Origin: Candidatus Zixiibacteriota bacterium
Lineage (GTDB): Bacteria > Zixibacteria > MSB-5A5 > GN15 > FEB-12
Length of the DNA stretch: 64,000 nucleotides
Assembly: GCA_024276275.1 (NCBI GenBank)
Contig: JAJRXM010000066.1
Location: forward strand, 1 to 64,000
Reading direction: 5' to 3'
Shown: in pieces, positions 1 to 64,000 of the stretch
How the letters are laid out: every line of letters begins with the position of its first letter
How positions within the stretch are numbered: the first letter of the stretch is position 1
Position numbers and translations under genes: made by a program
The notes under the pieces: model-generated
The model's database searches: none
What the model was told of the DNA's origin: nothing
Seen by the model: only the letters and a program-made list of their open reading frames with translations

Positions 1-426
1 ATCTAAAATTATTTGATTTTCTTTGTCAGCTCCCGATTGAACCGGTTTGTTGATAAAACGATACCAAAGTGGAACATTGGTTGCCTGACCGGTACAAAAA
101 TGCATTCCGTCTGCATACCACTAATGAAAGTGGGAATCATAATAATCTCCGCCTATATTACCATCCTGATTCCCGAAGCCGACTGTATCCCAGCTAGTTC
201 CTTTATCGGATGAGTATAGCCAATAACGGCTTGAAGCACCGGCTGATTGATGAAAGATATAAACCGAATCACCGTCTATATGAATTTTACGACGTGGGAT
301 TGCCAGCAGAGCGTTATCATCGGCAATTGAATAGAACCGTTGCATATCACTGAGAGTAATATCGGCAGATGTTGACTCTATATAGCAAAAGCCAAATATG
401 AGAAAGAAAAATATTAGTTTTTTCAT
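1..426 (-). pseudogene. Secreted BNR/propeller-like protein, interrupted by an in-frame TAG, runs off left edge
   Basis: The first 101 codons encode a signal peptide (about residues 1-21) and then a stretch clearly related to residues 35-120 of the intact 550-residue protein at 6074-7726 (shared LLAIPRRKI and YWLYS motifs). A TAG at 121-123 ends the open frame. The same frame continues without another stop to position 1, and its translation (WYADGMHF, LWYRFINKPVQ) still aligns with the paralogue (WEANGMHF, LWYRYINPPVQ). So the lesion is one nonsense codon in a longer gene whose remainder lies outside the window. It is last in the minus-strand series that begins with the exosortase. Family function is unknown; the repeated Trp/Gly-rich pattern suggests a beta-propeller, which is inference. 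Confidence 0.7.
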
Positions 427-515
427 TTTTTTCTAGCGGTTTAATACAGTAGTAAGTTTGATTGGTAAAACATATAAATCTAAAAAAAGTTCAATATTAA
501 TATGTAGTTTTTCGA

Positions 516-1865
516 CTAGTTTCCTGAATTATATAAATTTATCAAATCGATGACATCCTGTTCAGTCGCATTGCCCTCTCTGAACAGCTTAATTTTTAAA
601 TCAATTTCCTGTCTGTTGACAGTCGGAGAGTTATAGTCATAAACAAATGCTGCCATTTGGTTTTCGTCAGAGGTTCCGTATCCTTGCGAGATACACCCTT
701 CGATTGTTTGCCTTGTCATATTTCTCGCAATATCATAGTCCGGGTTTAAATATCGCCCTTGAGTTGTATGGCTTGCCGGAAGTACAGGGTATAATACGTA
801 TTTACACATATAGTAATCAAGCGTACTTGGGTTATCTGCTAAGCCTACAGTTTTCGTTTCGGTAGCATCGGTACCGTATCTGCTTCCCCAACCCGACCAC
901 TCTGCCGAAGTTAGGAAAATATCCGGTTTACGGCATAATGTCATCCATGCCCCGACAGCTTCACCGCATGCCCAGGACCGTTCATAAGTTGAGCCATGGC
1001 ATGTTCGACTGTATGTATGCAGACTATTATGACCGTCATCAAATACTCCGCTAGTAGCATTTTCAAGTTCGGTAATGCCTAAAAATGATTTTGTTGCCGA
1101 TGTAACCCCTGCGTAATCTTGTGTTGCATTAGAACCGTGATTATTGAGATTTGGCATTTTTATAAATTTAAGAGGAGTCGAAGTTAACTGACCGTTTTCA
1201 TAGACACCGTCTTTAAGAGATATTAATCTGTTAGAAAACGGTGAACGTATTACAGGATAGGGCAGGTAGAAAAGACAACCCGATGTCGGTGAGTTCCATT
1301 CAGTACGAATCCACCCTTGAGTTGTCGGGGAACTGATCACCGGCCAGGTACTTGTGTTGTATTTACTACGCTGAATTCGGATACCGTTTACATTAGAATA
1401 CCCGTTGTTTTGATAGTTTGTAATCATATCATTAAAATTATATGGACCGTTGCGGGCTAATCCCGCACTGTTTGCAGTCCAGTATCCCGTAGGAACTCCC
1501 TGAGTACATTCAACAAAAAGGATTTCCCCGTTAAATCCGCCGGGTCGATTCAGGATACTATCAATCAGTCCAATACAATTACCGCAGTTAGTACCACCTT
1601 GATTTGGCCATTGACCGTTAGGATTTATTATGACAACATCATTAATACCTATAAAATTTTCAATCCCGCCGTATTTCATATCAAATACTTTGGTTACATT
1701 TTCCGCAGGTGTACCGTTTTTAGCAATATATATATTTTCAGCAAGTGAAGATCGAGAGTTGATAGATGCAAGCAGTGATTCATTCAGTATAGCACCACCT
1801 ATAATAGCACCACCGGTCATCTGGGACATATCTTTTATAAAAGCTCTACGATTTATTTTTCTCAT
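516..1865 (-). CDS. Tat-exported DUF362 domain protein
   Basis: 449 residues. The N-terminus carries a twin-arginine motif (NRRAFIK, residues 5-11) followed by a Gly/Ala-rich hydrophobic stretch, so export of a folded protein by Tat is expected. Two segments match the DUF362 pattern: an early INDVVIINPNGQ strand and a later FIKMPNLNNH followed by SATKSFLG, the conserved region with His and the TGALKN-like turn. The middle has several cysteines (NCGNC, TCHGS, WACGE), but no regular ferredoxin-type CxxCxxC cluster. DUF362 has no settled enzymatic role that I know of. The gene lies 46 bp after the 285-residue secreted protein and probably belongs to the exosortase transcript. Confidence 0.72.
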   Translation of the reverse strand: MRKINRRAFIKDMSQMTGGAIIGGAILNESLLASINSRSSLAENIYIAKNGTPAENVTKVFDMKYGGIENFIGINDVVIINPNGQWPNQGGTNCGNCIGLIDSILNRPGGFNGEILFVECTQGVPTGYWTANSAGLARNGPYNFNDMITNYQNNGYSNVNGIRIQRSKYNTSTWPVISSPTTQGWIRTEWNSPTSGCLFYLPYPVIRSPFSNRLISLKDGVYENGQLTSTPLKFIKMPNLNNHGSNATQDYAGVTSATKSFLGITELENATSGVFDDGHNSLHTYSRTCHGSTYERSWACGEAVGAWMTLCRKPDIFLTSAEWSGWGSRYGTDATETKTVGLADNPSTLDYYMCKYVLYPVLPASHTTQGRYLNPDYDIARNMTRQTIEGCISQGYGTSDENQMAAFVYDYNSPTVNRQEIDLKIKLFREGNATEQDVIDLINLYNSGN

Positions 1866-1911
1866 ATTAATCTCATTATTATTATATTTGTTTTATCTAA
1901 TATACACAAAA

Positions 1912-2769
1912 TTACTTTAACAAAAGCATCTTTTTTGTAATTTCTTTATTTCCGGTCAATAATTTATAAAAATAGACCCCCGAAGGAGCTGTTTTTCCGT
2001 CGTTTTGTAAACCGTTCCAGGTAACACTATGATTTCCGGCTGAAAGATTCTCTTGAACTAACTTTGTAACTGATTGTCCCAGTAAGTTATAAATTTCAAT
2101 TGTCACAAAAGATCTTTCAGGCAGAGAAAAATCAATTATTGTTGACGGATTAAAGGGGTTCGGATAATTTTGACTTAACGAGAAAGATTGAGGGAGAGTC
2201 TGTTCATCGTCTATATCCAAAGAGATATCAAATCTGACTTTCAAAGAATCTGAATATCCGAAAATACCTGTTGTACCGTTATGGCTGATGAAGGTATGCA
2301 TCGGGAGTGCAAAAGTTCCTGTTGTGGAACAGATAACTTTATATTCTATTACTACAGTATCATTTGGCTGAACAAGCTGATTATACAAACCTGAGCTGCC
2401 GGGATAATCCAACACCCAATAATGTTCATTATAACCGAAAAAAGCTGAACCGGTTGAGGGGGTCGGATAGTCGTAACTAACAGATATTCCATTAATCGTA
2501 ACCGTGTGAGAAATTATCGAAAATTCATTCGGCAGAATATCACAAAAATAAAAACAGGTAAGAGGGTTTGTTTCATTATTGATACATGTTCTTCTGATAG
2601 TTATAGTATCGCCTACTACTGCTACTGTATCACTAAGAATATAATCGGACTGAACAGAGACAGATGTTGGAAATACAGAGTCATTTACAGCATGTACGGT
2701 TGACACGCTCAACAGACAAAAGGTAATTATAAAAATTATAAGTTTCTTATTCAAATGGTAAGTGTTCAT
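1912..2769 (-). CDS. Secreted protein with DUF11-like domain and C-terminal sorting (FlgD/type A-like) domain
   Basis: 285 residues. A signal peptide (about 1-27, ending VHA) leads into a beta-rich region with conserved aromatic and Gly residues that resembles DUF11/CARDB-type adhesin modules. The last 90 residues are a textbook FlgD-Ig-like or T9SS type A C-terminal domain: SLSQNYPNPFNPST, then VTIEIYNLLGQ, GNHSVTWNG, SGVYFYKL and a terminal KKMLLLK. The start overlaps the end of epsI by 23 bp, so translational coupling with the exosortase genes is likely. It may be a substrate or a surface partner of that system. No type IX secretion core gene is visible here, so its export route beyond Sec is uncertain. 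Confidence 0.75.
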   Translation of the reverse strand: MNTYHLNKKLIIFIITFCLLSVSTVHAVNDSVFPTSVSVQSDYILSDTVAVVGDTITIRRTCINNETNPLTCFYFCDILPNEFSIISHTVTINGISVSYDYPTPSTGSAFFGYNEHYWVLDYPGSSGLYNQLVQPNDTVVIEYKVICSTTGTFALPMHTFISHNGTTGIFGYSDSLKVRFDISLDIDDEQTLPQSFSLSQNYPNPFNPSTIIDFSLPERSFVTIEIYNLLGQSVTKLVQENLSAGNHSVTWNGLQNDGKTAPSGVYFYKLLTGNKEITKKMLLLK

Positions 2770-3373
2770 ATATCTCTTTCAGTATTAATGTTTGGAACTC
2801 TTCTAAAGCTTTTAAACTTTTTGGGTCATCCTTGCTGACAAATCGAACAAATGCAATATCTCGTGGTTTAAAGGTAAGTGCTGACATCAATTCATACAAC
2901 TTAAAGATATAATCATTCGCAGTTTCACCATAATGAGTAATATACCAAAAATCCATAACTTTGGTAGATTTATTTAACTGTAATTGGAACCGTCCTGCAG
3001 GAATGACAGAATTTGCGTTTTTAATATCATTAGAAACTGTTTCGGTTATTATCCATCCGGAACCGGGGAGACAGTTACGGGGAGAGTGAGGACCCCCGAA
3101 AGTTGCATCCGATGAGAAGAAATCAAAAAGCAGATGTACCGAAATACCGTCGCTGTTTATATAAGTTGCTGAAATAATTGCTTGTGGGTTTAATATCTCA
3201 AGCACTTCAGGGTCAACCTCTTCTTTTGTTCCTTTCCAGTCACCGATTTCAAGCGGAAAAGAATCAAAGTTTACATCACCCGCCGAAGCCGGTCTGTAGA
3301 ACTTGATGAACAGGGTCATTATGAATGTTATTGAAATAACTACGATGCTGATATAAAACGATTTCTTATCCAT
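2747..3373 (-). CDS. epsI: Exosortase-associated EpsI-family protein
   Basis: 208 residues. One N-terminal membrane segment (about 6-24) is followed by a periplasmic domain with the EpsI/DUF3485 signature: a SFPLEIGDWKG start (about 38-49) and the diagnostic HSPRNCLPGSGW block (96-107, Cys101). EpsI proteins are encoded beside or fused to exosortases and are thought to assist sorting of exported proteins or polysaccharide export; the precise reaction is not established. The start lies 34 bp inside the exosortase gene and the end overlaps the next gene by 23 bp, a tight operon. Length and motif order are normal for the family. Confidence 0.87.
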   Translation of the reverse strand: MDKKSFYISIVVISITFIMTLFIKFYRPASAGDVNFDSFPLEIGDWKGTKEEVDPEVLEILNPQAIISATYINSDGISVHLLFDFFSSDATFGGPHSPRNCLPGSGWIITETVSNDIKNANSVIPAGRFQLQLNKSTKVMDFWYITHYGETANDYIFKLYELMSALTFKPRDIAFVRFVSKDDPKSLKALEEFQTLILKEIYEHLPFE

Positions 3374-4203
3374 TGTAAGATCGCTCCTAAAATTAACATC
3401 ATTATCAAGGCTGTAAAAAATACAATCATACCCGAAAGCTCATGTAAGAAATCTTCAGCCAACTCTTTACTGACAGCATAAGCACCGAGTGCTGTAGTGA
3501 ATATCCTAAATATATTTGTCGCAATGGCAATCGGGACGGTGGCACAAAATATAATAATAGGTATGACTTTTCCGGGAAGTCTTGTATAGGCATATAATGC
3601 CCCTAATGCCAAAAGTGTCATTAAGGACCGAAGTCCTGAACATGCCTCTACTACTTCCAGCATATAATTAGGCAGAGCAATGATATTACCGTTACGGGCA
3701 ACCGGTACACCGATTACTTCAAGGAGTACAACAGTTACTTTTGTAGCAAATAACTGTAGCGGTAATGTAGCTGCATAATAGACAATCGACGGTATCGGAA
3801 TCATAAACAGTAGAAAGAAAAACGGAAACCAGACTTTTTTAAAATTTTTGTATCCGATAGAGTAGAGAGCAAAACCGGTAAGAGCTGTCAGAAACCCGAT
3901 TCTGGTTGTGAAATACTCCGATGCTGCTGTGCCGAGAATGAGGAAAATAAGACCTAAAATAAAAATAAAAAGTCCGCTTTTTGACTTTACTGCCGGGAAA
4001 ATCAGTTCATTTCGTTTCTTATAAAAAAGATATATAGAAATCGGTATTATAAAAAAACCGTGAGAGTAGTTATCATCTTGCCACCAGTCACCGATTAAAT
4101 CTATAAAAAGCGGGACATTTGTTATAACTAAAAGCAGAACAACAAGATAGGAGCACCTAAATTTCTTGACATGTTTCTGGATTTTTTCTTTTTCTATCTT
4201 CAA
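3340..4203 (-). CDS. Exosortase (membrane cysteine transpeptidase)
   Basis: 287 residues with about eight membrane segments. The three residues of the exosortase active site are in order: Cys188 in EACSGLRS, Arg233 in NIFRI and His254 in DFLHELSG. Exosortases cut short C-terminal anchors (PEP-CTERM-like) off exported proteins in organisms with extracellular polysaccharide. I see no PEP-CTERM-type anchor (motif, transmembrane helix, basic tail) on any protein in this window, so its substrates are either elsewhere or of a different kind. Downstream epsI overlaps it. The divergent SGNH-fold pair starts 146 bp upstream, and that AT-rich gap probably holds both promoters. Subfamily not assigned. 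Confidence 0.9.
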   Translation of the reverse strand: MKIEKEKIQKHVKKFRCSYLVVLLLVITNVPLFIDLIGDWWQDDNYSHGFFIIPISIYLFYKKRNELIFPAVKSKSGLFIFILGLIFLILGTAASEYFTTRIGFLTALTGFALYSIGYKNFKKVWFPFFFLLFMIPIPSIVYYAATLPLQLFATKVTVVLLEVIGVPVARNGNIIALPNYMLEVVEACSGLRSLMTLLALGALYAYTRLPGKVIPIIIFCATVPIAIATNIFRIFTTALGAYAVSKELAEDFLHELSGMIVFFTALIMMLILGAILQWIRNRFISAS

Positions 4204-4349
4204 ACTTTGTTTCCTGTTATTTGCTTTATCTATATATAGTTATCGTAAAATATAATTGTTTGATTGAGAATAAAATCTAAAATTTTTATTTTATTTTACC
4301 GCCTTATCCTGTTATATCTACAGTAGATGGAAATCAGGAAAATTATAAA

Positions 4350-5105
4350 ATGCATAAAGTCTTAAAAGTAACCCTTATATTGTCATTAATTGCCAATGTT
4401 GCGATATTTTATGTCGCCTATAAAGCTCACGAATACAGAAGTCATATTAACCATTTTTTAACAAAATACCGTCATGTCTCTCAGGAATTTTCTGAAAGAG
4501 GTGCGTATAACTTAGAGAATCTGAATTTCAGATCTGATACGACAGTTTCAGACAGAATTATTTTTTTTGGTACACAAGTAACGGCAAATTATAATCTTAC
4601 TGTTCACTTTCCCGAGTATGAAGCTCTCAATCGAGGTGTCAGTGGACAAAGAGTAGCAGGCTATTTGTTACGGTTTAAACCGGATGTTCTCGATTTAGCA
4701 CCAAAGGCGGTAGTTATAGAAATCAGCTCTTATAATTTCAGACCGGAAAACTCAATCAAAGAAATTCAGGATTATACTGAACTTTTGGCTCAACTCTCTC
4801 TTATTAATAAAATTCAACCGATTCTGACAACCGTTCTGAAGCCGAGAAAGTCATTTGCCGATGTAATAGAAATAAAAGAGCTTGGAGAGTACAATTTGTT
4901 TGATTCCGTTGATACATATAATAGATGGTTACGGGAATATAGCAAAAAAAATAAGATGCATCTGGTCGATTTTTCTTTACTTCTTGGCGACGGTAACGGT
5001 TATTTACAAGAGCAATATTCAGTTAACTTGGTTGAACCAAACGAAATTGGGTATAATGTTTTAACCAAAGCAATAAAAATAGAATTAGAAAAAATAGGTA
5101 GGTAA
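4350..5105 (+). CDS. Membrane-anchored SGNH/GDSL-fold protein lacking catalytic residues
   Basis: 251 residues: one N-terminal membrane anchor (about 5-25), then an SGNH-hydrolase-like domain. The block order is clear but the catalytic positions are replaced. Block I reads IIFFGTQVTAN where active relatives read FFGDSITAN, so the nucleophile Ser is Gln. Block II is NRGVSGQRV. Block III is VVIEISSYNF instead of the GTND pattern. The last block is VEPNEIGY instead of DGLHPNEEGY, so the His is lost too. This therefore looks like a pseudo-enzyme, perhaps a carbohydrate-binding or assembly partner. It precedes the second SGNH-like gene by only 4 bp. I infer a role in surface polysaccharide modification from the neighbouring exosortase. 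Confidence 0.68.
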   Translation: MHKVLKVTLILSLIANVAIFYVAYKAHEYRSHINHFLTKYRHVSQEFSERGAYNLENLNFRSDTTVSDRIIFFGTQVTANYNLTVHFPEYEALNRGVSGQRVAGYLLRFKPDVLDLAPKAVVIEISSYNFRPENSIKEIQDYTELLAQLSLINKIQPILTTVLKPRKSFADVIEIKELGEYNLFDSVDTYNRWLREYSKKNKMHLVDFSLLLGDGNGYLQEQYSVNLVEPNEIGYNVLTKAIKIELEKIGR

Positions 5106-5109
5106 AAAA

Positions 5110-5931
5110 ATGAAAGTCTTAATAACAATTTTAGTAATTTCAATTCTCGGTAACTTGTTTGGTCTGTTTGTGTTCTACAAGTTTACGAAAAAGAATGAGT
5201 ATCTTGCCGTATTAGAAGAGAAGCTGAAAAAGAAAGACGAAGTTCTGCAACAGGTAAATAAACTACTCCCGAAAAAATTGGTATTTCTGCATCATTCGGT
5301 CGGACGGAACTGGCTGCAGGACGGATTAAGAGAAGAATTGATGGCTCGAGGAATAGCAGTACAAAGTATAACCTATGGTGATGAAATAGGTGAAGAAACT
5401 GACATGAACAACTGGGTTCCTAAATTTGAAAAAAATATTGAACAGATTTTCAATTTTGGGTACACCGACAGCGATGTGCAAAATGATATTATTATGTTCA
5501 AGTCCTGTTATCCGAATTCTAATATAATAAGTGAAGGTACCAAAGCAGGGGATCCGTACAGCCCTGAAAAAACAACGAGTAATTATCATGCGATTTTTGA
5601 TAGTTTAAAAAATACATTTTCCGCACATCCTCAAAAACAATTTATCTATGTTACTTCTCCTCCGCTTCACAAACTGAAAACAAGTTTAGAAAATGCTGCC
5701 CGTGCCAGAGAGTTTAACCAATGGATAAAGTCTGATTTCATCACAAGATATAAAGAAGAAACCGGACTTAATAATTTTGTAGTGTTTGACCTTTTTGATG
5801 TTTTAGCAAATGACCAAAATCTTCTCAAAGATAATTATTCCGACCGCGAGGGTGATTCACATCCCAATCTTATAGCAAACAAAGCTGCCTCGAAAGCATT
5901 TGTGAAATTTCTTGAAGAGAATAGTTTGTAA
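5110..5931 (+). CDS. Membrane-anchored SGNH-like hydrolase
   Basis: 273 residues. An N-terminal membrane segment (about 4-24) and a short coiled region with many Lys/Glu (about 28-52) precede a domain starting KLVFLHHSVGRNW, with an IIMFKSCYPNSN block in the middle and a terminal GDSHPN block. DSHPN fits the Asp-His pair of SGNH hydrolases, and the HHS motif could supply the serine, but the usual GDS is not present, so assignment is by overall pattern. It lies 4 bp after the degenerate SGNH protein and shares its topology, suggesting they act together at the outer face of the inner membrane. A strong terminator follows. Confidence 0.6.
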   Translation: MKVLITILVISILGNLFGLFVFYKFTKKNEYLAVLEEKLKKKDEVLQQVNKLLPKKLVFLHHSVGRNWLQDGLREELMARGIAVQSITYGDEIGEETDMNNWVPKFEKNIEQIFNFGYTDSDVQNDIIMFKSCYPNSNIISEGTKAGDPYSPEKTTSNYHAIFDSLKNTFSAHPQKQFIYVTSPPLHKLKTSLENAARAREFNQWIKSDFITRYKEETGLNNFVVFDLFDVLANDQNLLKDNYSDREGDSHPNLIANKAASKAFVKFLEENSL

Positions 5932-5956
5932 TCTTGGTAGATATTGTTTTGTTTTA

Positions 5957-5988
5957 TAAGGTGTTTTTAGAAACACCTTATTTTTTTT
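5957..5988 (+). terminator. Intrinsic terminator after the SGNH pair
   Basis: Perfect 10-bp stem TAAGGTGTTT / AAACACCTTA with a 4-base loop, followed by eight T. It closes the 4350-5931 operon. Confidence 0.85.
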
Positions 5989-6073
5989 CTGATTCTTTAA
6001 GGAATGTTCTCAAAATCGCCGATAATGAACAATAGAACAGTACCTATAAACATTGAACATTTGAAAGTATGTT

Positions 6074-7726
6074 ATGAATAAATATATCTCACAATTATTT
6101 GCTATTACATTTGGTTTACTTCTCTGTATCGCGAGTCCGATTGATTCAAATGAGAATTTATCAGAAGAGGTTACATCTATTTCTCTTGGAACTATCCAAC
6201 GGTTTTATCCTCTTGCCGAACATCGTTCACTTCTTGCTATACCGAGACGCAAAATACAGGTAGTCGGTGATACTATCTATTTGTTTAACGCCGCCAACGG
6301 TTCAAACACTATGTACTGGCTTTATTCAACTGATAAAGGAACGGTCTGGGATACAGTCGGATATGGAAATTCTGACGGTGATATTGACGGTCCGTATTAT
6401 GACCATCATTTTCAAACTTGGGAGGCAAACGGAATGCATTTTGCTACAGGACAGAGCGGTAACTCAGGTCTTTGGTACCGATATATAAATCCTCCTGTTC
6501 AAACAGCAACAGACAAAGAACCTATAATTACTCTTGATAGCCGCTTGTTGAATTGGTCAGTATCTGTTGCGGCAAGTTCAGCAAATGAAATTTGGCTGAC
6601 CGCCAGATACGATAGCGACTCACTTGTTTTTTACCATACGACTGATCGTTTTCAAACAGTTGCTCATTCCGGTTTTATCGGTAATATAAATCTTCCCCGT
6701 TTAGATACCCGTATAGGTTCTTGTATCGACGATAACGGCAATGCTGTTTTTGTAGCACTATTAGCAGGTATGGGTGGAGGAACCGACGGATTTTATTATT
6801 GGCAGTGGAGTGATGTTGAAAATAGGTTTGTAGGTAATGCCGATTCTGCTATTGTAACCGGCTCAATAGGTATGGCTCATCGCGCATACAGTTTCAACTT
6901 TGTTAATAACCGTTTACATTTGGCGTATTCCGATTCTCCTTGGGCAAGCGGCAGTACGATCATTCATCACTTATATCAGAACGGTTCCGGTGGATGGGTT
7001 CACGATACCGCTTCTGTCATAGGGCGGGAGCTTGGTCTGGAAGCATATCCGATTTTGAGTAATCGGGGGGATTCTTTGTATCTGTTTTATAATACTACCC
7101 CTGAAATTGCTATGAAAATTTTTGATTTAACAACATATCAATGGCTTGCCGATTCAACACTAATTACCGATGCAACCGATAGCTGTCGTTCGATACAAGT
7201 TCCTCAAACAGTATATGGCGATTTTATTCCGGTTGCCTGGGTTAATGCTCGAACAAGTCGATTAAGTCAACGCACAGTAAATTTTACGACCTCGTTTTTA
7301 GATTCTGATAATGACGGTATCCCAGATAGTTCTGATAACTGTCCGAATGATTATAATCCTGCCCAGACCGACAATAACAATAACGGTATAGGTGATGTCT
7401 GTGATTCACTTGCAACAGATATTAATGATACCAATGATAATAATATTCCTGATAATTTTTCACTATCGCAAAATTATCCAAACCCGTTTAATAACTCTAC
7501 TGTTATTAATTTTGTAATTCCTTCGCACGCTATTGTCGAATTTTCAATTTACAATATTTTAGGGAAAGTAGTTTATCAAAAAAGTGAACAGTATAATGCC
7601 GGCATTCATCAAATATACTGGGACGGTAAAAGCAGTTCCGGCGATGATATCTCAAGTGGAATCTATTATTATCGCATTCAAACTGAATTATATGATGAAA
7701 CTAAGAAAATGCTTCTTTTAAAATAA
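6074..7726 (+). CDS. Secreted propeller-like protein with thrombospondin type 3 calcium repeats and C-terminal sorting domain
   Basis: 550 residues. Signal peptide about 1-23. Residues 35-410 are a Trp/Gly/Asp-rich repeat region resembling BNR/sialidase-type propellers, without a clear catalytic signature. Residues about 413-455 hold Asp-rich calcium motifs (DSDNDGIPDSSDNCPNDYN, then NNNGIGDVCD) typical of thrombospondin type 3 repeats. The end is a sorting-type domain (SLSQNYPNPFNNST, SIYNILGK, GIYYYRI, KKMLLLK). The N-terminal half is paralogous to the broken gene at 1-426. The two lie in opposite directions at the two ends of the exosortase locus. Probably a cell-surface or released protein of unknown ligand. 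Confidence 0.72.
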   Translation: MNKYISQLFAITFGLLLCIASPIDSNENLSEEVTSISLGTIQRFYPLAEHRSLLAIPRRKIQVVGDTIYLFNAANGSNTMYWLYSTDKGTVWDTVGYGNSDGDIDGPYYDHHFQTWEANGMHFATGQSGNSGLWYRYINPPVQTATDKEPIITLDSRLLNWSVSVAASSANEIWLTARYDSDSLVFYHTTDRFQTVAHSGFIGNINLPRLDTRIGSCIDDNGNAVFVALLAGMGGGTDGFYYWQWSDVENRFVGNADSAIVTGSIGMAHRAYSFNFVNNRLHLAYSDSPWASGSTIIHHLYQNGSGGWVHDTASVIGRELGLEAYPILSNRGDSLYLFYNTTPEIAMKIFDLTTYQWLADSTLITDATDSCRSIQVPQTVYGDFIPVAWVNARTSRLSQRTVNFTTSFLDSDNDGIPDSSDNCPNDYNPAQTDNNNNGIGDVCDSLATDINDTNDNNIPDNFSLSQNYPNPFNNSTVINFVIPSHAIVEFSIYNILGKVVYQKSEQYNAGIHQIYWDGKSSSGDDISSGIYYYRIQTELYDETKKMLLLK

Positions 7727-7804
7727 AGAAAAAATTGTAACTCCGTGATGATTCATCCGTATATTCTTCTATTATACAGATGATAAACAATCATAGGAGT
7801 TCAA

Positions 7805-8470
7805 ATGTTTAATAAACTATCAAATTTTATAATCTACTGTTTTGTCCTTGTATCGGTCTTTCACATTCCAATTAATGCAGAACCTGAACGTCTTTTGCGT
7901 GATGTTGTACCGGTTGAACAACTGATAAATTTAAAACTTAATCCTGATGAATCGCATTACTCCGGCAATACGACTATCACACTTGATGTTGTCAAGAATA
8001 GCGAATCATTTTTGTTTCATGCCGAGACTATAGACATTCAAAATCTTAAACTATCTTTTGGTAAAAAAAATATCTCCTGTTCTTTTGAAAAATATGATGA
8101 TACCAAAATTAAAGTAATTCCTGAAACTTATTTGGAGCTTGGGCGATATCTGCTTGAGATTGAATTTGTAAATAACTTTGACACTCAGGCAAATGCTGTG
8201 TACCGCATGGAAACTGAGGGAGAGTCTTATGTATATTCTCAACTTGAAGCGGATGAAGCCCGTGAAGCGTTTCCTTGTTTTGATGAACCGATTTTTAAAA
8301 TACCTTATCAATTAACAATGACTGTTCCGGAACAAGATTTTGCCGTAACCAATACACCTATTGAATTTCAGGAAACAGTAGACGGTTGGACAACATATCG
8401 TTTTAAAAAGAGTAACCCGATGCCGTCATATTTAATTGCGGTTGCTGTCGGACCATTTGAGTTTGTCTAA
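7805..8470 (+). CDS. pepN: M1 family aminopeptidase, N-terminal part (ends at an in-frame TAA)
   Basis: Signal peptide (about 1-25) followed by the N-terminal beta domain of M1 metallopeptidases: FDEPIFKIPYQLTMTVP and the closing YLIAVAVGPFEF. The SD AGGAG sits 8 bases before the ATG. The reading frame stops at TAA 8468-8470 but continues in the same frame as IPDMPIPSR, exactly as an uninterrupted M1 protein would, so TAA takes the place of one residue, most likely Glu (GAA). There is no SD ahead of the next ATG. This half has no active site and would be useless alone. See 8480-10429 for the remainder. Confidence 0.85.
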   Translation: MFNKLSNFIIYCFVLVSVFHIPINAEPERLLRDVVPVEQLINLKLNPDESHYSGNTTITLDVVKNSESFLFHAETIDIQNLKLSFGKKNISCSFEKYDDTKIKVIPETYLELGRYLLEIEFVNNFDTQANAVYRMETEGESYVYSQLEADEAREAFPCFDEPIFKIPYQLTMTVPEQDFAVTNTPIEFQETVDGWTTYRFKKSNPMPSYLIAVAVGPFEFV

Positions 8471-8479
8471 ATACCCGAT

Positions 8480-10429
8480 ATGCCGATACCGAGTAGAATA
8501 GTAACACCAAAGGGTCGGTCACATCTTACTCAAACAGCAATAGAAACTACTCCACCTATTTTGGAAGCATTAGAAAAATACTTTGACAGGTCATATCCCT
8601 TTGAAAAGTTAGACTTGATCGCAGTACCTGAGTTTTGGCCGGGTGCGATGGAAAACCCGGGGGCAATTACTTTTGCCGAGGGAATTTTATTAGTTGATAA
8701 TGAACATGTTACATCGGCACAAAAACTCAGACTGGCGATTGTAACAGCTCATGAATTATCCCACATGTGGTTTGGAGATTTAGTGACTATGGAGTGGTGG
8801 GATGACTTATGGTTAAACGAATCTTTTGCTCATTGGATGGGAAACAAAATAACAGATCAAGTTTTTCCTGAATTTGAACTCAGTGTAAGCAAAGCAAGTT
8901 CTTCCAATGGAGCGATGGTCGGCGATGCTCAACAAGCTGCTGCTGCTATAAAGCGACCGATAAAATCTATGTCTGACCTTTTAAGTAATATCGGTGCCGT
9001 TTATAACAAAGGGGACGCGGTCTTAAGTATGTTTGAAAAGAAAATAGGGGAAGAAAAATTTAGAGAAGGTATCTTAGATTATATAAATGATAACGCATGG
9101 GGCAATGCAACTGCCGATGATTTATGGCTGGCACTACAGAAAGTATCTGACTTTAATTTACCTAAAGCGATGACTACATTTATTGAAAAACCCGGGGTTC
9201 CCTTAATAACAATTAAACAGCAAAAAGATAACAGTTTTATTATAAGTCAAAAACGGTTTGCTAATTATAACAATTCTTTTGACAGTTCTTTGCTATGGGA
9301 GATACCTCTTACAATTAAGTATGCATCGGGGTCATCAGTTAAAACTAAAACGATTTTGTTGTCTGAAAAATCAAAAACAGTAACTCTTTCTGCTGACGGT
9401 GCAATATCTTGGATAATGCCGAATGTAAATGCTGATGGATATTACAGATGGGTTACCTCGCCTAAGATGTTAGTTAAACTTGCCTCTGATGCCGAAAAAA
9501 TAATGACACCTATTGAAAGAAAAAGTTTTTTACTAAATTCTGCGGCATTGTTAGATGCCGGTTTATTAGGCGGTGGAGATTTTCTTGAGATTATTTCACA
9601 TTTTAATAAAGAACCGAATTTAACAGTAGTCTCAACTGTAATGCAGACACTTTCTAAAGTAGAAAGCTCTTTTTTAACAGATGAATTTCGTGATGAATTT
9701 GCGGTATATGTCAATAATACTTTGCAGTATTCAATGCAGAAAATAGGGTTTGACCCTAAAGCGGATGAATCCGAAAGAACTGAAATGCTTCGTCCTCGAT
9801 TAATAAATTGGCTTGCCGACCATGGGAAAAATAAAGAGGCTCTTTCTTTTGCCGAAGAACAATTTACGAAATTTATGGAATCGCCCGATTCTGTCGAACC
9901 GTCAATAATTGCCGTTTCGGTTTCACTGGCATGTATTCGTGGAGATATAAACTTGTTTAACGAGTGTAAAAAACGCTTTGAAAATGCAAGCGTTCCTGCA
10001 CTTCGACAAAGGTTTTTAGCAGCTTTAGGCTCTTTTGAAAATAAGGATATTCAAGATACCGCATTGCAATATGCTTTGGAAGGTCCTTTACGCCCTCAGG
10101 AGTTTTTTGGAATACCGGGGGGGATTGCCTCGGTTTCATCCGAGCGGGCAGACTATGTTTTTGATTGGCTTTCCCGGAATTTTGAAAAAATAACTAATAT
10201 TATTCCACCCCAATATCATGCATATTTACCTTATTTTGCGGGAGGATGTTCAGCAGAAAGAATTGCTGCTGCCAAACTCTTTTTTGGTAAAGAGGAAAAT
10301 CAGTCACCGGGAACATTGACTCAGTTGACCAAAGTAACCGAACAAGTACAAGATTGTATTACTCTCAGAGATAGAGAAAAAGATAACGTAGAGCAATATC
10401 TCAAAGAATTTGTTTTAGTTCAAAAATAA
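8480..10429 (+). CDS. pepN: M1 family aminopeptidase, catalytic and C-terminal part
   Basis: In frame with 7805-8467; together 874 codons, the normal size of an M1 enzyme. It contains the substrate-binding PGAMENPGAITF motif and the zinc site HELSHMWFGD with the third ligand Glu in WLNESFAHW (H316, H320, E339 in whole-protein numbering). These enzymes release N-terminal amino acids from peptides. The signal peptide on the first half makes this an exported enzyme of the periplasm or surface. The C-terminal half is the helical ERAP1_C-like region. The first ATG here (8480) lacks a ribosome site, so separate translation is doubtful. Confidence 0.88.
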   Translation: MPIPSRIVTPKGRSHLTQTAIETTPPILEALEKYFDRSYPFEKLDLIAVPEFWPGAMENPGAITFAEGILLVDNEHVTSAQKLRLAIVTAHELSHMWFGDLVTMEWWDDLWLNESFAHWMGNKITDQVFPEFELSVSKASSSNGAMVGDAQQAAAAIKRPIKSMSDLLSNIGAVYNKGDAVLSMFEKKIGEEKFREGILDYINDNAWGNATADDLWLALQKVSDFNLPKAMTTFIEKPGVPLITIKQQKDNSFIISQKRFANYNNSFDSSLLWEIPLTIKYASGSSVKTKTILLSEKSKTVTLSADGAISWIMPNVNADGYYRWVTSPKMLVKLASDAEKIMTPIERKSFLLNSAALLDAGLLGGGDFLEIISHFNKEPNLTVVSTVMQTLSKVESSFLTDEFRDEFAVYVNNTLQYSMQKIGFDPKADESERTEMLRPRLINWLADHGKNKEALSFAEEQFTKFMESPDSVEPSIIAVSVSLACIRGDINLFNECKKRFENASVPALRQRFLAALGSFENKDIQDTALQYALEGPLRPQEFFGIPGGIASVSSERADYVFDWLSRNFEKITNIIPPQYHAYLPYFAGGCSAERIAAAKLFFGKEENQSPGTLTQLTKVTEQVQDCITLRDREKDNVEQYLKEFVLVQK

Positions 10430-10452
10430 CAGATATAATTATTTTAATTATA

Positions 10453-10489
10453 CAGCCGATATATGATAGATATATCGGCTGTTTTATTT
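10453..10489 (+). terminator. Intrinsic terminator after pepN
   Basis: Perfect 12-bp stem CAGCCGATATAT / ATATATCGGCTG with a 5-base loop, followed by TTTTATTT. Confidence 0.87.
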
Positions 10490-10652
10490 GCAGTCATTTA
10501 AGGCTTAACTTATGGGTTGTAATAAGTTAGAGGGTAGTGTTTTATTGTCTGTTGACAATTTTGAATTTTCGTTTATCTTTTAAAAAACTAGTAATACTAT
10601 TCAAAATATACTACGAAAAGTTACTCTTCATAACAGACCTCTAGGAGGCTTC

Positions 10653-13600
10653 ATGCATCGGATTATCTATATTGTTTTATTACTTTTATTTTCAACATCT
10701 CTCTCATTTGCTGCTTTAAATAATAAACAAATATCCCCAATTGAAAAAGATATTACAATGTATCATTCCAATTCAAAAGGAATACCTACATTTGTATCAG
10801 GTAACTTACGTGACAAAGTTGTCAAAGGGGCAGAACTACAGGCGGTTCATGATTATTTTGAAATTAATAAAGACAGATATCAAATACAATCTCCAGTTGA
10901 TGAACTACAACTGTTAAAGACAGAAATTGATGAACTCGGTATGACCCATCTCAGGTTTAAGCAGAGGTATAAAGGTCTTGAGGTTGTCGGTGGTGATATA
11001 AATGCACATTTTAGAAACGACGGAATGTTTACCTCGGTCAATGGTACTTTTAATCCGATTAAAAATATGAACATAACCGCACAGGTTCTCGCATCAGATG
11101 CTCTCACTCGCGCAACCGATGATTTATTAATTGATTTTGGTGTCGGCACTCCGACAAAACCACAGCTTGTAATTTTCCCTTGGCAGAAAGAAACATACCT
11201 TTGCTGGAGATTCTTTATTATTTCAGACTCTCCAATGGGAAGGTGGGAGTATTTTATAGATGCCACTACCGGAGATATTATTTTTAAAGCAAATAGAATA
11301 ATGAATGCCGAGGCTGTCGGAAGCGGTACCGGGGTTATGGGGAACTCATATAACCATATTGATACATGGGATAACGGAACAGATTTTGAAATGATAGATT
11401 ACACCCGTCGTGCTTCTAATAATATACATGGGCATAACGGACAGATGGCATCGGGTGCATTTATTCGCACCTACTTGGCAACCTCAGCACTACCTGGTTC
11501 AGTTGCGACAGATGCTGATAATGTTTGGGGTGGTACTACCTATGCTCCGGCAGTAGACGGTCATATGTATTCAGTCTTATTTTATGACTGGATGCTACGA
11601 GAATTTGGGCGTAATAGTTATAACAATAGTGGTTCTTCAATGAACATTTCAGTAAACTATTCTGCCGAGGGTGATAACAACGCTTATTGGAACGGTTCGC
11701 AAATTGTGATTTGGTCGTGGTCTACAGGATGGCGTTCGCTTGCCGGATGTCCCGATGTTGTCGCTCATGAATGGGGACACGCCGTTACAGAAACTACTTC
11801 GGGATTAGTGTACCAATTAGAATCCGGTGCATTAAACGAGTCATTCTCTGATATGATTGGTGCTGCATTTGAATTTGCTCATGACACTCTTGATACTCCT
11901 GACTGGTTGATGGGTGAAAATGGTACAACCTCCGGTTCGGGGTTTCGTGATATGCTTAACCCGCATAGTAAAAGCGATCCTGATTTTTACGGAACTTCTG
12001 ATCCATACTGGATAGATGTTGTCGGATGTACTCCTCAACAATCAAATGATTGGTGTGGAGTTCACACAAACAGCTCGGTTGGAAACAGATGGTTTTCTTT
12101 ATTATCAGACGGGGGATTGCATTATGGTGTAACAGTAACCGGCCTCGGTGTTGATACAGCTATGATGATAGCCTTTCGGGCAAACACAGTTTATTGGACA
12201 GCAAATATAGACTATCAAAATGCTGCTATCGGTACAATTTCAGCAGCACAAGATTTAGACCCGAGTGGAAATTGGGAATTCCAAGTTGCTCAAGCATGGA
12301 ATGCAGTCGGTGTTTCTACGCCGGCACCCTCTCTAGCATTTTCTTATCCTAACGGAAAACCTACAACTACAACTCCGCTTGTTGATACAACCTTTGATGT
12401 TGTCGTTTCAGGTTCATTGGGAGGAGTACCAATTTCAAACACAGGACAAATTTATATTTCCATCAACGGAGGAGCGTATCAAAGTTTTTCAATGCCGGAA
12501 ACTTCTCCAAACAATTATTTAGCTACATTACCCGGAAGTCCATGCGGGGATATTATCGATTATTATTTCTCTGCCGATATGGTTAGTCCGGCTGTCACAG
12601 TCTATGACGGTTCTTCATCAACTCCGTTTACGGCAGTACCTTCTACGGGTTCTCTTACAGTTTTCACCGATGATTTTGAAACTGATTTAGGTTGGACCAT
12701 ATCAGGAGGTAATTGGGCAAGAGGTGTTCCGAGCGGTGGGGGTGGAGCATACGGAAACCCTGACCCGACATCGGGAACAGTCGGCTCAAGTGTCATGGGT
12801 TATAACCTAAACGGCGACTATGCCGATAACATCCCTGAATATCATGTTACATCACCTGCTATAGATTGTTCGACAATATCAACAGCACGATTACAATTCG
12901 ACCGTTGGCTTGGAGTAGAAGAACCGGCATATGACCATGCATATATTAGAGTGAGTACAAATAATACAAGTTGGACTACTGTATGGGAAAACAGTATTGA
13001 AGTAGCAGACAATGCCTGGACAAATATGGATATAGATATTTCAAGTATTGCTGCACTGCAGTCAACAGTTTATATCCGATTTACGATGGGTACTTCTGAC
13101 GGTGGATGGACTTTTTGTGGCTGGAACATCGATGATTTACGTATTACCGGTGCCGAATGTACTGCCGCTCCGACTGTTACTATCACAACTACATCGTTAC
13201 CTAACCAGACAGCGAACCTTGCTTTTTCACAGCAGTTGACAGCAACTAATAATACAGGTGTACTAAACTGGACAGATAAAAATAGTGACTTATCACCGAC
13301 CGGACTGACTCTTTCAACTTCCGGTTTGTTGAGTGGAACCGTAACAAGTGCCCAGCTGATTTCATTTACCGCTATGGTAACTGATGACCTAAGTTCTGAT
13401 GAAAAATTATTATCATTTACTATCAACCCGGTTATTACTACCTCAAATACAAGTGTACCGAACTGGACCGAGTCAGTATTGCTTTCGCATCAATTTACTG
13501 CATCGGGAGGTACCGGGACATTGGTTTTCGCAGATAAAAATAATGATTTGACCGGTTCAGGTTTATCAGTTTCATCGACCGGTTTATTAAGCGGAATTCC

Positions 13601-15728
13601 TACAGCAGGAAACTACAGCTTTACTTTGTTAGTTACTGATTCATTAGGGGCTACAAATGAAACTATAATTCCAATTACAATAAATTCGGCGATTGCTATC
13701 TCTAATACAAATGTATCTATTTGGACAGAAGGCTTAGCTCTTTCGCATCAGTTTACGGCAACAGGCGGAACAGGACAGCTCATTTTTTCAGATAAAAATA
13801 ATGATTTAATCGGTTCGGGTTTAACGGTTTCATCATCCGGTCTGTTAAGCGGAACTCCTACAGCAGGAAACTTTAGCTTCACACTATTAGTTACTGATTC
13901 TGTTGGAGCAACTACCGAAACAATTGTTCCGTTTACAATAAATGCAGTGATTGTTATATCAAATACTACAGTTCCAAACTGGACAGAGGGAATCGCTCTT
14001 TCGCATCAGTTCTCAGCCTCAGGAGGAACAGGAGCATTACTCTATTCGGATAAAAATAGTGATTTAAGCGGCTCAGGTTTAATTGTTTCATCATCAGGTT
14101 TGTTAAGTGGAACTCCTGCAGCAGGTAATTACAGTTTTACATTGTTGGTTACTGATTCTTTGGGAGCAACGACAGAAACAATTGTTCCAATTACAATAAA
14201 CCAACCTATTGTTATTGTTAATACAACTGTACCTGATTGGACCGAAGCAATATCTCTTTCACATCAGTTTAGTGCAACAGGTGGAACCGGTATTTTAGTT
14301 TTCACAGATAAAAATAATGATTTGATAAGTTCGGGTTTAACAGTTTCAGCGAGTGGACTTTTAACCGGAATTCCGATTGTTGGAAACTACAGTTTTACAT
14401 TGTTAGTTACAGATTCTTTGGGAGCTAATTCTGAAACTTTAGTTTCAGTTACTATTAACGCATCTGTCGTTATTTCGACACTTACTTTACCTGATGCTAA
14501 CGTAGGAGTTGCCTATTCTCAACAGATTAATGCCTCTGGAGGTACAGGCAGTTTAGCATTTACAGATAAAAACAATGACTTAATTTCAACAGGTTTTACA
14601 TTATCTTCTACCGGACTTTTGTCAGGAACATCTGCTATTACCCAGACAATTTCATTTACTGTTGTTGCTACCGATTCTGTAGGAGCGTTTTCTGAACAGT
14701 TCTTATCAGTTACCGTAACTCAAGAGATTATTATCACTCCTCCGTCTTTCCCAGGTTGGACGGCCGGAGTTTCGTTCTCAGAACAGATAATTGCCACAGG
14801 TGGAACCGGGACGTTAGTCTTTACAGATAAAAATAATGATTTAGTACCTTCAAATTTAACACTTTCGACAACAGGATTGTTGTCCGGTGTTCCTCTCGGT
14901 GGAACGTTTAATTTTATTTGCCTGGTGACAGATTCATTAGGTGGAACAAAAGAACAAGCAATGTCGGTTTCTATTAATGACTCATTAAAAGTTGTTACTT
15001 CAACTCTTTCGGACTGGACTGTTGGAATAGCATATTCTAAACAATTGATTCGTTCGGGCGGGACAGGGTTTGTCTCTTTTGCTGATAAAAATAATGACTT
15101 GAGCGGTTCGGGACTTACTATTTCATCAACGGGAACATTAAGTGGTACGGTTCTATTAGTCGGTTCATATACTTTTATTGTAGAAATATCCGATGCTGTC
15201 GGAGCTGTAGCTGAAAAACAACTTACTATTAATATCAATGACTCGGTAACAATTACAACAACTGCATTGCCGGATGGAGACTCAAACACAGGATATATTC
15301 AGCAGTTACAATCAGCGGGTGGTACCGGGGTTGTTACTTGGGTTGATAAAAACAACGACTTTGCTTCAACAGGACTAGTCTTACAATCTGACGGTTTGAT
15401 CACAGGAATTCCTGTTGTTATCGGAAACATAACTTTCACAGCAGTTGCTACCGACGATGTTGGTTCGACAGATGAACAACCTTATACATTTGAAATATTT
15501 ATGGGTTATGTCTGTGGAGATATTGATAATAGCGGAGGAATTGATATCTCCGATTTAGTCTTCATAATAAATTATATGTTTTCCGGTGGACCTGCTCCGC
15601 CTGTCTTAGCATCAATGGATGTTGACGGGTCCGGTACAATAGATATTTCCGATGTTGTCTATTTGGTAGCGTATATGTTTGGCGTTCCTCAAGGACCCGA
15701 CCCGATATGCGGTGTTCCAATTCAATAG
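10653..15728 (+). CDS. Secreted thermolysin-family (M4) metalloprotease with nine Ig-like repeats and a dockerin
   Basis: 1691 residues. Signal peptide about 1-20. FTP/PepSY-like propeptide about 40-210. M4 catalytic domain with HEWGH (H372, E373, H376) and the third zinc ligand Glu396 in GALNESFSD, then the M4 C-terminal helical domain to about 555. A jelly-roll-like module (about 670-835, FDRWLGVEEPAYDHAYIRVS) follows. Residues about 840-1616 are nine tandem Ig-like (He_PIG) repeats of about 86 residues with SGGTG, DKNNDL, GLLSG and VTDSLGA landmarks. The tail is a dockerin with two calcium loops (DIDNSGGIDISDL and DVDGSGTIDISDV). SD AGGAGG precedes the ATG. Likely an extracellular protease; partner cohesin not seen here. 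Confidence 0.9.
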   Translation: MHRIIYIVLLLLFSTSLSFAALNNKQISPIEKDITMYHSNSKGIPTFVSGNLRDKVVKGAELQAVHDYFEINKDRYQIQSPVDELQLLKTEIDELGMTHLRFKQRYKGLEVVGGDINAHFRNDGMFTSVNGTFNPIKNMNITAQVLASDALTRATDDLLIDFGVGTPTKPQLVIFPWQKETYLCWRFFIISDSPMGRWEYFIDATTGDIIFKANRIMNAEAVGSGTGVMGNSYNHIDTWDNGTDFEMIDYTRRASNNIHGHNGQMASGAFIRTYLATSALPGSVATDADNVWGGTTYAPAVDGHMYSVLFYDWMLREFGRNSYNNSGSSMNISVNYSAEGDNNAYWNGSQIVIWSWSTGWRSLAGCPDVVAHEWGHAVTETTSGLVYQLESGALNESFSDMIGAAFEFAHDTLDTPDWLMGENGTTSGSGFRDMLNPHSKSDPDFYGTSDPYWIDVVGCTPQQSNDWCGVHTNSSVGNRWFSLLSDGGLHYGVTVTGLGVDTAMMIAFRANTVYWTANIDYQNAAIGTISAAQDLDPSGNWEFQVAQAWNAVGVSTPAPSLAFSYPNGKPTTTTPLVDTTFDVVVSGSLGGVPISNTGQIYISINGGAYQSFSMPETSPNNYLATLPGSPCGDIIDYYFSADMVSPAVTVYDGSSSTPFTAVPSTGSLTVFTDDFETDLGWTISGGNWARGVPSGGGGAYGNPDPTSGTVGSSVMGYNLNGDYADNIPEYHVTSPAIDCSTISTARLQFDRWLGVEEPAYDHAYIRVSTNNTSWTTVWENSIEVADNAWTNMDIDISSIAALQSTVYIRFTMGTSDGGWTFCGWNIDDLRITGAECTAAPTVTITTTSLPNQTANLAFSQQLTATNNTGVLNWTDKNSDLSPTGLTLSTSGLLSGTVTSAQLISFTAMVTDDLSSDEKLLSFTINPVITTSNTSVPNWTESVLLSHQFTASGGTGTLVFADKNNDLTGSGLSVSSTGLLSGIPTAGNYSFTLLVTDSLGATNETIIPITINSAIAISNTNVSIWTEGLALSHQFTATGGTGQLIFSDKNNDLIGSGLTVSSSGLLSGTPTAGNFSFTLLVTDSVGATTETIVPFTINAVIVISNTTVPNWTEGIALSHQFSASGGTGALLYSDKNSDLSGSGLIVSSSGLLSGTPAAGNYSFTLLVTDSLGATTETIVPITINQPIVIVNTTVPDWTEAISLSHQFSATGGTGILVFTDKNNDLISSGLTVSASGLLTGIPIVGNYSFTLLVTDSLGANSETLVSVTINASVVISTLTLPDANVGVAYSQQINASGGTGSLAFTDKNNDLISTGFTLSSTGLLSGTSAITQTISFTVVATDSVGAFSEQFLSVTVTQEIIITPPSFPGWTAGVSFSEQIIATGGTGTLVFTDKNNDLVPSNLTLSTTGLLSGVPLGGTFNFICLVTDSLGGTKEQAMSVSINDSLKVVTSTLSDWTVGIAYSKQLIRSGGTGFVSFADKNNDLSGSGLTISSTGTLSGTVLLVGSYTFIVEISDAVGAVAEKQLTININDSVTITTTALPDGDSNTGYIQQLQSAGGTGVVTWVDKNNDFASTGLVLQSDGLITGIPVVIGNITFTAVATDDVGSTDEQPYTFEIFMGYVCGDIDNSGGIDISDLVFIINYMFSGGPAPPVLASMDVDGSGTIDISDVVYLVAYMFGVPQGPDPICGVPIQ
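13172..15500 (+). repeat. Nine tandem Ig-like repeats inside the M4 protease gene
   Basis: About 259 bp per unit. Copies 2-5 are the most alike in protein and DNA (NWTEG...LSHQF, YSFTLLVTDS), copies 1 and 6-9 are more diverged, which suggests recent expansion in the middle of the array. Such arrays are prone to collapse in short-read assembly. Confidence 0.85.
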
Positions 15729-15750
15729 TATAGATTTTTAGCTTTAGATA

Positions 15751-15782
15751 AAAAAAAGACCGTTTACTAACGGTCTTTTTTT
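15751..15782. terminator. Bidirectional terminator between convergent genes
   Basis: GACCGTT / AACGGTC stem with loop TACT, extended by A7 on the left and T7 on the right, so it can stop transcription from both the protease and the DinB gene. Confidence 0.87.
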
Positions 15783-15787
15783 ATAAT

Positions 15788-16282
15788 TTACAGAACCGGC
15801 GGTTCCATTTTATATTCTACCCAACCCTCTTTTGCGGGGCCGTATATAGACGGCACGACTACTTCGGCTTGACGCATCAATACTGAAATCTGTCCACGAT
15901 GATGAGCCTCATGTTTGATTAGTATCAAAAGCGTTCTTCCCTTTTGCCATTTCTCTCCATACAGATCATCTATTTCAAGTAGTTTTTCATCTGCCCAATC
16001 AGCAACCTGTTCCGATAAAGATTTTGAAAGTTCGGCATATTTTGCTGCGATCTCTTTGGCAGAACTCGGTGCAGGTGCTTTTACTAATTCAAAAGAAAGA
16101 CCGATATGAGGCAGCATTTCGGTAATCGATTCACATATATGCCAGGCTATTCGACCGATTGTCCGATGGTCATCGTTAATTGATTGTGAAAGTGATTCAT
16201 CAGTTAATGCGTCAAAAACATTCAGGGTAAACTTTGATTCAGCCTCCCAGTCTTTTTTGAAATCTTCCATAGTTCTAAACAT
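15788..16282 (-). CDS. DinB-family metal-dependent protein
   Basis: 164 residues, a predicted four-helix bundle. The three metal-binding histidines of the DinB/YfiT family are visible: one in RIAWHICES and two in the HEAHHRGQISVL motif near the C-terminus. Members range from thiol S-transferases (bacillithiol, mycothiol) to uncharacterised stress proteins, and the substrate cannot be told from sequence. The gene is 9 bp downstream of the aldo/keto reductase gene and probably cotranscribed with it. Confidence 0.85.
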   Translation of the reverse strand: MFRTMEDFKKDWEAESKFTLNVFDALTDESLSQSINDDHRTIGRIAWHICESITEMLPHIGLSFELVKAPAPSSAKEIAAKYAELSKSLSEQVADWADEKLLEIDDLYGEKWQKGRTLLILIKHEAHHRGQISVLMRQAEVVVPSIYGPAKEGWVEYKMEPPVL

Positions 16283-16291
16283 GTTTTTTTC

Positions 16292-17248
16292 CTACATTAC
16301 AGGGATTTGAGGTTTATTATCTAAAATCTTTTCTATCTCATTGAGTGTTTCTTTGTCTAAACGTATGTCCGATGCTTTCACGTTGTCTTCAATCTGAGCA
16401 GTTTTTGTTGCCCCTATTATTGCACAACTGATTTCTTTTCTTCTTAATATCCATGCAAGAGCCATTTGCGAGAGAGTTATCTTATGCGATTTTGCCAGTT
16501 CAGATAATTTTTTACATTTAGCAATATTTTCTTCGGTAAGGTCACCCTTTAACCAGTTTGATGTACCACCCCGGCTATCTTCAGGTACAGAATCGTTATA
16601 TTTACCTGTGAGAAAACCCTGTGCGAGCGGTGACCAAACAGTCAAGCCGATGCCATGATGTTTACATGATGCCATGACATCTATTTCGATATGTCTGTCC
16701 AGCATATTATAACGAGGTTGTTCTACAATAGGGGAGTAGCAATTGAATTGTTGTGCAGCTCCTGCTATCCGCTCAATTTTATCAGCTCGCCATACCGAGG
16801 TTCCCCAATAGAGAATTTTTCCCTGATGAACCAAATCATCCATAGCACGAACTATTTCTTCAGTACCTACTTCAGGGTCATAGCGATGACAAAAATATAA
16901 ATCTAAATAATCAGTATTAAGACGCTTTAAGGTTTTTTCAACCGATTCCATAATATGTTTACGTGAAAGTCCACGGTTGTTGATATTATCAGTCATTGGC
17001 CAAAAGACTTTGCTTGAAAGGACTAAATCCGGACGGTCGAAATCTTTTATAATTGTGCCGATTATTTCTTCTGCTTTACCTTTGGCATATATATCCGCTA
17101 AATCAATATAGTTGATTCCGCATTCTATTGCCTTGTGGATAATTGGTGTTGTCTGTTTTAAATCGACCGTACCGCCATAAGTCAGCCATCCTCCGATAGC
17201 GATTTCTGAAACTTTGATACCTGATTTTCCAATATTGCGATAATTCAT
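16292..17248 (-). CDS. Aldo/keto reductase
   Basis: 318 residues, a single TIM barrel. The catalytic tetrad is recognisable: Asp and Tyr in YIDLADIYAKG, Lys in LVLSSKVFW and His in YFCHRYDPE. The C-terminal part has the NADPH-binding CAIIGATKTAQIEDN segment. The sequence is closest in style to the YghZ/Kv-beta-like branch (NNRGLSRKHI). It would reduce an aldehyde or ketone with NADPH; the substrate is unknown. It diverges from the menaquinone operon across about 200 bp. Confidence 0.88.
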   Translation of the reverse strand: MNYRNIGKSGIKVSEIAIGGWLTYGGTVDLKQTTPIIHKAIECGINYIDLADIYAKGKAEEIIGTIIKDFDRPDLVLSSKVFWPMTDNINNRGLSRKHIMESVEKTLKRLNTDYLDLYFCHRYDPEVGTEEIVRAMDDLVHQGKILYWGTSVWRADKIERIAGAAQQFNCYSPIVEQPRYNMLDRHIEIDVMASCKHHGIGLTVWSPLAQGFLTGKYNDSVPEDSRGGTSNWLKGDLTEENIAKCKKLSELAKSHKITLSQMALAWILRRKEISCAIIGATKTAQIEDNVKASDIRLDKETLNEIEKILDNKPQIPVM

Positions 17249-17385
17249 AATATTCCTTTTCTGAAAGATTTACTGTTTTCAGTAAATTACAGAATCTTTC
17301 AGACAATATCAACCGTAGATTGTGAGTTTCAAATCACATTTTACAATATTATCTCAGTTGTAAACTCTTGGATATCAGTCGATTC

Positions 17386-17414
17386 TTGAAATTTATTATT
17401 TCTGAGCATATACT
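17386..17414 (+). promoter_or_regulatory. Candidate promoter of the menaquinone operon
   Basis: TTGAAA (17386-17391), a 17-bp spacer and TATACT (17409-17414) lie 35 bp before the menG start. They match the general bacterial -35/-10 pattern; whether this lineage uses that consensus is not known. Confidence 0.4.
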
Positions 17415-17449
17415 TGAAATAATGTTAAGATGCATTATATTCAAAAACT

Positions 17450-18178
17450 ATGAAAGAGCTGTCAACAGAACTGTCAAAAGAGCCAAAAAGAGAAAATGTC
17501 TATAAGATGTTTGACCGGATTGCGAGTAGATATGACTTGCTCAACAGATTGCTCTCATTCAGGCAGGATGTTATTTGGCGGAACAAAGTAGTTGCCTTGC
17601 TCCCCGAAAAAGAAAATCTTTCTGTTTTAGATTTAGCGACAGGAACCGGTGATTTACTTTTGTCTATGGCTGAAAAATCAACATATTTTACGACAGGGGT
17701 CGGACTTGATATGTCCGGTGAGATGTTGAAATTTGCTATAATGAAATCTCAAGAGAAGAATACCAAAAACCTTTCTTTTGTACGTTCCGATGCGGTTTCT
17801 ATTCCATTTGCCGATAATTCGTTTGATACTGTTTCTATCGCTTTTGGGATTCGCAATGTTGTTGATGTTCAGAAATCTTTGCAGGAAATGTACCGAATTT
17901 TAACAAAAGAGGGTAAAGCTTTGATCTTAGAGTTTTCACTACCAAAAAATAAAGTAGTCAAAGCAGGTTATTTATTTTACTTTAGGCATATTCTGCCGAT
18001 TATCGGCGGGATGATATCGGGTGACAGCTATGCATATAAATATTTAAATCAAACTGTTGAATCCTTTCCGTATGGAAAAGAATTTTGTACTTTAATGGAG
18101 AAAGCTGGCTTTTCATCTGTATCAGAACATAGATTGACATTTGGAATTGCAACAATCTATGAAGGAGTAAAAAAATAA
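17450..18178 (+). CDS. menG: Demethylmenaquinone methyltransferase
   Basis: 242 residues, class I SAM methyltransferase of the UbiE/MenG family. The family signature YDLLNRLLSFRQDVIWR (29-45) and SAM-binding motif VLDLATGTGD (59-68) are intact, as are the motif around GFGIRNV-like IAFGIRNVVD and the EFSLP strand. It methylates demethylmenaquinone in the last step of menaquinone synthesis. It is the first gene of the men operon and is followed directly by menF with no gap (TAAATG). Because no ubiquinone genes are near and the operon is all men, the menaquinone role is preferred over UbiE. Confidence 0.93.
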   Translation: MKELSTELSKEPKRENVYKMFDRIASRYDLLNRLLSFRQDVIWRNKVVALLPEKENLSVLDLATGTGDLLLSMAEKSTYFTTGVGLDMSGEMLKFAIMKSQEKNTKNLSFVRSDAVSIPFADNSFDTVSIAFGIRNVVDVQKSLQEMYRILTKEGKALILEFSLPKNKVVKAGYLFYFRHILPIIGGMISGDSYAYKYLNQTVESFPYGKEFCTLMEKAGFSSVSEHRLTFGIATIYEGVKK

Positions 18179-19564
18179 ATGCCGACAACGGCTCTGAAAA
18201 ATAAAGTTACAACTATTTCAGAAATTCAAATAGTATTAGAGGAAAACCTAAAAACTCTTTTTGCTTCTGACCTTCTCGAAAATAATATCTATAGAATAAA
18301 AATAGATATCCCTAAAATTGATATTATACAATGGTTCAAGCAACAGCAATCCACCGAAAAACTATTTTGGTCAGATAGGGATAATAAATTCAGTATTGCC
18401 GGAATTCATTTTGCCGATGTGCTGCGAAACGGTGAAGAACAAACTCACCCTGAACTTTTTAAAACTATTCAATCCAGATTGAAAAATACCGATGAATCTA
18501 TCAGGTATTTTGGCGGAATCAAATTTGACTCAACTGCAGCGATATCCGAATCATGGAATGTTTTTGGAACAGCCGCGTTTATTCTTCCGCGATTTGAACT
18601 TATAAAAAGAAAAGATTCATATCAGTTTGTATGCAATATCATCTGTCCTGAAGATATAGAATATCAGGAAACAATTTACTCTCAGTTGGCACAGCTTAAT
18701 TTTAATTCTAAGGTAGAAATAAATTATAACAACGAATTGATTAGCCGTTCAGATTTTCCTGAGCGGGAACAATGGATGGACCGAGTAAATAATGCACTTA
18801 CCGAAATGAACCTGGGCAGATACGAAAAAATAGTTCTTGCCCGTAAAACTGAACTGACATTTAAAGAAAATATTCGTCCCGATGAGGTTATGCATAAATT
18901 ACTTGAAAACAAATCAAACCGTTTTCATTTTTGTTTTCAACTTAGTGCAACAAATGCATTTTTAGGTGCAACGCCTGAAAGACTATACTATCGTAACAAT
19001 AACACGCTCAAATGCGAGGCTGTTGCCGGCACAAGAAGCAGAGGTGATAATGAACCTCATGACAGGTCACTTGCCGATGAACTGCTTCAAAGTAAAAAAG
19101 ATATCAAAGAACATCGTTATGTCATTGACTCGATTTTAGAAGCTCTTAAAAGTTATGTAATAGAAAATGAAGAACAAAACGGCGGAAATGTTTTGTTAAT
19201 TCAACTCACAAAAGTACAACACCTTATCAAACGGTTCAAGTTCAGACTACATGATTCAGTTACAGATTTTGATTTAGTAAACAGTTTACATCCGACTGCT
19301 GCGGTTGGCGGATATCCTAAAAATGATATTTTTACACAGATTGCTGAATTAGAGCAGTTTGACCGTGGATGGTATGCTGCTCCGGTCGGATGGATAAGCA
19401 AATATACATCGGAGTTTGCGGTTGCTATACGTTCCGGTTTAATTGATAAAAACAAAATGACACTATATTCGGGTGCCGGGATTATTGACGGTTCTATTCC
19501 TGAAAGTGAATGGGATGAAATCGAAAACAAAATCTCTAATTTCTTAAAAATATTAAGCTCATGA
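18179..19564 (+). CDS. menF: Isochorismate synthase
   Basis: 461 residues of the chorismate-utilising family. It shows the conserved general-base region KIVLARKTEL, the GATPERL block, EAVAGTRSRG, PTAAVGGYP and FAVAIRSGLI near the C-terminus, all typical of MenF/EntC/DhbC enzymes. It converts chorismate to isochorismate, the committed first step of the pathway. The start ATG follows the menG stop immediately and its end overlaps menD by 4 bp, which favours MenF over siderophore-type EntC. Confidence 0.93.
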   Translation: MPTTALKNKVTTISEIQIVLEENLKTLFASDLLENNIYRIKIDIPKIDIIQWFKQQQSTEKLFWSDRDNKFSIAGIHFADVLRNGEEQTHPELFKTIQSRLKNTDESIRYFGGIKFDSTAAISESWNVFGTAAFILPRFELIKRKDSYQFVCNIICPEDIEYQETIYSQLAQLNFNSKVEINYNNELISRSDFPEREQWMDRVNNALTEMNLGRYEKIVLARKTELTFKENIRPDEVMHKLLENKSNRFHFCFQLSATNAFLGATPERLYYRNNNTLKCEAVAGTRSRGDNEPHDRSLADELLQSKKDIKEHRYVIDSILEALKSYVIENEEQNGGNVLLIQLTKVQHLIKRFKFRLHDSVTDFDLVNSLHPTAAVGGYPKNDIFTQIAELEQFDRGWYAAPVGWISKYTSEFAVAIRSGLIDKNKMTLYSGAGIIDGSIPESEWDEIENKISNFLKILSS

Positions 19565-21285
19565 GTCTTTCTCAAGCATCATCATTTAATGAACTTTTAA
19601 CAAACATACTTATAGAAGAATTACATCGAAATAAGATAGACAATTATTTTATCTCTCCCGGCTCACGCTCGACCCCTTTGACATCATCAGTCGCATGTAA
19701 TAAAAAACTTACAAAACATATTCATTTTGATGAACGGGGAGCAGCTTTTGCCGCATTAGGCTACGCCCGTGCAACCGGTAAAGCCGGTGTGTTAATTTGT
19801 ACTTCCGGTTCTGCAGGAGCTAATTATTACCCTGCTGTTTGTGAAGCAACGGCTGATTCTGTTCCGATGATTATTATTACAGCAGATAGACCGCCTGAAC
19901 TGCATAATGTCTTAGCTAATCAGACATTAAACCAGCAGAATATGTTCGGTGAGCAGGTGAAAACATTTTACAATATTGAACCGCCTGATAAAAATATACT
20001 TCTGAAAGAAATTTTACTAAATGTCAGTTCTCTTATACAAAAATCTTTGGCAAACCCTGTAGGACCTGTTCATATAAATTGTATGTTCCGAGAACCGCTT
20101 GTGCATACAAAAAGAAAAAAAGATTTTAGCAAAAATACAATCACAGTTCAGGATTGGATTATTTCAGAGAAACCGTTTGTGAAAATAAAACAAACGAAAA
20201 CAAATTTCTCTATAGATTCTAAATTTAATAACAAGATTCCGACTATTCTTATAGTAGGAGCATTAAAAACAAAAAAAGAATCGAAAGCAGTCATGCGTTT
20301 TGCTGAAAAATTTAACCTACCGGTTTTCCCTGATATCCGTTCAAGTTTACGGTTGTCAAATGAAAGTCGTAACTTAATTTCTTTCTATGACCAAATACTT
20401 TTAACGAAAATGCTTAAAACAGATAGTGCCTATCAGGTTATTCATGTTGGCGGTAACATTGTTTCAAAACGTCTGCTTCAATTTATAGAAAAATCAAAGA
20501 TAGCGAATTATTTTGTTCTGCACAACTCACTGCATGGTTATAACCCTCATCACAAAATGACTGAAAACAAAACAGGCTCAATAGTAAAACTATTACAAGA
20601 ACTATCAAAAAATATCCAACCGTTTGAAACCAAATTTCTCAATTTTATGAAAAGCTGTAACGAGAAAGTAAATCGTTTGATTTTGCAACATGACTATACT
20701 TTTACTGAGATTGCTATAACAAGACAACTTTCACAGTCAGCCGTCAAGAACAGTTTTATTTACACAGCAAATTCTCTTTCGGTTCGTTTGCTTGATATGT
20801 TTGCAGATGTTTCAGATAAAAACAACCGAGTAATAGCAAACAGAGGCTTGTCTGGCATCGACGGTACTATCGCATCGTCAGTCGGTTTTGCAATCGGTTC
20901 AAAAAAAAGAGGTACATTGTTAATTGGAGATTTAGCTTTTTTACATGATATAAATTCAATGTCACTTGTTAAAAAGTCTGATTATCCACTTGTTATAGTC
21001 CTATTAAACAACAACGGCGGTAAAATATTTTCATACTTACCGATAGCAAAAGAGAAAGAAATTTTCACCGACTATTTTGATACACCACAAGATATGATAT
21101 TTGAATCTACCGCCAAGCAATATGATCTACCGTATTATTTTATAAGTTCTACCAGGCAGTTTAAAGAGATATACCAAAAAGCACAGAAACTCAATCAGTC
21201 ATCAATTATTGAAATAGCCCTACAAGATTCAGAAGTTCTCAAAGAACAGAAAAAAATTGAAAACGAATTAAAAAAATTTATATGA
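19561..21285 (+). CDS. menD: SEPHCHC synthase (MenD), ThDP-dependent
   Basis: 574 residues. N-terminal ISPGSRSTPLT and HFDERGAAFAALGYARATG, then CTSGSAGANYYPAV, are diagnostic of MenD. A thiamine-diphosphate/Mg binding segment appears later (LIGDLAFLHDINS, LLNNNGGKIF). It joins 2-oxoglutarate to isochorismate with loss of carbon dioxide. ATGA overlaps at both ends (menF and menH) point to coupled translation. Confidence 0.94.
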   Translation: MSLSQASSFNELLTNILIEELHRNKIDNYFISPGSRSTPLTSSVACNKKLTKHIHFDERGAAFAALGYARATGKAGVLICTSGSAGANYYPAVCEATADSVPMIIITADRPPELHNVLANQTLNQQNMFGEQVKTFYNIEPPDKNILLKEILLNVSSLIQKSLANPVGPVHINCMFREPLVHTKRKKDFSKNTITVQDWIISEKPFVKIKQTKTNFSIDSKFNNKIPTILIVGALKTKKESKAVMRFAEKFNLPVFPDIRSSLRLSNESRNLISFYDQILLTKMLKTDSAYQVIHVGGNIVSKRLLQFIEKSKIANYFVLHNSLHGYNPHHKMTENKTGSIVKLLQELSKNIQPFETKFLNFMKSCNEKVNRLILQHDYTFTEIAITRQLSQSAVKNSFIYTANSLSVRLLDMFADVSDKNNRVIANRGLSGIDGTIASSVGFAIGSKKRGTLLIGDLAFLHDINSMSLVKKSDYPLVIVLLNNNGGKIFSYLPIAKEKEIFTDYFDTPQDMIFESTAKQYDLPYYFISSTRQFKEIYQKAQKLNQSSIIEIALQDSEVLKEQKKIENELKKFI

Positions 21286-22067
21286 TTGATTTCAATTATA
21301 AAACGTATGGCGACAAACAAAACCAATCGCTTTTAATGCTGCATGGTTTTATGGGGGACTTATCTGACTGGGACTCTTTATCAAATAAATTGCAAGATAA
21401 TTATTATTGTATTGCTTTAGACTTACCTGGGCATGGACAAACGAAGTCGGATAATGAAACTGATTATACGATTGAAAAAACTTCTGAATCTATTGTTGAG
21501 TTTCTTAATAATCAAAATATAGAAAATTCGTATCTACTCGGTTATTCCATGGGGGGACGAGTAGCATTTTACCTGCTCACACATTATCCCGAGATTTTTC
21601 AAAAAGCAATCATTGAGTCATCATCACCCGGTTTGAAAACCGAACAGGAAAAAAAAGAACGGGTACAAAAAGATTTACTTCTTTCAAAAAGAATGCAAAT
21701 GCAGCCGATTGAACTCTTTTTACTAGATTGGTATAACCTGCAATTATTTTCTTCAATTGATAAAAGTACCGATGCTTTTAAGAGTATGATTTCCCGTAAA
21801 TCAAAGAATAATATAGAGCAACTATCTATTTCATTAAAACAGTGTGGAACAGGAGTTATGCCGTCTCTTTGGAATTTGCTTTCTGATATACAAGCTGAGG
21901 TTTTGCTCATAACAGGAAATTTAGATAAAAAATACACTAATATCGCTCAAAAAATCTGCTCGGAACAAACAAAATTCTTACATGAAATTATTGACGGTGC
22001 CTCACATAATGTGCATTTTGAAAAAGAAGATTTGTTTTGTAAAACGATAAATAATTATTTGAAATAA
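21282..22067 (+). CDS. menH: SHCHC synthase (MenH), alpha/beta hydrolase fold
   Basis: 261 residues. The oxyanion segment [11 protein letters not shown], nucleophile elbow GYSMGGR (Ser89), the [11 protein letters not shown] strand with the Asp, and the final His in GASHNVHFE make a complete alpha/beta hydrolase triad. In MenH this triad eliminates pyruvate from SEPHCHC. Assignment rests mainly on position between menD and menB with 4-bp overlap; isolated, it would only be called an alpha/beta hydrolase. Confidence 0.88.
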
Positions 22068-22078
22068 ATGAGGAACAA

Positions 22079-22900
22079 ATGACTAATACGAAGTGGATCA
22101 AAGCAGGCGATTACACAGATATAAAATATGACAAATTTGACGGTATAGCAAAAATAACCATCAATCGACCTGAAAAACGAAATGCTTTCAGACCGCAGAC
22201 CGTTAAAGAGATGATAACAGCTCTTGCCGATGCCAGGTCTGACAAAACAGTCGGTGTAATTATTTTAACTGGAGAAGGGGAGAAAGCGTTCTGTTCCGGC
22301 GGAGACCAAACGATACGAGGTGATGCCGGTTATCAAGATTCCGACGGTACCGAACATCTGAATGTCTTAGATTTTCAGCGTGACATTAGAACCTGCCCAA
22401 AACCTGTTATTGCGATGGTTGCAGGTTATGCTATCGGGGGCGGTCATGTGCTGCATCTGATGTGTGATTTAACAATTGCCGCAGATAATGCAATCTTTGG
22501 CCAGACCGGTCCGAGAGTCGGCTCATTTGACGGTGGCTTTGGTTCTAGTTATATGGCTCGAATTGTCGGACAAAAAAAGGCGAGAGAAATTTGGTTTTTA
22601 TGCCGTCAGTATAATGCTAAACAAGCTCTTGATATGGGACTTATCAACACTGTTGTACCTTATGCACAACTTGAAGAAGAAACAATCAAGTGGTCTCAAG
22701 AGATTTTAGCCAACTCTCCGATTGCAATACGGTGTCTCAAAGCTGCTATGAATGCTGACTGCGACGGTCAAGTCGGTCTGCAGGAACTGGCGGGAAACAC
22801 TACGATGCTGTTTTATATGTCTGAGGAAGGTCAGGAAGGTCGAAACGCTTTTGTTGAAAAAAGAAAACCTGATTTTTCAAAATTCCCAAAACGAGGTTAA
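22079..22900 (+). CDS. menB: 1,4-dihydroxy-2-naphthoyl-CoA synthase
   Basis: 273 residues, crotonase fold. Shows the oxyanion motif [10 protein letters not shown], the [16 protein letters not shown] helix and the MenB-specific [12 protein letters not shown] loop with its catalytic Asp, plus the [13 protein letters not shown] segment. It closes the second ring by Dieckmann-type condensation of succinylbenzoyl-CoA. The start is preceded by AGGA 8 bases upstream. Confidence 0.95.
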
Positions 22901-22917
22901 GAAAAATCTGAGTTCCT

Positions 22918-23796
22918 ATGCCAGACTCACGACTTAAAATATGGTGCCTTGCTGCCCGTCCAAAAACTTTACCTGCTGCGGCAGCTCCGGTTATTATCGG
23001 AACAGCAATGGCATTTTCAGCAAACTCGTTTCATCTGTTGTCAGCATTAGCAGCTCTTTTCGGGGCATTGTTTATTCAAATCGGAACCAATCTTGCCAAT
23101 GATTATTTTGATTTTAAAAAAGGGACCGACCGTGATGACAGGCTTGGACCTACAAGAGTAACTCAAGCAGGTCTGGTTTCACCTCAATCTGTCAAAATAG
23201 CAACTATTGTTGCATTTGGTCTTGCATTTCTAATCGGTATCTTTCTTGTGTATCGCGGAGGTCTTCCGATAGTAGTTATCGGGCTTAGTTCAATTTTGTT
23301 CGGCGTGCTTTATACAGGTGGCAAATACCCTATCGGGTATATCGGACTCGGTGAATTGTTTGTGTTTATATTTTTTGGACCGATTGCTGTCGGCGGAACT
23401 TTTTATGTGCAGACGCTTACGATAAACAATGATGTTTTAATGGCAGGTATTGCTCCCGGCCTTTTTTCCTCTGCGATTTTGGTTGTAAATAATCTAAGAG
23501 ATATAAAGTCAGACAGGCTAAGCGGTAAAAAAACATTAGCGGTTCGTTTAGGAGAGAGCTTTTCAAAATGGCAGTTTGTAATTTTTATATCTGTCGGTTC
23601 TTTGCTTCCGATTTGTTTATATCTGAAATCAGATAATTATTTTCATCTTTTACCATCTCTTATTTTTTTTCTGTCTCTATTGTTGATAAGAAATATTTTT
23701 CAAAAATCAGGTAAAGAACTAAACAGCCTGTTAGCACAAACGGGGAAGCTCCTGTTTTTCTACTCTCTTCTGTTTGCCCTTGGGTCGGTTTTATGA
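22918..23796 (+). CDS. menA: 1,4-dihydroxy-2-naphthoate polyprenyltransferase
   Basis: 292 residues with about eight or nine membrane helices. The two Asp-rich magnesium/prenyl-diphosphate motifs of UbiA-type enzymes are present: NDYFDFKKGTDRDD near residue 62 and DIKSDRLSGKKTLAVRLG near residue 198. It transfers the polyprenyl tail to DHNA in the inner membrane. It overlaps menC by 4 bp. Confidence 0.93.
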   Translation: MPDSRLKIWCLAARPKTLPAAAAPVIIGTAMAFSANSFHLLSALAALFGALFIQIGTNLANDYFDFKKGTDRDDRLGPTRVTQAGLVSPQSVKIATIVAFGLAFLIGIFLVYRGGLPIVVIGLSSILFGVLYTGGKYPIGYIGLGELFVFIFFGPIAVGGTFYVQTLTINNDVLMAGIAPGLFSSAILVVNNLRDIKSDRLSGKKTLAVRLGESFSKWQFVIFISVGSLLPICLYLKSDNYFHLLPSLIFFLSLLLIRNIFQKSGKELNSLLAQTGKLLFFYSLLFALGSVL

Positions 23797-24872
23797 TTAT
23801 TAAATCTCTGAAATTATTCTCTTATAAGCTTCCTCTCAAAAAAGAATTAGTTTTGCATCGAAATACAATATCTCATCGGGAAGGATTTATCATAGAAATA
23901 ATTTCAGACAGAGGTATTAAAGCAATTTCAGAAATCGCTCCGCTTCCTTTTTATTCACAAGAATCTACAGCCGATGTTATCAATGAAGTGTCATCTTTTA
24001 AAAAGTTATTTGTACACAATCCGATTCCTTCTGATATTTTAAACCAACTAACGGTTTATGCACCGTCTGTACGGTTTGGCATAGAGTCAGTATTATTACA
24101 ATTAACTGCACAATCTAAAGATTTAACATTAGTCGACCTTTTAAACCCGAACGCAAAACAGATAGTTTTGGTGAATGCACTTCTAACAGGTTCTCAGTCT
24201 GAAATTATTGAGCGGGCAGCACAACTTTACAGTGCGGGGTATAGAGCATTTAAGATAAAAGTCGGTAGACAAAATACTAAAGAAGAAATCGCTACTGTTC
24301 ATAAAGTACGAAAAATCGTCGGGGAAGATTCGCTTATACGACTTGATGCCAACCGTGCTTTTGATATTAAATCAGGTATTGAATTTTATAAACAACTGAA
24401 ATCTGTAAATATAAATTATATTGAAGAACCGTTTCACTCGTTTGAAATTTTAGATAAATATATATCCGAGAATATAAATCAAATACCTATCGCACTTGAT
24501 GAATCTCTTGTTGAAATTCAACCTGAAATGCTCAATAACCTGTTTGCTTTAAAAGCAATTGTCATAAAGCCAACTCTATTGGGTTATACAAACTCTATGA
24601 TGTTTGCCAAAAAAGCATTTGCCCTGGGTATTCAACCTGTCATTAGTTCTTCATTTGAAACTTCAATAGGCACTTATCTGCTGGCATCGATGGGTGCTAT
24701 AATTGATTCATCGATTCCTATCGGTCTCGATACTCTTTCTTGGTTTCAGGATGATTTAGTCAGCAACCCGATTTCTATCAAAGACGGCAAGATAGACCTG
24801 TCTCAATATACTAATATAAATTCTCAACCGGATATCTCAAAACTTACGGAGGTTTCTCTTGATAACAAGTAA
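23793..24872 (+). CDS. menC: o-Succinylbenzoate synthase
   Basis: 359 residues, enolase superfamily. The barrel carries the KxK motif (FKIKVG), Asp in RLDANRAF, Glu in YIEEPF, Asp in IALDES and the second Lys in IVIKPTLLG, the complete metal and acid/base set of OSB synthase. It dehydrates SHCHC to o-succinylbenzoate. Overlaps menA (4 bp) and menE (14 bp). Confidence 0.92.
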   Translation: MIIKSLKLFSYKLPLKKELVLHRNTISHREGFIIEIISDRGIKAISEIAPLPFYSQESTADVINEVSSFKKLFVHNPIPSDILNQLTVYAPSVRFGIESVLLQLTAQSKDLTLVDLLNPNAKQIVLVNALLTGSQSEIIERAAQLYSAGYRAFKIKVGRQNTKEEIATVHKVRKIVGEDSLIRLDANRAFDIKSGIEFYKQLKSVNINYIEEPFHSFEILDKYISENINQIPIALDESLVEIQPEMLNNLFALKAIVIKPTLLGYTNSMMFAKKAFALGIQPVISSSFETSIGTYLLASMGAIIDSSIPIGLDTLSWFQDDLVSNPISIKDGKIDLSQYTNINSQPDISKLTEVSLDNK

Positions 24873-26151
24873 GTTTGTTTGGGAGTCATTTGAAAAATAT
24901 AAAGATGAGACCTTTTATATCAACGAAAAATCATCTGTTTCTTATGGACAGTTTTATCAAAAAGTAAAGACTATTGCTAATCAAAACAAATTGCAAAATA
25001 AGAATGAAAAAGAGGTTCTATATATCGATAGTTCTCTTGATTCGTTGGTTACATTATTTTCTTTTTTCTACTGCGGTACTATACCGATATTACTCTCAAA
25101 AAAAATGCCAAAAGATAAAGCAACTGAATTATTATTGTCTATACAAAATGAAAAACTTTCTTCCAATGAAAATGCCACCATAATCTTTACCTCAGGTTCT
25201 ACATCAACTCCAAAAGCTATTTTACATACATATAGCAATTATTATTATTCCGCCTTAGGTTCCAATGAGAATATCCCAATTCATAAAAATGATAAGTGGC
25301 TCTTATCTTTACCGCTTCATCATATTGGCGGACTCTCTATTCTGTTTCGGGTTCTTATCTCGGGAGGTACTCTGGTGGGTTATGATAAAGCAATCTCTTT
25401 GGAAGAAACTATTAGTAAGCATAGCATTACTCACTTATCAGTTGTCGCTACTCAACTGAAAAGAATGATACAGAACCTAGAAAAACTGCAAACACTTAAA
25501 GCTATTCTTGTAGGTGGTGGGCAGGTCTCAGGTGATTTAATTCGTGATGCTACTATCTTAAATCTTCCGATATATAAAACTTATGGTATGTCAGAAATGT
25601 CGTCACAGATAACTACAACATCAGAAAATGCTTCACAAGAAGAATTGCGTACGTCAGGTAAAATTCTCAAGTATCGTGAGATTGAAATTGCTGATGACAA
25701 CGAGATACTTGTTCGCGGTGAGGTCTTATGCAAACAATATCTTAACGGTAATATGCATATAGATTCCGATGGATGGTTCCACACCGGTGATATCGGTTCT
25801 CTTGATGCCAAAGGCAACCTGACAGTTCTCGGTAGAAAGGATAACATGTTTATTTCAGGAGGAGAAAACATCTATCCCGAACCTATTGAAAAGTTATTGA
25901 TGCAAATGGATAATATAGAAGAAGTATGTATTGTTCCCAAAGAGCATACAGAGTTTGGTCAGGTTCCGGTCCTATTTTATAAAACAGAAAATAATACTGA
26001 AATTTCGATTGGATTTGTTAAAGAATTTCTACACGATAAAGTCATGTCGTTTGAAATTCCAAAAGAAATCTATCTGTTTCCCAAAGAATATAAATCACAG
26101 GGGATAAAACTCGATAGAGCATTTTTAAAACAATGGATAAAAAATAGATAG
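24859..26151 (+). CDS. menE: o-Succinylbenzoate-CoA ligase
   Basis: 430 residues, a compact ANL-superfamily enzyme. P-loop TSGSTSTPKAILHT, adenylate motif YGMSEMSSQ, and hinge/lysine region GRKDNMFISGGENIYPEPIE are all present. It activates o-succinylbenzoate to its CoA ester. Last gene of the operon; it ends one base before the convergent hotdog thioesterase gene. Confidence 0.93.
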   Translation: MITSKFVWESFEKYKDETFYINEKSSVSYGQFYQKVKTIANQNKLQNKNEKEVLYIDSSLDSLVTLFSFFYCGTIPILLSKKMPKDKATELLLSIQNEKLSSNENATIIFTSGSTSTPKAILHTYSNYYYSALGSNENIPIHKNDKWLLSLPLHHIGGLSILFRVLISGGTLVGYDKAISLEETISKHSITHLSVVATQLKRMIQNLEKLQTLKAILVGGGQVSGDLIRDATILNLPIYKTYGMSEMSSQITTTSENASQEELRTSGKILKYREIEIADDNEILVRGEVLCKQYLNGNMHIDSDGWFHTGDIGSLDAKGNLTVLGRKDNMFISGGENIYPEPIEKLLMQMDNIEEVCIVPKEHTEFGQVPVLFYKTENNTEISIGFVKEFLHDKVMSFEIPKEIYLFPKEYKSQGIKLDRAFLKQWIKNR

Positions 26152-26152
26152 T

Positions 26153-26554
26153 TTATTGGTATTGTATTAGTTGTTCTTTTAGTTTCTCGGGAATACGAAT
26201 CGGTTTGTTTTTCTCTTTTGAAACAACCACATGTACAGTCTTAACAGATGCTATTTTATTATCTTCATTATCAGAAAAATTAAATGTAAGCTCAAAAGAA
26301 GTGTTGCCTATTTTAGTTACTTGCAAAGTTACATTAAACTTATCCCCTAAATAAAGAGATTTTTTATAATCTGATTCAGAATGCACTATTAAAATAAGAA
26401 ACTCGGAATTATCAATTATATATCGAAGCGAAAAATCAATTTCAATCATAAATTCTTCATACAGAATATGGGCTATTTTGACATAGTTCCCAAAAAAGAG
26501 AATTCCGGCAGCATCGGTGTCCGGAAGTGTTACAAAATATTCTTTTTTATACAT
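26153..26554 (-). CDS. menI: Hotdog thioesterase, probable DHNA-CoA hydrolase
   Basis: 133 residues, the normal size of a 4HBT hotdog enzyme. The active-site stretch DTDAAGILFFGNYVKIAH near the N-terminus is very close to the TDAAGVVYFAN pattern of cyanobacterial and plant-type DHNA-CoA hydrolases. Its stop lies one base from the menE stop, in convergent orientation. Family plus position suggest it releases DHNA from MenB product so MenA can prenylate it. A general YbgC-like acyl-CoA thioesterase remains possible. No terminator separates the two convergent genes, so the transcripts overlap. Confidence 0.72.
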   Translation of the reverse strand: MYKKEYFVTLPDTDAAGILFFGNYVKIAHILYEEFMIEIDFSLRYIIDNSEFLILIVHSESDYKKSLYLGDKFNVTLQVTKIGNTSFELTFNFSDNEDNKIASVKTVHVVVSKEKNKPIRIPEKLKEQLIQYQ

Positions 26555-26672
26555 AATTTCTCACTTTTTTTTACAAAAGAGTTTAATATTACTAAACCAT
26601 CTAGTATCTTTAACGTCTTAAATATAAAGAAACATACGCAGAAATAAAGTTGAAATCAACTAAGGAGTAAAA

Positions 26673-28556
26673 ATGACATTTAAAACAACAATAAGACAAT
26701 TTCTCTTATTTATCCTGTTAAGCCTGCTGACTATAGCTTCAGTTGCGGCAGAGAACGGAAAAATACCACAACGATCTGAAATTGATGATGCCTACAAATG
26801 GAAAGTTGAAGATATTTACTCAGATACTGTAGCGTGGGAAAAAGATTTTGAGTTTATAAAAAATAATATCAATCGGTTTGAAAAATATAAAGGTCATCTC
26901 GGTGACTCACCGCAAATTCTTTTGGAATGTCTTGTATTGTCTGATTCACTTGAGCTGATATTAGATAACTTATATGTCTATGCATATTTAAAACTTGATG
27001 AAGATAATCGTAAATCTGAATTTCAGGAACTAGGTGGTCGAGCCGCCGGTTTAAATGCTGATTTTTCAGCTGCGAATGCATTTATCGAACCGGAACTGCT
27101 CACAATTCCTGGGGATAAATTACAGTCTTTTTTAAAATCAACACCGGAGTTAGATCTTTACCGTTTCTATTTTGATGATTTGCAACGCCAAAAAGAACAT
27201 ATTTTATCTGAAAAAGAAGAAGCTCTTTTAGCTGCTGCTGGACCGATGGCATCAACAGCCTCTAATGTTTTTAATATGATTGACAATGCTGATTTAAAAC
27301 TTGGAACTATAATTGATGATGACGGTAACCCACTTGATTTAACATGGGGAAGATATTCAAAAATTATGGAAGAAGGTTCCCGTGAAGTCCGCAAAGCTGC
27401 CAACGATACAGTACAAAATCAATACTTAAAATATGCTAATGCCTTAGCAGCTACATTGGGTGGTTCGATAAAAAAAGATTTGTTCTTTGCAAAAGCCCGA
27501 GGTTATAATGACTGTCTTGAATTTTCATTATCTGGAGGAAATATCCCTACCGATGTGTACTACTCTCTTATTGATGCGGTTAATGCAAATTTAGAACCGC
27601 TACATAAATTAACCCGCTTACGTAAGAAAATCCTTAAAGTAGATACGTTGTACACCTATGATATGTCGGTTCCTTTAGGACCTAAATCATCAAAAGAGTA
27701 TTCATTTGAAGAAGCTCAAAAAATGCTTCTTGAAGGTTTAAAACCGCTCGGTAAAAGTTACCTAAAAGATTTCAAAAAAGGGTTTTCAGCCGGATGGGTT
27801 GATGTGTACGAAACGGAAGGAAAAGCAACCGGAGCTTACAATTGGGGAACTTATTCATCACACCCATATATAATGATGAATTATACCGGTCGTCTGGATG
27901 ATGTATTTACTCTTGCCCATGAAATGGGACATGCTATGAACAGTTACTACACAAATCAAAACGAAGCGTATCCATATTCCGGTCACGCACTATTTACGGC
28001 GGAGGTTGCCTCGACTTGCAATGAAGCAGTGCTTATGAAATATATGATGAAGAATGCAAAATCTAAAGAAGAGAAGATTGTTCTTTTGAATCACTATATA
28101 AACCAAATTAAAGGAACATTTTTTACACAGGTTATGTTTGCCGAGTTTGAACTTGCTATTCATAATCGTGTTGAAAAATGCGGTGCTGTTTCGGTTGATT
28201 ATTTTAGAAAGACATATAGAGAAATTTACCAAAAATATTACGGACCTGAATTAGTAATTGGTGAAAATAATGATTTAACAGGTATGAAAATATCTCACTT
28301 CTATCGACAATACTATGTCTATCAATATGCTACCTGCTATGCTGCCGCTCAAATGCTTTCACAGCGAATTTTGGACGGCGAAAAAAATATCTTAGATACA
28401 TATCAACAATTCTTAGCAACCGGACAATCAGCATATCCGGTCGATATTCTAAAAGCTGCCGGTGTTGATTTAACTAAATCAGAAGCTGTCGACCGTACTC
28501 TTGCTCTGTTTGGTGAACTGGTAGATGAGATGGAACGTCTGTTAGATGAAAACTAA
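26673..28556 (+). CDS. pepF: Exported oligoendopeptidase F (M3 family)
   Basis: 627 residues. A signal peptide (about 1-26, ending VAA) makes this an exported form, unlike the cytosolic PepF of lactic acid bacteria. The M3 zinc site HEMGHAM (H416, E417, H420) and the downstream EVAST third-ligand segment are intact, as are the C-terminal MKISHFYRQYYVYQYAT helix and family length. SD AAGGAG lies 8 bases before ATG. It would cut oligopeptides in the periplasm, in line with the other exported peptidases here. Confidence 0.92.
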   Translation: MTFKTTIRQFLLFILLSLLTIASVAAENGKIPQRSEIDDAYKWKVEDIYSDTVAWEKDFEFIKNNINRFEKYKGHLGDSPQILLECLVLSDSLELILDNLYVYAYLKLDEDNRKSEFQELGGRAAGLNADFSAANAFIEPELLTIPGDKLQSFLKSTPELDLYRFYFDDLQRQKEHILSEKEEALLAAAGPMASTASNVFNMIDNADLKLGTIIDDDGNPLDLTWGRYSKIMEEGSREVRKAANDTVQNQYLKYANALAATLGGSIKKDLFFAKARGYNDCLEFSLSGGNIPTDVYYSLIDAVNANLEPLHKLTRLRKKILKVDTLYTYDMSVPLGPKSSKEYSFEEAQKMLLEGLKPLGKSYLKDFKKGFSAGWVDVYETEGKATGAYNWGTYSSHPYIMMNYTGRLDDVFTLAHEMGHAMNSYYTNQNEAYPYSGHALFTAEVASTCNEAVLMKYMMKNAKSKEEKIVLLNHYINQIKGTFFTQVMFAEFELAIHNRVEKCGAVSVDYFRKTYREIYQKYYGPELVIGENNDLTGMKISHFYRQYYVYQYATCYAAAQMLSQRILDGEKNILDTYQQFLATGQSAYPVDILKAAGVDLTKSEAVDRTLALFGELVDEMERLLDEN

Positions 28557-28579
28557 TTTCAACTAAAGTTATAAATTAC

Positions 28580-28607
28580 CCTGTATTTTTTTTACAGGGT
28601 TTTTTTA
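28580..28607 (+). terminator. Intrinsic terminator after pepF
   Basis: CCCTGTA / TACAGGG stem with a T-rich loop and seven trailing T. Confidence 0.85.
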
Positions 28608-28690
28608 TATATAGAAAATGAAAACTATTTTCATCTACGTAAAATATCTAAACTTATTACTTGTTTTTCGGCACAATTTATAGAAATTAC

Positions 28691-28731
28691 TGTTCTAAAA
28701 GAACAATGGATAATTTTCTACTTATTAGAAA
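28691..28731 (+). promoter_or_regulatory. Two palindromes upstream of the ferritin gene
   Basis: TGTTCTaaaAGAACA (28691-28705) is a perfect 6+6 palindrome, and TTTCTActtatTAGAAA (28715-28731) a second one, both within 60 bp of the ferritin start. They are candidate operators for an iron- or peroxide-responsive repressor; neither matches a canonical Fur box. Confidence 0.35.
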
Positions 28732-28747
28732 CTAAAGGAGTTTTAAT

Positions 28748-29260
28748 ATGATGATTTCACAAAAAATGGCTGATGCTATTAACGAACAGATAAAAAATGA
28801 ATTCTATTCCGGTTGGCTATATTTAGCGATGTCTTTTAAGGCCGAGGAGATGAGTTTAAAGTATTTTGCCGAATGGTTCAGACTCCAAGAATCTGAAGAA
28901 AAAATGCACGCAAATAAAATGTGTAATTATTTATTGGACCAGGGTGCCGAAGTAAAGCTTTCTGCTTTAGACAAACCGAAATTTGACGGTAGCTCAATTG
29001 ATGCTATGGTTACAGAAACAGTCAAACATGAAAAATTTATCACTGACTGTATCAGTAATTTAGTAAATGTAGCCAAAGAAGAAAACGACAATGCTACTTT
29101 TAATTTTTTACAATGGTATGTTGAAGAACAGGTCGAAGAGGTTGCCTCAGTTACAGAACTCGACGATCTAGTTAAATTAGCAGGACCGGGACAATTATTA
29201 TTGTTAGAGGAAAGATTAAAAGAAGTGATATCACTGCGGAACAGTGAAACAACGGCTTAA
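28748..29260 (+). CDS. ftnA: Ferritin
   Basis: 170 residues of four-helix ferritin. The di-iron ligands are in place: Glu in NEFYSGWLYLAM, the ESEEKMHANKM helix with Glu and His, and the later VEEQVEE motif. It stores iron as ferric mineral in a 24-subunit shell and has no heme-binding sign of bacterioferritin. SD AAAGGAG precedes tandem ATG codons (28748 and 28751); either may be used. Monocistronic, bounded by terminators on both sides. Confidence 0.93.
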   Translation: MMISQKMADAINEQIKNEFYSGWLYLAMSFKAEEMSLKYFAEWFRLQESEEKMHANKMCNYLLDQGAEVKLSALDKPKFDGSSIDAMVTETVKHEKFITDCISNLVNVAKEENDNATFNFLQWYVEEQVEEVASVTELDDLVKLAGPGQLLLLEERLKEVISLRNSETTA

Positions 29261-29270
29261 TAAAAATCAA

Positions 29271-29300
29271 AGGCTGTCATTTTCATGACAGCCTTTTTTT
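29271..29300 (+). terminator. Intrinsic terminator after ferritin
   Basis: Perfect 10-bp stem AGGCTGTCAT / ATGACAGCCT, loop TTTC, followed by a T-run. Confidence 0.88.
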
Positions 29301-29388
29301 GATACTCTGATAAAATTTAATTGTTGATTCATTCAGTCTATTAATGTATGTTTTTTAAAAGTGAATCCTATGATAAAAGAGATTGAAA

Positions 29389-29865
29389 ATGAAAGATATT
29401 TCTAAAATACTCAAAAAATTAAGTTACGGAATCTATGTTGTTACTATGGGTGATGGAACCGAAGGAAACGCTTTTACGGCAAGCTGGGTGATGCAGGTAT
29501 CTTCGGAACCGCCGATGATAGCGGTGTCAGTTCATAATAAACACCAGTCTGCAAGATTGTTAAAATCAAGCGGAGCTTTTGTGGTTAATTTAATTGGGAA
29601 GGGGCAAGATGATGTTGTGAAAACATATTTTGGTCCTGCAGAATCGGGGTACGAAAAATTAAAAAATAGCTCAGTTTCAGATTCTCCCGCTACAAAAACT
29701 CCACTTATTCCCGGGGCGATAGGTTATTTGGATTGTGAGATTGCAGATACTGTCAATGCCGGTAATCATACTGTTTTTATCGGTGAAGTGAAAGCATCGG
29801 AACTTGATGATACATCTACCGAACTATTAACTACTTCAAACTCAAAAATGCATTATATCGGCTGA
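29389..29865 (+). CDS. Flavin reductase-like FMN-binding protein
   Basis: About 158 residues, a split-barrel flavin reductase domain. The TEGNAFTASWVMQVSSEPP and AVSVHNKHQSARLL segments are the usual FMN-binding strands, and GNHTVFIGEV the dimer-contact strand with the conserved His. I take ATG 29389 as the start because AGAGA lies 7 bases before it; a TTG two codons upstream is also open. Related proteins are the flavin domain of high-molecular-weight rubredoxin (NADH oxidation, oxygen or nitric oxide defence). Placement beside ferritin is compatible with redox defence, but that is inference. Confidence 0.87.
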   Translation: MKDISKILKKLSYGIYVVTMGDGTEGNAFTASWVMQVSSEPPMIAVSVHNKHQSARLLKSSGAFVVNLIGKGQDDVVKTYFGPAESGYEKLKNSSVSDSPATKTPLIPGAIGYLDCEIADTVNAGNHTVFIGEVKASELDDTSTELLTTSNSKMHYIG

Positions 29866-30437
29866 TGAGATATTTATTTATTTTCTTTCTGTTTTTCTCT
29901 TTGTTTTCTTTATCGAATGCATGCGATGAAACTATCATGATTGATTCTGTTGAATACTCTATCGATGATGTCTGGTGTGGAAAACTTATAGATACAATGC
30001 TTATAGCAAAATATGAAGACCTGTCTCGAATTTCTGATTCTCTCTGCTTCAAAGATTATAGGATTTATATTCGTACAGATGCAAAAATAGCATTTACAAA
30101 AATGGCTCAAGCCGCTTTGGCAGATTCTGTTTTTTTTACGGCTAAATCAGGGTTTCGGTCTCCATCGTATCAAAAACAGATGATTAAAAGACGATTAGAA
30201 GAGGGGAAAACATTTGCCGAAGTAATACGGTTTGTAGCTCCTCCCGGATACAGTGGACACTCAACAGGTTATTCCTTAGATATCGCAACAGACAGTTATC
30301 CGTTTGCAAAATCGAAAGCGTATGAGTGGCTTTCAGTACATGCTAATTCATTCGGATTTTTTGAAACATATCCTAAAGGGAACAAAACTCTCAAAACCTG
30401 GGAACCTTGGCACTGGGAGTATCTCGGGGATGAGTAA
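29865..30437 (+). CDS. Exported D-alanyl-D-alanine carboxypeptidase (M15B, VanY-like)
   Basis: 190 residues with a signal peptide (about 1-20). The zinc site of VanY-type enzymes is present: SGHSTGYSLDIATD (His and Asp ligands) and EPWHWEYLG (His ligand and general base). It trims the terminal D-Ala of peptidoglycan stem peptides in the periplasm. The start shares one base with the flavin-reductase stop (TGATG), so translation is coupled although the functions look unrelated. Confidence 0.9.
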   Translation: MRYLFIFFLFFSLFSLSNACDETIMIDSVEYSIDDVWCGKLIDTMLIAKYEDLSRISDSLCFKDYRIYIRTDAKIAFTKMAQAALADSVFFTAKSGFRSPSYQKQMIKRRLEEGKTFAEVIRFVAPPGYSGHSTGYSLDIATDSYPFAKSKAYEWLSVHANSFGFFETYPKGNKTLKTWEPWHWEYLGDE

Positions 30438-30460
30438 AAAAGAATAAAGTAACTTACATA

Positions 30461-30497
30461 AAAAAAAGGCTACTTTCTAAAAAGTAAGCCTTTTTTT
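30461..30497. terminator. Bidirectional terminator
   Basis: AAAAAAAGGCTACTTT pairs with AAAGTAAGCCTTTTTTT with one bulged base. It separates two convergent genes and has A/T tracts on both sides. Confidence 0.85.
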
Positions 30498-30509
30498 ATG
30501 TTGATAATA

Positions 30510-32108
30510 TTAGTATCTAGTTTTGAAGATTGATTTTGTGGCTGTTTTTAATTTGTATCCATCAATACTTTCAGCAGTTGTATTAATTTGAAGCTGATAA
30601 TACTTTCCGGATTCCAAGCTTAATGAAGGATTAAAGCTAACTCGCATTCCATCGCCATACGTATACCAATAAAAAGATCCGTTTACTGGGGTTCCGTCAA
30701 TTGTCTGTAAACTTATTGCGTTTTGAGTTATACTTTGATTCATTTCAGTATTAAAGGAAAAAGACATAGTTGGATTAGTTGAAACACTATTAGATCCATT
30801 TTGAGGGCTCATACTGGTAACAGAAACTGGGTCTACATATGTCTTCAAGACAACATCATTTCCAAATCCAACTCCACCTATAAGACTGGCATTACCATTG
30901 ATTGTTACTGTATATTCTTGTTCAGGTATTACTATCTGACTTGTAGAAGGGGCAAATGCCAATCTACCTTCCCCAATTGAAAACCATATACCGGCTATAT
31001 TGGGAATGATAGTGGTAGCAGCATTAAAGGTATTCATATTGACATCGGCATTTAATAGAATGTTAAAGTCAAAATATAATCCCGGAGCAATATTTTTTCG
31101 ATATAGATCGTAGTTACTGTAGGTAAATCCATAATTCTTTACAAGTAATGGTTCTACAGTAAATACTACACTATCAGTAATTCCGGTAGTTAATCCGCTG
31201 GTTGACTTCAATGTAGGTGCTATGACAAGAGTATATGTTTGACTTGGAGTAAGAACTTCTAGAAAGTTTACAGAAAGATATTCAGTATCATATGTATTTA
31301 TAACATTTACTAAGAAATTAACTGGTGGTGTGATTGAAACTGAGTTTTCAGCACTTGTTCGATCCAAAGGAGAATTATATCTGTATGTTAAAAAATCACG
31401 ACTCATGCTAGGTGGAACTGAAGTTAAAGGGTAACCATACAATTTGCTAGATGTTTGAAATCCGGCAGTTCTAAAAGATATAGTCAAACTATCATTCCAA
31501 AGACTACCGTCAGACATTCTTAAGGACGGCAGGATTGTTATTGTATAATTTGTGTCTATAATACCGGGTTCTGATGAATGATAGATATAAAAATAAGGAC
31601 TCTCGCTGTTATGCCAATGTCCGGGAAATGGAGGATTAAAGACAATTGATGAATTCATAGAGTTATGATCCAATGCTACATCGGTCGAAACACTAACACT
31701 ATATGAAGTTAAAGTGACATTTTGCTCATTTTCTGAAGGAGTAATTGTAGTAAAAGGCCAAGGTAAGTAATTAAGTTTTATCTCACCAAGTGAAGTTGTC
31801 TCATTCTTTTTCACTTCAATGTTACTTTTTTTGAGTTCTGAGGTTCCAACCGCAGCCCGCAATTCATAAACTCCCGGCTCAATATCAAAAAATTCAAAAT
31901 ACCCCTCTTTATCAGTTTGGGTTGTAGCTTTTAAAGCTTCTTGCCATAAGTAGACATTTACTGTATCAGAATCTGAAATAATTCTTCCGACTACAGAGCT
32001 TGAAGTATTGTAATAGAGTTCATTTGTAATTGTATTGTTTTCTTCACACCCTAAAATCATTACGATTAAAATAAATGAAAGGATTATAGGTAATTTTTTT
32101 GGATTCAA
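30510..32108 (-). CDS. Lipoprotein with carboxypeptidase-regulatory and Ig-like (Big_5) domains
   Basis: 532 residues. The lipobox MILGC (Cys about residue 21) marks an envelope lipoprotein. Residues about 40-110 form a CarboxypepD_reg-like fold (GRIISDSDTV, GYFEFFDIEPGVYELRA). The rest contains several Big_5/SbsA-type Ig-like domains, each starting with a P-x-NG/EN-x-V-x3-T/S phrase (TPSENEQNVTLTSYS, SPQNGSNSVSTNPTM). Such proteins are surface adhesins or scaffolds; no catalytic motif is seen. Monocistronic. Confidence 0.8.
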   Translation of the reverse strand: MNPKKLPIILSFILIVMILGCEENNTITNELYYNTSSSVVGRIISDSDTVNVYLWQEALKATTQTDKEGYFEFFDIEPGVYELRAAVGTSELKKSNIEVKKNETTSLGEIKLNYLPWPFTTITPSENEQNVTLTSYSVSVSTDVALDHNSMNSSIVFNPPFPGHWHNSESPYFYIYHSSEPGIIDTNYTITILPSLRMSDGSLWNDSLTISFRTAGFQTSSKLYGYPLTSVPPSMSRDFLTYRYNSPLDRTSAENSVSITPPVNFLVNVINTYDTEYLSVNFLEVLTPSQTYTLVIAPTLKSTSGLTTGITDSVVFTVEPLLVKNYGFTYSNYDLYRKNIAPGLYFDFNILLNADVNMNTFNAATTIIPNIAGIWFSIGEGRLAFAPSTSQIVIPEQEYTVTINGNASLIGGVGFGNDVVLKTYVDPVSVTSMSPQNGSNSVSTNPTMSFSFNTEMNQSITQNAISLQTIDGTPVNGSFYWYTYGDGMRVSFNPSLSLESGKYYQLQINTTAESIDGYKLKTATKSIFKTRY

Positions 32109-32263
32109 TTTTTTACTCCCTATTATAGTTATTTGAATTCTACTAGTAGAAAATAAAAAAAGACAGAATTGTCAAGTTGTTTAGTGGTTTTTTTCTGTCA
32201 AAAATAATTATTCAGAATCCGCCTGCGAGGGCTGTATATTCTTTAGTGTGTTAAAATAGTAGG

Positions 32264-32286
32264 GCAGAACCCTTTAGAGGTTCTGC
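32264..32286. repeat. Inverted repeat downstream of the DUF2130 gene
   Basis: GCAGAACC / GGTTCTGC, 8-bp stem with a 7-base loop. No T-run follows on either strand, so it is not a classical intrinsic terminator; it could be an RNA-end stabiliser or a small palindromic repeat. Confidence 0.5.
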
Positions 32287-32298
32287 TGAAATATTGTA

Positions 32299-33540
32299 TT
32301 ACTTGATTTCATCCGGTAAAGCAATTGGTGTAGTTTTATCCTTTGCTAATAATCTTTTCTCAGTTTTTGAAAGAAGTGGGGCTAATATATTGTTTTCAAT
32401 TTTAATAGCACTTGTATTGATTTCTTTATATTTATCATATCTTAATTGCCAATGCCTAGTATGATCTCTTACTTCTTTAATCATATCCTCGTAGAGGTCT
32501 ATTGTGTTTTGAATTACAGTATTTATTGAATTTTTGAATCCAGACCCTTGTATATATTCAAAGACAATTTTAATATTTTCATCTCTTTCTTTTTTAGATA
32601 AATTCAGCCTAGATATGTCAATAATGTTTTGTCTGAGTAATTTTATCAAAATTATCGCACCAGCATGGTTAATAATTATTATACCTTTTGTAATAATGAA
32701 ACCAGATTTGTCTTTTGCCGGCATTGTATTAGTTACTAGTATACCAAAATCAGCTTTGCGGTCATTTTTAGCTTTTAAAGTTTGGCTTATATATGAGTTG
32801 TTAAATTTTTGAACCTTTTTTAATTCATAAACAATTACACCGGCTATTTTACTACCATCCTTTATAGTATGTAAAATATCTCCTCCTTTACCGGTATGTT
32901 TAAACTCATCTTTAGGAAAGTTACTTTTAAGTTCTTTTAGAAATTCATCTTCATTTTCAAAGCCAAGAACTTGTGCTGTTTTGTTTTTTCTTAATTGTTC
33001 TTCTAATGATTTAATCTGTTTATCACGTTTAATCTGCAAAGAGTGGAACTGTTTTGCTAAGCTATTAGTTTTATCAGCTTCAATTTTCTTTTTTTCTTTA
33101 TCAAGCTTTATTTTTATTTTATTTATTTCAATAGTATTTTTTTTGTCAAATTTTTCAATTAGTAGTTTTTTTTTGATTTTTAAATTCTCAGCTTCTTGCT
33201 TCTTAATTTTATTTATCTCTTGTGCTATTTTCTTTTGAAATTGTTTCTCAATAATTTCTTTTTCCTTTTTAAGTTTTTGTTCTTGAATTATTAATTTTTT
33301 ATTAAGTTTTTTCTCTTGTAAATTTAATTGATTTTTTAGTGATTCTTGATGTGTTTTAGTTAGCTTTTTCTTTTCGTCACTATATTTTTTCTTATCTGCT
33401 TCAGCTTTCTTCTTTAACTCATTTTCTCGCTTCACTAAATCTTTTAGCTGTTTTTGTTTTTCTTCCCAAAGCCCTGTTATTTGTTCATATAATTTTTGGG
33501 ATACTGTTTGTTTACAAAGTGGACAATTAAATACTGGCAT
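32299..33540 (-). CDS. DUF2130 protein: zinc finger, long coiled coil, PD-(D/E)xK-like domain
   Basis: 413 residues. An N-terminal CPLC knuckle (Cys6, Cys9) is followed by a very Lys/Glu-rich coiled coil (about 25-190) and a C-terminal domain with GKGGDILHTI (Asp221) and VIVYELKK (Glu239, Lys241), which fits the D...ExK core of PD-(D/E)xK nucleases and the DUF2130 pattern. No second Cys pair is evident near the finger. The role of DUF2130 is not established. The gene is alone between unrelated genes and strongly A-rich on the coding strand, consistent with accessory DNA. Confidence 0.82.
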   Translation of the reverse strand: MPVFNCPLCKQTVSQKLYEQITGLWEEKQKQLKDLVKRENELKKKAEADKKKYSDEKKKLTKTHQESLKNQLNLQEKKLNKKLIIQEQKLKKEKEIIEKQFQKKIAQEINKIKKQEAENLKIKKKLLIEKFDKKNTIEINKIKIKLDKEKKKIEADKTNSLAKQFHSLQIKRDKQIKSLEEQLRKNKTAQVLGFENEDEFLKELKSNFPKDEFKHTGKGGDILHTIKDGSKIAGVIVYELKKVQKFNNSYISQTLKAKNDRKADFGILVTNTMPAKDKSGFIITKGIIIINHAGAIILIKLLRQNIIDISRLNLSKKERDENIKIVFEYIQGSGFKNSINTVIQNTIDLYEDMIKEVRDHTRHWQLRYDKYKEINTSAIKIENNILAPLLSKTEKRLLAKDKTTPIALPDEIK

Positions 33541-33648
33541 AGCTTCTCCTTTTAATGTTACATAAAATAGATACCAAAACCTAATATACCCAAATGAAAG
33601 AACTTTGTCACTATTTATTAATGATATATTGGTGCGAAAGAACTATCC

Positions 33649-34158
33649 CTACTTCACCCGCCGCAGATTAAAAGTAGCTTTGTCATAAACATCACCGTTA
33701 GGTAGAGTGATAAGCAGTTTGAATTCAATCTTATCAATAGTTACTTGTTTGATAACTAACTCATATTGTTCTTTACCACGCATCCGTTTCCCGATTATTT
33801 TATTACCTTTACGAATTCCGTGATAGAGTGCATGTTTATTACGGTTATCCCAAACTTCCCATGAAACCGAATCGCTGACAGGGTCAATATATAAATATCC
33901 TGAATCGCTATAGGTAAACATAAATTTTTCACCGGTCAAAGATGTCCGTAATTTTTTTGTTTTTTTATTATATCGAAATTTTGCCTTACCGGTAATTTCA
34001 ATTTTAGTACGAACTCCGGGTAAAAGAAAAGAGCCGCTGCCAACCCAGTTTCCGTCAAGTTGAGGTAGTTCAATTTTTTTTATTTCGCCGGCTTGCAGAA
34101 ACGAACTAATTAAAAATAGAAAGAGAATAAGTGATAGCATTTTGATTGTTTTATACAT
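33649..34158 (-). CDS. Secreted beta-rich hypothetical protein
   Basis: 169 residues with a signal peptide (about 1-23, ending LQA). The mature part has alternating hydrophobic strands and no Cys, and begins LDGNWVGSGSF, a phrase seen in lipocalin-like beta-barrel proteins. I do not recognise a named family. It is transcribed away from gyrA. Confidence 0.55.
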   Translation of the reverse strand: MYKTIKMLSLILFLFLISSFLQAGEIKKIELPQLDGNWVGSGSFLLPGVRTKIEITGKAKFRYNKKTKKLRTSLTGEKFMFTYSDSGYLYIDPVSDSVSWEVWDNRNKHALYHGIRKGNKIIGKRMRGKEQYELVIKQVTIDKIEFKLLITLPNGDVYDKATFNLRRVK

Positions 34159-34296
34159 ATAATTTTCCTTTGTCGGTTATACATATATATCAAATTAAAG
34201 GCTGAAACTCAATTAGAAAAACATGTAAAATATAAGTTATATAAAAAACAAAATAAAACTTACAACCTCCCGTAACCCATTGTTATTCAATAAAAT

Positions 34297-34321
34297 AAAA
34301 ACAGCTATTTAGCTGTTTTTT
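34297..34321 (+). terminator. Orphan hairpin plus T-run upstream of gyrA
   Basis: AAAAACAGCT / AGCTGTTTTT, loop ATTT, 82 bp before the gyrA start and between two divergent genes. It has no gene to terminate on the plus strand, so it may end a short untranslated RNA or act as a gyrA leader attenuator. Confidence 0.5.
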
Positions 34322-34402
34322 GTTGATTTATGCACTCTTTTTCAGTATCTTTTTCTAGGTTATTTTATAAAAAAATAAGAACTCTACATAAGGATTTTTC
34401 CA

Positions 34403-35908
34403 ATGGCAATTGAACGCCAAAAAATTGAAACGATATTTTTAGAAGAGGAAATGAAATCCTCCTATCTCGATTACTCAATGTCGGTCATTACAAATCGAGC
34501 CTTACCTGATATTCGCGACGGCATGAAACCGTCAAACCGGAGAATCTTGGTAGCGATGAATGACCTCCATCTTGCTCCGGGTAAAGGGCATCGTAAATGT
34601 GCCAAAATCGCCGGTGATACTTCAGGTAACTATCATCCTCATGGTGAGCAGGTTGTCTATCCGACTCTTGTTCGTATGGCTCAGGATTTTAACCTGCGAT
34701 ATCCACTAGTTGACGGTCAGGGGAACTTTGGCTCTATCGACGGTGACGGTGCCGCGGCTATGCGTTACACAGAAGCCCGTTTAACACCGATAGCAGTTGA
34801 AATGCTTGCTGATTTAGATAAAGATACAGTTGACTTTATGCCGAACTACGACGGTACGATTCAAGAACCTAAAGTCCTTCCGGGTCGTTTTCCGTGTCTC
34901 TTGTGCAACGGAACCACCGGTATCGCGGTTGGTATGGCAACTAATATCCCTCCCCACAACTTAAATGAAATCACCGGAGCTATACTAAGAGTAATTGATG
35001 ATCCCGAATGTTCGAACGATGATTTAATCGAAATTGTTCCAGGTCCTGATTTTCCTACCGGCGGTATAATCAACGGTCGTGAAGGAATCATACAAGCTTA
35101 CAAAACAGGTAAAGGTCATATTTCTGTTCGTGCCAAGGCGGGTGTCGAACCGATGAAAAACAATCGGGAATCAATTATTATCTCTGAAATTCCTTTTCAG
35201 GTAAACAAATCAAACTTGATTGAAAAAATAGCCGACTTGGTTCGTGATAAAAGAATTGAAGGTATCTCGGATTTACGTGATGAGTCCGATCGTGATGGTA
35301 TGCGTATTGTAATTGAACTAAGACGTGACATACAGGCAGATATAGTTCTCAATCAACTTTACAAACATACTACCATGCAGGTTACATTCTCGGCTAACAT
35401 GCTTTCATTAGACCACGGTGTTCCAAAACTTATGACACTCAAACAGATGATAGACTGTTTTATTGAACATCGTCATGAAGTTGTTACAAGAAGAACTCAA
35501 TTTGAACTGAAAAAAGCAGAAGACCGGGCTCATATTTTAGAGGGTTATCGTATTGCTCTTGATAATATCGATGCTGTTATCGAACTGATAAAAAAATCAA
35601 AAGATACACCGTCTGCTCATGCCGGCTTAATGAAAAAGTTCAAACTATCCGAACGTCAGGCAACCGCAATTTTAGAAATGCGTCTGCAAAGGTTGACCGG
35701 TTTAGAACGGAAAAAAATTGAAGAAGAATATGAAGCTCTTATAAAACTTATTACCAAACTGAAAGCAATCTTAGCATCTAAAACTCTCAGAATGCAAATT
35801 ATAAAAGATGAAACTGCAGAGCTTGCCACTAAATATGGCGATATTCGCCGTACCGTAATTAAAGAAGCAGTTGATGACATGACTGTTGAAGACCTTATCG
35901 CCGAATAA
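34403..35908 (+). CDS. gyrA: DNA gyrase (topoisomerase) subunit A, breakage-reunion domain
   Basis: 501 residues covering the winged-helix, tower and coiled-coil parts of a type IIA topoisomerase A subunit. Catalytic Arg121-Tyr122 lie in AAAMRYTEARL. The quinolone-resistance region reads HPHGEQVVYPT, giving Gln83 and Pro87 (numbering equal to E. coli) instead of Ser and Asp/Glu. The frame ends at TAA 35906-35908, exactly between this domain and the C-terminal DNA-wrapping domain, and resumes in the same frame (EMVITISH). TAA probably replaces Glu. A ParC-like subunit is the alternative name; the GyrA box, read in the next entry, decides it. Confidence 0.9.
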   Translation: MAIERQKIETIFLEEEMKSSYLDYSMSVITNRALPDIRDGMKPSNRRILVAMNDLHLAPGKGHRKCAKIAGDTSGNYHPHGEQVVYPTLVRMAQDFNLRYPLVDGQGNFGSIDGDGAAAMRYTEARLTPIAVEMLADLDKDTVDFMPNYDGTIQEPKVLPGRFPCLLCNGTTGIAVGMATNIPPHNLNEITGAILRVIDDPECSNDDLIEIVPGPDFPTGGIINGREGIIQAYKTGKGHISVRAKAGVEPMKNNRESIIISEIPFQVNKSNLIEKIADLVRDKRIEGISDLRDESDRDGMRIVIELRRDIQADIVLNQLYKHTTMQVTFSANMLSLDHGVPKLMTLKQMIDCFIEHRHEVVTRRTQFELKKAEDRAHILEGYRIALDNIDAVIELIKKSKDTPSAHAGLMKKFKLSERQATAILEMRLQRLTGLERKKIEEEYEALIKLITKLKAILASKTLRMQIIKDETAELATKYGDIRRTVIKEAVDDMTVEDLIAE

Positions 35909-35911
35909 GAA

Positions 35912-36829
35912 ATGGTTATTACAATTTCTCATCTCGGGTATGTCAAACGTCTCTCTGTTTCGCAGTATAAAAAACAACAGCGTGGCGGTAAAGGTGTCAA
36001 AGGAATAGAAACGCGTGATGAGGATTTCGCTGAACATCTCTTTATTGCCTCGACTCATGATTATATTCTGTTCTTCTCTACCAAGGGAAGAGTTTACTGG
36101 GTCAAGGTTCACACAATACCAACATCGGGAAAATTGGCAAAAGGTAAGCCGATTATTAATCTTTGTCAGATTGAAAAAGATGAAGCGATTACTGCATTTT
36201 GCAAAGTGAGAAACTTCTCCGAGGATAACTTTGTTGTCATGGCTACCAAGAACGGTCAAATTAAAAAAACACCGCTCGATGCTTTCTCTAATCCTCGTAA
36301 AGCAGGTGTAAATGCTATGAATTTACCTGTCGATGATGAACTGATTGAAGCAACGATCACCGACGGTGAATACGAAATTGTTATAGCAACCCGAATGGGG
36401 ATGGCTATCAGGTTCCCTGAGGAAAAAGTTCGCTCAATGGGTCGTACTGCCTACGGTGTACGAGGTATCAATCTTGCCAAAGACGATTATGTTATCGGTA
36501 TGGTAGCGGTCAAAAGAGATAGTTCATTGTTAGTTGTATCTGAAAACGGATATGGCAAACGGACTAAAATCGATGATTATCGTATGACCAACCGCGGTGG
36601 TAAAGGTGTTATCAATATGAAAGCATCTGATCGTAACGGCGAGGTTGTAACAATCAAAGAAGTTCTCGATCAGGATGAACTTATTTTGATGACCCAAAAC
36701 GGTATAGCTAATCGTCAATCGGTTAAAGATATTAAAGTCATCGGACGAAACACCCAGGGTGTTCGTTTGATAAAACTAAAAGGTGATGATAAAGTTACCG
36801 ATGTCGCCCGAGTAATAAACGACGACTAA
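35912..36829 (+). CDS. gyrA: DNA gyrase subunit A, C-terminal beta-pinwheel domain
   Basis: 305 residues, in the same frame as the preceding part and separated only by TAA GAA. It starts MVITISHLGYVKR and contains the six-bladed pinwheel repeats (each with a GxGxR or GRxxxGV phrase). QQRGGKGVKG near residue 25 is the GyrA box (consensus QRRGGKG), needed to wrap DNA and introduce negative supercoils, so the whole protein is gyrase rather than topoisomerase IV. No clear SD lies before ATG 35912, though reinitiation over 3 bp is possible. Confidence 0.88.
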   Translation: MVITISHLGYVKRLSVSQYKKQQRGGKGVKGIETRDEDFAEHLFIASTHDYILFFSTKGRVYWVKVHTIPTSGKLAKGKPIINLCQIEKDEAITAFCKVRNFSEDNFVVMATKNGQIKKTPLDAFSNPRKAGVNAMNLPVDDELIEATITDGEYEIVIATRMGMAIRFPEEKVRSMGRTAYGVRGINLAKDDYVIGMVAVKRDSSLLVVSENGYGKRTKIDDYRMTNRGGKGVINMKASDRNGEVVTIKEVLDQDELILMTQNGIANRQSVKDIKVIGRNTQGVRLIKLKGDDKVTDVARVINDD

Positions 36830-36880
36830 GCATTGTATTGATTCCGTAAGGAACAGGTTTGCTTGTTCCTCAAAATAGTA

Positions 36881-36914
36881 AGTCAGGTCTTGTTTTTGAG
36901 ACCTGACTTTTTTT
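36881..36914 (+). terminator. gyrA terminator; hairpin of the GTCAGGTCT family
   Basis: Perfect 10-bp stem AGTCAGGTCT / AGACCTGACT, 8-base loop, then seven T. A weaker hairpin (AGGAACA / TGTTCCT, 36849-36870) precedes it. Confidence 0.75.
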
Positions 36915-36933
36915 ATATAGATAAACTTTGTAG

Positions 36934-36960
36934 GTCAGGTCTTTCCGAGACCTGACTTTT
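36934..36960 (+). repeat. Second copy of the GTCAGGTCT hairpin
   Basis: GTCAGGTCT / AGACCTGAC, loop TTCCG, followed by TTTT. Same stem as the hairpin 26 bp before it and related to the element at 55583-55610, which suggests a dispersed REP-like palindrome. Confidence 0.65.
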
Positions 36961-37022
36961 CTATAGCACTTTGTTATGCTGAACGGAGTTAAAGCATGGC
37001 GGTCAATTGCTTTTTTTGTTTT

Positions 37023-38183
37023 TTATATTGTGATACTGAGCTTTATAAATTTTGTATTGTCTAAGAGAGAATTTTTTTCATTTATTTTTGCCCAGTCAAA
37101 TTTTACATCTATATTTTTCAAAATATATCCCATAGCATCAATAGTACCTTTGTGATTATTTGAACTTGAGATTGCTGTCAGGAAACCTCGCAAACTAAAG
37201 CCTACTCCGTATGATGAATAATCAGAATTTTGGTATAACAAATCTTCAACTTTTCCTGAACGAATAAAAACGGAGTTCAAAAGACCTATTTCCAATCCTT
37301 TACGCACATAGGCTGCTTTGTCAATTACCAGATCTTTTTCTTTTTCATAAACAAACTGAAAACTCAGATAATTTTTTGAATTTTGTAACATGTTTAAATC
37401 TAATCCAAATCCGACTTTTCTTGTTTTTGGAGTCTGCCCGGAATTTCCTAAGACTGAATAACCGATATTGTCACCGAGATTAGATTTTACAAACGAGAGC
37501 GAAGGTGTTATCTCAAAATTCATGTTATTTTCATCTGATGGGACCATATGAAAGAGTTGATGTAGAGGGAACTCAATCAATAGACCAAAATCATACATAG
37601 AACCTTTACCTTTTAATGGTGTGTAGGAATCTCCTGAGAATGAAAATCCGGTTATATAATCATACTTTTTATGAGTGTATCCTATGCCAATTTTTAGATA
37701 ATACTCTAATCCGACTGAAAGAGTAAAAGAATTAATTTGATCTTTTGGGTTAAACGGCTGTATTGGGTTGCCGTTTATATCAGTCAGTAAAATTGTACCG
37801 TAATCAAATACTTTTTTCGAATATGCTATTCCAATAGCATATTTGAATTGCGTTTCATCTTCTTGGTGGCTTTTGATGTGAGAGTAGCCACTACCGACCG
37901 ACCATGTTTGCAATCGCAGATCATCGGCTAGTTGTTCAAGCCATTTAGTACTACTCGGTAAAGAGATAGAAAAATTATTATCTAAAGAAAAAATCCCGTA
38001 AGCACCGGGATTATATAAAGCTGACTGTGCATCAACAAGATTTGCCGTTACACCTCCCATACCGACCGCACGAGGAGAGTTTGTGATTTTTGCAAATATT
38101 AAAGGCTGATTATTGCTTTGTGAACAGATGTTTGTAGTAAACAGTAAAATAAATATACTTGATAGTATTAATATTTTGTACAT
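37023..38183 (-). CDS. PorV/PorQ-like outer-membrane beta-barrel protein
   Basis: 386 residues, signal peptide about 1-21. The mature N-terminus, ITNSPRAVGMGGVTANLVDAQSALYNPG broken here as PRAVGMGGVTANLVDAQ then YNPG, is the diagnostic phrase of the FadL/PorV/PorQ (UPF0164) barrel family. The rest is amphipathic strands, and the end carries an aromatic-poor KLSITI strand typical of outer-membrane barrels. In type IX systems PorV shuttles substrates to the sortase; other members have unknown roles. Transcribed 95 bp after the TonB-dependent receptor, probably cotranscribed. Confidence 0.72.
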   Translation of the reverse strand: MYKILILSSIFILLFTTNICSQSNNQPLIFAKITNSPRAVGMGGVTANLVDAQSALYNPGAYGIFSLDNNFSISLPSSTKWLEQLADDLRLQTWSVGSGYSHIKSHQEDETQFKYAIGIAYSKKVFDYGTILLTDINGNPIQPFNPKDQINSFTLSVGLEYYLKIGIGYTHKKYDYITGFSFSGDSYTPLKGKGSMYDFGLLIEFPLHQLFHMVPSDENNMNFEITPSLSFVKSNLGDNIGYSVLGNSGQTPKTRKVGFGLDLNMLQNSKNYLSFQFVYEKEKDLVIDKAAYVRKGLEIGLLNSVFIRSGKVEDLLYQNSDYSSYGVGFSLRGFLTAISSSNNHKGTIDAMGYILKNIDVKFDWAKINEKNSLLDNTKFIKLSITI

Positions 38184-38278
38184 AATATCCTCACCATTGA
38201 ATAGATTTTTTCACGTTCTTATAGTAGATTATAACGACGAAATAATTAAATGTCAATTGCAAAAAAAGATAAAAAGGA

Positions 38279-40564
38279 CTATAATTTCCAATTAAAGCCG
38301 ATAGACGGCATGATGCCCGGGTCATAGATATATCCTTCAGATGTATGGATAACAGGGTTCCCTCTGTTGGTTAGATTTGAAAGAGAGAAATTCAAATCTT
38401 TATCCCCAAAATCGAAATTGACAAATAAATTAGGTGAGTAATACGAGGGGAACCGTTCGGAGTTTTCAAAAGATTGAATATATGCATAATATGATTCTTT
38501 GTATCTTTCTTCTTTCGTATAATTATACTGTTCTAAATACGGTGTATAGGCAAACCCGGAATGATAGTTAAACTCTGACCCTATTGATATTTTTTTAGAA
38601 TGTTTATACGTAAGTTCTGCCATGAATTTATGTGGAGCATTTAATTCATAGTCCGATTGATATCCGTTTGATTCTTTTTTTGCTTTTGTATAACTATAAA
38701 ATGTATAGAGAGCAACTTGAGAAATTATAAATTTCTTCTTCTCATAAGATATATCTCCACCGATAAAGTCTAGTTTTCCTGTCGACTGCATAGTTATAAA
38801 ACCGTCGGTAACTTGTTTTTTAGAAATAACTTTATCGTAGTCAACAGTCGGATTTGCAATGTTTCGAATCTGTTTTGAAAAAAGCGAAACTTTAATATTG
38901 TTTCTCTGGTATGCTATAGAATACAACTTTGTCTTTTGAGGAGTTAAATCAGTTTGATATGCCCGTACCAATACCTGGTAGTTTTCAAGTATGTTTCTAA
39001 CAGGACTTTCTGTAAATGTCCCCGCAAAAAGAGAGAGTTTATTGTTCCTGTTAAATTTATACGTTATTCTATTGCGAAGCAAAACCTGTTTGTTTTCTTT
39101 TAGGTTGGAAAAATACTCTAAACGAACTCCGCTGTTTAATTTTATTTTATTATTTTCAAATGCAAACTGTGTATAACCTGCTGTAAACAAATCTTTATTT
39201 TCTAATGATACGATACTGTATAATTGATTTAATTCATGTTGATATACATAAGGGTTATTACTGGTAGCATCTGGTGATGTGTAGTTCCAATTGATTTGCC
39301 GAAGATTTGTCTTACGCATAGGTGTATATCTCATTTCTATGCCCGATGAAATATCTACTTGAGAGTAAAAACGGGTATAAGATACTTTGCCGTTGTATTG
39401 ACTGCTCGATTCCTGTAACTGTAAATCTAAACCTCGTAAATTTTCATATGGGGGGTTAGCATTGAATTCTTCTATCAGATTTCGAACAGAGAACTTTGCA
39501 TTAACTAATGAATTGTCACCGTTATATTGATAAGTTAGACCGGTGAAATTAGTTTGGGTATGCTGATAGGTATTTAATCCATACTTGTTGTGTGTAGTAG
39601 GACCGGTATTGTACGCTAAATAATCACGGGTATAAAATTGGTCAAGATATAATGTTGATTTTTTATTTAACTTTAATCCTGATGAAAATACTATATCCTC
39701 AAAATTAGTCGGCGGAATAGTACGACGGTTAGATTCTATATCTAAATATTTTACCAATTTATCCAATACAGATTTTCGTAATGTGCCGATTGTATAAAAG
39801 TTATCATTACCGTAAGAAAAAGTCCCGGTGGTCTGTACCAAAGAAAATTCTACTGATTTCGACATATGTTTTTTAAACTGTTTTTTTGGTACTAGGTCAA
39901 TTACTGTTGGAAGCTGATACGCAGCAGGAGTACCGTTTGGGAAAAATGTAACCGAACGAACAACAGATGCCGGGATTACTGAAAACATCCCATAATGATT
40001 AGGGTTGTCTCCGATTGGTAAATTATTATAATAATAAGCAGGCGAAGTTCCATTGATACGAAGTTTTGATGATAGCGAGGATCCCTGTTTTACCAGCTGA
40101 GGTTGTTTTATTGCGTTGATAGGGTTATTTGTAATTATAGAATTTTTAGTTCTTTGTTCAAACTGTTCTTGAGAAATAACTTCTGTTTCAATAGGTTCAA
40201 GATATGAAGTCGTAACAGAGATAGGAGCAATTTTTATAAGTTCTTCTTGTAATGATATACTTATTTTTGCCAGGTTATTAATCATTTGAAGATTAGTCTT
40301 ATACCCTATAGCCTTGACTTGTACAGAAACAGAATTCTGAGAATTATATTTAAATTGAAATTCTCCATTTTCGTCAGTCGCCATACCTTTAATTAGTTTG
40401 TTGCCTGACAGCAATAAGACAGTAGCACCGATAATCGGATTGTTGTTATTATCAACAACTTGTCCTTTGATTGTCGAAATGTTATTTGTCTGAGCATTAC
40501 TACTTGTAATAAGCAGAAAGACAGATAGAGATATGATTTTTAGTAATTGAATTATATTTCTCAT
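38279..40564 (-). CDS. TonB-dependent outer-membrane receptor with carboxypeptidase-regulatory domain
   Basis: About 761 residues. I place the start at ATG 40562-40564 (MRNIIQLLK), directly followed by a signal peptide ending SSNAQ. A CarboxypepD_reg-like domain (IKGQVVDNNNNPIIGATV, about 30-100) precedes the plug (INGTSPAYYYNNLPIG, PNGTPAAYQLPTVIDL) and a long beta-barrel ending ...PSIGFNWKL. This is the SusC-style layout without a SusD partner in view. It would import a large or scarce ligand using TonB energy; the ligand cannot be inferred. Confidence 0.83.
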   Translation of the reverse strand: MRNIIQLLKIISLSVFLLITSSNAQTNNISTIKGQVVDNNNNPIIGATVLLLSGNKLIKGMATDENGEFQFKYNSQNSVSVQVKAIGYKTNLQMINNLAKISISLQEELIKIAPISVTTSYLEPIETEVISQEQFEQRTKNSIITNNPINAIKQPQLVKQGSSLSSKLRINGTSPAYYYNNLPIGDNPNHYGMFSVIPASVVRSVTFFPNGTPAAYQLPTVIDLVPKKQFKKHMSKSVEFSLVQTTGTFSYGNDNFYTIGTLRKSVLDKLVKYLDIESNRRTIPPTNFEDIVFSSGLKLNKKSTLYLDQFYTRDYLAYNTGPTTHNKYGLNTYQHTQTNFTGLTYQYNGDNSLVNAKFSVRNLIEEFNANPPYENLRGLDLQLQESSSQYNGKVSYTRFYSQVDISSGIEMRYTPMRKTNLRQINWNYTSPDATSNNPYVYQHELNQLYSIVSLENKDLFTAGYTQFAFENNKIKLNSGVRLEYFSNLKENKQVLLRNRITYKFNRNNKLSLFAGTFTESPVRNILENYQVLVRAYQTDLTPQKTKLYSIAYQRNNIKVSLFSKQIRNIANPTVDYDKVISKKQVTDGFITMQSTGKLDFIGGDISYEKKKFIISQVALYTFYSYTKAKKESNGYQSDYELNAPHKFMAELTYKHSKKISIGSEFNYHSGFAYTPYLEQYNYTKEERYKESYYAYIQSFENSERFPSYYSPNLFVNFDFGDKDLNFSLSNLTNRGNPVIHTSEGYIYDPGIMPSIGFNWKL

Positions 40565-40759
40565 AACTATATATCTATATGTCAAAAGTCATGCCGATTT
40601 CTTGTTTATCAATTATAGCTATAAGCTGTTGCCGGCAAGTCTCATAGAGAGCTGTTCAATAAACTGTCATAGGTAGATACAGTACATTAAATGCAATCTA
40701 TTTCATATTAGTTTAGCAGGTTGTTTGCTCTTTTTGAATGCTCTCCCTATATTCGCAGG

Positions 40760-41680
40760 ATGGAATTTATCGGAGAAGCTGCTGCCTTGACAACTGCCTT
40801 ATGCTGGGCATTTACATCATTGTTTTTTACCGAAGCAGGCAAAAGGATAGGTTCTTTTAAAGTCAACAATATCCGTCTTTTGATGGCAGTATTAGTCTAT
40901 ATTGTTGTACTTCTATTTTATAAAGGTTCTCTTATACCTGAATCATTGACTTTAAACCATGTTCTATGGCTCGGTCTTTCCGGGATTATCGGATTAGTCA
41001 TTGGAGACGGTGCCGGTTTTAAGGCAATGGTGATGATTGGTCCTCGGTTCGCTTCTTTGTTATATGCATCAGCTCCGGTAATGGCAGTTATTATTGCATG
41101 GTTCTTTTTAGGCGAATCTTTAGATTTACTGGATATGGCGGGAATTTCTCTAACTCTGGGAGGGATAGGCTGGGTTGTTTCTGAAAGACAGTATAATAAT
41201 TCAAACCTTCATGCAAATCACCCCGATAAAGGTTCTCTTCGCAAGGGCATATTATTAGGATTGATAGCAGCTTTTGGACAGGCGGCAGGTCTAGTACTGG
41301 CAAAACATGCTATGTTGAATGTAGGAGCTAAAATTCCTCCTATGGAAGCATCTTTTATACGGATGCTGGTATCATTGGTTTGTATTTGGACTCTTTCAGC
41401 ATTTCGGGGACAACTAAAAGAAACCCTTTCTGCCGTGAAAGATAAAAAAGCTATCGGATATACATTCGGTGGTGCTTTGTTTGGACCGTTTATGGGAGTG
41501 TGGATGTCTTTAGTTGCGGTGAAATATATAGCAGCAGGAATTGCAGCTACTTTGAATTCAACAACACCTATTTGGTTGTTACCTTTAACAAGAATTTTGT
41601 ATAAAGAAAAACTGTCATTGAGAATTGTTCTCGGTACGTTGATAACAGTTGGTGGAGTTGCCCTGTTAATGCTATTCTGA
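40760..41680 (+). CDS. EamA-family (DMT) transporter
   Basis: About 306 residues with ten hydrophobic segments in two EamA repeats (MEFIGEAAALTTALCWAF and KGILLGLIAAFGQAAG openings). I choose ATG 40760 because it starts at the first EamA helix; a TTG 13 codons upstream is also open but would add a charged lead. The family exports or imports small metabolites such as amino acids or nucleosides; substrate unknown. Confidence 0.82.
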   Translation: MEFIGEAAALTTALCWAFTSLFFTEAGKRIGSFKVNNIRLLMAVLVYIVVLLFYKGSLIPESLTLNHVLWLGLSGIIGLVIGDGAGFKAMVMIGPRFASLLYASAPVMAVIIAWFFLGESLDLLDMAGISLTLGGIGWVVSERQYNNSNLHANHPDKGSLRKGILLGLIAAFGQAAGLVLAKHAMLNVGAKIPPMEASFIRMLVSLVCIWTLSAFRGQLKETLSAVKDKKAIGYTFGGALFGPFMGVWMSLVAVKYIAAGIAATLNSTTPIWLLPLTRILYKEKLSLRIVLGTLITVGGVALLMLF

Positions 41681-41681
41681 T

Positions 41682-42134
41682 TTATGCCGCTGTTTTAAGT
41701 TCTACTTCAAACCAGATAAAACCGAATAAAATAGCAATAATTCCCCGTACATCAAATGCCCAATTGCCGCCCAGCATGAATATATAACAGAGAAGAGTTA
41801 ATCCAAAAAATATCTTAATCAAACCAACTTTAAAATAGTCCATCGTAAAGTTCACAAGCCCAAAAGTGATAAAAAGTATTATGATCGACGGAGCAAAAAT
41901 GACTGTCAACCAACTCCAAAACAAATTATTACTCAACACAAATGATATGGGAGAATGAAGTGGTAAATTATAAATATAAAAATAGTGAGCAATCGCAAAA
42001 AATAAAGACAAAGCAGTATAAAGCGTTCCTTCTAAACATTCACTTTTTAATGAACGTATTCCTGCCATAAGAAAAAACAACGAGGCGGACAACATGAGTA
42101 TTAGAGCTATATAACTTGAGTCGAAAAAGTGCAT
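41682..42134 (-). CDS. Hypothetical five-helix membrane protein
   Basis: 150 residues with about five membrane segments (starting SYIALILMLSASLFFLMA). No family motif recognised. The gene ends one base from the convergent EamA gene. Confidence 0.55.
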   Translation of the reverse strand: MHFFDSSYIALILMLSASLFFLMAGIRSLKSECLEGTLYTALSLFFAIAHYFYIYNLPLHSPISFVLSNNLFWSWLTVIFAPSIIILFITFGLVNFTMDYFKVGLIKIFFGLTLLCYIFMLGGNWAFDVRGIIAILFGFIWFEVELKTAA

Positions 42135-42307
42135 TTATTTCTCTTTTCATTTATTCATTCATATAACTACTATGAAAATATTGTGCCGAATGTTAAATGG
42201 GAAATATATTTTCTTATAAGTCTCTGTACCTGAAAGAATAAAACCAAATGGTCAAGAATTATACTACATATAAATCATGAAAAAAATTGCTCTTTTTGCA
42301 AATAAAA

Positions 42308-42326
42308 AGCCCGCTTTTAGCGGGCT
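42308..42326 (-). terminator. Terminator of the rpoN-hpf unit
   Basis: AGCCCGC / GCGGGCT with a 5-base loop; on the minus strand it is followed by TTTTTATT. Lies 28 bp after the hpf stop. Confidence 0.82.
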
Positions 42327-42353
42327 TGTAAAATAATGAATTGTTAACTGATT

Positions 42354-42713
42354 TTAAATATCTAACTCATCTGCGTTTGTACTAGGACGGGTAGCAGCAT
42401 CTTTGGTCTCGGTAATTTCTTCAGGTCTTTTGTCTTTTTGTTTACCTTTGTATTTGAGAAGTTGAGTACGGACTTTATCAACTGTTGTCGCAATCGCATT
42501 AAACATATCATCGCTTTCTGCCGATGCTGCTATTGTTTGATTGTATACCGATATTTTCAATTCTGCCAAATTACGGTGTCGCTCTTTGTCTAAAACAAGA
42601 TCAGCTGAGATAATGTTTTCATAATATCTTGTCAGGCTGTCCATTTCCGCTTCAGCTTTTTATTTTAACCCCTCTGATAAATCAAAGTGACGGGCGGATA
42701 TCTTTTTTAGCAT
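42354..42713 (-). pseudogene. hpf: Ribosome hibernation-promoting factor, interrupted by TAA
   Basis: The longest open frame (42354-42644, 96 residues) lacks the first strand of HPF. Upstream in the same frame, ATG 42711-42713 is preceded by AAGGAG at ideal spacing and encodes KISARHFDLSEGLK, the normal HPF beginning. A TAA (42660-42662) then interrupts before KAEAEMDSLTRYYENII. Read through, the protein is about 119 residues, a short-type HPF with DLVLDKERHRNLAELKI. TAA occupies the place of a probable Glu. Gene order lptB-rpoN-hpf is conserved widely among Gram-negatives, which confirms the identity. If real, the stop would abolish ribosome dimerisation in stationary phase. Confidence 0.85.
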
Positions 42714-42735
42714 GGTTTCACACTCCTTTTCATGC

Positions 42736-42801
42736 ATTCATTAATGTTATAGTTAATGAATAAATCTATACGTAATGATAATTCATTATTAAATGAAATA
42801 A
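42736..42801 (-). promoter_or_regulatory. Pair of ATTCATTAA palindromes upstream of hpf
   Basis: ATTCATTAA tgttatag TTAATGAAT (42736-42761) is a perfect 9+9 inverted repeat. ATTCATT atta AATGAAA (42781-42798) is a shorter, imperfect copy. Both lie 23-90 bp before the hpf start, in the 226-bp gap after rpoN, and look like operator sites or promoter elements. Confidence 0.35.
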
Positions 42802-42939
42802 TCATATTGTCCAAGATAGTACGAATTGAAATTGAGGTTTGATGAAATTGATGTATGCTTCTCTCATCATTGAGAGAATATAAACAAAAATTATTTAGAG
42901 TCTTCAATTGTCTGTACCATCCTATGGTAATAAAATTAC

Positions 42940-44343
42940 TTACTTGTTTTCAGCAACACGTTTTCTTAATCTTGCCGGAGGAAGTTTAAGTTCTTCCCTG
43001 TATTTTGTAACTGTTCGTCTGGCAAGAGTGATACCTTCTTTATTTAAAAGTCTAAAAATTTCCTGATCAGAATGCGGTTTTTCAATCGGTTCCGCTTTAA
43101 TAATTTCTTCAATCCGTTGTTTGACAGCCCGTTTTGCCATGTTTTCACCGTCTGCTTTGGCAATTCCGGAATTAAAAAAGTATTTAATTTCATAAACACC
43201 CAAAGGAGTCTGGACATATTTACTATTAGATACCCGACTGATAGTTGCAACATTCATTTCAACAGCTTGAGCTATATCTTCCATAATCATCGGTTTAATA
43301 AATTCTTGTCCCCGTTCAAAAAACTCTTTTTGTTTTTCAATAATAGCTTCCATCACTCGAATCATGGTTGACCGTCTTTGGTTGATAGAGTTTAAAAGCC
43401 ATCGAGCCTGTTCTAATTTTTGACGGACATAATCTTTTGTACCTTTTGTAGAACTATTTCCACGTTTCATCAGGTTTTTATAACTTGCGTTAATACGTAA
43501 CCTGGGTACATAGGCATCATTATGAAAAACAACATATTCATCACCGACCCGTTCAACAATCAAATCGGGTATAACCGGCATTGCTCCGTTGTCAAACCGA
43601 CCGTGTGTAGGTGTCGGAGTCAGACTTTTTATGACGGTCATTGCTGCCTGTGCTTTTTCAGCAGAAACACACATCAATTTGGCTATTTGTAAAATTGATT
43701 TTCTGTCGAGTTCATTAAGATGTTCTTTTACTATTCTATATGCTAATGATTTTTGTAAATCTTTTTCTTCGAGCTGAATCATAAGAGATTCCCGTAAATC
43801 TCTTGAACCGATTCCGAGAGGTTCAAACCGCTGAATCATTTTTAATATAGCTTCAATTTTTTCACTATCCAATTCAAGTTCGGCAGCCATCTCGGGTACA
43901 AATATTGCCAGATACCCTTCAGGTGAAATATTACCGATAATATATTCGCCAATCAGATGTTCTTCTTCGGATAGTTTTAAAAGTGAAAGTTGCTCATTGA
44001 GGTGTGTGTAAAGATTCAATGCCGAAGTTCCGGGACCTTCAAACCGTTCTTCACGTTGTTCAACAGGTTCTTTTACTTTATAACCTTCATCGTCATTGTT
44101 AAAAAGATAATCTTCCCATTCGGCAGCTTTTTCTTCATCAGTTTTCTGCTCGGTTAATTCAAACTCGCTATCTTTTTCATCGGTAGGTTCAACATCTTCT
44201 ATTTCTTCCAATAATGGATTTGTAGATAACTCATGCCTGATAGTTTGTTCAAGCTTTAAAACCGGCATTTGAAGCATTTTTAACGATTGAATCAATTGCG
44301 GGGCTAAAGTAACAGATAGTCTTTGTTGTAGTCCTAGTTTCAT
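42940..44343 (-). CDS. rpoN: RNA polymerase sigma-54 factor
   Basis: 467 residues. Region I (MKLGLQQRLSVTLAPQLIQ...KMLQMP) binds activators and core; an acidic linker (about 50-100) follows. The C-terminal helix-turn-helix and RpoN box (ARRTVTKYREELKLPPARLRKR) recognise the -24 element. All regions are complete. RpoN needs an AAA+ activator; none is in the window. It is 124 bp after lptB and 226 bp before hpf, the classical arrangement. Confidence 0.95.
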   Translation of the reverse strand: MKLGLQQRLSVTLAPQLIQSLKMLQMPVLKLEQTIRHELSTNPLLEEIEDVEPTDEKDSEFELTEQKTDEEKAAEWEDYLFNNDDEGYKVKEPVEQREERFEGPGTSALNLYTHLNEQLSLLKLSEEEHLIGEYIIGNISPEGYLAIFVPEMAAELELDSEKIEAILKMIQRFEPLGIGSRDLRESLMIQLEEKDLQKSLAYRIVKEHLNELDRKSILQIAKLMCVSAEKAQAAMTVIKSLTPTPTHGRFDNGAMPVIPDLIVERVGDEYVVFHNDAYVPRLRINASYKNLMKRGNSSTKGTKDYVRQKLEQARWLLNSINQRRSTMIRVMEAIIEKQKEFFERGQEFIKPMIMEDIAQAVEMNVATISRVSNSKYVQTPLGVYEIKYFFNSGIAKADGENMAKRAVKQRIEEIIKAEPIEKPHSDQEIFRLLNKEGITLARRTVTKYREELKLPPARLRKRVAENK

Positions 44344-44467
44344 AATCTCTACTCAAATATCTTTTAAATGGTTTGTCGATATTGCGGTTTATATACAGCT
44401 TTATCGGACAAATGGAACTTAGGTTTATAGAGTTTGCTTATATCGTTCATAAATTACACAGCACTTT

Positions 44468-45192
44468 TTAATTCAGTTTAAATTTTTCACCGAGATATAT
44501 TTTTTTCGCCTCAGCATCATTTGCCAAAAACTGAGAATCACCCGATTTTAATATTTTTCCGTCACACATAATATAAGCACGGTCGCATATAGAGAGTGTT
44601 TCCCGTACATTATGGTCAGTAATCAAAACACCTAAACCACGTTCTACCAGTCGGGAAATATTTTTCTGAATATCTTCTACAGCATCGGGTCAATACCTGC
44701 AAACGGTTCGTCTAAAAGAATAAATTTGGGGTTGCTGACTAAAGCTCTGGTAATTTCAACTCGCCTTCTTTCACCGCCTGAGAGAGTATATGCTTTGCTT
44801 TTCCTCAAATGAGCAATATCCAGTTCCTCTAAAAGCTCTTCCAAACGGATTTTCTGCTGCTTTCTATTCATTTTCTGATACTGCAATATTGACATTATAT
44901 TATCTTCAACTGTCATTTTTCTGAAAACCGATGCTTCTTGAGCAAGATAACCGATACCCTCTTTTGCTCTTTTATACATAGGCAGGGTACTGATGTTCTT
45001 TTTTTCCATAAAAACATCACCGTTGTCGGGTCTGATAAAGCCGATTAACATATAAAACGTCGTTGTTTTGCCGGCACCGTTAGGTCCAAGCAGTCCAACG
45101 ACTTCGCCGGAATTTACCTCAACCGAAACACCATTGACGACCGCCCGTTTTCTGTAATATTTAACTAATTCTTTTGATTTAAGTGTTGCCAT
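44468..45192 (-). pseudogene. lptB: LPS export ABC transporter ATPase, frameshifted
   Basis: The open frame 44677-45192 (171 residues) has Walker [12 protein letters not shown]-loop YLAQEASVF, signature LSGGERRR and Walker [14 protein letters not shown], then runs off at ML*. Restoring one base at 44683 (GATGCTG for expected GATGGCTG) continues as [25 protein letters not shown] (the H-loop His), DRAYIMCDG and ends at TAA 44468-44470. That gives about 241 residues, the normal LptB length. LptB drives lipopolysaccharide export and is essential in Gram-negatives, so an assembly error or programmed shift is as likely as true loss. Upstream of rpoN, as in many genomes. Confidence 0.88.
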
Positions 45193-45365
45193 ATCTAAAT
45201 ATAACCGAGTTTAGTAGTTTATACAATAAAATTTGCTAATTCAGCATAATTTTTGCTGTTTTCTTTAAAATAATTTCCTTTCTCAATGAGAAAAAATGTA
45301 TAAATTAAAGCTTTAATAGTTATACCATTAAACGAGAAAATAATTTGATATATAAAAAGGATTAT

Positions 45366-47501
45366 ATGAAAAAAATTCTAATTTGCTCACTAGCCGTTTT
45401 ATTGATAAGTGGTTGTACAAAAACTCCAGAAGAAAAAATTGAAGACCTGTTTCAAGATGGAACCGAACAGATAAGTAATCTAAAATTTTACGAAGCAGAT
45501 TCTACATTTGCTCAGATATTTGAAATTGATCCCGGTTCTATAACAGGGATGGTAGGTGTCTCAAAATTAAATGAAGCCCGTCTGCAGTACTTTGATGCGA
45601 TAAATAACTACTCCATGATTCTCTCAATCAATACTGACTATGAAGATGCTTTTGTCGGGTTGTATAACTCCTACAAAAATTTAGGGTTCTATATTGATGC
45701 TTTAGAGGCGGCTGTTTATTATAACAAGTTATGGAATAAAAATACTCAAACAAAATATATTTTAGGTGAAGCATATAAAAATATAGGTGAGCTAAAAAGA
45801 GCAGAGACCTATTTCAAACAAGCTATTATGTCAGAGTATGAACATAAATATGCCGCTCAATTTATGTTAGCGACAACAAAAGCACTACAAGGTTTAAAAG
45901 AGGATGCCCACAAAGAAGCTTCACAAGCATTAACCGGTAAATCTGATGATCCTCTTTTTTATAATGCCGCAGCCGAATACTATGAAACTATAGGGCAAAT
46001 AGATTCAGCTATGATGTACAACAGAAAACTATTTGAAAGTAACAAAACGAATATCAACAATGTCTATATCGCTTTTAAAAGAGCCTTGAAAAATAATTAC
46101 TTAACAGATGCTCGGGTTATTATTAAATCATTTGAAACTTTAGAGCCTGATCAACTATTGTTGGTTGGTCTTCGCTTATTCTATGCCCTTCATATCGATG
46201 ATAAATCTCAAATACGAACCTTAGGACAAAACTACCGTTCTAAAGCTCCCAAAAGTTTCACCGGTACCATGTATGAATTATACTCACGAGGAGAAATTTC
46301 TGACAAAATTACAATTGCTCAGGATCTGCAGATATTACAAGTTGATATTTCAAAAGGGAAGCTTCAAGAAGACTTTGGTTCCTTTTATTATTATGCCATG
46401 TTGATGCTTTCTGTTAAATATGAAAAGAACCCCGGAACAATTCCTCAGTTGGAAGCAGTACCGGGATGGCGAAAAAACCGTAAAGAGCTGAAACTCGAAA
46501 TCGCATTGAACAAACATATTGTCGGGTTGTTTGAACAATGTTATGCTGATTTAGAGAAAATAGAAATGGGTCACCAAAGGGATGCTGACTGGTTGACCGG
46601 AATAGCAGAAAGTTGGGGACACTATGCTGTTCGCAAATATGATAAAGCCGAAGAAACCTATAAAAAAGCATTAACAGTTAATCAGTATTATGAGCCGGCA
46701 TTTAAAAGTTATGCAAATTTTTTGCTGCGCATCAATAAACAAAAAGAGGCTCTTGAATTATTTAAGAAATATCCTCAGTTTGAAAAAAACAATTTTATTG
46801 CCTTAACAAAAACGAAATATCTTTTCATCAATAAAAAATATCAAGAAGGTCTCAAGCAATTTGAACAATTTTTTCCATCAGCCTCCGGAAACATTATTTT
46901 AGTAAAAGAACTGATTGAAATTCTAAAGGCAGATAATCGTACGGAAGAAATTACAGCATTACTCGAGATTATGAATAAGTACAATGCTGATAATCCTGAT
47001 GCTAATTTACTGCTTGCGGTGAATGCTCAAGATAATAACGAATTTGAGAAATCATTAAATTATCTTGATAAGGTAATAGCTATTGAACCGAATAACCCCG
47101 ATGCTAATATCTTAAAAGCCAGGGGAATGTATTATACTGGGAATAAAACAGAAGCGTATGATCTGTTTGAAAAAAACTTAACAACTTTTAATAGAAATCC
47201 GGTTAATCTGAAGTACTATTCTCAAATTTTAGCTGCCGAAGGTATCGATTTCCCAAAAGCTGCTAATATGGGACGGCAGGCTGCATTTGAAGGGTACGGG
47301 ACTTATGAATATATAATAAATCTTGCTGATATTTATTACAAAATGGGAAGATATGATCTTTGTCGCGGAGAATCCAAAAAGCAAGACATGCTGAAGAGGA
47401 AAACCCGTATCCATATTTTCGACTCGGAATGGCAGATGCCAAGAGTGCCGACACAGAAAGATGGTCGGATGAGGCAAAAGAAAATCTTACAAAAGCTATA
47501 G
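45366..47501 (+). CDS. TPR-repeat lipoprotein, main part
   Basis: About 711 residues from ATG 45366 (AAGGA five bases before). Lipobox LISGC (Cys 18) marks an envelope lipoprotein. The body is a run of tetratricopeptide repeats, for example AETYFKQAIMSEYEHKYAAQ, AEETYKKALTVNQYYEPAF and SLNYLDKVIAIEPNNPDAN. The last 47 codons (from about 47358) are basic and unlike TPR sequence, whereas another frame continues properly (next entry), so this end is a frameshift product. TPR lipoproteins usually scaffold envelope complexes; partners unknown. Confidence 0.83.
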   Translation: MKKILICSLAVLLISGCTKTPEEKIEDLFQDGTEQISNLKFYEADSTFAQIFEIDPGSITGMVGVSKLNEARLQYFDAINNYSMILSINTDYEDAFVGLYNSYKNLGFYIDALEAAVYYNKLWNKNTQTKYILGEAYKNIGELKRAETYFKQAIMSEYEHKYAAQFMLATTKALQGLKEDAHKEASQALTGKSDDPLFYNAAAEYYETIGQIDSAMMYNRKLFESNKTNINNVYIAFKRALKNNYLTDARVIIKSFETLEPDQLLLVGLRLFYALHIDDKSQIRTLGQNYRSKAPKSFTGTMYELYSRGEISDKITIAQDLQILQVDISKGKLQEDFGSFYYYAMLMLSVKYEKNPGTIPQLEAVPGWRKNRKELKLEIALNKHIVGLFEQCYADLEKIEMGHQRDADWLTGIAESWGHYAVRKYDKAEETYKKALTVNQYYEPAFKSYANFLLRINKQKEALELFKKYPQFEKNNFIALTKTKYLFINKKYQEGLKQFEQFFPSASGNIILVKELIEILKADNRTEEITALLEIMNKYNADNPDANLLLAVNAQDNNEFEKSLNYLDKVIAIEPNNPDANILKARGMYYTGNKTEAYDLFEKNLTTFNRNPVNLKYYSQILAAEGIDFPKAANMGRQAAFEGYGTYEYIINLADIYYKMGRYDLCRGESKKQDMLKRKTRIHIFDSEWQMPRVPTQKDGRMRQKKILQKL

Positions 47502-47560
47502 AACTTGGTTTATCAGGTGATTATTTACAAGAAGCAAAAGCGACACTTAAAGGTTTATAA
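47360..47560 (+). CDS. TPR lipoprotein, true C-terminus in the shifted frame
   Basis: This frame reads ARHAEEENPYPYFRLGMADA and TKAIELGLSGDYLQEAKATLKGL, a normal closing TPR pair, then TAA 47558-47560. It joins the main part if one T is added to the TTT at 47355-47358 (GATCTTTG). No ribosome site of its own; listed as the missing end of the 45366 gene. Confidence 0.75.
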   Translation: MSRRIQKARHAEEENPYPYFRLGMADAKSADTERWSDEAKENLTKAIELGLSGDYLQEAKATLKGL

Positions 47561-47593
47561 TAATAATTTGTGATTCATAAGAAACTAATACTT

Positions 47594-47902
47594 ATGAATA
47601 TAGAGCCTTGTAAAGATATGCAAAAATCATCTGATAAATTAGATACAATTTTTGATAACTACTATGAACACAAGTTGATTTCAAGAGGCGATAATTTTCC
47701 CGATTTTGACCCTGTTGACGATAGTCTTGATTTGCTTCTTGTTGCCTTACATGAAAAATTAGATATACAATTCTTTCAAAAAAAAGTCGAATGGTCAGAT
47801 GAATTTCTTAAAGAGAAAATAGATTTTTTAAAATCTAAAAACTGGCTCAAATATGATGAAGCTCTTAAGCCAACAGTCTTTATAGTTTCCCATGAACAAT
47901 GA
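47594..47902 (+). CDS. Winged-helix-like protein, N-terminal part (in-frame TGA)
   Basis: About 102 residues from ATG 47594. FLKEKIDFLKSKNWLKYDEALKPTVFIVS resembles a winged-helix wing read as KIDFLKSKNWLKYDEAL then PTVFIVS. The frame ends at TGA 47900-47902 and continues with no gap into the next open frame. In related-looking proteins the pattern would be VSHEQG-NLYEYG, so TGA probably stands for Gly (GGA). I do not recognise the named family. Confidence 0.5.
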   Translation: MNIEPCKDMQKSSDKLDTIFDNYYEHKLISRGDNFPDFDPVDDSLDLLLVALHEKLDIQFFQKKVEWSDEFLKEKIDFLKSKNWLKYDEALKPTVFIVSHEQ

Positions 47903-48580
47903 ATGAATTTGTATGAATACGGCAGACTGATAGCTGAACAAATTGCTGAATCTGTCATACAGGAAATTCCTTCTATTAAAGTAAAGTATTTAGATTCTGA
48001 ATTATCTTCAAAATATGATTTTAAAGAATGGTCTTTCTTTTTATTAAGCGATGTCTTACTTGATAATTGGCAGATAAACAACGTCGAAGCTGAATTCTTA
48101 AAGAAAGATGAACGTCCTCGTAGACACGGGAAAAATTACTATTATAGTATTATGGAAAATATTGAATACCCAAAGGAAAATTTTGGGATTTATGGGAATC
48201 AGTATCACTCACTTAATGACAGTATTGCATTAGTTGTATATGGCAATAATAGAAATATTGTGAATAGTAAAATTAAAAAAGATAAATCATATTTAGATTC
48301 ATTAGTAAATAATGCCCCAAAAATAACAAATGTTGAAATGGAATTCTTTGAACAACTTGCATCTGATTTTAAACCAAAATTGCTAAATATATTAACAGAC
48401 AATAAACGCTATATACATAGTATCTATAAAAAGACCGGTTACGAAAATGAAATCAGTTTTGAAGAATTTTTTATATGGTGGTATCATTTTATTTACACTG
48501 ATATTACAAATATCTTGGCAAAACATAACGAACTGCAAATTCCACAAGATGGAAACTTTTATTGTCTTATAATGAAATAA
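47903..48580 (+). CDS. Continuation of the winged-helix-like protein
   Basis: 225 residues in the same frame as 47594-47899. It begins MNLYEYGRLIAEQIAESVI, a helix that normally follows the wing, then a region of unknown fold with WSFFLLSDVLLDNW and FFIWWYHFIYTDI. It may be one 328-residue soluble protein with the previous part. AT-rich, with no operon partner, so possibly accessory. Confidence 0.5.
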   Translation: MNLYEYGRLIAEQIAESVIQEIPSIKVKYLDSELSSKYDFKEWSFFLLSDVLLDNWQINNVEAEFLKKDERPRRHGKNYYYSIMENIEYPKENFGIYGNQYHSLNDSIALVVYGNNRNIVNSKIKKDKSYLDSLVNNAPKITNVEMEFFEQLASDFKPKLLNILTDNKRYIHSIYKKTGYENEISFEEFFIWWYHFIYTDITNILAKHNELQIPQDGNFYCLIMK

Positions 48581-48666
48581 GAAACAGATAATAGTATATT
48601 GAAATAACATCAAATTAATATCCACATATTTAATAATTTTTCTTTTTCTATTCAGACTTAATCATT

Positions 48667-49503
48667 ATGTTTAGAGCTATGGCAGAAAAAAAAATACTTG
48701 TTACCGGTGGAGCCGGTTATATAGGCTCGGTACTTATAGGACAACTACTGCAGCAAGGTTACTTTGTTCGCACAATAGATAACCTTTCGTTTGGTAAGCA
48801 ACCATTGGAAGCCTATAAACTGAATAAACATTTTGAATTTATACAAGGTGATATAACAAACCGAAATGACTGTAAAAAAGCAGTAGATTCTGTCAATGCG
48901 ATAATTCATCTGGCAGCTATTGTCGGCGACCCGGCATGTAAAAAACAACCTGAGTTAGCAATCGCAGTAAATAGAGAAGGGTCACAAAATCTTTTGGATA
49001 CCGCAATAGATGCTCAAGTCGAAAGGTTTATCTTTGCCTCGACCTGTTCCAACTACGGTAAAATGTCTGACCCAAACGGCTATGTTGACGAAACAACAGA
49101 ACTCAACCCTGTTTCTCTCTATGCCGAATTAAAAGTTGAGTTTGAACAAAAATTGCTTAATCTTTTAGATACAAATCTAACTCCTGCCTGTCTACGTTTT
49201 GCAACAGCCTATGGACTTTCGCCCCGTATTCGATTAGATTTAACTGTTAATGAATTCAGCAAAGAACTTGCTTTGGGAAGAAAACTTGAAATTTACGGTG
49301 AGCAGTTTTGGAGACCGTACTGCCATACTTCAGATATTGCTCGAGCATGTATCTTAGCAATTGAAGCAGAGAAATCGCTTGTATCACACAAAGCCTTTAA
49401 TGTCGGTGACACAAATGAAAACTATCAAAAGAAAACAATTGTCGAGATGATTCTAAAAGAGTTGCCAAAGGCAAAAGATAATATACATTATGTTTCAAAA
49501 TAA
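48667..49503 (+). CDS. NAD-dependent epimerase/dehydratase, interrupted near the C-terminus
   Basis: 278 residues to TAA 49501-49503. Rossmann motif TGGAGYIGS, HLAAIVGDPA, and the short-chain catalytic set (Ser in STCSNYG, Tyr-x3-Lys in SLYAELK) are intact, so the extended-SDR sugar-nucleotide fold is sure. After the TAA the same frame goes on as EDPRDYRVNFERIKNNLGF and ends at TAG 49660-49662, giving about 331 residues. DPRDYRV is the usual C-terminal phrase of this family, so TAA interrupts a real gene, probably at Glu/Asp. It precedes a nucleotidyltransferase by 8 bp, forming a sugar-activation pair. Confidence 0.83.
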   Translation: MFRAMAEKKILVTGGAGYIGSVLIGQLLQQGYFVRTIDNLSFGKQPLEAYKLNKHFEFIQGDITNRNDCKKAVDSVNAIIHLAAIVGDPACKKQPELAIAVNREGSQNLLDTAIDAQVERFIFASTCSNYGKMSDPNGYVDETTELNPVSLYAELKVEFEQKLLNLLDTNLTPACLRFATAYGLSPRIRLDLTVNEFSKELALGRKLEIYGEQFWRPYCHTSDIARACILAIEAEKSLVSHKAFNVGDTNENYQKKTIVEMILKELPKAKDNIHYVSK

Positions 49504-49670
49504 GAAGACCCTCGCGATTATCGGGTAAACTTTGAACGTATAAAAAACAATTTAGGGTTTCGAATTTCAAAAAAAGTTGCTGACGGAATAAAAGAATATA
49601 TAGCACTGATACAATCCGGCAGCATAAATGACCCCGATAACAAAATTTATAAAAATATATAGAGAGAATT

Positions 49671-50372
49671 ATGCAGGCTGTTATTTTAGCAGGAGGTAAA
49701 GGACGAAGACTTTACCCGTTTACAAAAGAAATTCCGAAACCTCTTGTCGAGGTTGTGGGAGAGCCTATTATTGAACTACTGTTAAAACAAATGCAGTCAT
49801 GCGGTGTATCCGAAGTTATCATTGCGGTACATCATATGGCAGACCAAATCAAAGAGGTAGTAGGGGACGGTTCCCGCTTTGGTTTAAAAATCAGCTATTC
49901 CCACGAAGAAAAAGAACTTTCTACAGTTGCACCTTTGAAACTGATTGATTCTTTACAGGATAAATTTATTGTCGCCAATGGAGATATTCTGACAGATTTA
50001 GATTTTGCCGATATGATGGTTCTGCATATGCAGTCAGGTGCGGAGCTTTCTGTTGCGGTAACAAAAAGATGTCACGACATAGATTACGGTGTTATAGAAA
50101 CCGACAGTAACAATAATATAATTTTATTCAAAGAAAAACCGAAATCAGATTATTTAGTTTCCTGTGGAATCTATATTTTTTCAAAAACAATTCTCAATCA
50201 GATTCCCGATAATGTCCCATTTGGATTTGATAATTTGATGGAGACATTATTAAAACAAAAAACACCAATCAACTCATACCTGTTTGAAAAATTCTGGTTA
50301 GATATCGGAAGGCCTGCCGACTATGAAAAAGCACAAACAGAGTATGAAAAATATCTCAAATACAAGAATTAA
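49671..50372 (+). CDS. Sugar-1-phosphate nucleotidyltransferase
   Basis: 233 residues, GT-A-like fold. N-terminal LAGGKGRRLYPFTKEIPKPL binds the nucleotide triphosphate, and IVANGDILTDLDF supplies the metal Asp. Closest in style to mannose-1-phosphate guanylyl- or glucose-1-phosphate nucleotidyltransferases, but shorter than RfbA, so the sugar is uncertain. It follows the epimerase closely and presumably activates the sugar for the same glycan. Its end overlaps the convergent acylase gene by 4 bp. Confidence 0.87.
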   Translation: MQAVILAGGKGRRLYPFTKEIPKPLVEVVGEPIIELLLKQMQSCGVSEVIIAVHHMADQIKEVVGDGSRFGLKISYSHEEKELSTVAPLKLIDSLQDKFIVANGDILTDLDFADMMVLHMQSGAELSVAVTKRCHDIDYGVIETDSNNNIILFKEKPKSDYLVSCGIYIFSKTILNQIPDNVPFGFDNLMETLLKQKTPINSYLFEKFWLDIGRPADYEKAQTEYEKYLKYKN

Positions 50373-52783
50373 ATTTTTGGCTTAAGCGTCAATTTACTTA
50401 TTGATTTATTCCTGATTTTTTCATCGCTAATCGGTACCGTCCAGCGTTCATTTGTTTTCCACATCTCGTAAAAATCAAAGAAATGATTACTCATCGGGTT
50501 TCCTGAATTTCCCGCAGGGAGAACTATTGAGGTAGCATCTAAGTCAGAAAAATCTACAATCAATCGCATACTTGCTCCGGCAACAGAGACATAACTACTG
50601 TCAGATATTTTTTGAGAAAACGAAGAATTCAAAGTCCCCGGTGTACCTCCGCGGGGGATTGGTTCTGTCTCCAAATCTAAAGAAGAACCGATAATTGGAA
50701 TTATAGCCAACGGATGTTTCATTTGCAGAGTCTGCATATCGCCCCATTTTTTATCCCCGACAATCACTAATGCTTGGGTCATTGCTTTGCGGGCGATGTC
50801 TATATAATTTTCTTTTACATCGGTAGTTATATTATCAAACCATCCTGCTGCTAAAACATTATTTAAATTTTCAATCCACTTAGCAGGAACTCTGTTATAT
50901 AAATCAGGTAACTCATCCTCAAACACCTCTTTTTGTAACTGGTCAAGATATACAACTGTCAGGGCAGCAAAGTATGATGAAGTATCGCTTGCACCGCCCC
51001 ACAAAGCTATCTGTTCGGCTTTTTCACTTTCTCCACACATTGCAAGTATCCGTGAGAGTTCTGTTGCGAAATGTGCCATGTATCTGTCGGTAAGGTCAAA
51101 CTGAAAAGTTTTCATATCTTGAACAGAGAATTTATCTTTTGAATTCAAAAGCTCATGCATTTGCATAATTCTATCGGCAAAATAAAATCCATGAGTACTG
51201 CTTCGGTTGTCAGGTTTGTTGTTGCAAGATGCTATCCATCCTATTGACGGGTTTAAAACATGAGACGTTTTATCAAGCGAATAAAACTCAAACCTGCTTT
51301 GAGAACCTAATGCCGACGGTAAAATAGTTTCTGAGTAATCTTTTCGAACAGGAATCGGAGTCGAAAGTTGGTAACCTATATTACCCGAACTATCGGCATA
51401 CAAATAGTTGGCATCTAAAGCCCCGAAATTAGTAACTATCTTTCTGAAACTATCATATGAATTTGTGTTGATTAAACTGAATGCGTTTGTAATACCTATG
51501 TTTAAATCAACATCATGTCCGACCCAATGTAAAACTATTGCTGTTGAATCATCTTCTTCCATGACAACACCATAGTCGGAAATTTTTGTTTCAAGAATTA
51601 CAGTGCTGTCCAGATATGAGTTAAGATGTTCAGTTGATACTATACGAAAATCCTTCCAACCGTTTTCTGTCAAATATTGAGTTTTGTTTTTGTTCATTTG
51701 AATTGTTTTATAATCAACAACATCATTTCCACCTGCGGTGAATGCCCAAGCTGCTGTTTTGTTATGCCCCATAACAAAAAACGGTAACCCGGGAGTAGTA
51801 ATTCCGAACACGTTTGTTTCAGTTTCTTTTATATGAATCCCGACTGCATACCAAAACTGGGGAAGACGGCCTAATTCTAAATGAGGATCCGAGGCAAGCA
51901 TGGCAGAGCCACTTTCAGAGCGAGAGGGTGCCACGACCCATGCATTTGACGCTTCCGACATATTGAAAGACTGCAGACCATTTTGAAAGTATTGCGATGC
52001 TATATATTCCTGTGCCAAACTATTTTGGTTGTCAGGTTGTAATTCAAAAGAATAGTTGTAGCCGATCTGTAAATTCTGCTTTACAGGAGTTCTGTTTGAT
52101 TGAGTTTGTCTGTATTCTACTGTTGACGGTGCAAAATCTGGATACGGGAAGATAAGTGTTTGAGCTTTTTCTATCCCGACTTTTTTAGCAAGCTCGTTGT
52201 AAAAAGAATCTCTATTCATTAAACTGTTTGAATACCATGTTTGAAATGATAATAACGCCAGACAATCGGTTATAGTCCACGTTGTAAAGTCAACCGGAAG
52301 AAACCGATATTCAAACGGCAGTGACTTACAAATTTCGGCATATTTATTGATTCCGTCGCAGTATGCCTGTAAACGCTCTCGGTTATAATCAGATAAGTTT
52401 TTTCCCGCTTCTTGAGCAATTCTAAAATGTCCGATTTTTATCTGTTCGGCATCAATAGACTTTGTTACAGAACCTAAGAGTTCTGAAAGTTTTCCCTGAG
52501 CAACTCTCCGAGAAAGATCCATCTGAAACATACGGTCAGATGCATGTTGATACCCTAAAGCAAAGTACGCATCATTTTCATTAGATGCATAAATTTGAGG
52601 GATTCCTTTACCGTCAAATAAAATTTCAACCTCGCCATTAATACCGTCAAGAACTATTTCGCCGTCAGTTTGAGGAATAGATAGAACAAGCATAATATAA
52701 AATGATACAATAATTCCGACAACAATGCCCAGAAAAGTTAATCCGAGAAATGAGAAGACCTTTTTTTTTACAGATGATGCCAC
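50369..52783 (-). CDS. Penicillin acylase-family (S45) N-terminal nucleophile hydrolase
   Basis: 804 residues. One N-terminal membrane or signal segment (about 10-35) precedes a propeptide and the self-cleaving core. The nucleophile is Ser279 in EASNAWVVAP, followed by GSAMLASDPHL and GLPFFVMGHN, all typical of S45. Autocleavage before Ser279 would give alpha and beta chains. Members hydrolyse amide bonds of penicillins, acyl-homoserine lactones or peptides; the natural substrate is not known. Placed 3 bp after the symporter gene, so likely cotranscribed with it. Confidence 0.9.
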   Translation of the reverse strand: MASSVKKKVFSFLGLTFLGIVVGIIVSFYIMLVLSIPQTDGEIVLDGINGEVEILFDGKGIPQIYASNENDAYFALGYQHASDRMFQMDLSRRVAQGKLSELLGSVTKSIDAEQIKIGHFRIAQEAGKNLSDYNRERLQAYCDGINKYAEICKSLPFEYRFLPVDFTTWTITDCLALLSFQTWYSNSLMNRDSFYNELAKKVGIEKAQTLIFPYPDFAPSTVEYRQTQSNRTPVKQNLQIGYNYSFELQPDNQNSLAQEYIASQYFQNGLQSFNMSEASNAWVVAPSRSESGSAMLASDPHLELGRLPQFWYAVGIHIKETETNVFGITTPGLPFFVMGHNKTAAWAFTAGGNDVVDYKTIQMNKNKTQYLTENGWKDFRIVSTEHLNSYLDSTVILETKISDYGVVMEEDDSTAIVLHWVGHDVDLNIGITNAFSLINTNSYDSFRKIVTNFGALDANYLYADSSGNIGYQLSTPIPVRKDYSETILPSALGSQSRFEFYSLDKTSHVLNPSIGWIASCNNKPDNRSSTHGFYFADRIMQMHELLNSKDKFSVQDMKTFQFDLTDRYMAHFATELSRILAMCGESEKAEQIALWGGASDTSSYFAALTVVYLDQLQKEVFEDELPDLYNRVPAKWIENLNNVLAAGWFDNITTDVKENYIDIARKAMTQALVIVGDKKWGDMQTLQMKHPLAIIPIIGSSLDLETEPIPRGGTPGTLNSSFSQKISDSSYVSVAGASMRLIVDFSDLDATSIVLPAGNSGNPMSNHFFDFYEMWKTNERWTVPISDEKIRNKSISKLTLKPKI

Positions 52784-52786
52784 GTT

Positions 52787-54220
52787 TTATTCCTTTGTTT
52801 TTGATGTCAAAAGAGAAACTATTACAACCGCACAGGTCGCCAATATAAATGCCGGTACAAGTTCATATACAATAGATTTTAATACAGGAACATCTCGCCA
52901 TACGACCGAAACAATAAGTCCGGTCAGCATTCCGCTTATAGCACCAGCTTTGCTTGTTTTTTTCCAGACTAATCCTAAAATTACAACTGGACCAAATGCT
53001 GCTCCTAAAACCGACCAAGCGTATAATACAAAATCAAATATCATTCTATTTTTTGTCAACGCAAAAAAGACCGAAAGAACCGCCAGTATAACCAGCACAA
53101 TTTTATCTGTCGAAATAGTTTTTTTCAAATCAGATGTTCCGGTTTTTGAAAATATCGGAAGAATATCCCTTGAAAAAATAGTAGAGACTACTATCAGTTG
53201 TGAGTCTGCCGTTGAACAAATTGCCGAAACTATTGCAGCGATTACAAACCCGCCTAAAACAGGGGGGAGTAAACTATTGACCGCAAGAGGAAGTGCCTGC
53301 TCGGGATCGGCAAGAACCCCAAAGTAGATTTTTGAAAACATGCCAAAGAAAATAGCACCGAGATATACAATAGTCATCCAAGATATGGCAATGACAGAAC
53401 CTTGTCTGATTGTTTTTTTATCTTTTGCCGCCATGAACCGTGCTAATATATGAGGTTGCCCCGGGTAACCTAAACCGATTCCTAAAAATCCGACTACAAA
53501 ACCTACTAACGTAAGACCACTTTTACCTGCTGTAAAAGAAAGAAAATTTGGGTCGGTCGATAAAATTACTTCAACAAACTGACCAAACCCGCCTAGTTGA
53601 TATAACATTACAATCGGCATGACCAAGAGTGCTACGAACATAAATGATGACTGAATAATATCTGTCCAGCATATTGCTCTAAATCCGCCGAATACGGTAT
53701 AGGTTAAAATAATCCCGGCACCTATTAAGACACCCAGCCAATATGGAACCGAAAAAGTAGCATCAAATGCTTTACCTGCGGCATTCATCTGAGCAGCTAC
53801 ATATCCGAGCATAGCAATGATGATAATCAAAGATGAAATAATTTTTAATGATTTTGAATTTTTTCCAAACCGAAATGAAATATATTGTGGAATAGTCACG
53901 GCACCGTTTGCAGATGTTGCCGTTCGTAATTTTTCAGCGAGATAATACCAGTTAAACAGATACCCTAATGCAATTCCGGGAACAATCCAAAATGACGCTG
54001 CCCCGTCAGCGTACGCCATCCCGACTAATCCAAGCATGCCCCATCCCGACTCCGATGATGCCGAGGCAGATAGAGCCGATGCCCAGGGACCTAACTCACG
54101 GTTAGCCAAAACAAAATCTTCACTAGTCTCTTTTTTTGACTTTGTGGAGTATAATCCGATTCCGATTATGAACAAATTATACAGAATAAATGACAGAGCT
54201 AATAAAAATTGTGAGTCGAT
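52787..54220 (-). CDS. Sodium/solute symporter (SSS, PutP-like)
   Basis: About 477 residues with twelve or thirteen membrane helices. LPLAVNSLLPPVLGGFV, SAICSTADSQLIVVS and the GGFRAICWTDIIQ segment are typical of the sodium:proline type. The first in-frame start after the first helix is TTG 54175, which would cut that helix in two. Upstream in frame, ATC 54218-54220 has AAGGAG six bases before it and gives IDSQFLLALSFILYNLF, the missing first helix. So either AUC is used as start or an ATG was lost. Substrate probably an amino acid or similar. Confidence 0.82.
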   Translation of the reverse strand: MDSQFLLALSFILYNLFIIGIGLYSTKSKKETSEDFVLANRELGPWASALSASASSESGWGMLGLVGMAYADGAASFWIVPGIALGYLFNWYYLAEKLRTATSANGAVTIPQYISFRFGKNSKSLKIISSLIIIIAMLGYVAAQMNAAGKAFDATFSVPYWLGVLIGAGIILTYTVFGGFRAICWTDIIQSSFMFVALLVMPIVMLYQLGGFGQFVEVILSTDPNFLSFTAGKSGLTLVGFVVGFLGIGLGYPGQPHILARFMAAKDKKTIRQGSVIAISWMTIVYLGAIFFGMFSKIYFGVLADPEQALPLAVNSLLPPVLGGFVIAAIVSAICSTADSQLIVVSTIFSRDILPIFSKTGTSDLKKTISTDKIVLVILAVLSVFFALTKNRMIFDFVLYAWSVLGAAFGPVVILGLVWKKTSKAGAISGMLTGLIVSVVWRDVPVLKSIVYELVPAFILATCAVVIVSLLTSKTKE

Positions 54221-54402
54221 AGTGAACTCCTTAAGACCTTTATCAATAACAAAAATAAATCAGTTGAATAATTGCTTAAAATGATAAAACAAGACCCTGA
54301 AAGCAACAAGAAATTAAAAACGGAAAAAACAGTTAAAACTTGAAATTATATTATTATTACTTATCTATTTTAGATTGATTTCTTATAAAAGGAGAATTTG
54401 TT

Positions 54403-54780
54403 GTGGCACAAAAAATTATATTCCTCATACTTGCCGGAGCAGCAGGAACATTATTAAGGTATTTTCTCTCGGTGTATATACAAAAAATATCAGGTTCAGA
54501 CTTTCCAATCGGAACCTTAACAGTGAACATACTTGGCTGTTTTGTGGTCGGTTTGTTATGGGCGTTGCTTGAGGGGAAAGTATCAATAAGCGATGAAATG
54601 AGGGTTGTACTTTTTGTAGGATTTATGGGAGCGTTTACGACTTTTTCAACACTTATCCTTGAGTCGAATATGCTTTTTAGAGATTCTCAGTATTTCTTTG
54701 CTTTTGGAAATATACTTTTACAAAATGTAATCGGTATTGCTGCATTGTATGGAGGTTTGCAATTAGGGAGAATTACATAG
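54403..54780 (+). CDS. crcB: Fluoride channel CrcB/FluC
   Basis: 125 residues, four helices. GAAGTLLRY, the GTLTVNILGCFVVG central helix and GFMGAFTTFSTL are the FluC signature. It exports fluoride as a dual-topology dimer. Start is GTG 54403 with AAGGAG before it. I found no convincing fluoride riboswitch in the 120 bp upstream. A convergent gene starts 3 bp after the stop. Confidence 0.94.
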   Translation: MAQKIIFLILAGAAGTLLRYFLSVYIQKISGSDFPIGTLTVNILGCFVVGLLWALLEGKVSISDEMRVVLFVGFMGAFTTFSTLILESNMLFRDSQYFFAFGNILLQNVIGIAALYGGLQLGRIT

Positions 54781-54783
54781 GAA

Positions 54784-55194
54784 TTATTCTACAGGCTCTT
54801 TTTCAGTTGAAGGTTCTACAGAATGTAATATCCACCCCAGAGCTTCTTTTTCCCAATTTAGGTTCAAAGCTGCATTGATATATCTTTCTTCAGAATAAAT
54901 CCCGGTTTTTTGGGCTATCAGTCTAAACTGCATTGCGGTCAGTTTGTCACGAACTACAACGGCAGAACGATCCATCCCCATTCTTTTATATAACTTCTGA
55001 CCTTGACGCATAATTCCCTGGCAGGCTACCGGAAGCAGTTCCATGTCACGCATATCAACCAATACTGAAAAACTTCCGTTATTCTTTTCGAATAAATTAT
55101 CAGACTCAGCAAGCCAGGCTTCAACTTCTTTGGTAGAAATAACTCCGGAAAAAATTAATCTGTATCCGAACGGTTTTTTTTCAATTTTAATCAT
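54784..55194 (-). CDS. STAS/SpoIIAA-like protein
   Basis: 136 residues. An alternating alpha/beta pattern with LVDMRDMELLPV and VVVRDKLTAMQFR fits the SpoIIAA-like (DUF3478-type) fold, often found in lipid- or signal-related proteins. No phosphorylatable Ser motif of classical anti-sigma antagonists is evident. Function unknown; single gene. Confidence 0.55.
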   Translation of the reverse strand: MIKIEKKPFGYRLIFSGVISTKEVEAWLAESDNLFEKNNGSFSVLVDMRDMELLPVACQGIMRQGQKLYKRMGMDRSAVVVRDKLTAMQFRLIAQKTGIYSEERYINAALNLNWEKEALGWILHSVEPSTEKEPVE

Positions 55195-55283
55195 TTTATC
55201 GCAGGCTCCATAGTTTTAGACCTATTAGTCTGTCGGTATATTTTTATGAAATATAAGCAATGTTGAAAACAATAATGTAATCT

Positions 55284-55541
55284 TTATGAAATTTTACGCA
55301 TTATAAATTCCAAAGGACCTCGCTTAAATCGTTTTCTCCAGAACCAAGAAGACAAGACTCCGAAGATGCAGAAAATTATCGAGGTTATAGTCGAAAAGAA
55401 TAGTGATTGATGCTCTAAATAACCGAACATCTCCAATATCCCCATACCTATAATGATATGGGCTATATACAATGTTAATGCCAGCTGACCTGTTGCTATA
55501 AAAGGATTTAACCATGTAACTTCAGCGTATTTAGTAGTCAA
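55284..55541 (-). pseudogene. C-terminal remnant of a membrane acyltransferase-like gene (DUF418-like)
   Basis: The visible 85 residues are GQLALTLYIAHIIIGMG, two more helices and a closing FKRGPLEFIMRKIS, which match the end of DUF418/YeiB-like membrane proteins (about 380 residues). The frame extends a few codons upstream (TPAIVVICLC) before a TAA inside the hairpin at 55583-55610. The first three quarters are missing, so a deletion or element insertion removed them. Confidence 0.75.
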
Positions 55542-55582
55542 CGCTACACAGAGACAGATAACAACGATGGCAGGAGTTTAGT

Positions 55583-55732
55583 AGGTATCGTCTCTCCGAG
55601 ACCTGACAAGACCGGACTTTTATTTTAATTATTTATTGTGTCAGGTACTATCCAATGCAATTGGATGACACTTAACAATATATAAGTTGCTGTCAGTTTA
55701 CAATTCGTTTTCAACGAATCAGGAACTGACAG
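55583..55732. repeat. Cluster of three palindromic hairpins in the gap after the HEPN gene
   Basis: (1) 55583-55610: GTCTC / GAGAC core flanked by ACCTGAC, related to the GTCAGGTCT hairpins at 36881-36960. (2) 55638-55671: ATCCAAT gca ATTGGAT with outer GTGTC / GACAC. (3) 55690-55732: CTGTCAGTT ... AACTGACAG enclosing ATTCGTT ttc AACGAAT. No long T-run. They resemble REP/MITE debris rather than terminators. Confidence 0.65.
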
Positions 55733-55769
55733 AACGTGGAAAAACTAACTGAATTCCAATCTAAAACTA

Positions 55770-57116
55770 TTATTTGATTTTACTTAATAAATCTTTACAA
55801 GCAACTCTGACTCTTTGTTGTTCAATCTCAGGCCATAAATGTTTAGGGCGATTATGTGCCTCTTCAGTTCGTCCTTTTAGTATTGGAATTAACAATATAT
55901 TAAATTCTTTTCGTTTTATTGGAATTATATCTTTAAATAAATCCCATTTATTTTTTATTGCTTGTTGTAAGTCTGGGAGTGTCGTAAAATGTAACAACTC
56001 ATTCAGATCAGTTATTTTTCTTTGCTCCATTGTATTAACCGCGATTAGATATGCGTTTTTTCCAATTGCTTCTTTGATACCAAATATCCAATTATTACCA
56101 TATTTTATTAAGTATTGTTTTTTTATTAAATCACGAAGTTTTAATTCTACTTCTCTAATATATTCACTACAAGTAAGTTCTTTTTGTAATTCTTTTGATG
56201 AAGAGTTGCTACTGTTTTTCTCAGTATTGTTCAGAAAGTTATGAAAATGTTTTTCAGCATGAGTTCGATTTTCTTGAAAATGACTGTTAAAAGAATCAAT
56301 AAATAATTTCTCTTGTTCTGTAAATGGAAAAATTTCATGTCCAAATTTTGTGTGTTGAATTTCTAAAGTTTCTATTGAGTAATTAATCATGCTATTAATT
56401 TGATCTGGTATAGCGTCTACATCTTCTGGAGGTAACTCTATAAACTCTAATATGATAGAAGTCTCTTTATTTATTTCTAAAAGTTCTATCAATTTTCTAA
56501 TTCTAATTTTAAGGCTTGTTGTAAATTTGACCAAAGGGTCTGGAATAAACCACATATATGCTGTTGTTCGATATTGTATATATTCAGCATATATTTCAAA
56601 ATATTTTGATAAAAGAAACATTAAGCGTGGCTTTGAAAGAAAGTCTTCATTAGATGCAGATATTGGGATGTGACAATCAAGAATCATTATTAGCTTTAGA
56701 GAATCAACAGCTTGTTTTAATTCCGCCGATATTTTCTCATAAGAGAACTTGTATATCTCGATTATTTCTTTTCTGATTTCTAAATCAGTTAATGTCTCAA
56801 AATCTTTAGGCTTATCAAATATTTCAAGTCTAATCCAAGTTAGTGGTACTGTGAATAAAATTTTTATTGAGTCGTTTGAACCTTGGGGTGAAAATTCTGG
56901 TTTATTATAGATTTCTTTTAGAGATTTAAAATCTTCTAATTGCAAAGATTTATCTACATATTTTAATAAAATTGTATGAATCTTTAATAAGTTTTTCTTT
57001 TTTATAAACTCGGGATAATTTTTCATCATTTCTTGCATAGAGTCAAGATATCTTGCCGAATATAGAAAATTTGATAATTCTTCAATTGAGTATGAGGTTA
57101 TTTTTTTCTTTTGCAT
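55770..57116 (-). CDS. HEPN (Swt1-like) domain protein
   Basis: 448 residues from ATG 57114-57116; an upstream in-frame extension crosses a dispersed repeat and the neighbouring gene and is rejected. The N-terminal 300 residues are helical and match nothing I know. The C-terminal 110 residues follow the Swt1-type HEPN pattern: LRDLIKKQYLIKYGNNW, a LLHFTTLPDLQQAI helix, WDLFKDI, then RTEEAH, the Rx4H motif of HEPN ribonucleases (Arg416, His421). HEPN proteins are often toxins or phage-defence RNases. AGGA lies before the start in the repeat. Placed amid repeats and a gene remnant. Confidence 0.6.
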   Translation of the reverse strand: MQKKKITSYSIEELSNFLYSARYLDSMQEMMKNYPEFIKKKNLLKIHTILLKYVDKSLQLEDFKSLKEIYNKPEFSPQGSNDSIKILFTVPLTWIRLEIFDKPKDFETLTDLEIRKEIIEIYKFSYEKISAELKQAVDSLKLIMILDCHIPISASNEDFLSKPRLMFLLSKYFEIYAEYIQYRTTAYMWFIPDPLVKFTTSLKIRIRKLIELLEINKETSIILEFIELPPEDVDAIPDQINSMINYSIETLEIQHTKFGHEIFPFTEQEKLFIDSFNSHFQENRTHAEKHFHNFLNNTEKNSSNSSSKELQKELTCSEYIREVELKLRDLIKKQYLIKYGNNWIFGIKEAIGKNAYLIAVNTMEQRKITDLNELLHFTTLPDLQQAIKNKWDLFKDIIPIKRKEFNILLIPILKGRTEEAHNRPKHLWPEIEQQRVRVACKDLLSKIK

Positions 57117-57125
57117 TTTTTTTCT

Positions 57126-57150
57126 GGATTCCTGCTTTCGCAGGAAAGGA
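57126..57150. repeat. Short palindromic repeat TTCCTGC-TTTC-GCAGGAA
   Basis: 7-bp perfect stem between the HEPN gene and the TPR gene, with flanking GGATT. This is the common dispersed repeat that, read as protein, gives FLRKQESR in many genomes; the upstream extension of the HEPN frame shows exactly that phrase. Confidence 0.7.
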
Positions 57151-57162
57151 GATTGGAGGTTG

Positions 57163-58146
57163 TTACCCCTCGACCTGCTTAATCCTTGTATTAATATGTT
57201 CCCAGACCTCTTGCCAGGTTGTGTCGTATCCAGCTTTTTTGTATTCATCTCTGGCACGTTTTAAATATACGAGAGCATCTTTTTTATTCCCTTTGGCAGC
57301 TTCAATCTCGCCTAAATCTTCGCACGCTTGACCAATTGCCGAATGATTGTTAATCCGTTCCGCCCAGGCAAGAACAGGGCGAAGCCACGTTCCCGCTTCT
57401 TCAAATTTGCCAAGCAGACGGTAGGTCATGCCGATATGATAGTCGGCATACAGTTTTGCGACCTCACCGGAAAACCGCCAGTGATATTCACGTGATTTTT
57501 TATATGCTTCCAAAGCATTCTCAAAATCTTTAATATCATAATATGTCGCCGCCAGATTATTCCATAATTGTCCCAGCATCCGTTCGGTTTCAGTCGCCTC
57601 GGCAGTTTCGATTCCCTTTTTGCTCCATTCGATTTGCAGTTCAGGAGTTTCAGAAACTATTGCCATCATATTGGCGGCATCGATTACCCGACCCCATAAT
57701 GCATTGGCATGACAAAAATCATACATTTTTTCAAATGTTTTCCGTGCTTCAGCCAAATCATTATCCTGCCATTCAAACCGCCCTTTAACTCCGAGAAATC
57801 GGGAATAGCCCAACGGGTCAGAGTCAGAAACCCGTTCTTCTGCCTGTCCTAATAATGTACGACCTTCTTCTTTTTGACCGCTTTTGAGTTTCATTCGTGC
57901 CATTTGTGCGAGAGCTTCTACTTCGACCGAACGGTTAAACTCTTTTCTGGCAGATTCAAATGCTTTGGTATATGCCCCAAAAGCATCTTCTATATTGTTC
58001 GTTTGAAATATATCGTCGGCAGCAGAAAGCAGGCTGTCAGCTGAATTTTGTTGGGTCACGTTTGCTCCTTTTGATTTTATCTCCACACCAAAGATATTGA
58101 CAGATATGAGAAATAGACCGATTATAAAACTTATCTGTAATTTCAT
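57163..58146 (-). CDS. Exported TPR-repeat protein
   Basis: About 327 residues from ATG 58146 (MKLQISFII..., preceded by GGATG); an ATG four codons earlier is an alternative. Signal peptide about 1-19. The rest is tetratricopeptide repeats, for example AFGAYTKAFESARKEF, ALEAYKKSREYHWRF and ALVYLKRARDEYKKAG. No enzymatic motif. Likely a periplasmic scaffold. Confidence 0.78.
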   Translation of the reverse strand: MKLQISFIIGLFLISVNIFGVEIKSKGANVTQQNSADSLLSAADDIFQTNNIEDAFGAYTKAFESARKEFNRSVEVEALAQMARMKLKSGQKEEGRTLLGQAEERVSDSDPLGYSRFLGVKGRFEWQDNDLAEARKTFEKMYDFCHANALWGRVIDAANMMAIVSETPELQIEWSKKGIETAEATETERMLGQLWNNLAATYYDIKDFENALEAYKKSREYHWRFSGEVAKLYADYHIGMTYRLLGKFEEAGTWLRPVLAWAERINNHSAIGQACEDLGEIEAAKGNKKDALVYLKRARDEYKKAGYDTTWQEVWEHINTRIKQVEG

Positions 58147-58222
58147 GAAATCATCCATTTCGTTTTGTGAACTTTTAATGATTGACCTGTATAATGATTA
58201 AAGTTATATTTGACCCTCTTAA

Positions 58223-59245
<1,023 letters not shown>

Positions 59246-59282
59246 AACATATCTCAAACAAGGAAGTTTGATTAATTATCTA

Positions 59283-59320
59283 ATGAAACAGAAACATGCA
59301 TTTATAGCCGGTATTGCCGG
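59283..59320 (+). repeat. Partial duplicate of the 5' end of the rmd gene
   Basis: These 38 bases match 59377-59414 except for one position (G/A at base 25). The copy opens MKQKHAFIAGIAG and then diverges, closing after 26 codons. A decayed tandem duplication of the rmd start. Confidence 0.8.
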
Positions 59321-59376
59321 CAACTACTTTATTGAAAAGCTGTACTTTTCCGACATGGAGTGTCGTTAAATAATTT

Positions 59377-59655
59377 ATGAAACAGAAACATGCATTTATA
59401 ACCGGTATTGCCGGTTTTGCCGGTTCATATCTTGCAAAAGAACTGCTTGAAAACGGCTATCAGGTTTCCGGTTCTGTCTATAAAGATGATTCCCCGAAAC
59501 AGATTAAACGGCTAAAAAAAAGCTGTAAAATACAAACACTTAATATTTTAGATAAATCAAAAACAGCAAAACTCATTCAGCAACTAAATCCGAATTATAT
59601 TTTTCATCTGGCTGCCTTTTCATCGGTCGGCCAATCTTTGCCAATGAAAGATTAG
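59377..59655 (+). CDS. rmd: GDP-4-dehydro-6-deoxy-D-mannose reductase, N-terminal part (frameshifted)
   Basis: 92 residues: TGIAGFAGSYLAKELLENGY binds NAD(P), then IFHLAAFSSVGQS. After that the frame closes at TAG 59653-59655. Adding one T at the TTT run 59637-59639 restores SFANERLVYDINFNGTLNLLEAS and leads straight into the next open frame. The gene lies between gmd and a UDP-sugar dehydrogenase gene. Confidence 0.85.
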   Translation: MKQKHAFITGIAGFAGSYLAKELLENGYQVSGSVYKDDSPKQIKRLKKSCKIQTLNILDKSKTAKLIQQLNPNYIFHLAAFSSVGQSLPMKD

Positions 59656-59708
59656 TTTATGATATAAATTTTAACGGAACATTAAATCTGCTTGAAGCAT
59701 CAACTGAA

Positions 59709-60371
59709 TTGAAAAATGTAAAAAAGTTTATATTTATATCATCATCAGAGTGCTACGGTAAATTTACCCCCCAAAATAAAACACTCAGGGAAGAGGATAT
59801 TTTAAACCCGATATCCCCGTACGGTATTTCAAAAGTGGTAGCAGAATATCTTTGTAAGTTGTATCATAGCAGGTATAAAATGCCGGTTGTTATCGCCAGA
59901 GCATTTAATCATTCGGGGGCGGGGCAAAATGAAAATTTTGTTATCCCTTCATTTTGTAAACAGATTGCAATGATAGAATCGGGCAAGCAAAAACCTATTA
60001 TGACAGTCGGCAATTTAACAGCCAAACGGGATTTATCCGATGTACGTGATATTGTCAACGGATATCGACTTATGGCTGAAGAAGGCAAGGCAGGAGCGGT
60101 TTATCAGCTTTGTTCGGGCAAAGCAATATCGATTCAATCGGTGCTTAATAAACTTCTAAAATTCTCTGATAAGAAAATAACTGTAAAAATAGATAAGAAA
60201 TTTTTTAGAAAAAACGATATACCTACTATACGTGGTGATTACAGTAGAGCTAAAAAAGAAATTCAGTATATTCCAAAATATAAAATTGACAACACTCTAC
60301 TGAATTCGTTAAACTACTGGAGAGATAAAATTAAAACCGAACGAATAATGACTGATTCGGGAGAAAGATAG
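59709..60371 (+). CDS. rmd: GDP-4-dehydro-6-deoxy-D-mannose reductase, main part
   Basis: 220 residues with the rest of an RMD-type SDR: SSSECYGK, ISPYGISKVVAEYL (Tyr-x3-Lys), ARAFNHSGAGQNENFVIPSF and NLTAKRDLSDVRDIV are diagnostic of RMD. It reduces the GMD product to GDP-D-rhamnose. The restored gene (59377-60371) would be about 331 residues, the usual size. Coding sequence actually resumes from about 59640, before the first ATG used here. Confidence 0.87.
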   Translation: MKNVKKFIFISSSECYGKFTPQNKTLREEDILNPISPYGISKVVAEYLCKLYHSRYKMPVVIARAFNHSGAGQNENFVIPSFCKQIAMIESGKQKPIMTVGNLTAKRDLSDVRDIVNGYRLMAEEGKAGAVYQLCSGKAISIQSVLNKLLKFSDKKITVKIDKKFFRKNDIPTIRGDYSRAKKEIQYIPKYKIDNTLLNSLNYWRDKIKTERIMTDSGER

Positions 60372-60372
60372 A

Positions 60373-61713
60373 ATGGCTAAAAATAATAACGCATCAAAAA
60401 AAGCTGAACAAGCACTTATCAATAAAATCAAAGAACGAAAAGCTAAAGTAGCTATTATCGGTTTAGGATATGTGGGGCTGCCTCTGTCGGTAGAACTGGC
60501 ACGAGAAGGATTTACTGTTATCGGTTTTGATATTTCAAAAAAGAAAGTAGATCTACTTAATTCAGGAAAATCTGATATCGATGATATCCCGGATTCCGCA
60601 GTCAAAGAAATTATTAACAATAAGAAATTCAAAGCAACTACCAATTGGAAACTGATTTCAAATATGGATACAGTTTCTATCTGTGTACCGACACCTCTTT
60701 CAAAAACTAAAGACCCTGATGTCAGCTATATTTTATCTGCCTTGAACTCGATCAAAAAATATCTCAAAAAAGGTGCCTTGGTAGTTTTAGAATCAACGAC
60801 CTATCCGGGGACAACCGAAGAGCTGATTCTGCCTATACTTTCTGAAAACAAAAAACAGGTAGGAATTGATTTTTTCTTAGCATTTTCACCCGAACGAGTC
60901 GACCCTGGAAATTTAAATTATACAACAAAAAATACTCCCCGTGTTGTCGGTGGAATAACACAGGCATGCACTAATACTGCCAAAGTATTTTATGAACAAA
61001 CAATTCCTAATATCCATTCAGTTTCATCAACACAATCTGCCGAAATGGTAAAACTATTGGAAAATACATTCCGTTCGGTAAATATCGGACTGGTCAATGA
61101 AGTAGCTCTCATGTGTGACCGCTTGGGTCTTGATGTATGGGAGATTATCGATGCCGCCGCTACCAAACCGTTCGGATTTATGCCGTTTTACCCGGGCCCG
61201 GGATTAGGCGGTCATTGTATTCCGATTGATCCGCACTATTTATCATGGAAATTAAAATCACTAAACTATTCCGCCAGATTTATTGAATTAGCCGGTGATG
61301 TAAACAGTCATATGCCTGAATATGTTGTTGACAGGATTTCCGATTTATTGAATGACAAATTTGCTAAGTCGATTAACAAATCAAACATCGTTGCATTGGG
61401 TGTTGCATACAAAAGAGATATTCAGGATATGAGAGAATCTCCTGCTTTGGATGTTATCCAGCTTTTAGAAGATAAAGGTGCCAAAGTTCAGTATAATGAT
61501 CCGTATGTACCTTCATTTTATCTTGAATCAAAAACACACAAATCTACAAAGCTGACTGCAAAACTTTTACAAAAAGCTGATTTGGTAATAATTTTGACAG
61601 ACCATACCGACTACGATTATGATTTTATTGTCGAAAATTCAGTCGCTGTTTTTGATAGTCGAAATGCTACTAAAGGTGTGAAAAAAGGCCGTCAGAAAAT
61701 AGAATTATTATAA
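60373..61713 (+). CDS. UDP-sugar 6-dehydrogenase (WbpA-type)
   Basis: 446 residues. Rossmann IIGLGYVGLPLSVELAREG, the VPTPLSK loop, TYPGTTEE, and the active-site GPGLGGHCIPIDPHYL (catalytic Cys) are complete, as is the C-terminal YKRDIQDMRESPALDVI. The GHCIPIDPHYLSWK phrase is commoner in UDP-N-acetyl-glucosamine 6-dehydrogenases (WbpA) than in UDP-glucose enzymes. It oxidises C6 of the sugar using two NAD. Starts one base after rmd. Confidence 0.9.
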   Translation: MAKNNNASKKAEQALINKIKERKAKVAIIGLGYVGLPLSVELAREGFTVIGFDISKKKVDLLNSGKSDIDDIPDSAVKEIINNKKFKATTNWKLISNMDTVSICVPTPLSKTKDPDVSYILSALNSIKKYLKKGALVVLESTTYPGTTEELILPILSENKKQVGIDFFLAFSPERVDPGNLNYTTKNTPRVVGGITQACTNTAKVFYEQTIPNIHSVSSTQSAEMVKLLENTFRSVNIGLVNEVALMCDRLGLDVWEIIDAAATKPFGFMPFYPGPGLGGHCIPIDPHYLSWKLKSLNYSARFIELAGDVNSHMPEYVVDRISDLLNDKFAKSINKSNIVALGVAYKRDIQDMRESPALDVIQLLEDKGAKVQYNDPYVPSFYLESKTHKSTKLTAKLLQKADLVIILTDHTDYDYDFIVENSVAVFDSRNATKGVKKGRQKIELL

Positions 61714-61741
61714 AAACGATACAAAATAGCTCTATTTATAT

Positions 61742-61769
61742 AAAAACCCGCTTATAGCGGGTTTTTTTT
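61742..61769 (+). terminator. Intrinsic terminator after the nucleotide-sugar genes
   Basis: AAAACCCGC / GCGGGTTTT with loop TTATA, then a run of T. Confidence 0.87.
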
Positions 61770-61832
61770 ATGAAAAATTCATAAAATAGCAAATTCTGTC
61801 GATAAATATCTCAACCGTTTAGGTATACAGAT

Positions 61833-63761
61833 ATGGCAGAAAATAATAAAATACAAGACATAACATTTATTTTAAAAGACCTTCTCAAGGTTATCAAAGT
61901 AGTTACGCTCTATCCCGAGGATAATCCCTTACCTACTTCATTACGTCGTTCTTTCTCTGAAAAATTAGAATCTCTTGTAGAAGAATATGGCGAGATGTCA
62001 TTTTCTATTGCAGAAGATACTATGACGTATGAAAAAGAAATTGTTTACGAAAGTAAGTCAAAAGAGGATAACCTTGCCGGAATTTTTTATGATACCGGTA
62101 TAACTCAGTTAATTATATGTGACGGACTATTTGTTGATGAAATATATCAATTTTTAGATGTCATAAAACAGTATATAAATTCTAATGACAAGTCACTTGA
62201 CTTGGTTTCACTTTTGTGGGAATCAACTATTTCACAAATAAAATTTAAAACATTAGAAGACATCGCTCTATCTCAATATGATGACGGATTTAATTTGCAG
62301 GATTTTATGGCAAAACAGAATACAGATATAGAGCATTTCGAGGGACAACAAGCAGTTGATGGTTCTGCCGACTATGAAAAAATATTTATACCTCATGGTA
62401 CTGAAAATGTTGAAGAAACAAATCTCACAGACACTAATGTTGCTACTGCTGAAGGAACATCTCTAAACCAAAACAGGAATAATTCGATATTCTATGCGGT
62501 CGTTCCCGAATCAGGGAAATCTATGAGAATGGCAGAAAACGAAATAGATGAAGTCGCTTTTAAAACTGCCGAAGCAGCAGCTGCCATGGGACTTGATGAT
62601 TTACCGCAAGCGGCAAACTCAGTCCCGGATACTACTATGATTCTCAATGAAAGTTTTGCACTCTCCGAAGAAGAAGAGATAAAAATTCAGGATTTACTCA
62701 GAGCAGACACAGAATTTGATCCGTACCTGTCAACAGCATTACTTTTAAAAGAAATGCTGCATCAGGAAGATGAAATGGGGATGTTCTACGAGACTGTAAC
62801 TATTTGTGAAAAAATCTTACAGGAATTTATCTCACATGGAAAATTAGCGGAAGCATCTATAATTCTCTCATATATTATTGCTCTGGAGAAAAAAATCAGA
62901 CCAAAACAACCTCTGTGGGCGGAACGGTTAAAAGATGCTGCAATTACAGCAGGCTCTAGCGAAAGATTATTAGTGCTGTCCGATGCACTGAATATTTATA
63001 AAGAAATTAGCTCTCTTGAATTAAAAAAATATCTTTCCCTGTTTTCATGGGAAGCATTAAATAATATCACCGACTTATTAAACACGTTAGAAAATGAAAC
63101 ACATAAAGAGTGTATAGTTTCCTATCTGGCTGAAAACGGTAAGAATAATATAGACTTTGTCGGGAAAGGTATTTTTCATAAACGCTCCGATGTTGTTTGT
63201 AACGCAATTACAATTTTATCAAAAATCGGTGATAAAAAATCTCTTATATATTTGTCTAAACTTGTTGAACATAGAGATGAAACAGTACGCCTTGCATTAG
63301 TGAAAGCTTTAAAAGACTCTCCCTCCGAAGGAGTCTTGACAATTTTAAAACGAGCAGCTTTTGATTCTAATCAAGATATCCGTAATCAGGCTATAGAGTC
63401 AATAGTATCAAGAGAGGGGAAACCTGCTTTTGAAACTATAACAGAAGTCATTAACGACAATTCATTTATTGTGAACGACCAATCTGACCAATTGGCTCTT
63501 TTAAAAGCGTATTCAAAACTTGGCGGTGAGTATGCTGTTGAGTATCTGACTCGTCTCATAACTAAAGTAAATCTATTTAAAAATGCTCAAATTCAATTTT
63601 TCAGATTTGCCGCTTTTGAAGCGATGATAATAAATAAATCAGATAGATGTGAACAGGAACTGTTAAAATTCAGTCGTTCTATTCGTCCCGACATAAAGAA
63701 ACAAGCACAAAATGCCTTACAAAAACGTCGTGAGTATATGTATGGAGGAGAAACCTCATGA
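61833..63761 (+). CDS. HEAT-repeat protein
   Basis: 642 residues, soluble, no signal peptide. The first 120 residues form a helical domain (FILKDLLKVIKVVTLYPEDN) of the kind that precedes HD-GYP or GAF modules in other bacteria. Residues about 160-280 are acidic and low-complexity. The C-terminal 250 residues show HEAT-like repeats (HRDETVRLALVKALKDS, SNQDIRNQAIESIVSREG). It overlaps the next gene by ATGA, so they are cotranscribed. Function unknown; a signalling scaffold is plausible. Confidence 0.7.
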   Translation: MAENNKIQDITFILKDLLKVIKVVTLYPEDNPLPTSLRRSFSEKLESLVEEYGEMSFSIAEDTMTYEKEIVYESKSKEDNLAGIFYDTGITQLIICDGLFVDEIYQFLDVIKQYINSNDKSLDLVSLLWESTISQIKFKTLEDIALSQYDDGFNLQDFMAKQNTDIEHFEGQQAVDGSADYEKIFIPHGTENVEETNLTDTNVATAEGTSLNQNRNNSIFYAVVPESGKSMRMAENEIDEVAFKTAEAAAAMGLDDLPQAANSVPDTTMILNESFALSEEEEIKIQDLLRADTEFDPYLSTALLLKEMLHQEDEMGMFYETVTICEKILQEFISHGKLAEASIILSYIIALEKKIRPKQPLWAERLKDAAITAGSSERLLVLSDALNIYKEISSLELKKYLSLFSWEALNNITDLLNTLENETHKECIVSYLAENGKNNIDFVGKGIFHKRSDVVCNAITILSKIGDKKSLIYLSKLVEHRDETVRLALVKALKDSPSEGVLTILKRAAFDSNQDIRNQAIESIVSREGKPAFETITEVINDNSFIVNDQSDQLALLKAYSKLGGEYAVEYLTRLITKVNLFKNAQIQFFRFAAFEAMIINKSDRCEQELLKFSRSIRPDIKKQAQNALQKRREYMYGGETS

Positions 63762-64000
63762 GTGTAACAACCGCACAAGATGCTCTCCGGTCAATAGCAG
63801 GTAAAGAAGAAGAACGATTTTTGAGTGCATTTTTTGTATTGTATAAAACGGCTAGATTAGTAGATAAAGACAATAAAACTTTTTTGAACCAATCCGAAAA
63901 ATTCTATAACACCTTAATGCCTATATGTGATAAATTTGGGTCTGTTAATCTAAAAAATATTTCGGGACGGTTTTTTGTCAATGAATCTATCGTACGTTTT
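63758..64000 (+). CDS. Start of a gene related to the N-terminus of the HEAT-repeat protein (partial)
   Basis: 81 codons are visible, reaching the right edge without a stop: MSVTTAQDALRSIAGK then FFVLYKTARLVDKDNKTF. The LYKTARLVDKDN segment aligns with VIKVVTLYPEDN of the gene before it, so both may carry the same N-terminal domain. The 4-bp overlap supports a real start. What follows is outside the window. Confidence 0.65.
   Translation, partial: MSVTTAQDALRSIAGKEEERFLSAFFVLYKTARLVDKDNKTFLNQSEKFYNTLMPICDKFGSVNLKNISGRFFVNESIVRF

Follow-up and report, generated by a model that had tools for sequence, protein, structure and literature searches.

The acylation of surface polymers in bacteria is understood to depend on two components, an acyl-moving membrane protein of the MBOAT or AT3 type and an active SGNH protein. 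For alginate, acetylation requires AlgI, a predicted MBOAT protein, whereas AlgJ and AlgX each carry a catalytic triad and the polymer is bound by AlgX and hardly by AlgJ (PMC4148444). Several polymers are acylated by MBOAT-SGNH pairs (PMC12148441). Since AlgJ and AlgX both have triads, this pair offers no precedent for the coupling of a degenerate with an active SGNH protein. The closest precedent found for a degenerate SGNH domain is Oskar (PMC2848206), and a search of the open-licence literature by title found no paper on a bacterial pseudo-SGNH protein of polysaccharide systems. Protein A, encoded in a stretch of 64,000 nucleotides from a Candidatus Zixiibacteriota bacterium (the whole of which is referred to here as the window), is best read as new as a lineage of SGNH pseudoenzyme.

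Protein A has a short hydrophobic N-terminal anchor, followed by a linker and the SGNH domain (Table 1). An earlier note on this DNA, made from the letters alone, had described it as a membrane-anchored protein of SGNH fold that adjoins a second SGNH-like protein, and these statements hold, as do the open reading frame, its coordinates and the three sequence blocks that were quoted. Pfam PF13472 (Lipase_GDSL_2) matches A above cut-off (E 4.7e-11), the structure 4hf7 from the PDB matches residues 45-248 of the single sequence (E 1.9e-17), and a profile of 30 orthologues matches 4hf7, 4iyj and 3p94 at approximately 1e-33 to 1e-35, with 4iyj and 4hf7 at about 1e-35. Judged from these alignments, the SGNH relationship is far beyond chance, and blocks I, II, III and V are detectable in order. 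A structure model built from three sequences (mean pLDDT 52) has as its best PDB matches SGNH/GDSL proteins or scaffolds made from one, at TM-scores of around 0.4-0.5. In the PDB alignments Gln76 lies opposite the nucleophilic Ser, and Asn226 and Glu229 lie opposite Asp and His. The claim that all catalytic residues had been replaced is thus correct for Ser, Asp and His, but too broad for the Gly of block II, which is kept (Gly96 in 32 of 32 orthologues), and for GTND, a change of the same kind being present in the intact-type relatives of A. For the Asn of block III, between whose possible counterparts sequence cannot choose, the single-sequence alignment to 4hf7 pairs Asn129 with the catalytic Asn and the profile alignment pairs Tyr128; Asn129, found in 29 of 32 orthologues, is therefore either the catalytic residue shifted by one position or a sign of its loss, depending on the alignment.

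Table 1. Features of the window around protein A (position 1 is the first letter of the window).
Feature	Position	Strand	Basis
A, SGNH-fold pseudoenzyme (best reading), 251 aa, N-terminal membrane anchor	4350..5105	+	ORF, Pfam and PDB matches; 32 orthologues among 132 class genomes
Predicted membrane anchor of A, approximately residues 6-24	4365..4421	+	Hydrophobic stretch; helix 2-48 in low-confidence model
Juxtamembrane segment of A, residues 25-50	4422..4499	+	Conserved in A (Y29, R30, N34, Y40 invariant), not in clade B
Block I of A, FFGTQVTAN	4563..4589	+	Gln76 at nucleophile position, codon 4575-4577
Block III of A, EISSYN	4719..4736	+	Glu124, Ser126 in place of Lys, Cys of intact-type families
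Block V of A, NLVEPNEIGY	5025..5054	+	Asn226, Glu229 at Asp, His positions; relaxed in A
P2, neighbouring SGNH-like protein with membrane anchor, 273 aa	5110..5931	+	Ser63, Asp249, His251 kept; top PDB fold matches SGNH, PatB first
Exosortase, EpsH/XrtA type	3340..4203	-	PF09721 E 5.4e-68; TIGR02602 E 2.5e-60, above cut-off; transcribed away from A
EpsI, exosortase-associated	2747..3373	-	PF11984 E 2e-31; TIGR02914 E 3e-24, above cut-off
Secreted protein, T9SS type A sorting tail; follows epsI	1912..2769	-	TIGR04183 E 2.6e-13

A first search for relatives of A covered 194 genomes and gave matches in 49; the profile search covered 132 genomes of class Zixibacteria and 62 further genomes outside the class. 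Orthologues are present in 32 of the 132 class genomes, each scoring at least 330.8 bits with the next score at 207.9; this level is not reached in any of the 62 genomes from outside. Among these 32 sequences (clade A), site 76 is Gln in 29 and Thr in three, site 229 is Asp, Glu, Ile, Thr, Leu or Gln, and site 226 is Asp in two. Ser at site 76 and His at site 229, whose presence in close orthologues the earlier note had regarded as the mark of a recent decay, occur in none of them. The same note had proposed to look for conservation of the Gln and the Glu at the former catalytic sites; Gln76 is largely conserved and Glu229 is not. An alignment of 30 of the 32 clade A rows (L036, which has a stop, and L043, with a long open frame, are omitted) contains 25 invariant columns.

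A lower-scoring set of 26 sequences, clade B, shares with A its architecture and family (hhalign E 1.3e-72). Unlike A, it retains Ser (26 of 26, which is true by definition as the two sets were split by the residue at site 76, with L036 placed in A by hand), Asp and His (each 25 of 25, one row being cut by a contig end). Independent support for the split comes from the trees and from the gap in bit scores. A first tree, in which the row of L043 was wrongly cut, supported A at 97/90 and B at 96/80, and a second, with this row corrected and the columns of the anchor and of blocks I, III and V removed, gave 94/90 and 70/67. By these sequence comparisons A is a single clade, sister to the paralogous clade B. 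With A lying on one side of the branch, the loss of the catalytic residues would have happened once, or would at least have been inherited in common by the members of A.

The two clades are each fixed for a residue of their own at three sites and no more, S76Q, K124E and C126S, the alignment of clade B holding 22 of its 26 rows (L067, L071, L072 and L041 are left out). The changes specific to A, as the alignments place them, are accordingly Ser to Gln, Lys to Glu and Cys to Ser, together with the loss of Asp and His. The juxtamembrane segment also sets the clades apart, with 11% of alignment windows as conserved in A against 84% in B. Absence of GTND was considered as a mark of degeneration and dropped, since block III reads CSxN in clade B and SCYPN in P2, so that the classical motif is missing in A, B and P2 alike. 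No clade B copy was found elsewhere in the genome that contains the window, where the matches were A itself and two weak pieces of P2.

The neighbouring protein, P2, begins four bases past the stop codon of A and has an N-terminal anchor of the same kind. No Pfam family reaches its cut-off on P2, which is therefore SGNH-like by profile and fold evidence and not by membership of a curated family. Its weak structure model (pLDDT 64) has SGNH proteins as best matches, with PatB first (E 1.1e-4), and in profile comparisons to which the anchor contributes part it matches B at E 7e-14 and A more weakly (E 1.1e-7). There are 27 full-length matches to P2 in the 194 genomes, leaving uncounted six weaker P2-like ones (G082, G091, G097, G106, G117 and G155). 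In the family table, which holds 26 of the 27 (G050 is not included), Ser63, Lys131 and Cys133 are each present in 26 of 26 and Asp249 and His251 in 25 of 25. Profile alignment sets Ser63, Lys131 and Cys133 opposite the Ser, Lys and Cys of clade B, which means that the three sites at which A departs from clade B set it apart from the P2 family too.

Clade A genes lie directly beside a clade B gene in six genomes, where the two stand in tandem, and directly beside P2 in another six, making 12 of the 32. Somewhere in the genome B or P2 is present in 22 of the 32, and neither was found in 10, in three of which (G005, G012 and G078) A is near a contig end and its neighbour could be missing. Across the 132 genomes, A occurs with 'B or P2' in 22, A without either in 10, B or P2 without A in 31 and none of them in 69 (Fisher p 3e-4, ignoring kinship). 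Clade B, in 26 genomes, and full-length P2, in 27, never share a genome (hypergeometric 0.0012, again ignoring kinship); this exclusion applies to full-length matches, as G091 holds B plus a weaker P2-like match. It would fit interchangeable partners. The combination of a degenerate protein with a possibly active one, which the earlier note had proposed, is thus supported at the level of residues, in that P2 has kept its putative catalytic Ser, Asp and His and is probably active, and A is elsewhere paired with an intact B.

The genes near A include Wzy_C, glycosyltransferases and a FemAB-like GNAT protein, together with relatives of exosortase-A-associated hydrolases and amidotransferase that score below the curated cut-offs. 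Of the 32 A loci, 20 have at least two polysaccharide-type genes within 10 kb, compared with 1 of 20 control stretches, a count that is biased upward for A by the definition of these families from the A and B loci themselves, and downward by the short contigs on which several A loci lie. No polysaccharide gene was counted near A in L037, L040 and L051, which are order-level relatives, or in L058. The pairs of A with B or P2 are mostly found in exopolysaccharide or exosortase loci. Separately, amino acid racemase genes (c15) occur near A or A-B pairs in L039, L041, L045, L048, L049 and L052, and methylaspartate-mutase-like genes (c34) in L041, L045 and L048, one member of each group having been scanned; these hint that the polymer may carry amino acids as an unusual decoration.

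The explanation that we favour, and to which we would give about an even chance, is that A is a conserved SGNH pseudoenzyme, the non-catalytic member of a pair with an intact SGNH partner at an exopolysaccharide or exosortase locus. The protein would be anchored in the membrane and face the periplasm. It would have arisen within the Zixibacteria from a Ser/Asp/His SGNH paralogue of the clade B type, lost its nucleophile and the Asp/His pair once in the A lineage, and since been retained with conserved pocket residues of its own (Gln76, Glu124, Ser126, Ser127 and Arg131) and with the juxtamembrane segment. Presumably without activity itself, A may bind the partner enzyme, or else polysaccharide that is acylated or still growing, and might in this way position or regulate an intact SGNH acyl-esterase or acyl-transferase, P2 in this genome and clade B elsewhere. 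We infer the pairing itself, as well as the candidate substrate.

An alternative is that A is alive with changed chemistry, such that a new active site, made up of Ser126/Ser127, Glu124 and Gln76, occupies the old pocket and still acts on acylated glycans. In keeping with this, Glu124 and Ser127 are present in 32 of 32 clade A sequences, Ser126 in 31 and Gln76 in 29, and block III is more tightly constrained in A, with 1% of alignment windows as low in entropy against 7% in B, which places it in the most conserved 1% of A. The tighter block III and the relaxed block V of A also speak for the favoured reading. However, the variable residues at site 229 occupy the general-base position, and block V is relaxed in A, where 44% of alignment windows are as low in entropy against 3% in B. 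Moreover, block III commonly begins with a Glu in GDSL proteins, so Glu124 need not be catalytic. Altogether, we consider a new active site unlikely.

It is also doubtful that the locus encodes a system for O-acetylation like AlgI/AlgJ/AlgX or PatA/PatB, in which A would be the polymer-binding SGNH protein. The polymer binding of AlgX and the range of polymers acylated by MBOAT-SGNH pairs lend this some weight, as do the first place of PatB among the PDB matches of P2 and the arrangement in G032, where A is followed by an MBOAT gene and then by another SGNH gene, which hints that A can serve an MBOAT-type system. G032 is, however, the one genome of 32 with an MBOAT near A. MBOAT genes are present in seven of the 32 A genomes and absent in the other 25, and neither an MBOAT nor an AT3 acyltransferase was found in the genome of the window, which is 95% complete such that one gene could have been missed. 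The AlgX/AlgJ-like acetylation system suggested by the earlier note consequently fits as far as the polysaccharide-rich loci go and is loosely supported overall, but in its strict form is not supported in this genome, and in AlgJ and AlgX themselves both triads are intact.

The exosortase gene raises the further possibility, which we rate as quite improbable, that A has a direct part in the exosortase pathway, where it could be a chaperone or a receptor of exosortase substrates, and that its SGNH ancestry is incidental. The exosortase is divergently transcribed from A in the genus of the window; the order of exosortase, EpsI and the T9SS-sorted protein is retained in G002 and G003, while G001 retains it for exosortase and EpsI. 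Nine of the 32 A genomes have an exosortase within 5 kb of A, but the remaining 23 do not (the distances for A, B, P2 and exosortase were taken from best matches, and weak exosortase matches are partly left out), and genomes of the class that lack A commonly have exosortases. Four PEP-CTERM-like tails above cut-off are encoded in the genome of the window (G000:C82:9954-10025 and 13589-13660, G000:C13:94235-94303 and G000:C46:3215-3274) and are possible substrates of its exosortase, although the model is short and also exceeds its cut-off in two of 14 control genomes.

Four members of the genus of the window differ in the A gene at 54-70% of fourfold sites and at 27-40% of residues by codon-position counts, as would a constrained gene, which counts against decay. 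That A is decaying and about to be lost, as the missing catalytic residues and an in-frame stop in one of the 32 copies (G008) could suggest, is very improbable given the invariant columns, the 31 copies without an internal stop and a loss common to 32 genomes, which excludes a recent decay.

Other genes, in the window and elsewhere, gave several observations in their own right. A 101-aa ORF at 121-426 reproduces the beginning of the T9SS protein encoded at 6074-7726 (LLAIPRRKI, YWLYS.DKG), as if it were a broken duplicate. The protein at 516-1865 has a C-terminal tail, IDxxIxxF..G.ATEQDVxDLIxxYNxG, in common with otherwise unrelated-looking proteins of L034, L035, L062, L067, L068 and L069 (cluster c17). 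In the one pair compared, the tail of 519-1865 and that of a secreted protein encoded elsewhere, 32 residues align at 50% identity; no second copy of this 32-residue tail was found in the genome of the window. Secreted c17 proteins (L062 11020-12180 and others) contain an H[YR]SVG motif, compared with HHSVG in P2; they adjoin a hexapeptide acetyltransferase gene and clade B, and have a weak profile match to P2 (probability 61). Finally, the gene at 7805-10429, which we take to be M1-aminopeptidase-like, is split by an in-frame TAA at 8468-8470, its second part continuing in the same frame from 8480, while its counterpart in the relative L081 (2363-4975) is a single open frame of 871 codons.

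The favoured reading, that A is a pseudoenzyme working with an intact partner, can be extended to a two-part SGNH system, in which a dedicated pseudoenzyme marked by the S76Q, K124E and C126S changes would act with an interchangeable active B or P2 and modify exopolysaccharide without MBOAT or AT3, possibly with acyl groups derived from amino acids or through CoA-ligase. Such acyl groups are conceivable because the loci repeatedly contain amidotransferase, CoA-ligase and FemAB-like genes; the extension as a whole is tentative and rather unlikely. If true, the pairing of a conserved pseudoenzyme with an intact-type relative in a genome that yielded no MBOAT or AT3 would suggest that exopolysaccharide can be modified by another route. 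In either case, A and its putative partner provide a specific and testable protein pair in a little-cultured phylum.

Among described proteins, the putative GDSL/SGNH acylhydrolases 4hf7, 4iyj and 3p94 from Bacteroidales resemble A in the domain aligned over residues 45-248 and in block II. However, 4hf7 and 4iyj retain Ser, GTND and DGVHP, whereas A is membrane-anchored and is without Ser, Asp and His. AlgJ/AlgX and PatB, which as SGNH O-acetyltransferases work with an MBOAT, share with the present pair the SGNH fold, a link to cell-surface polymers and an extracytoplasmic location, which is predicted for A, and PatB is the best fold match of P2. They differ in that AlgJ/AlgX have catalytic triads and PatB an acetyl-Ser intermediate (PMC4148444, PMC12148441), and in their reliance on an MBOAT, absent from the genome of the window. 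Oskar is an arthropod germ-plasm protein, fused to an RNA-binding-type domain and with no polysaccharide context, but its OSK domain is like A in that the SGNH Ser and His are disrupted (PMC2848206), and the entry 5a4a is among the fold matches of the weak A model.
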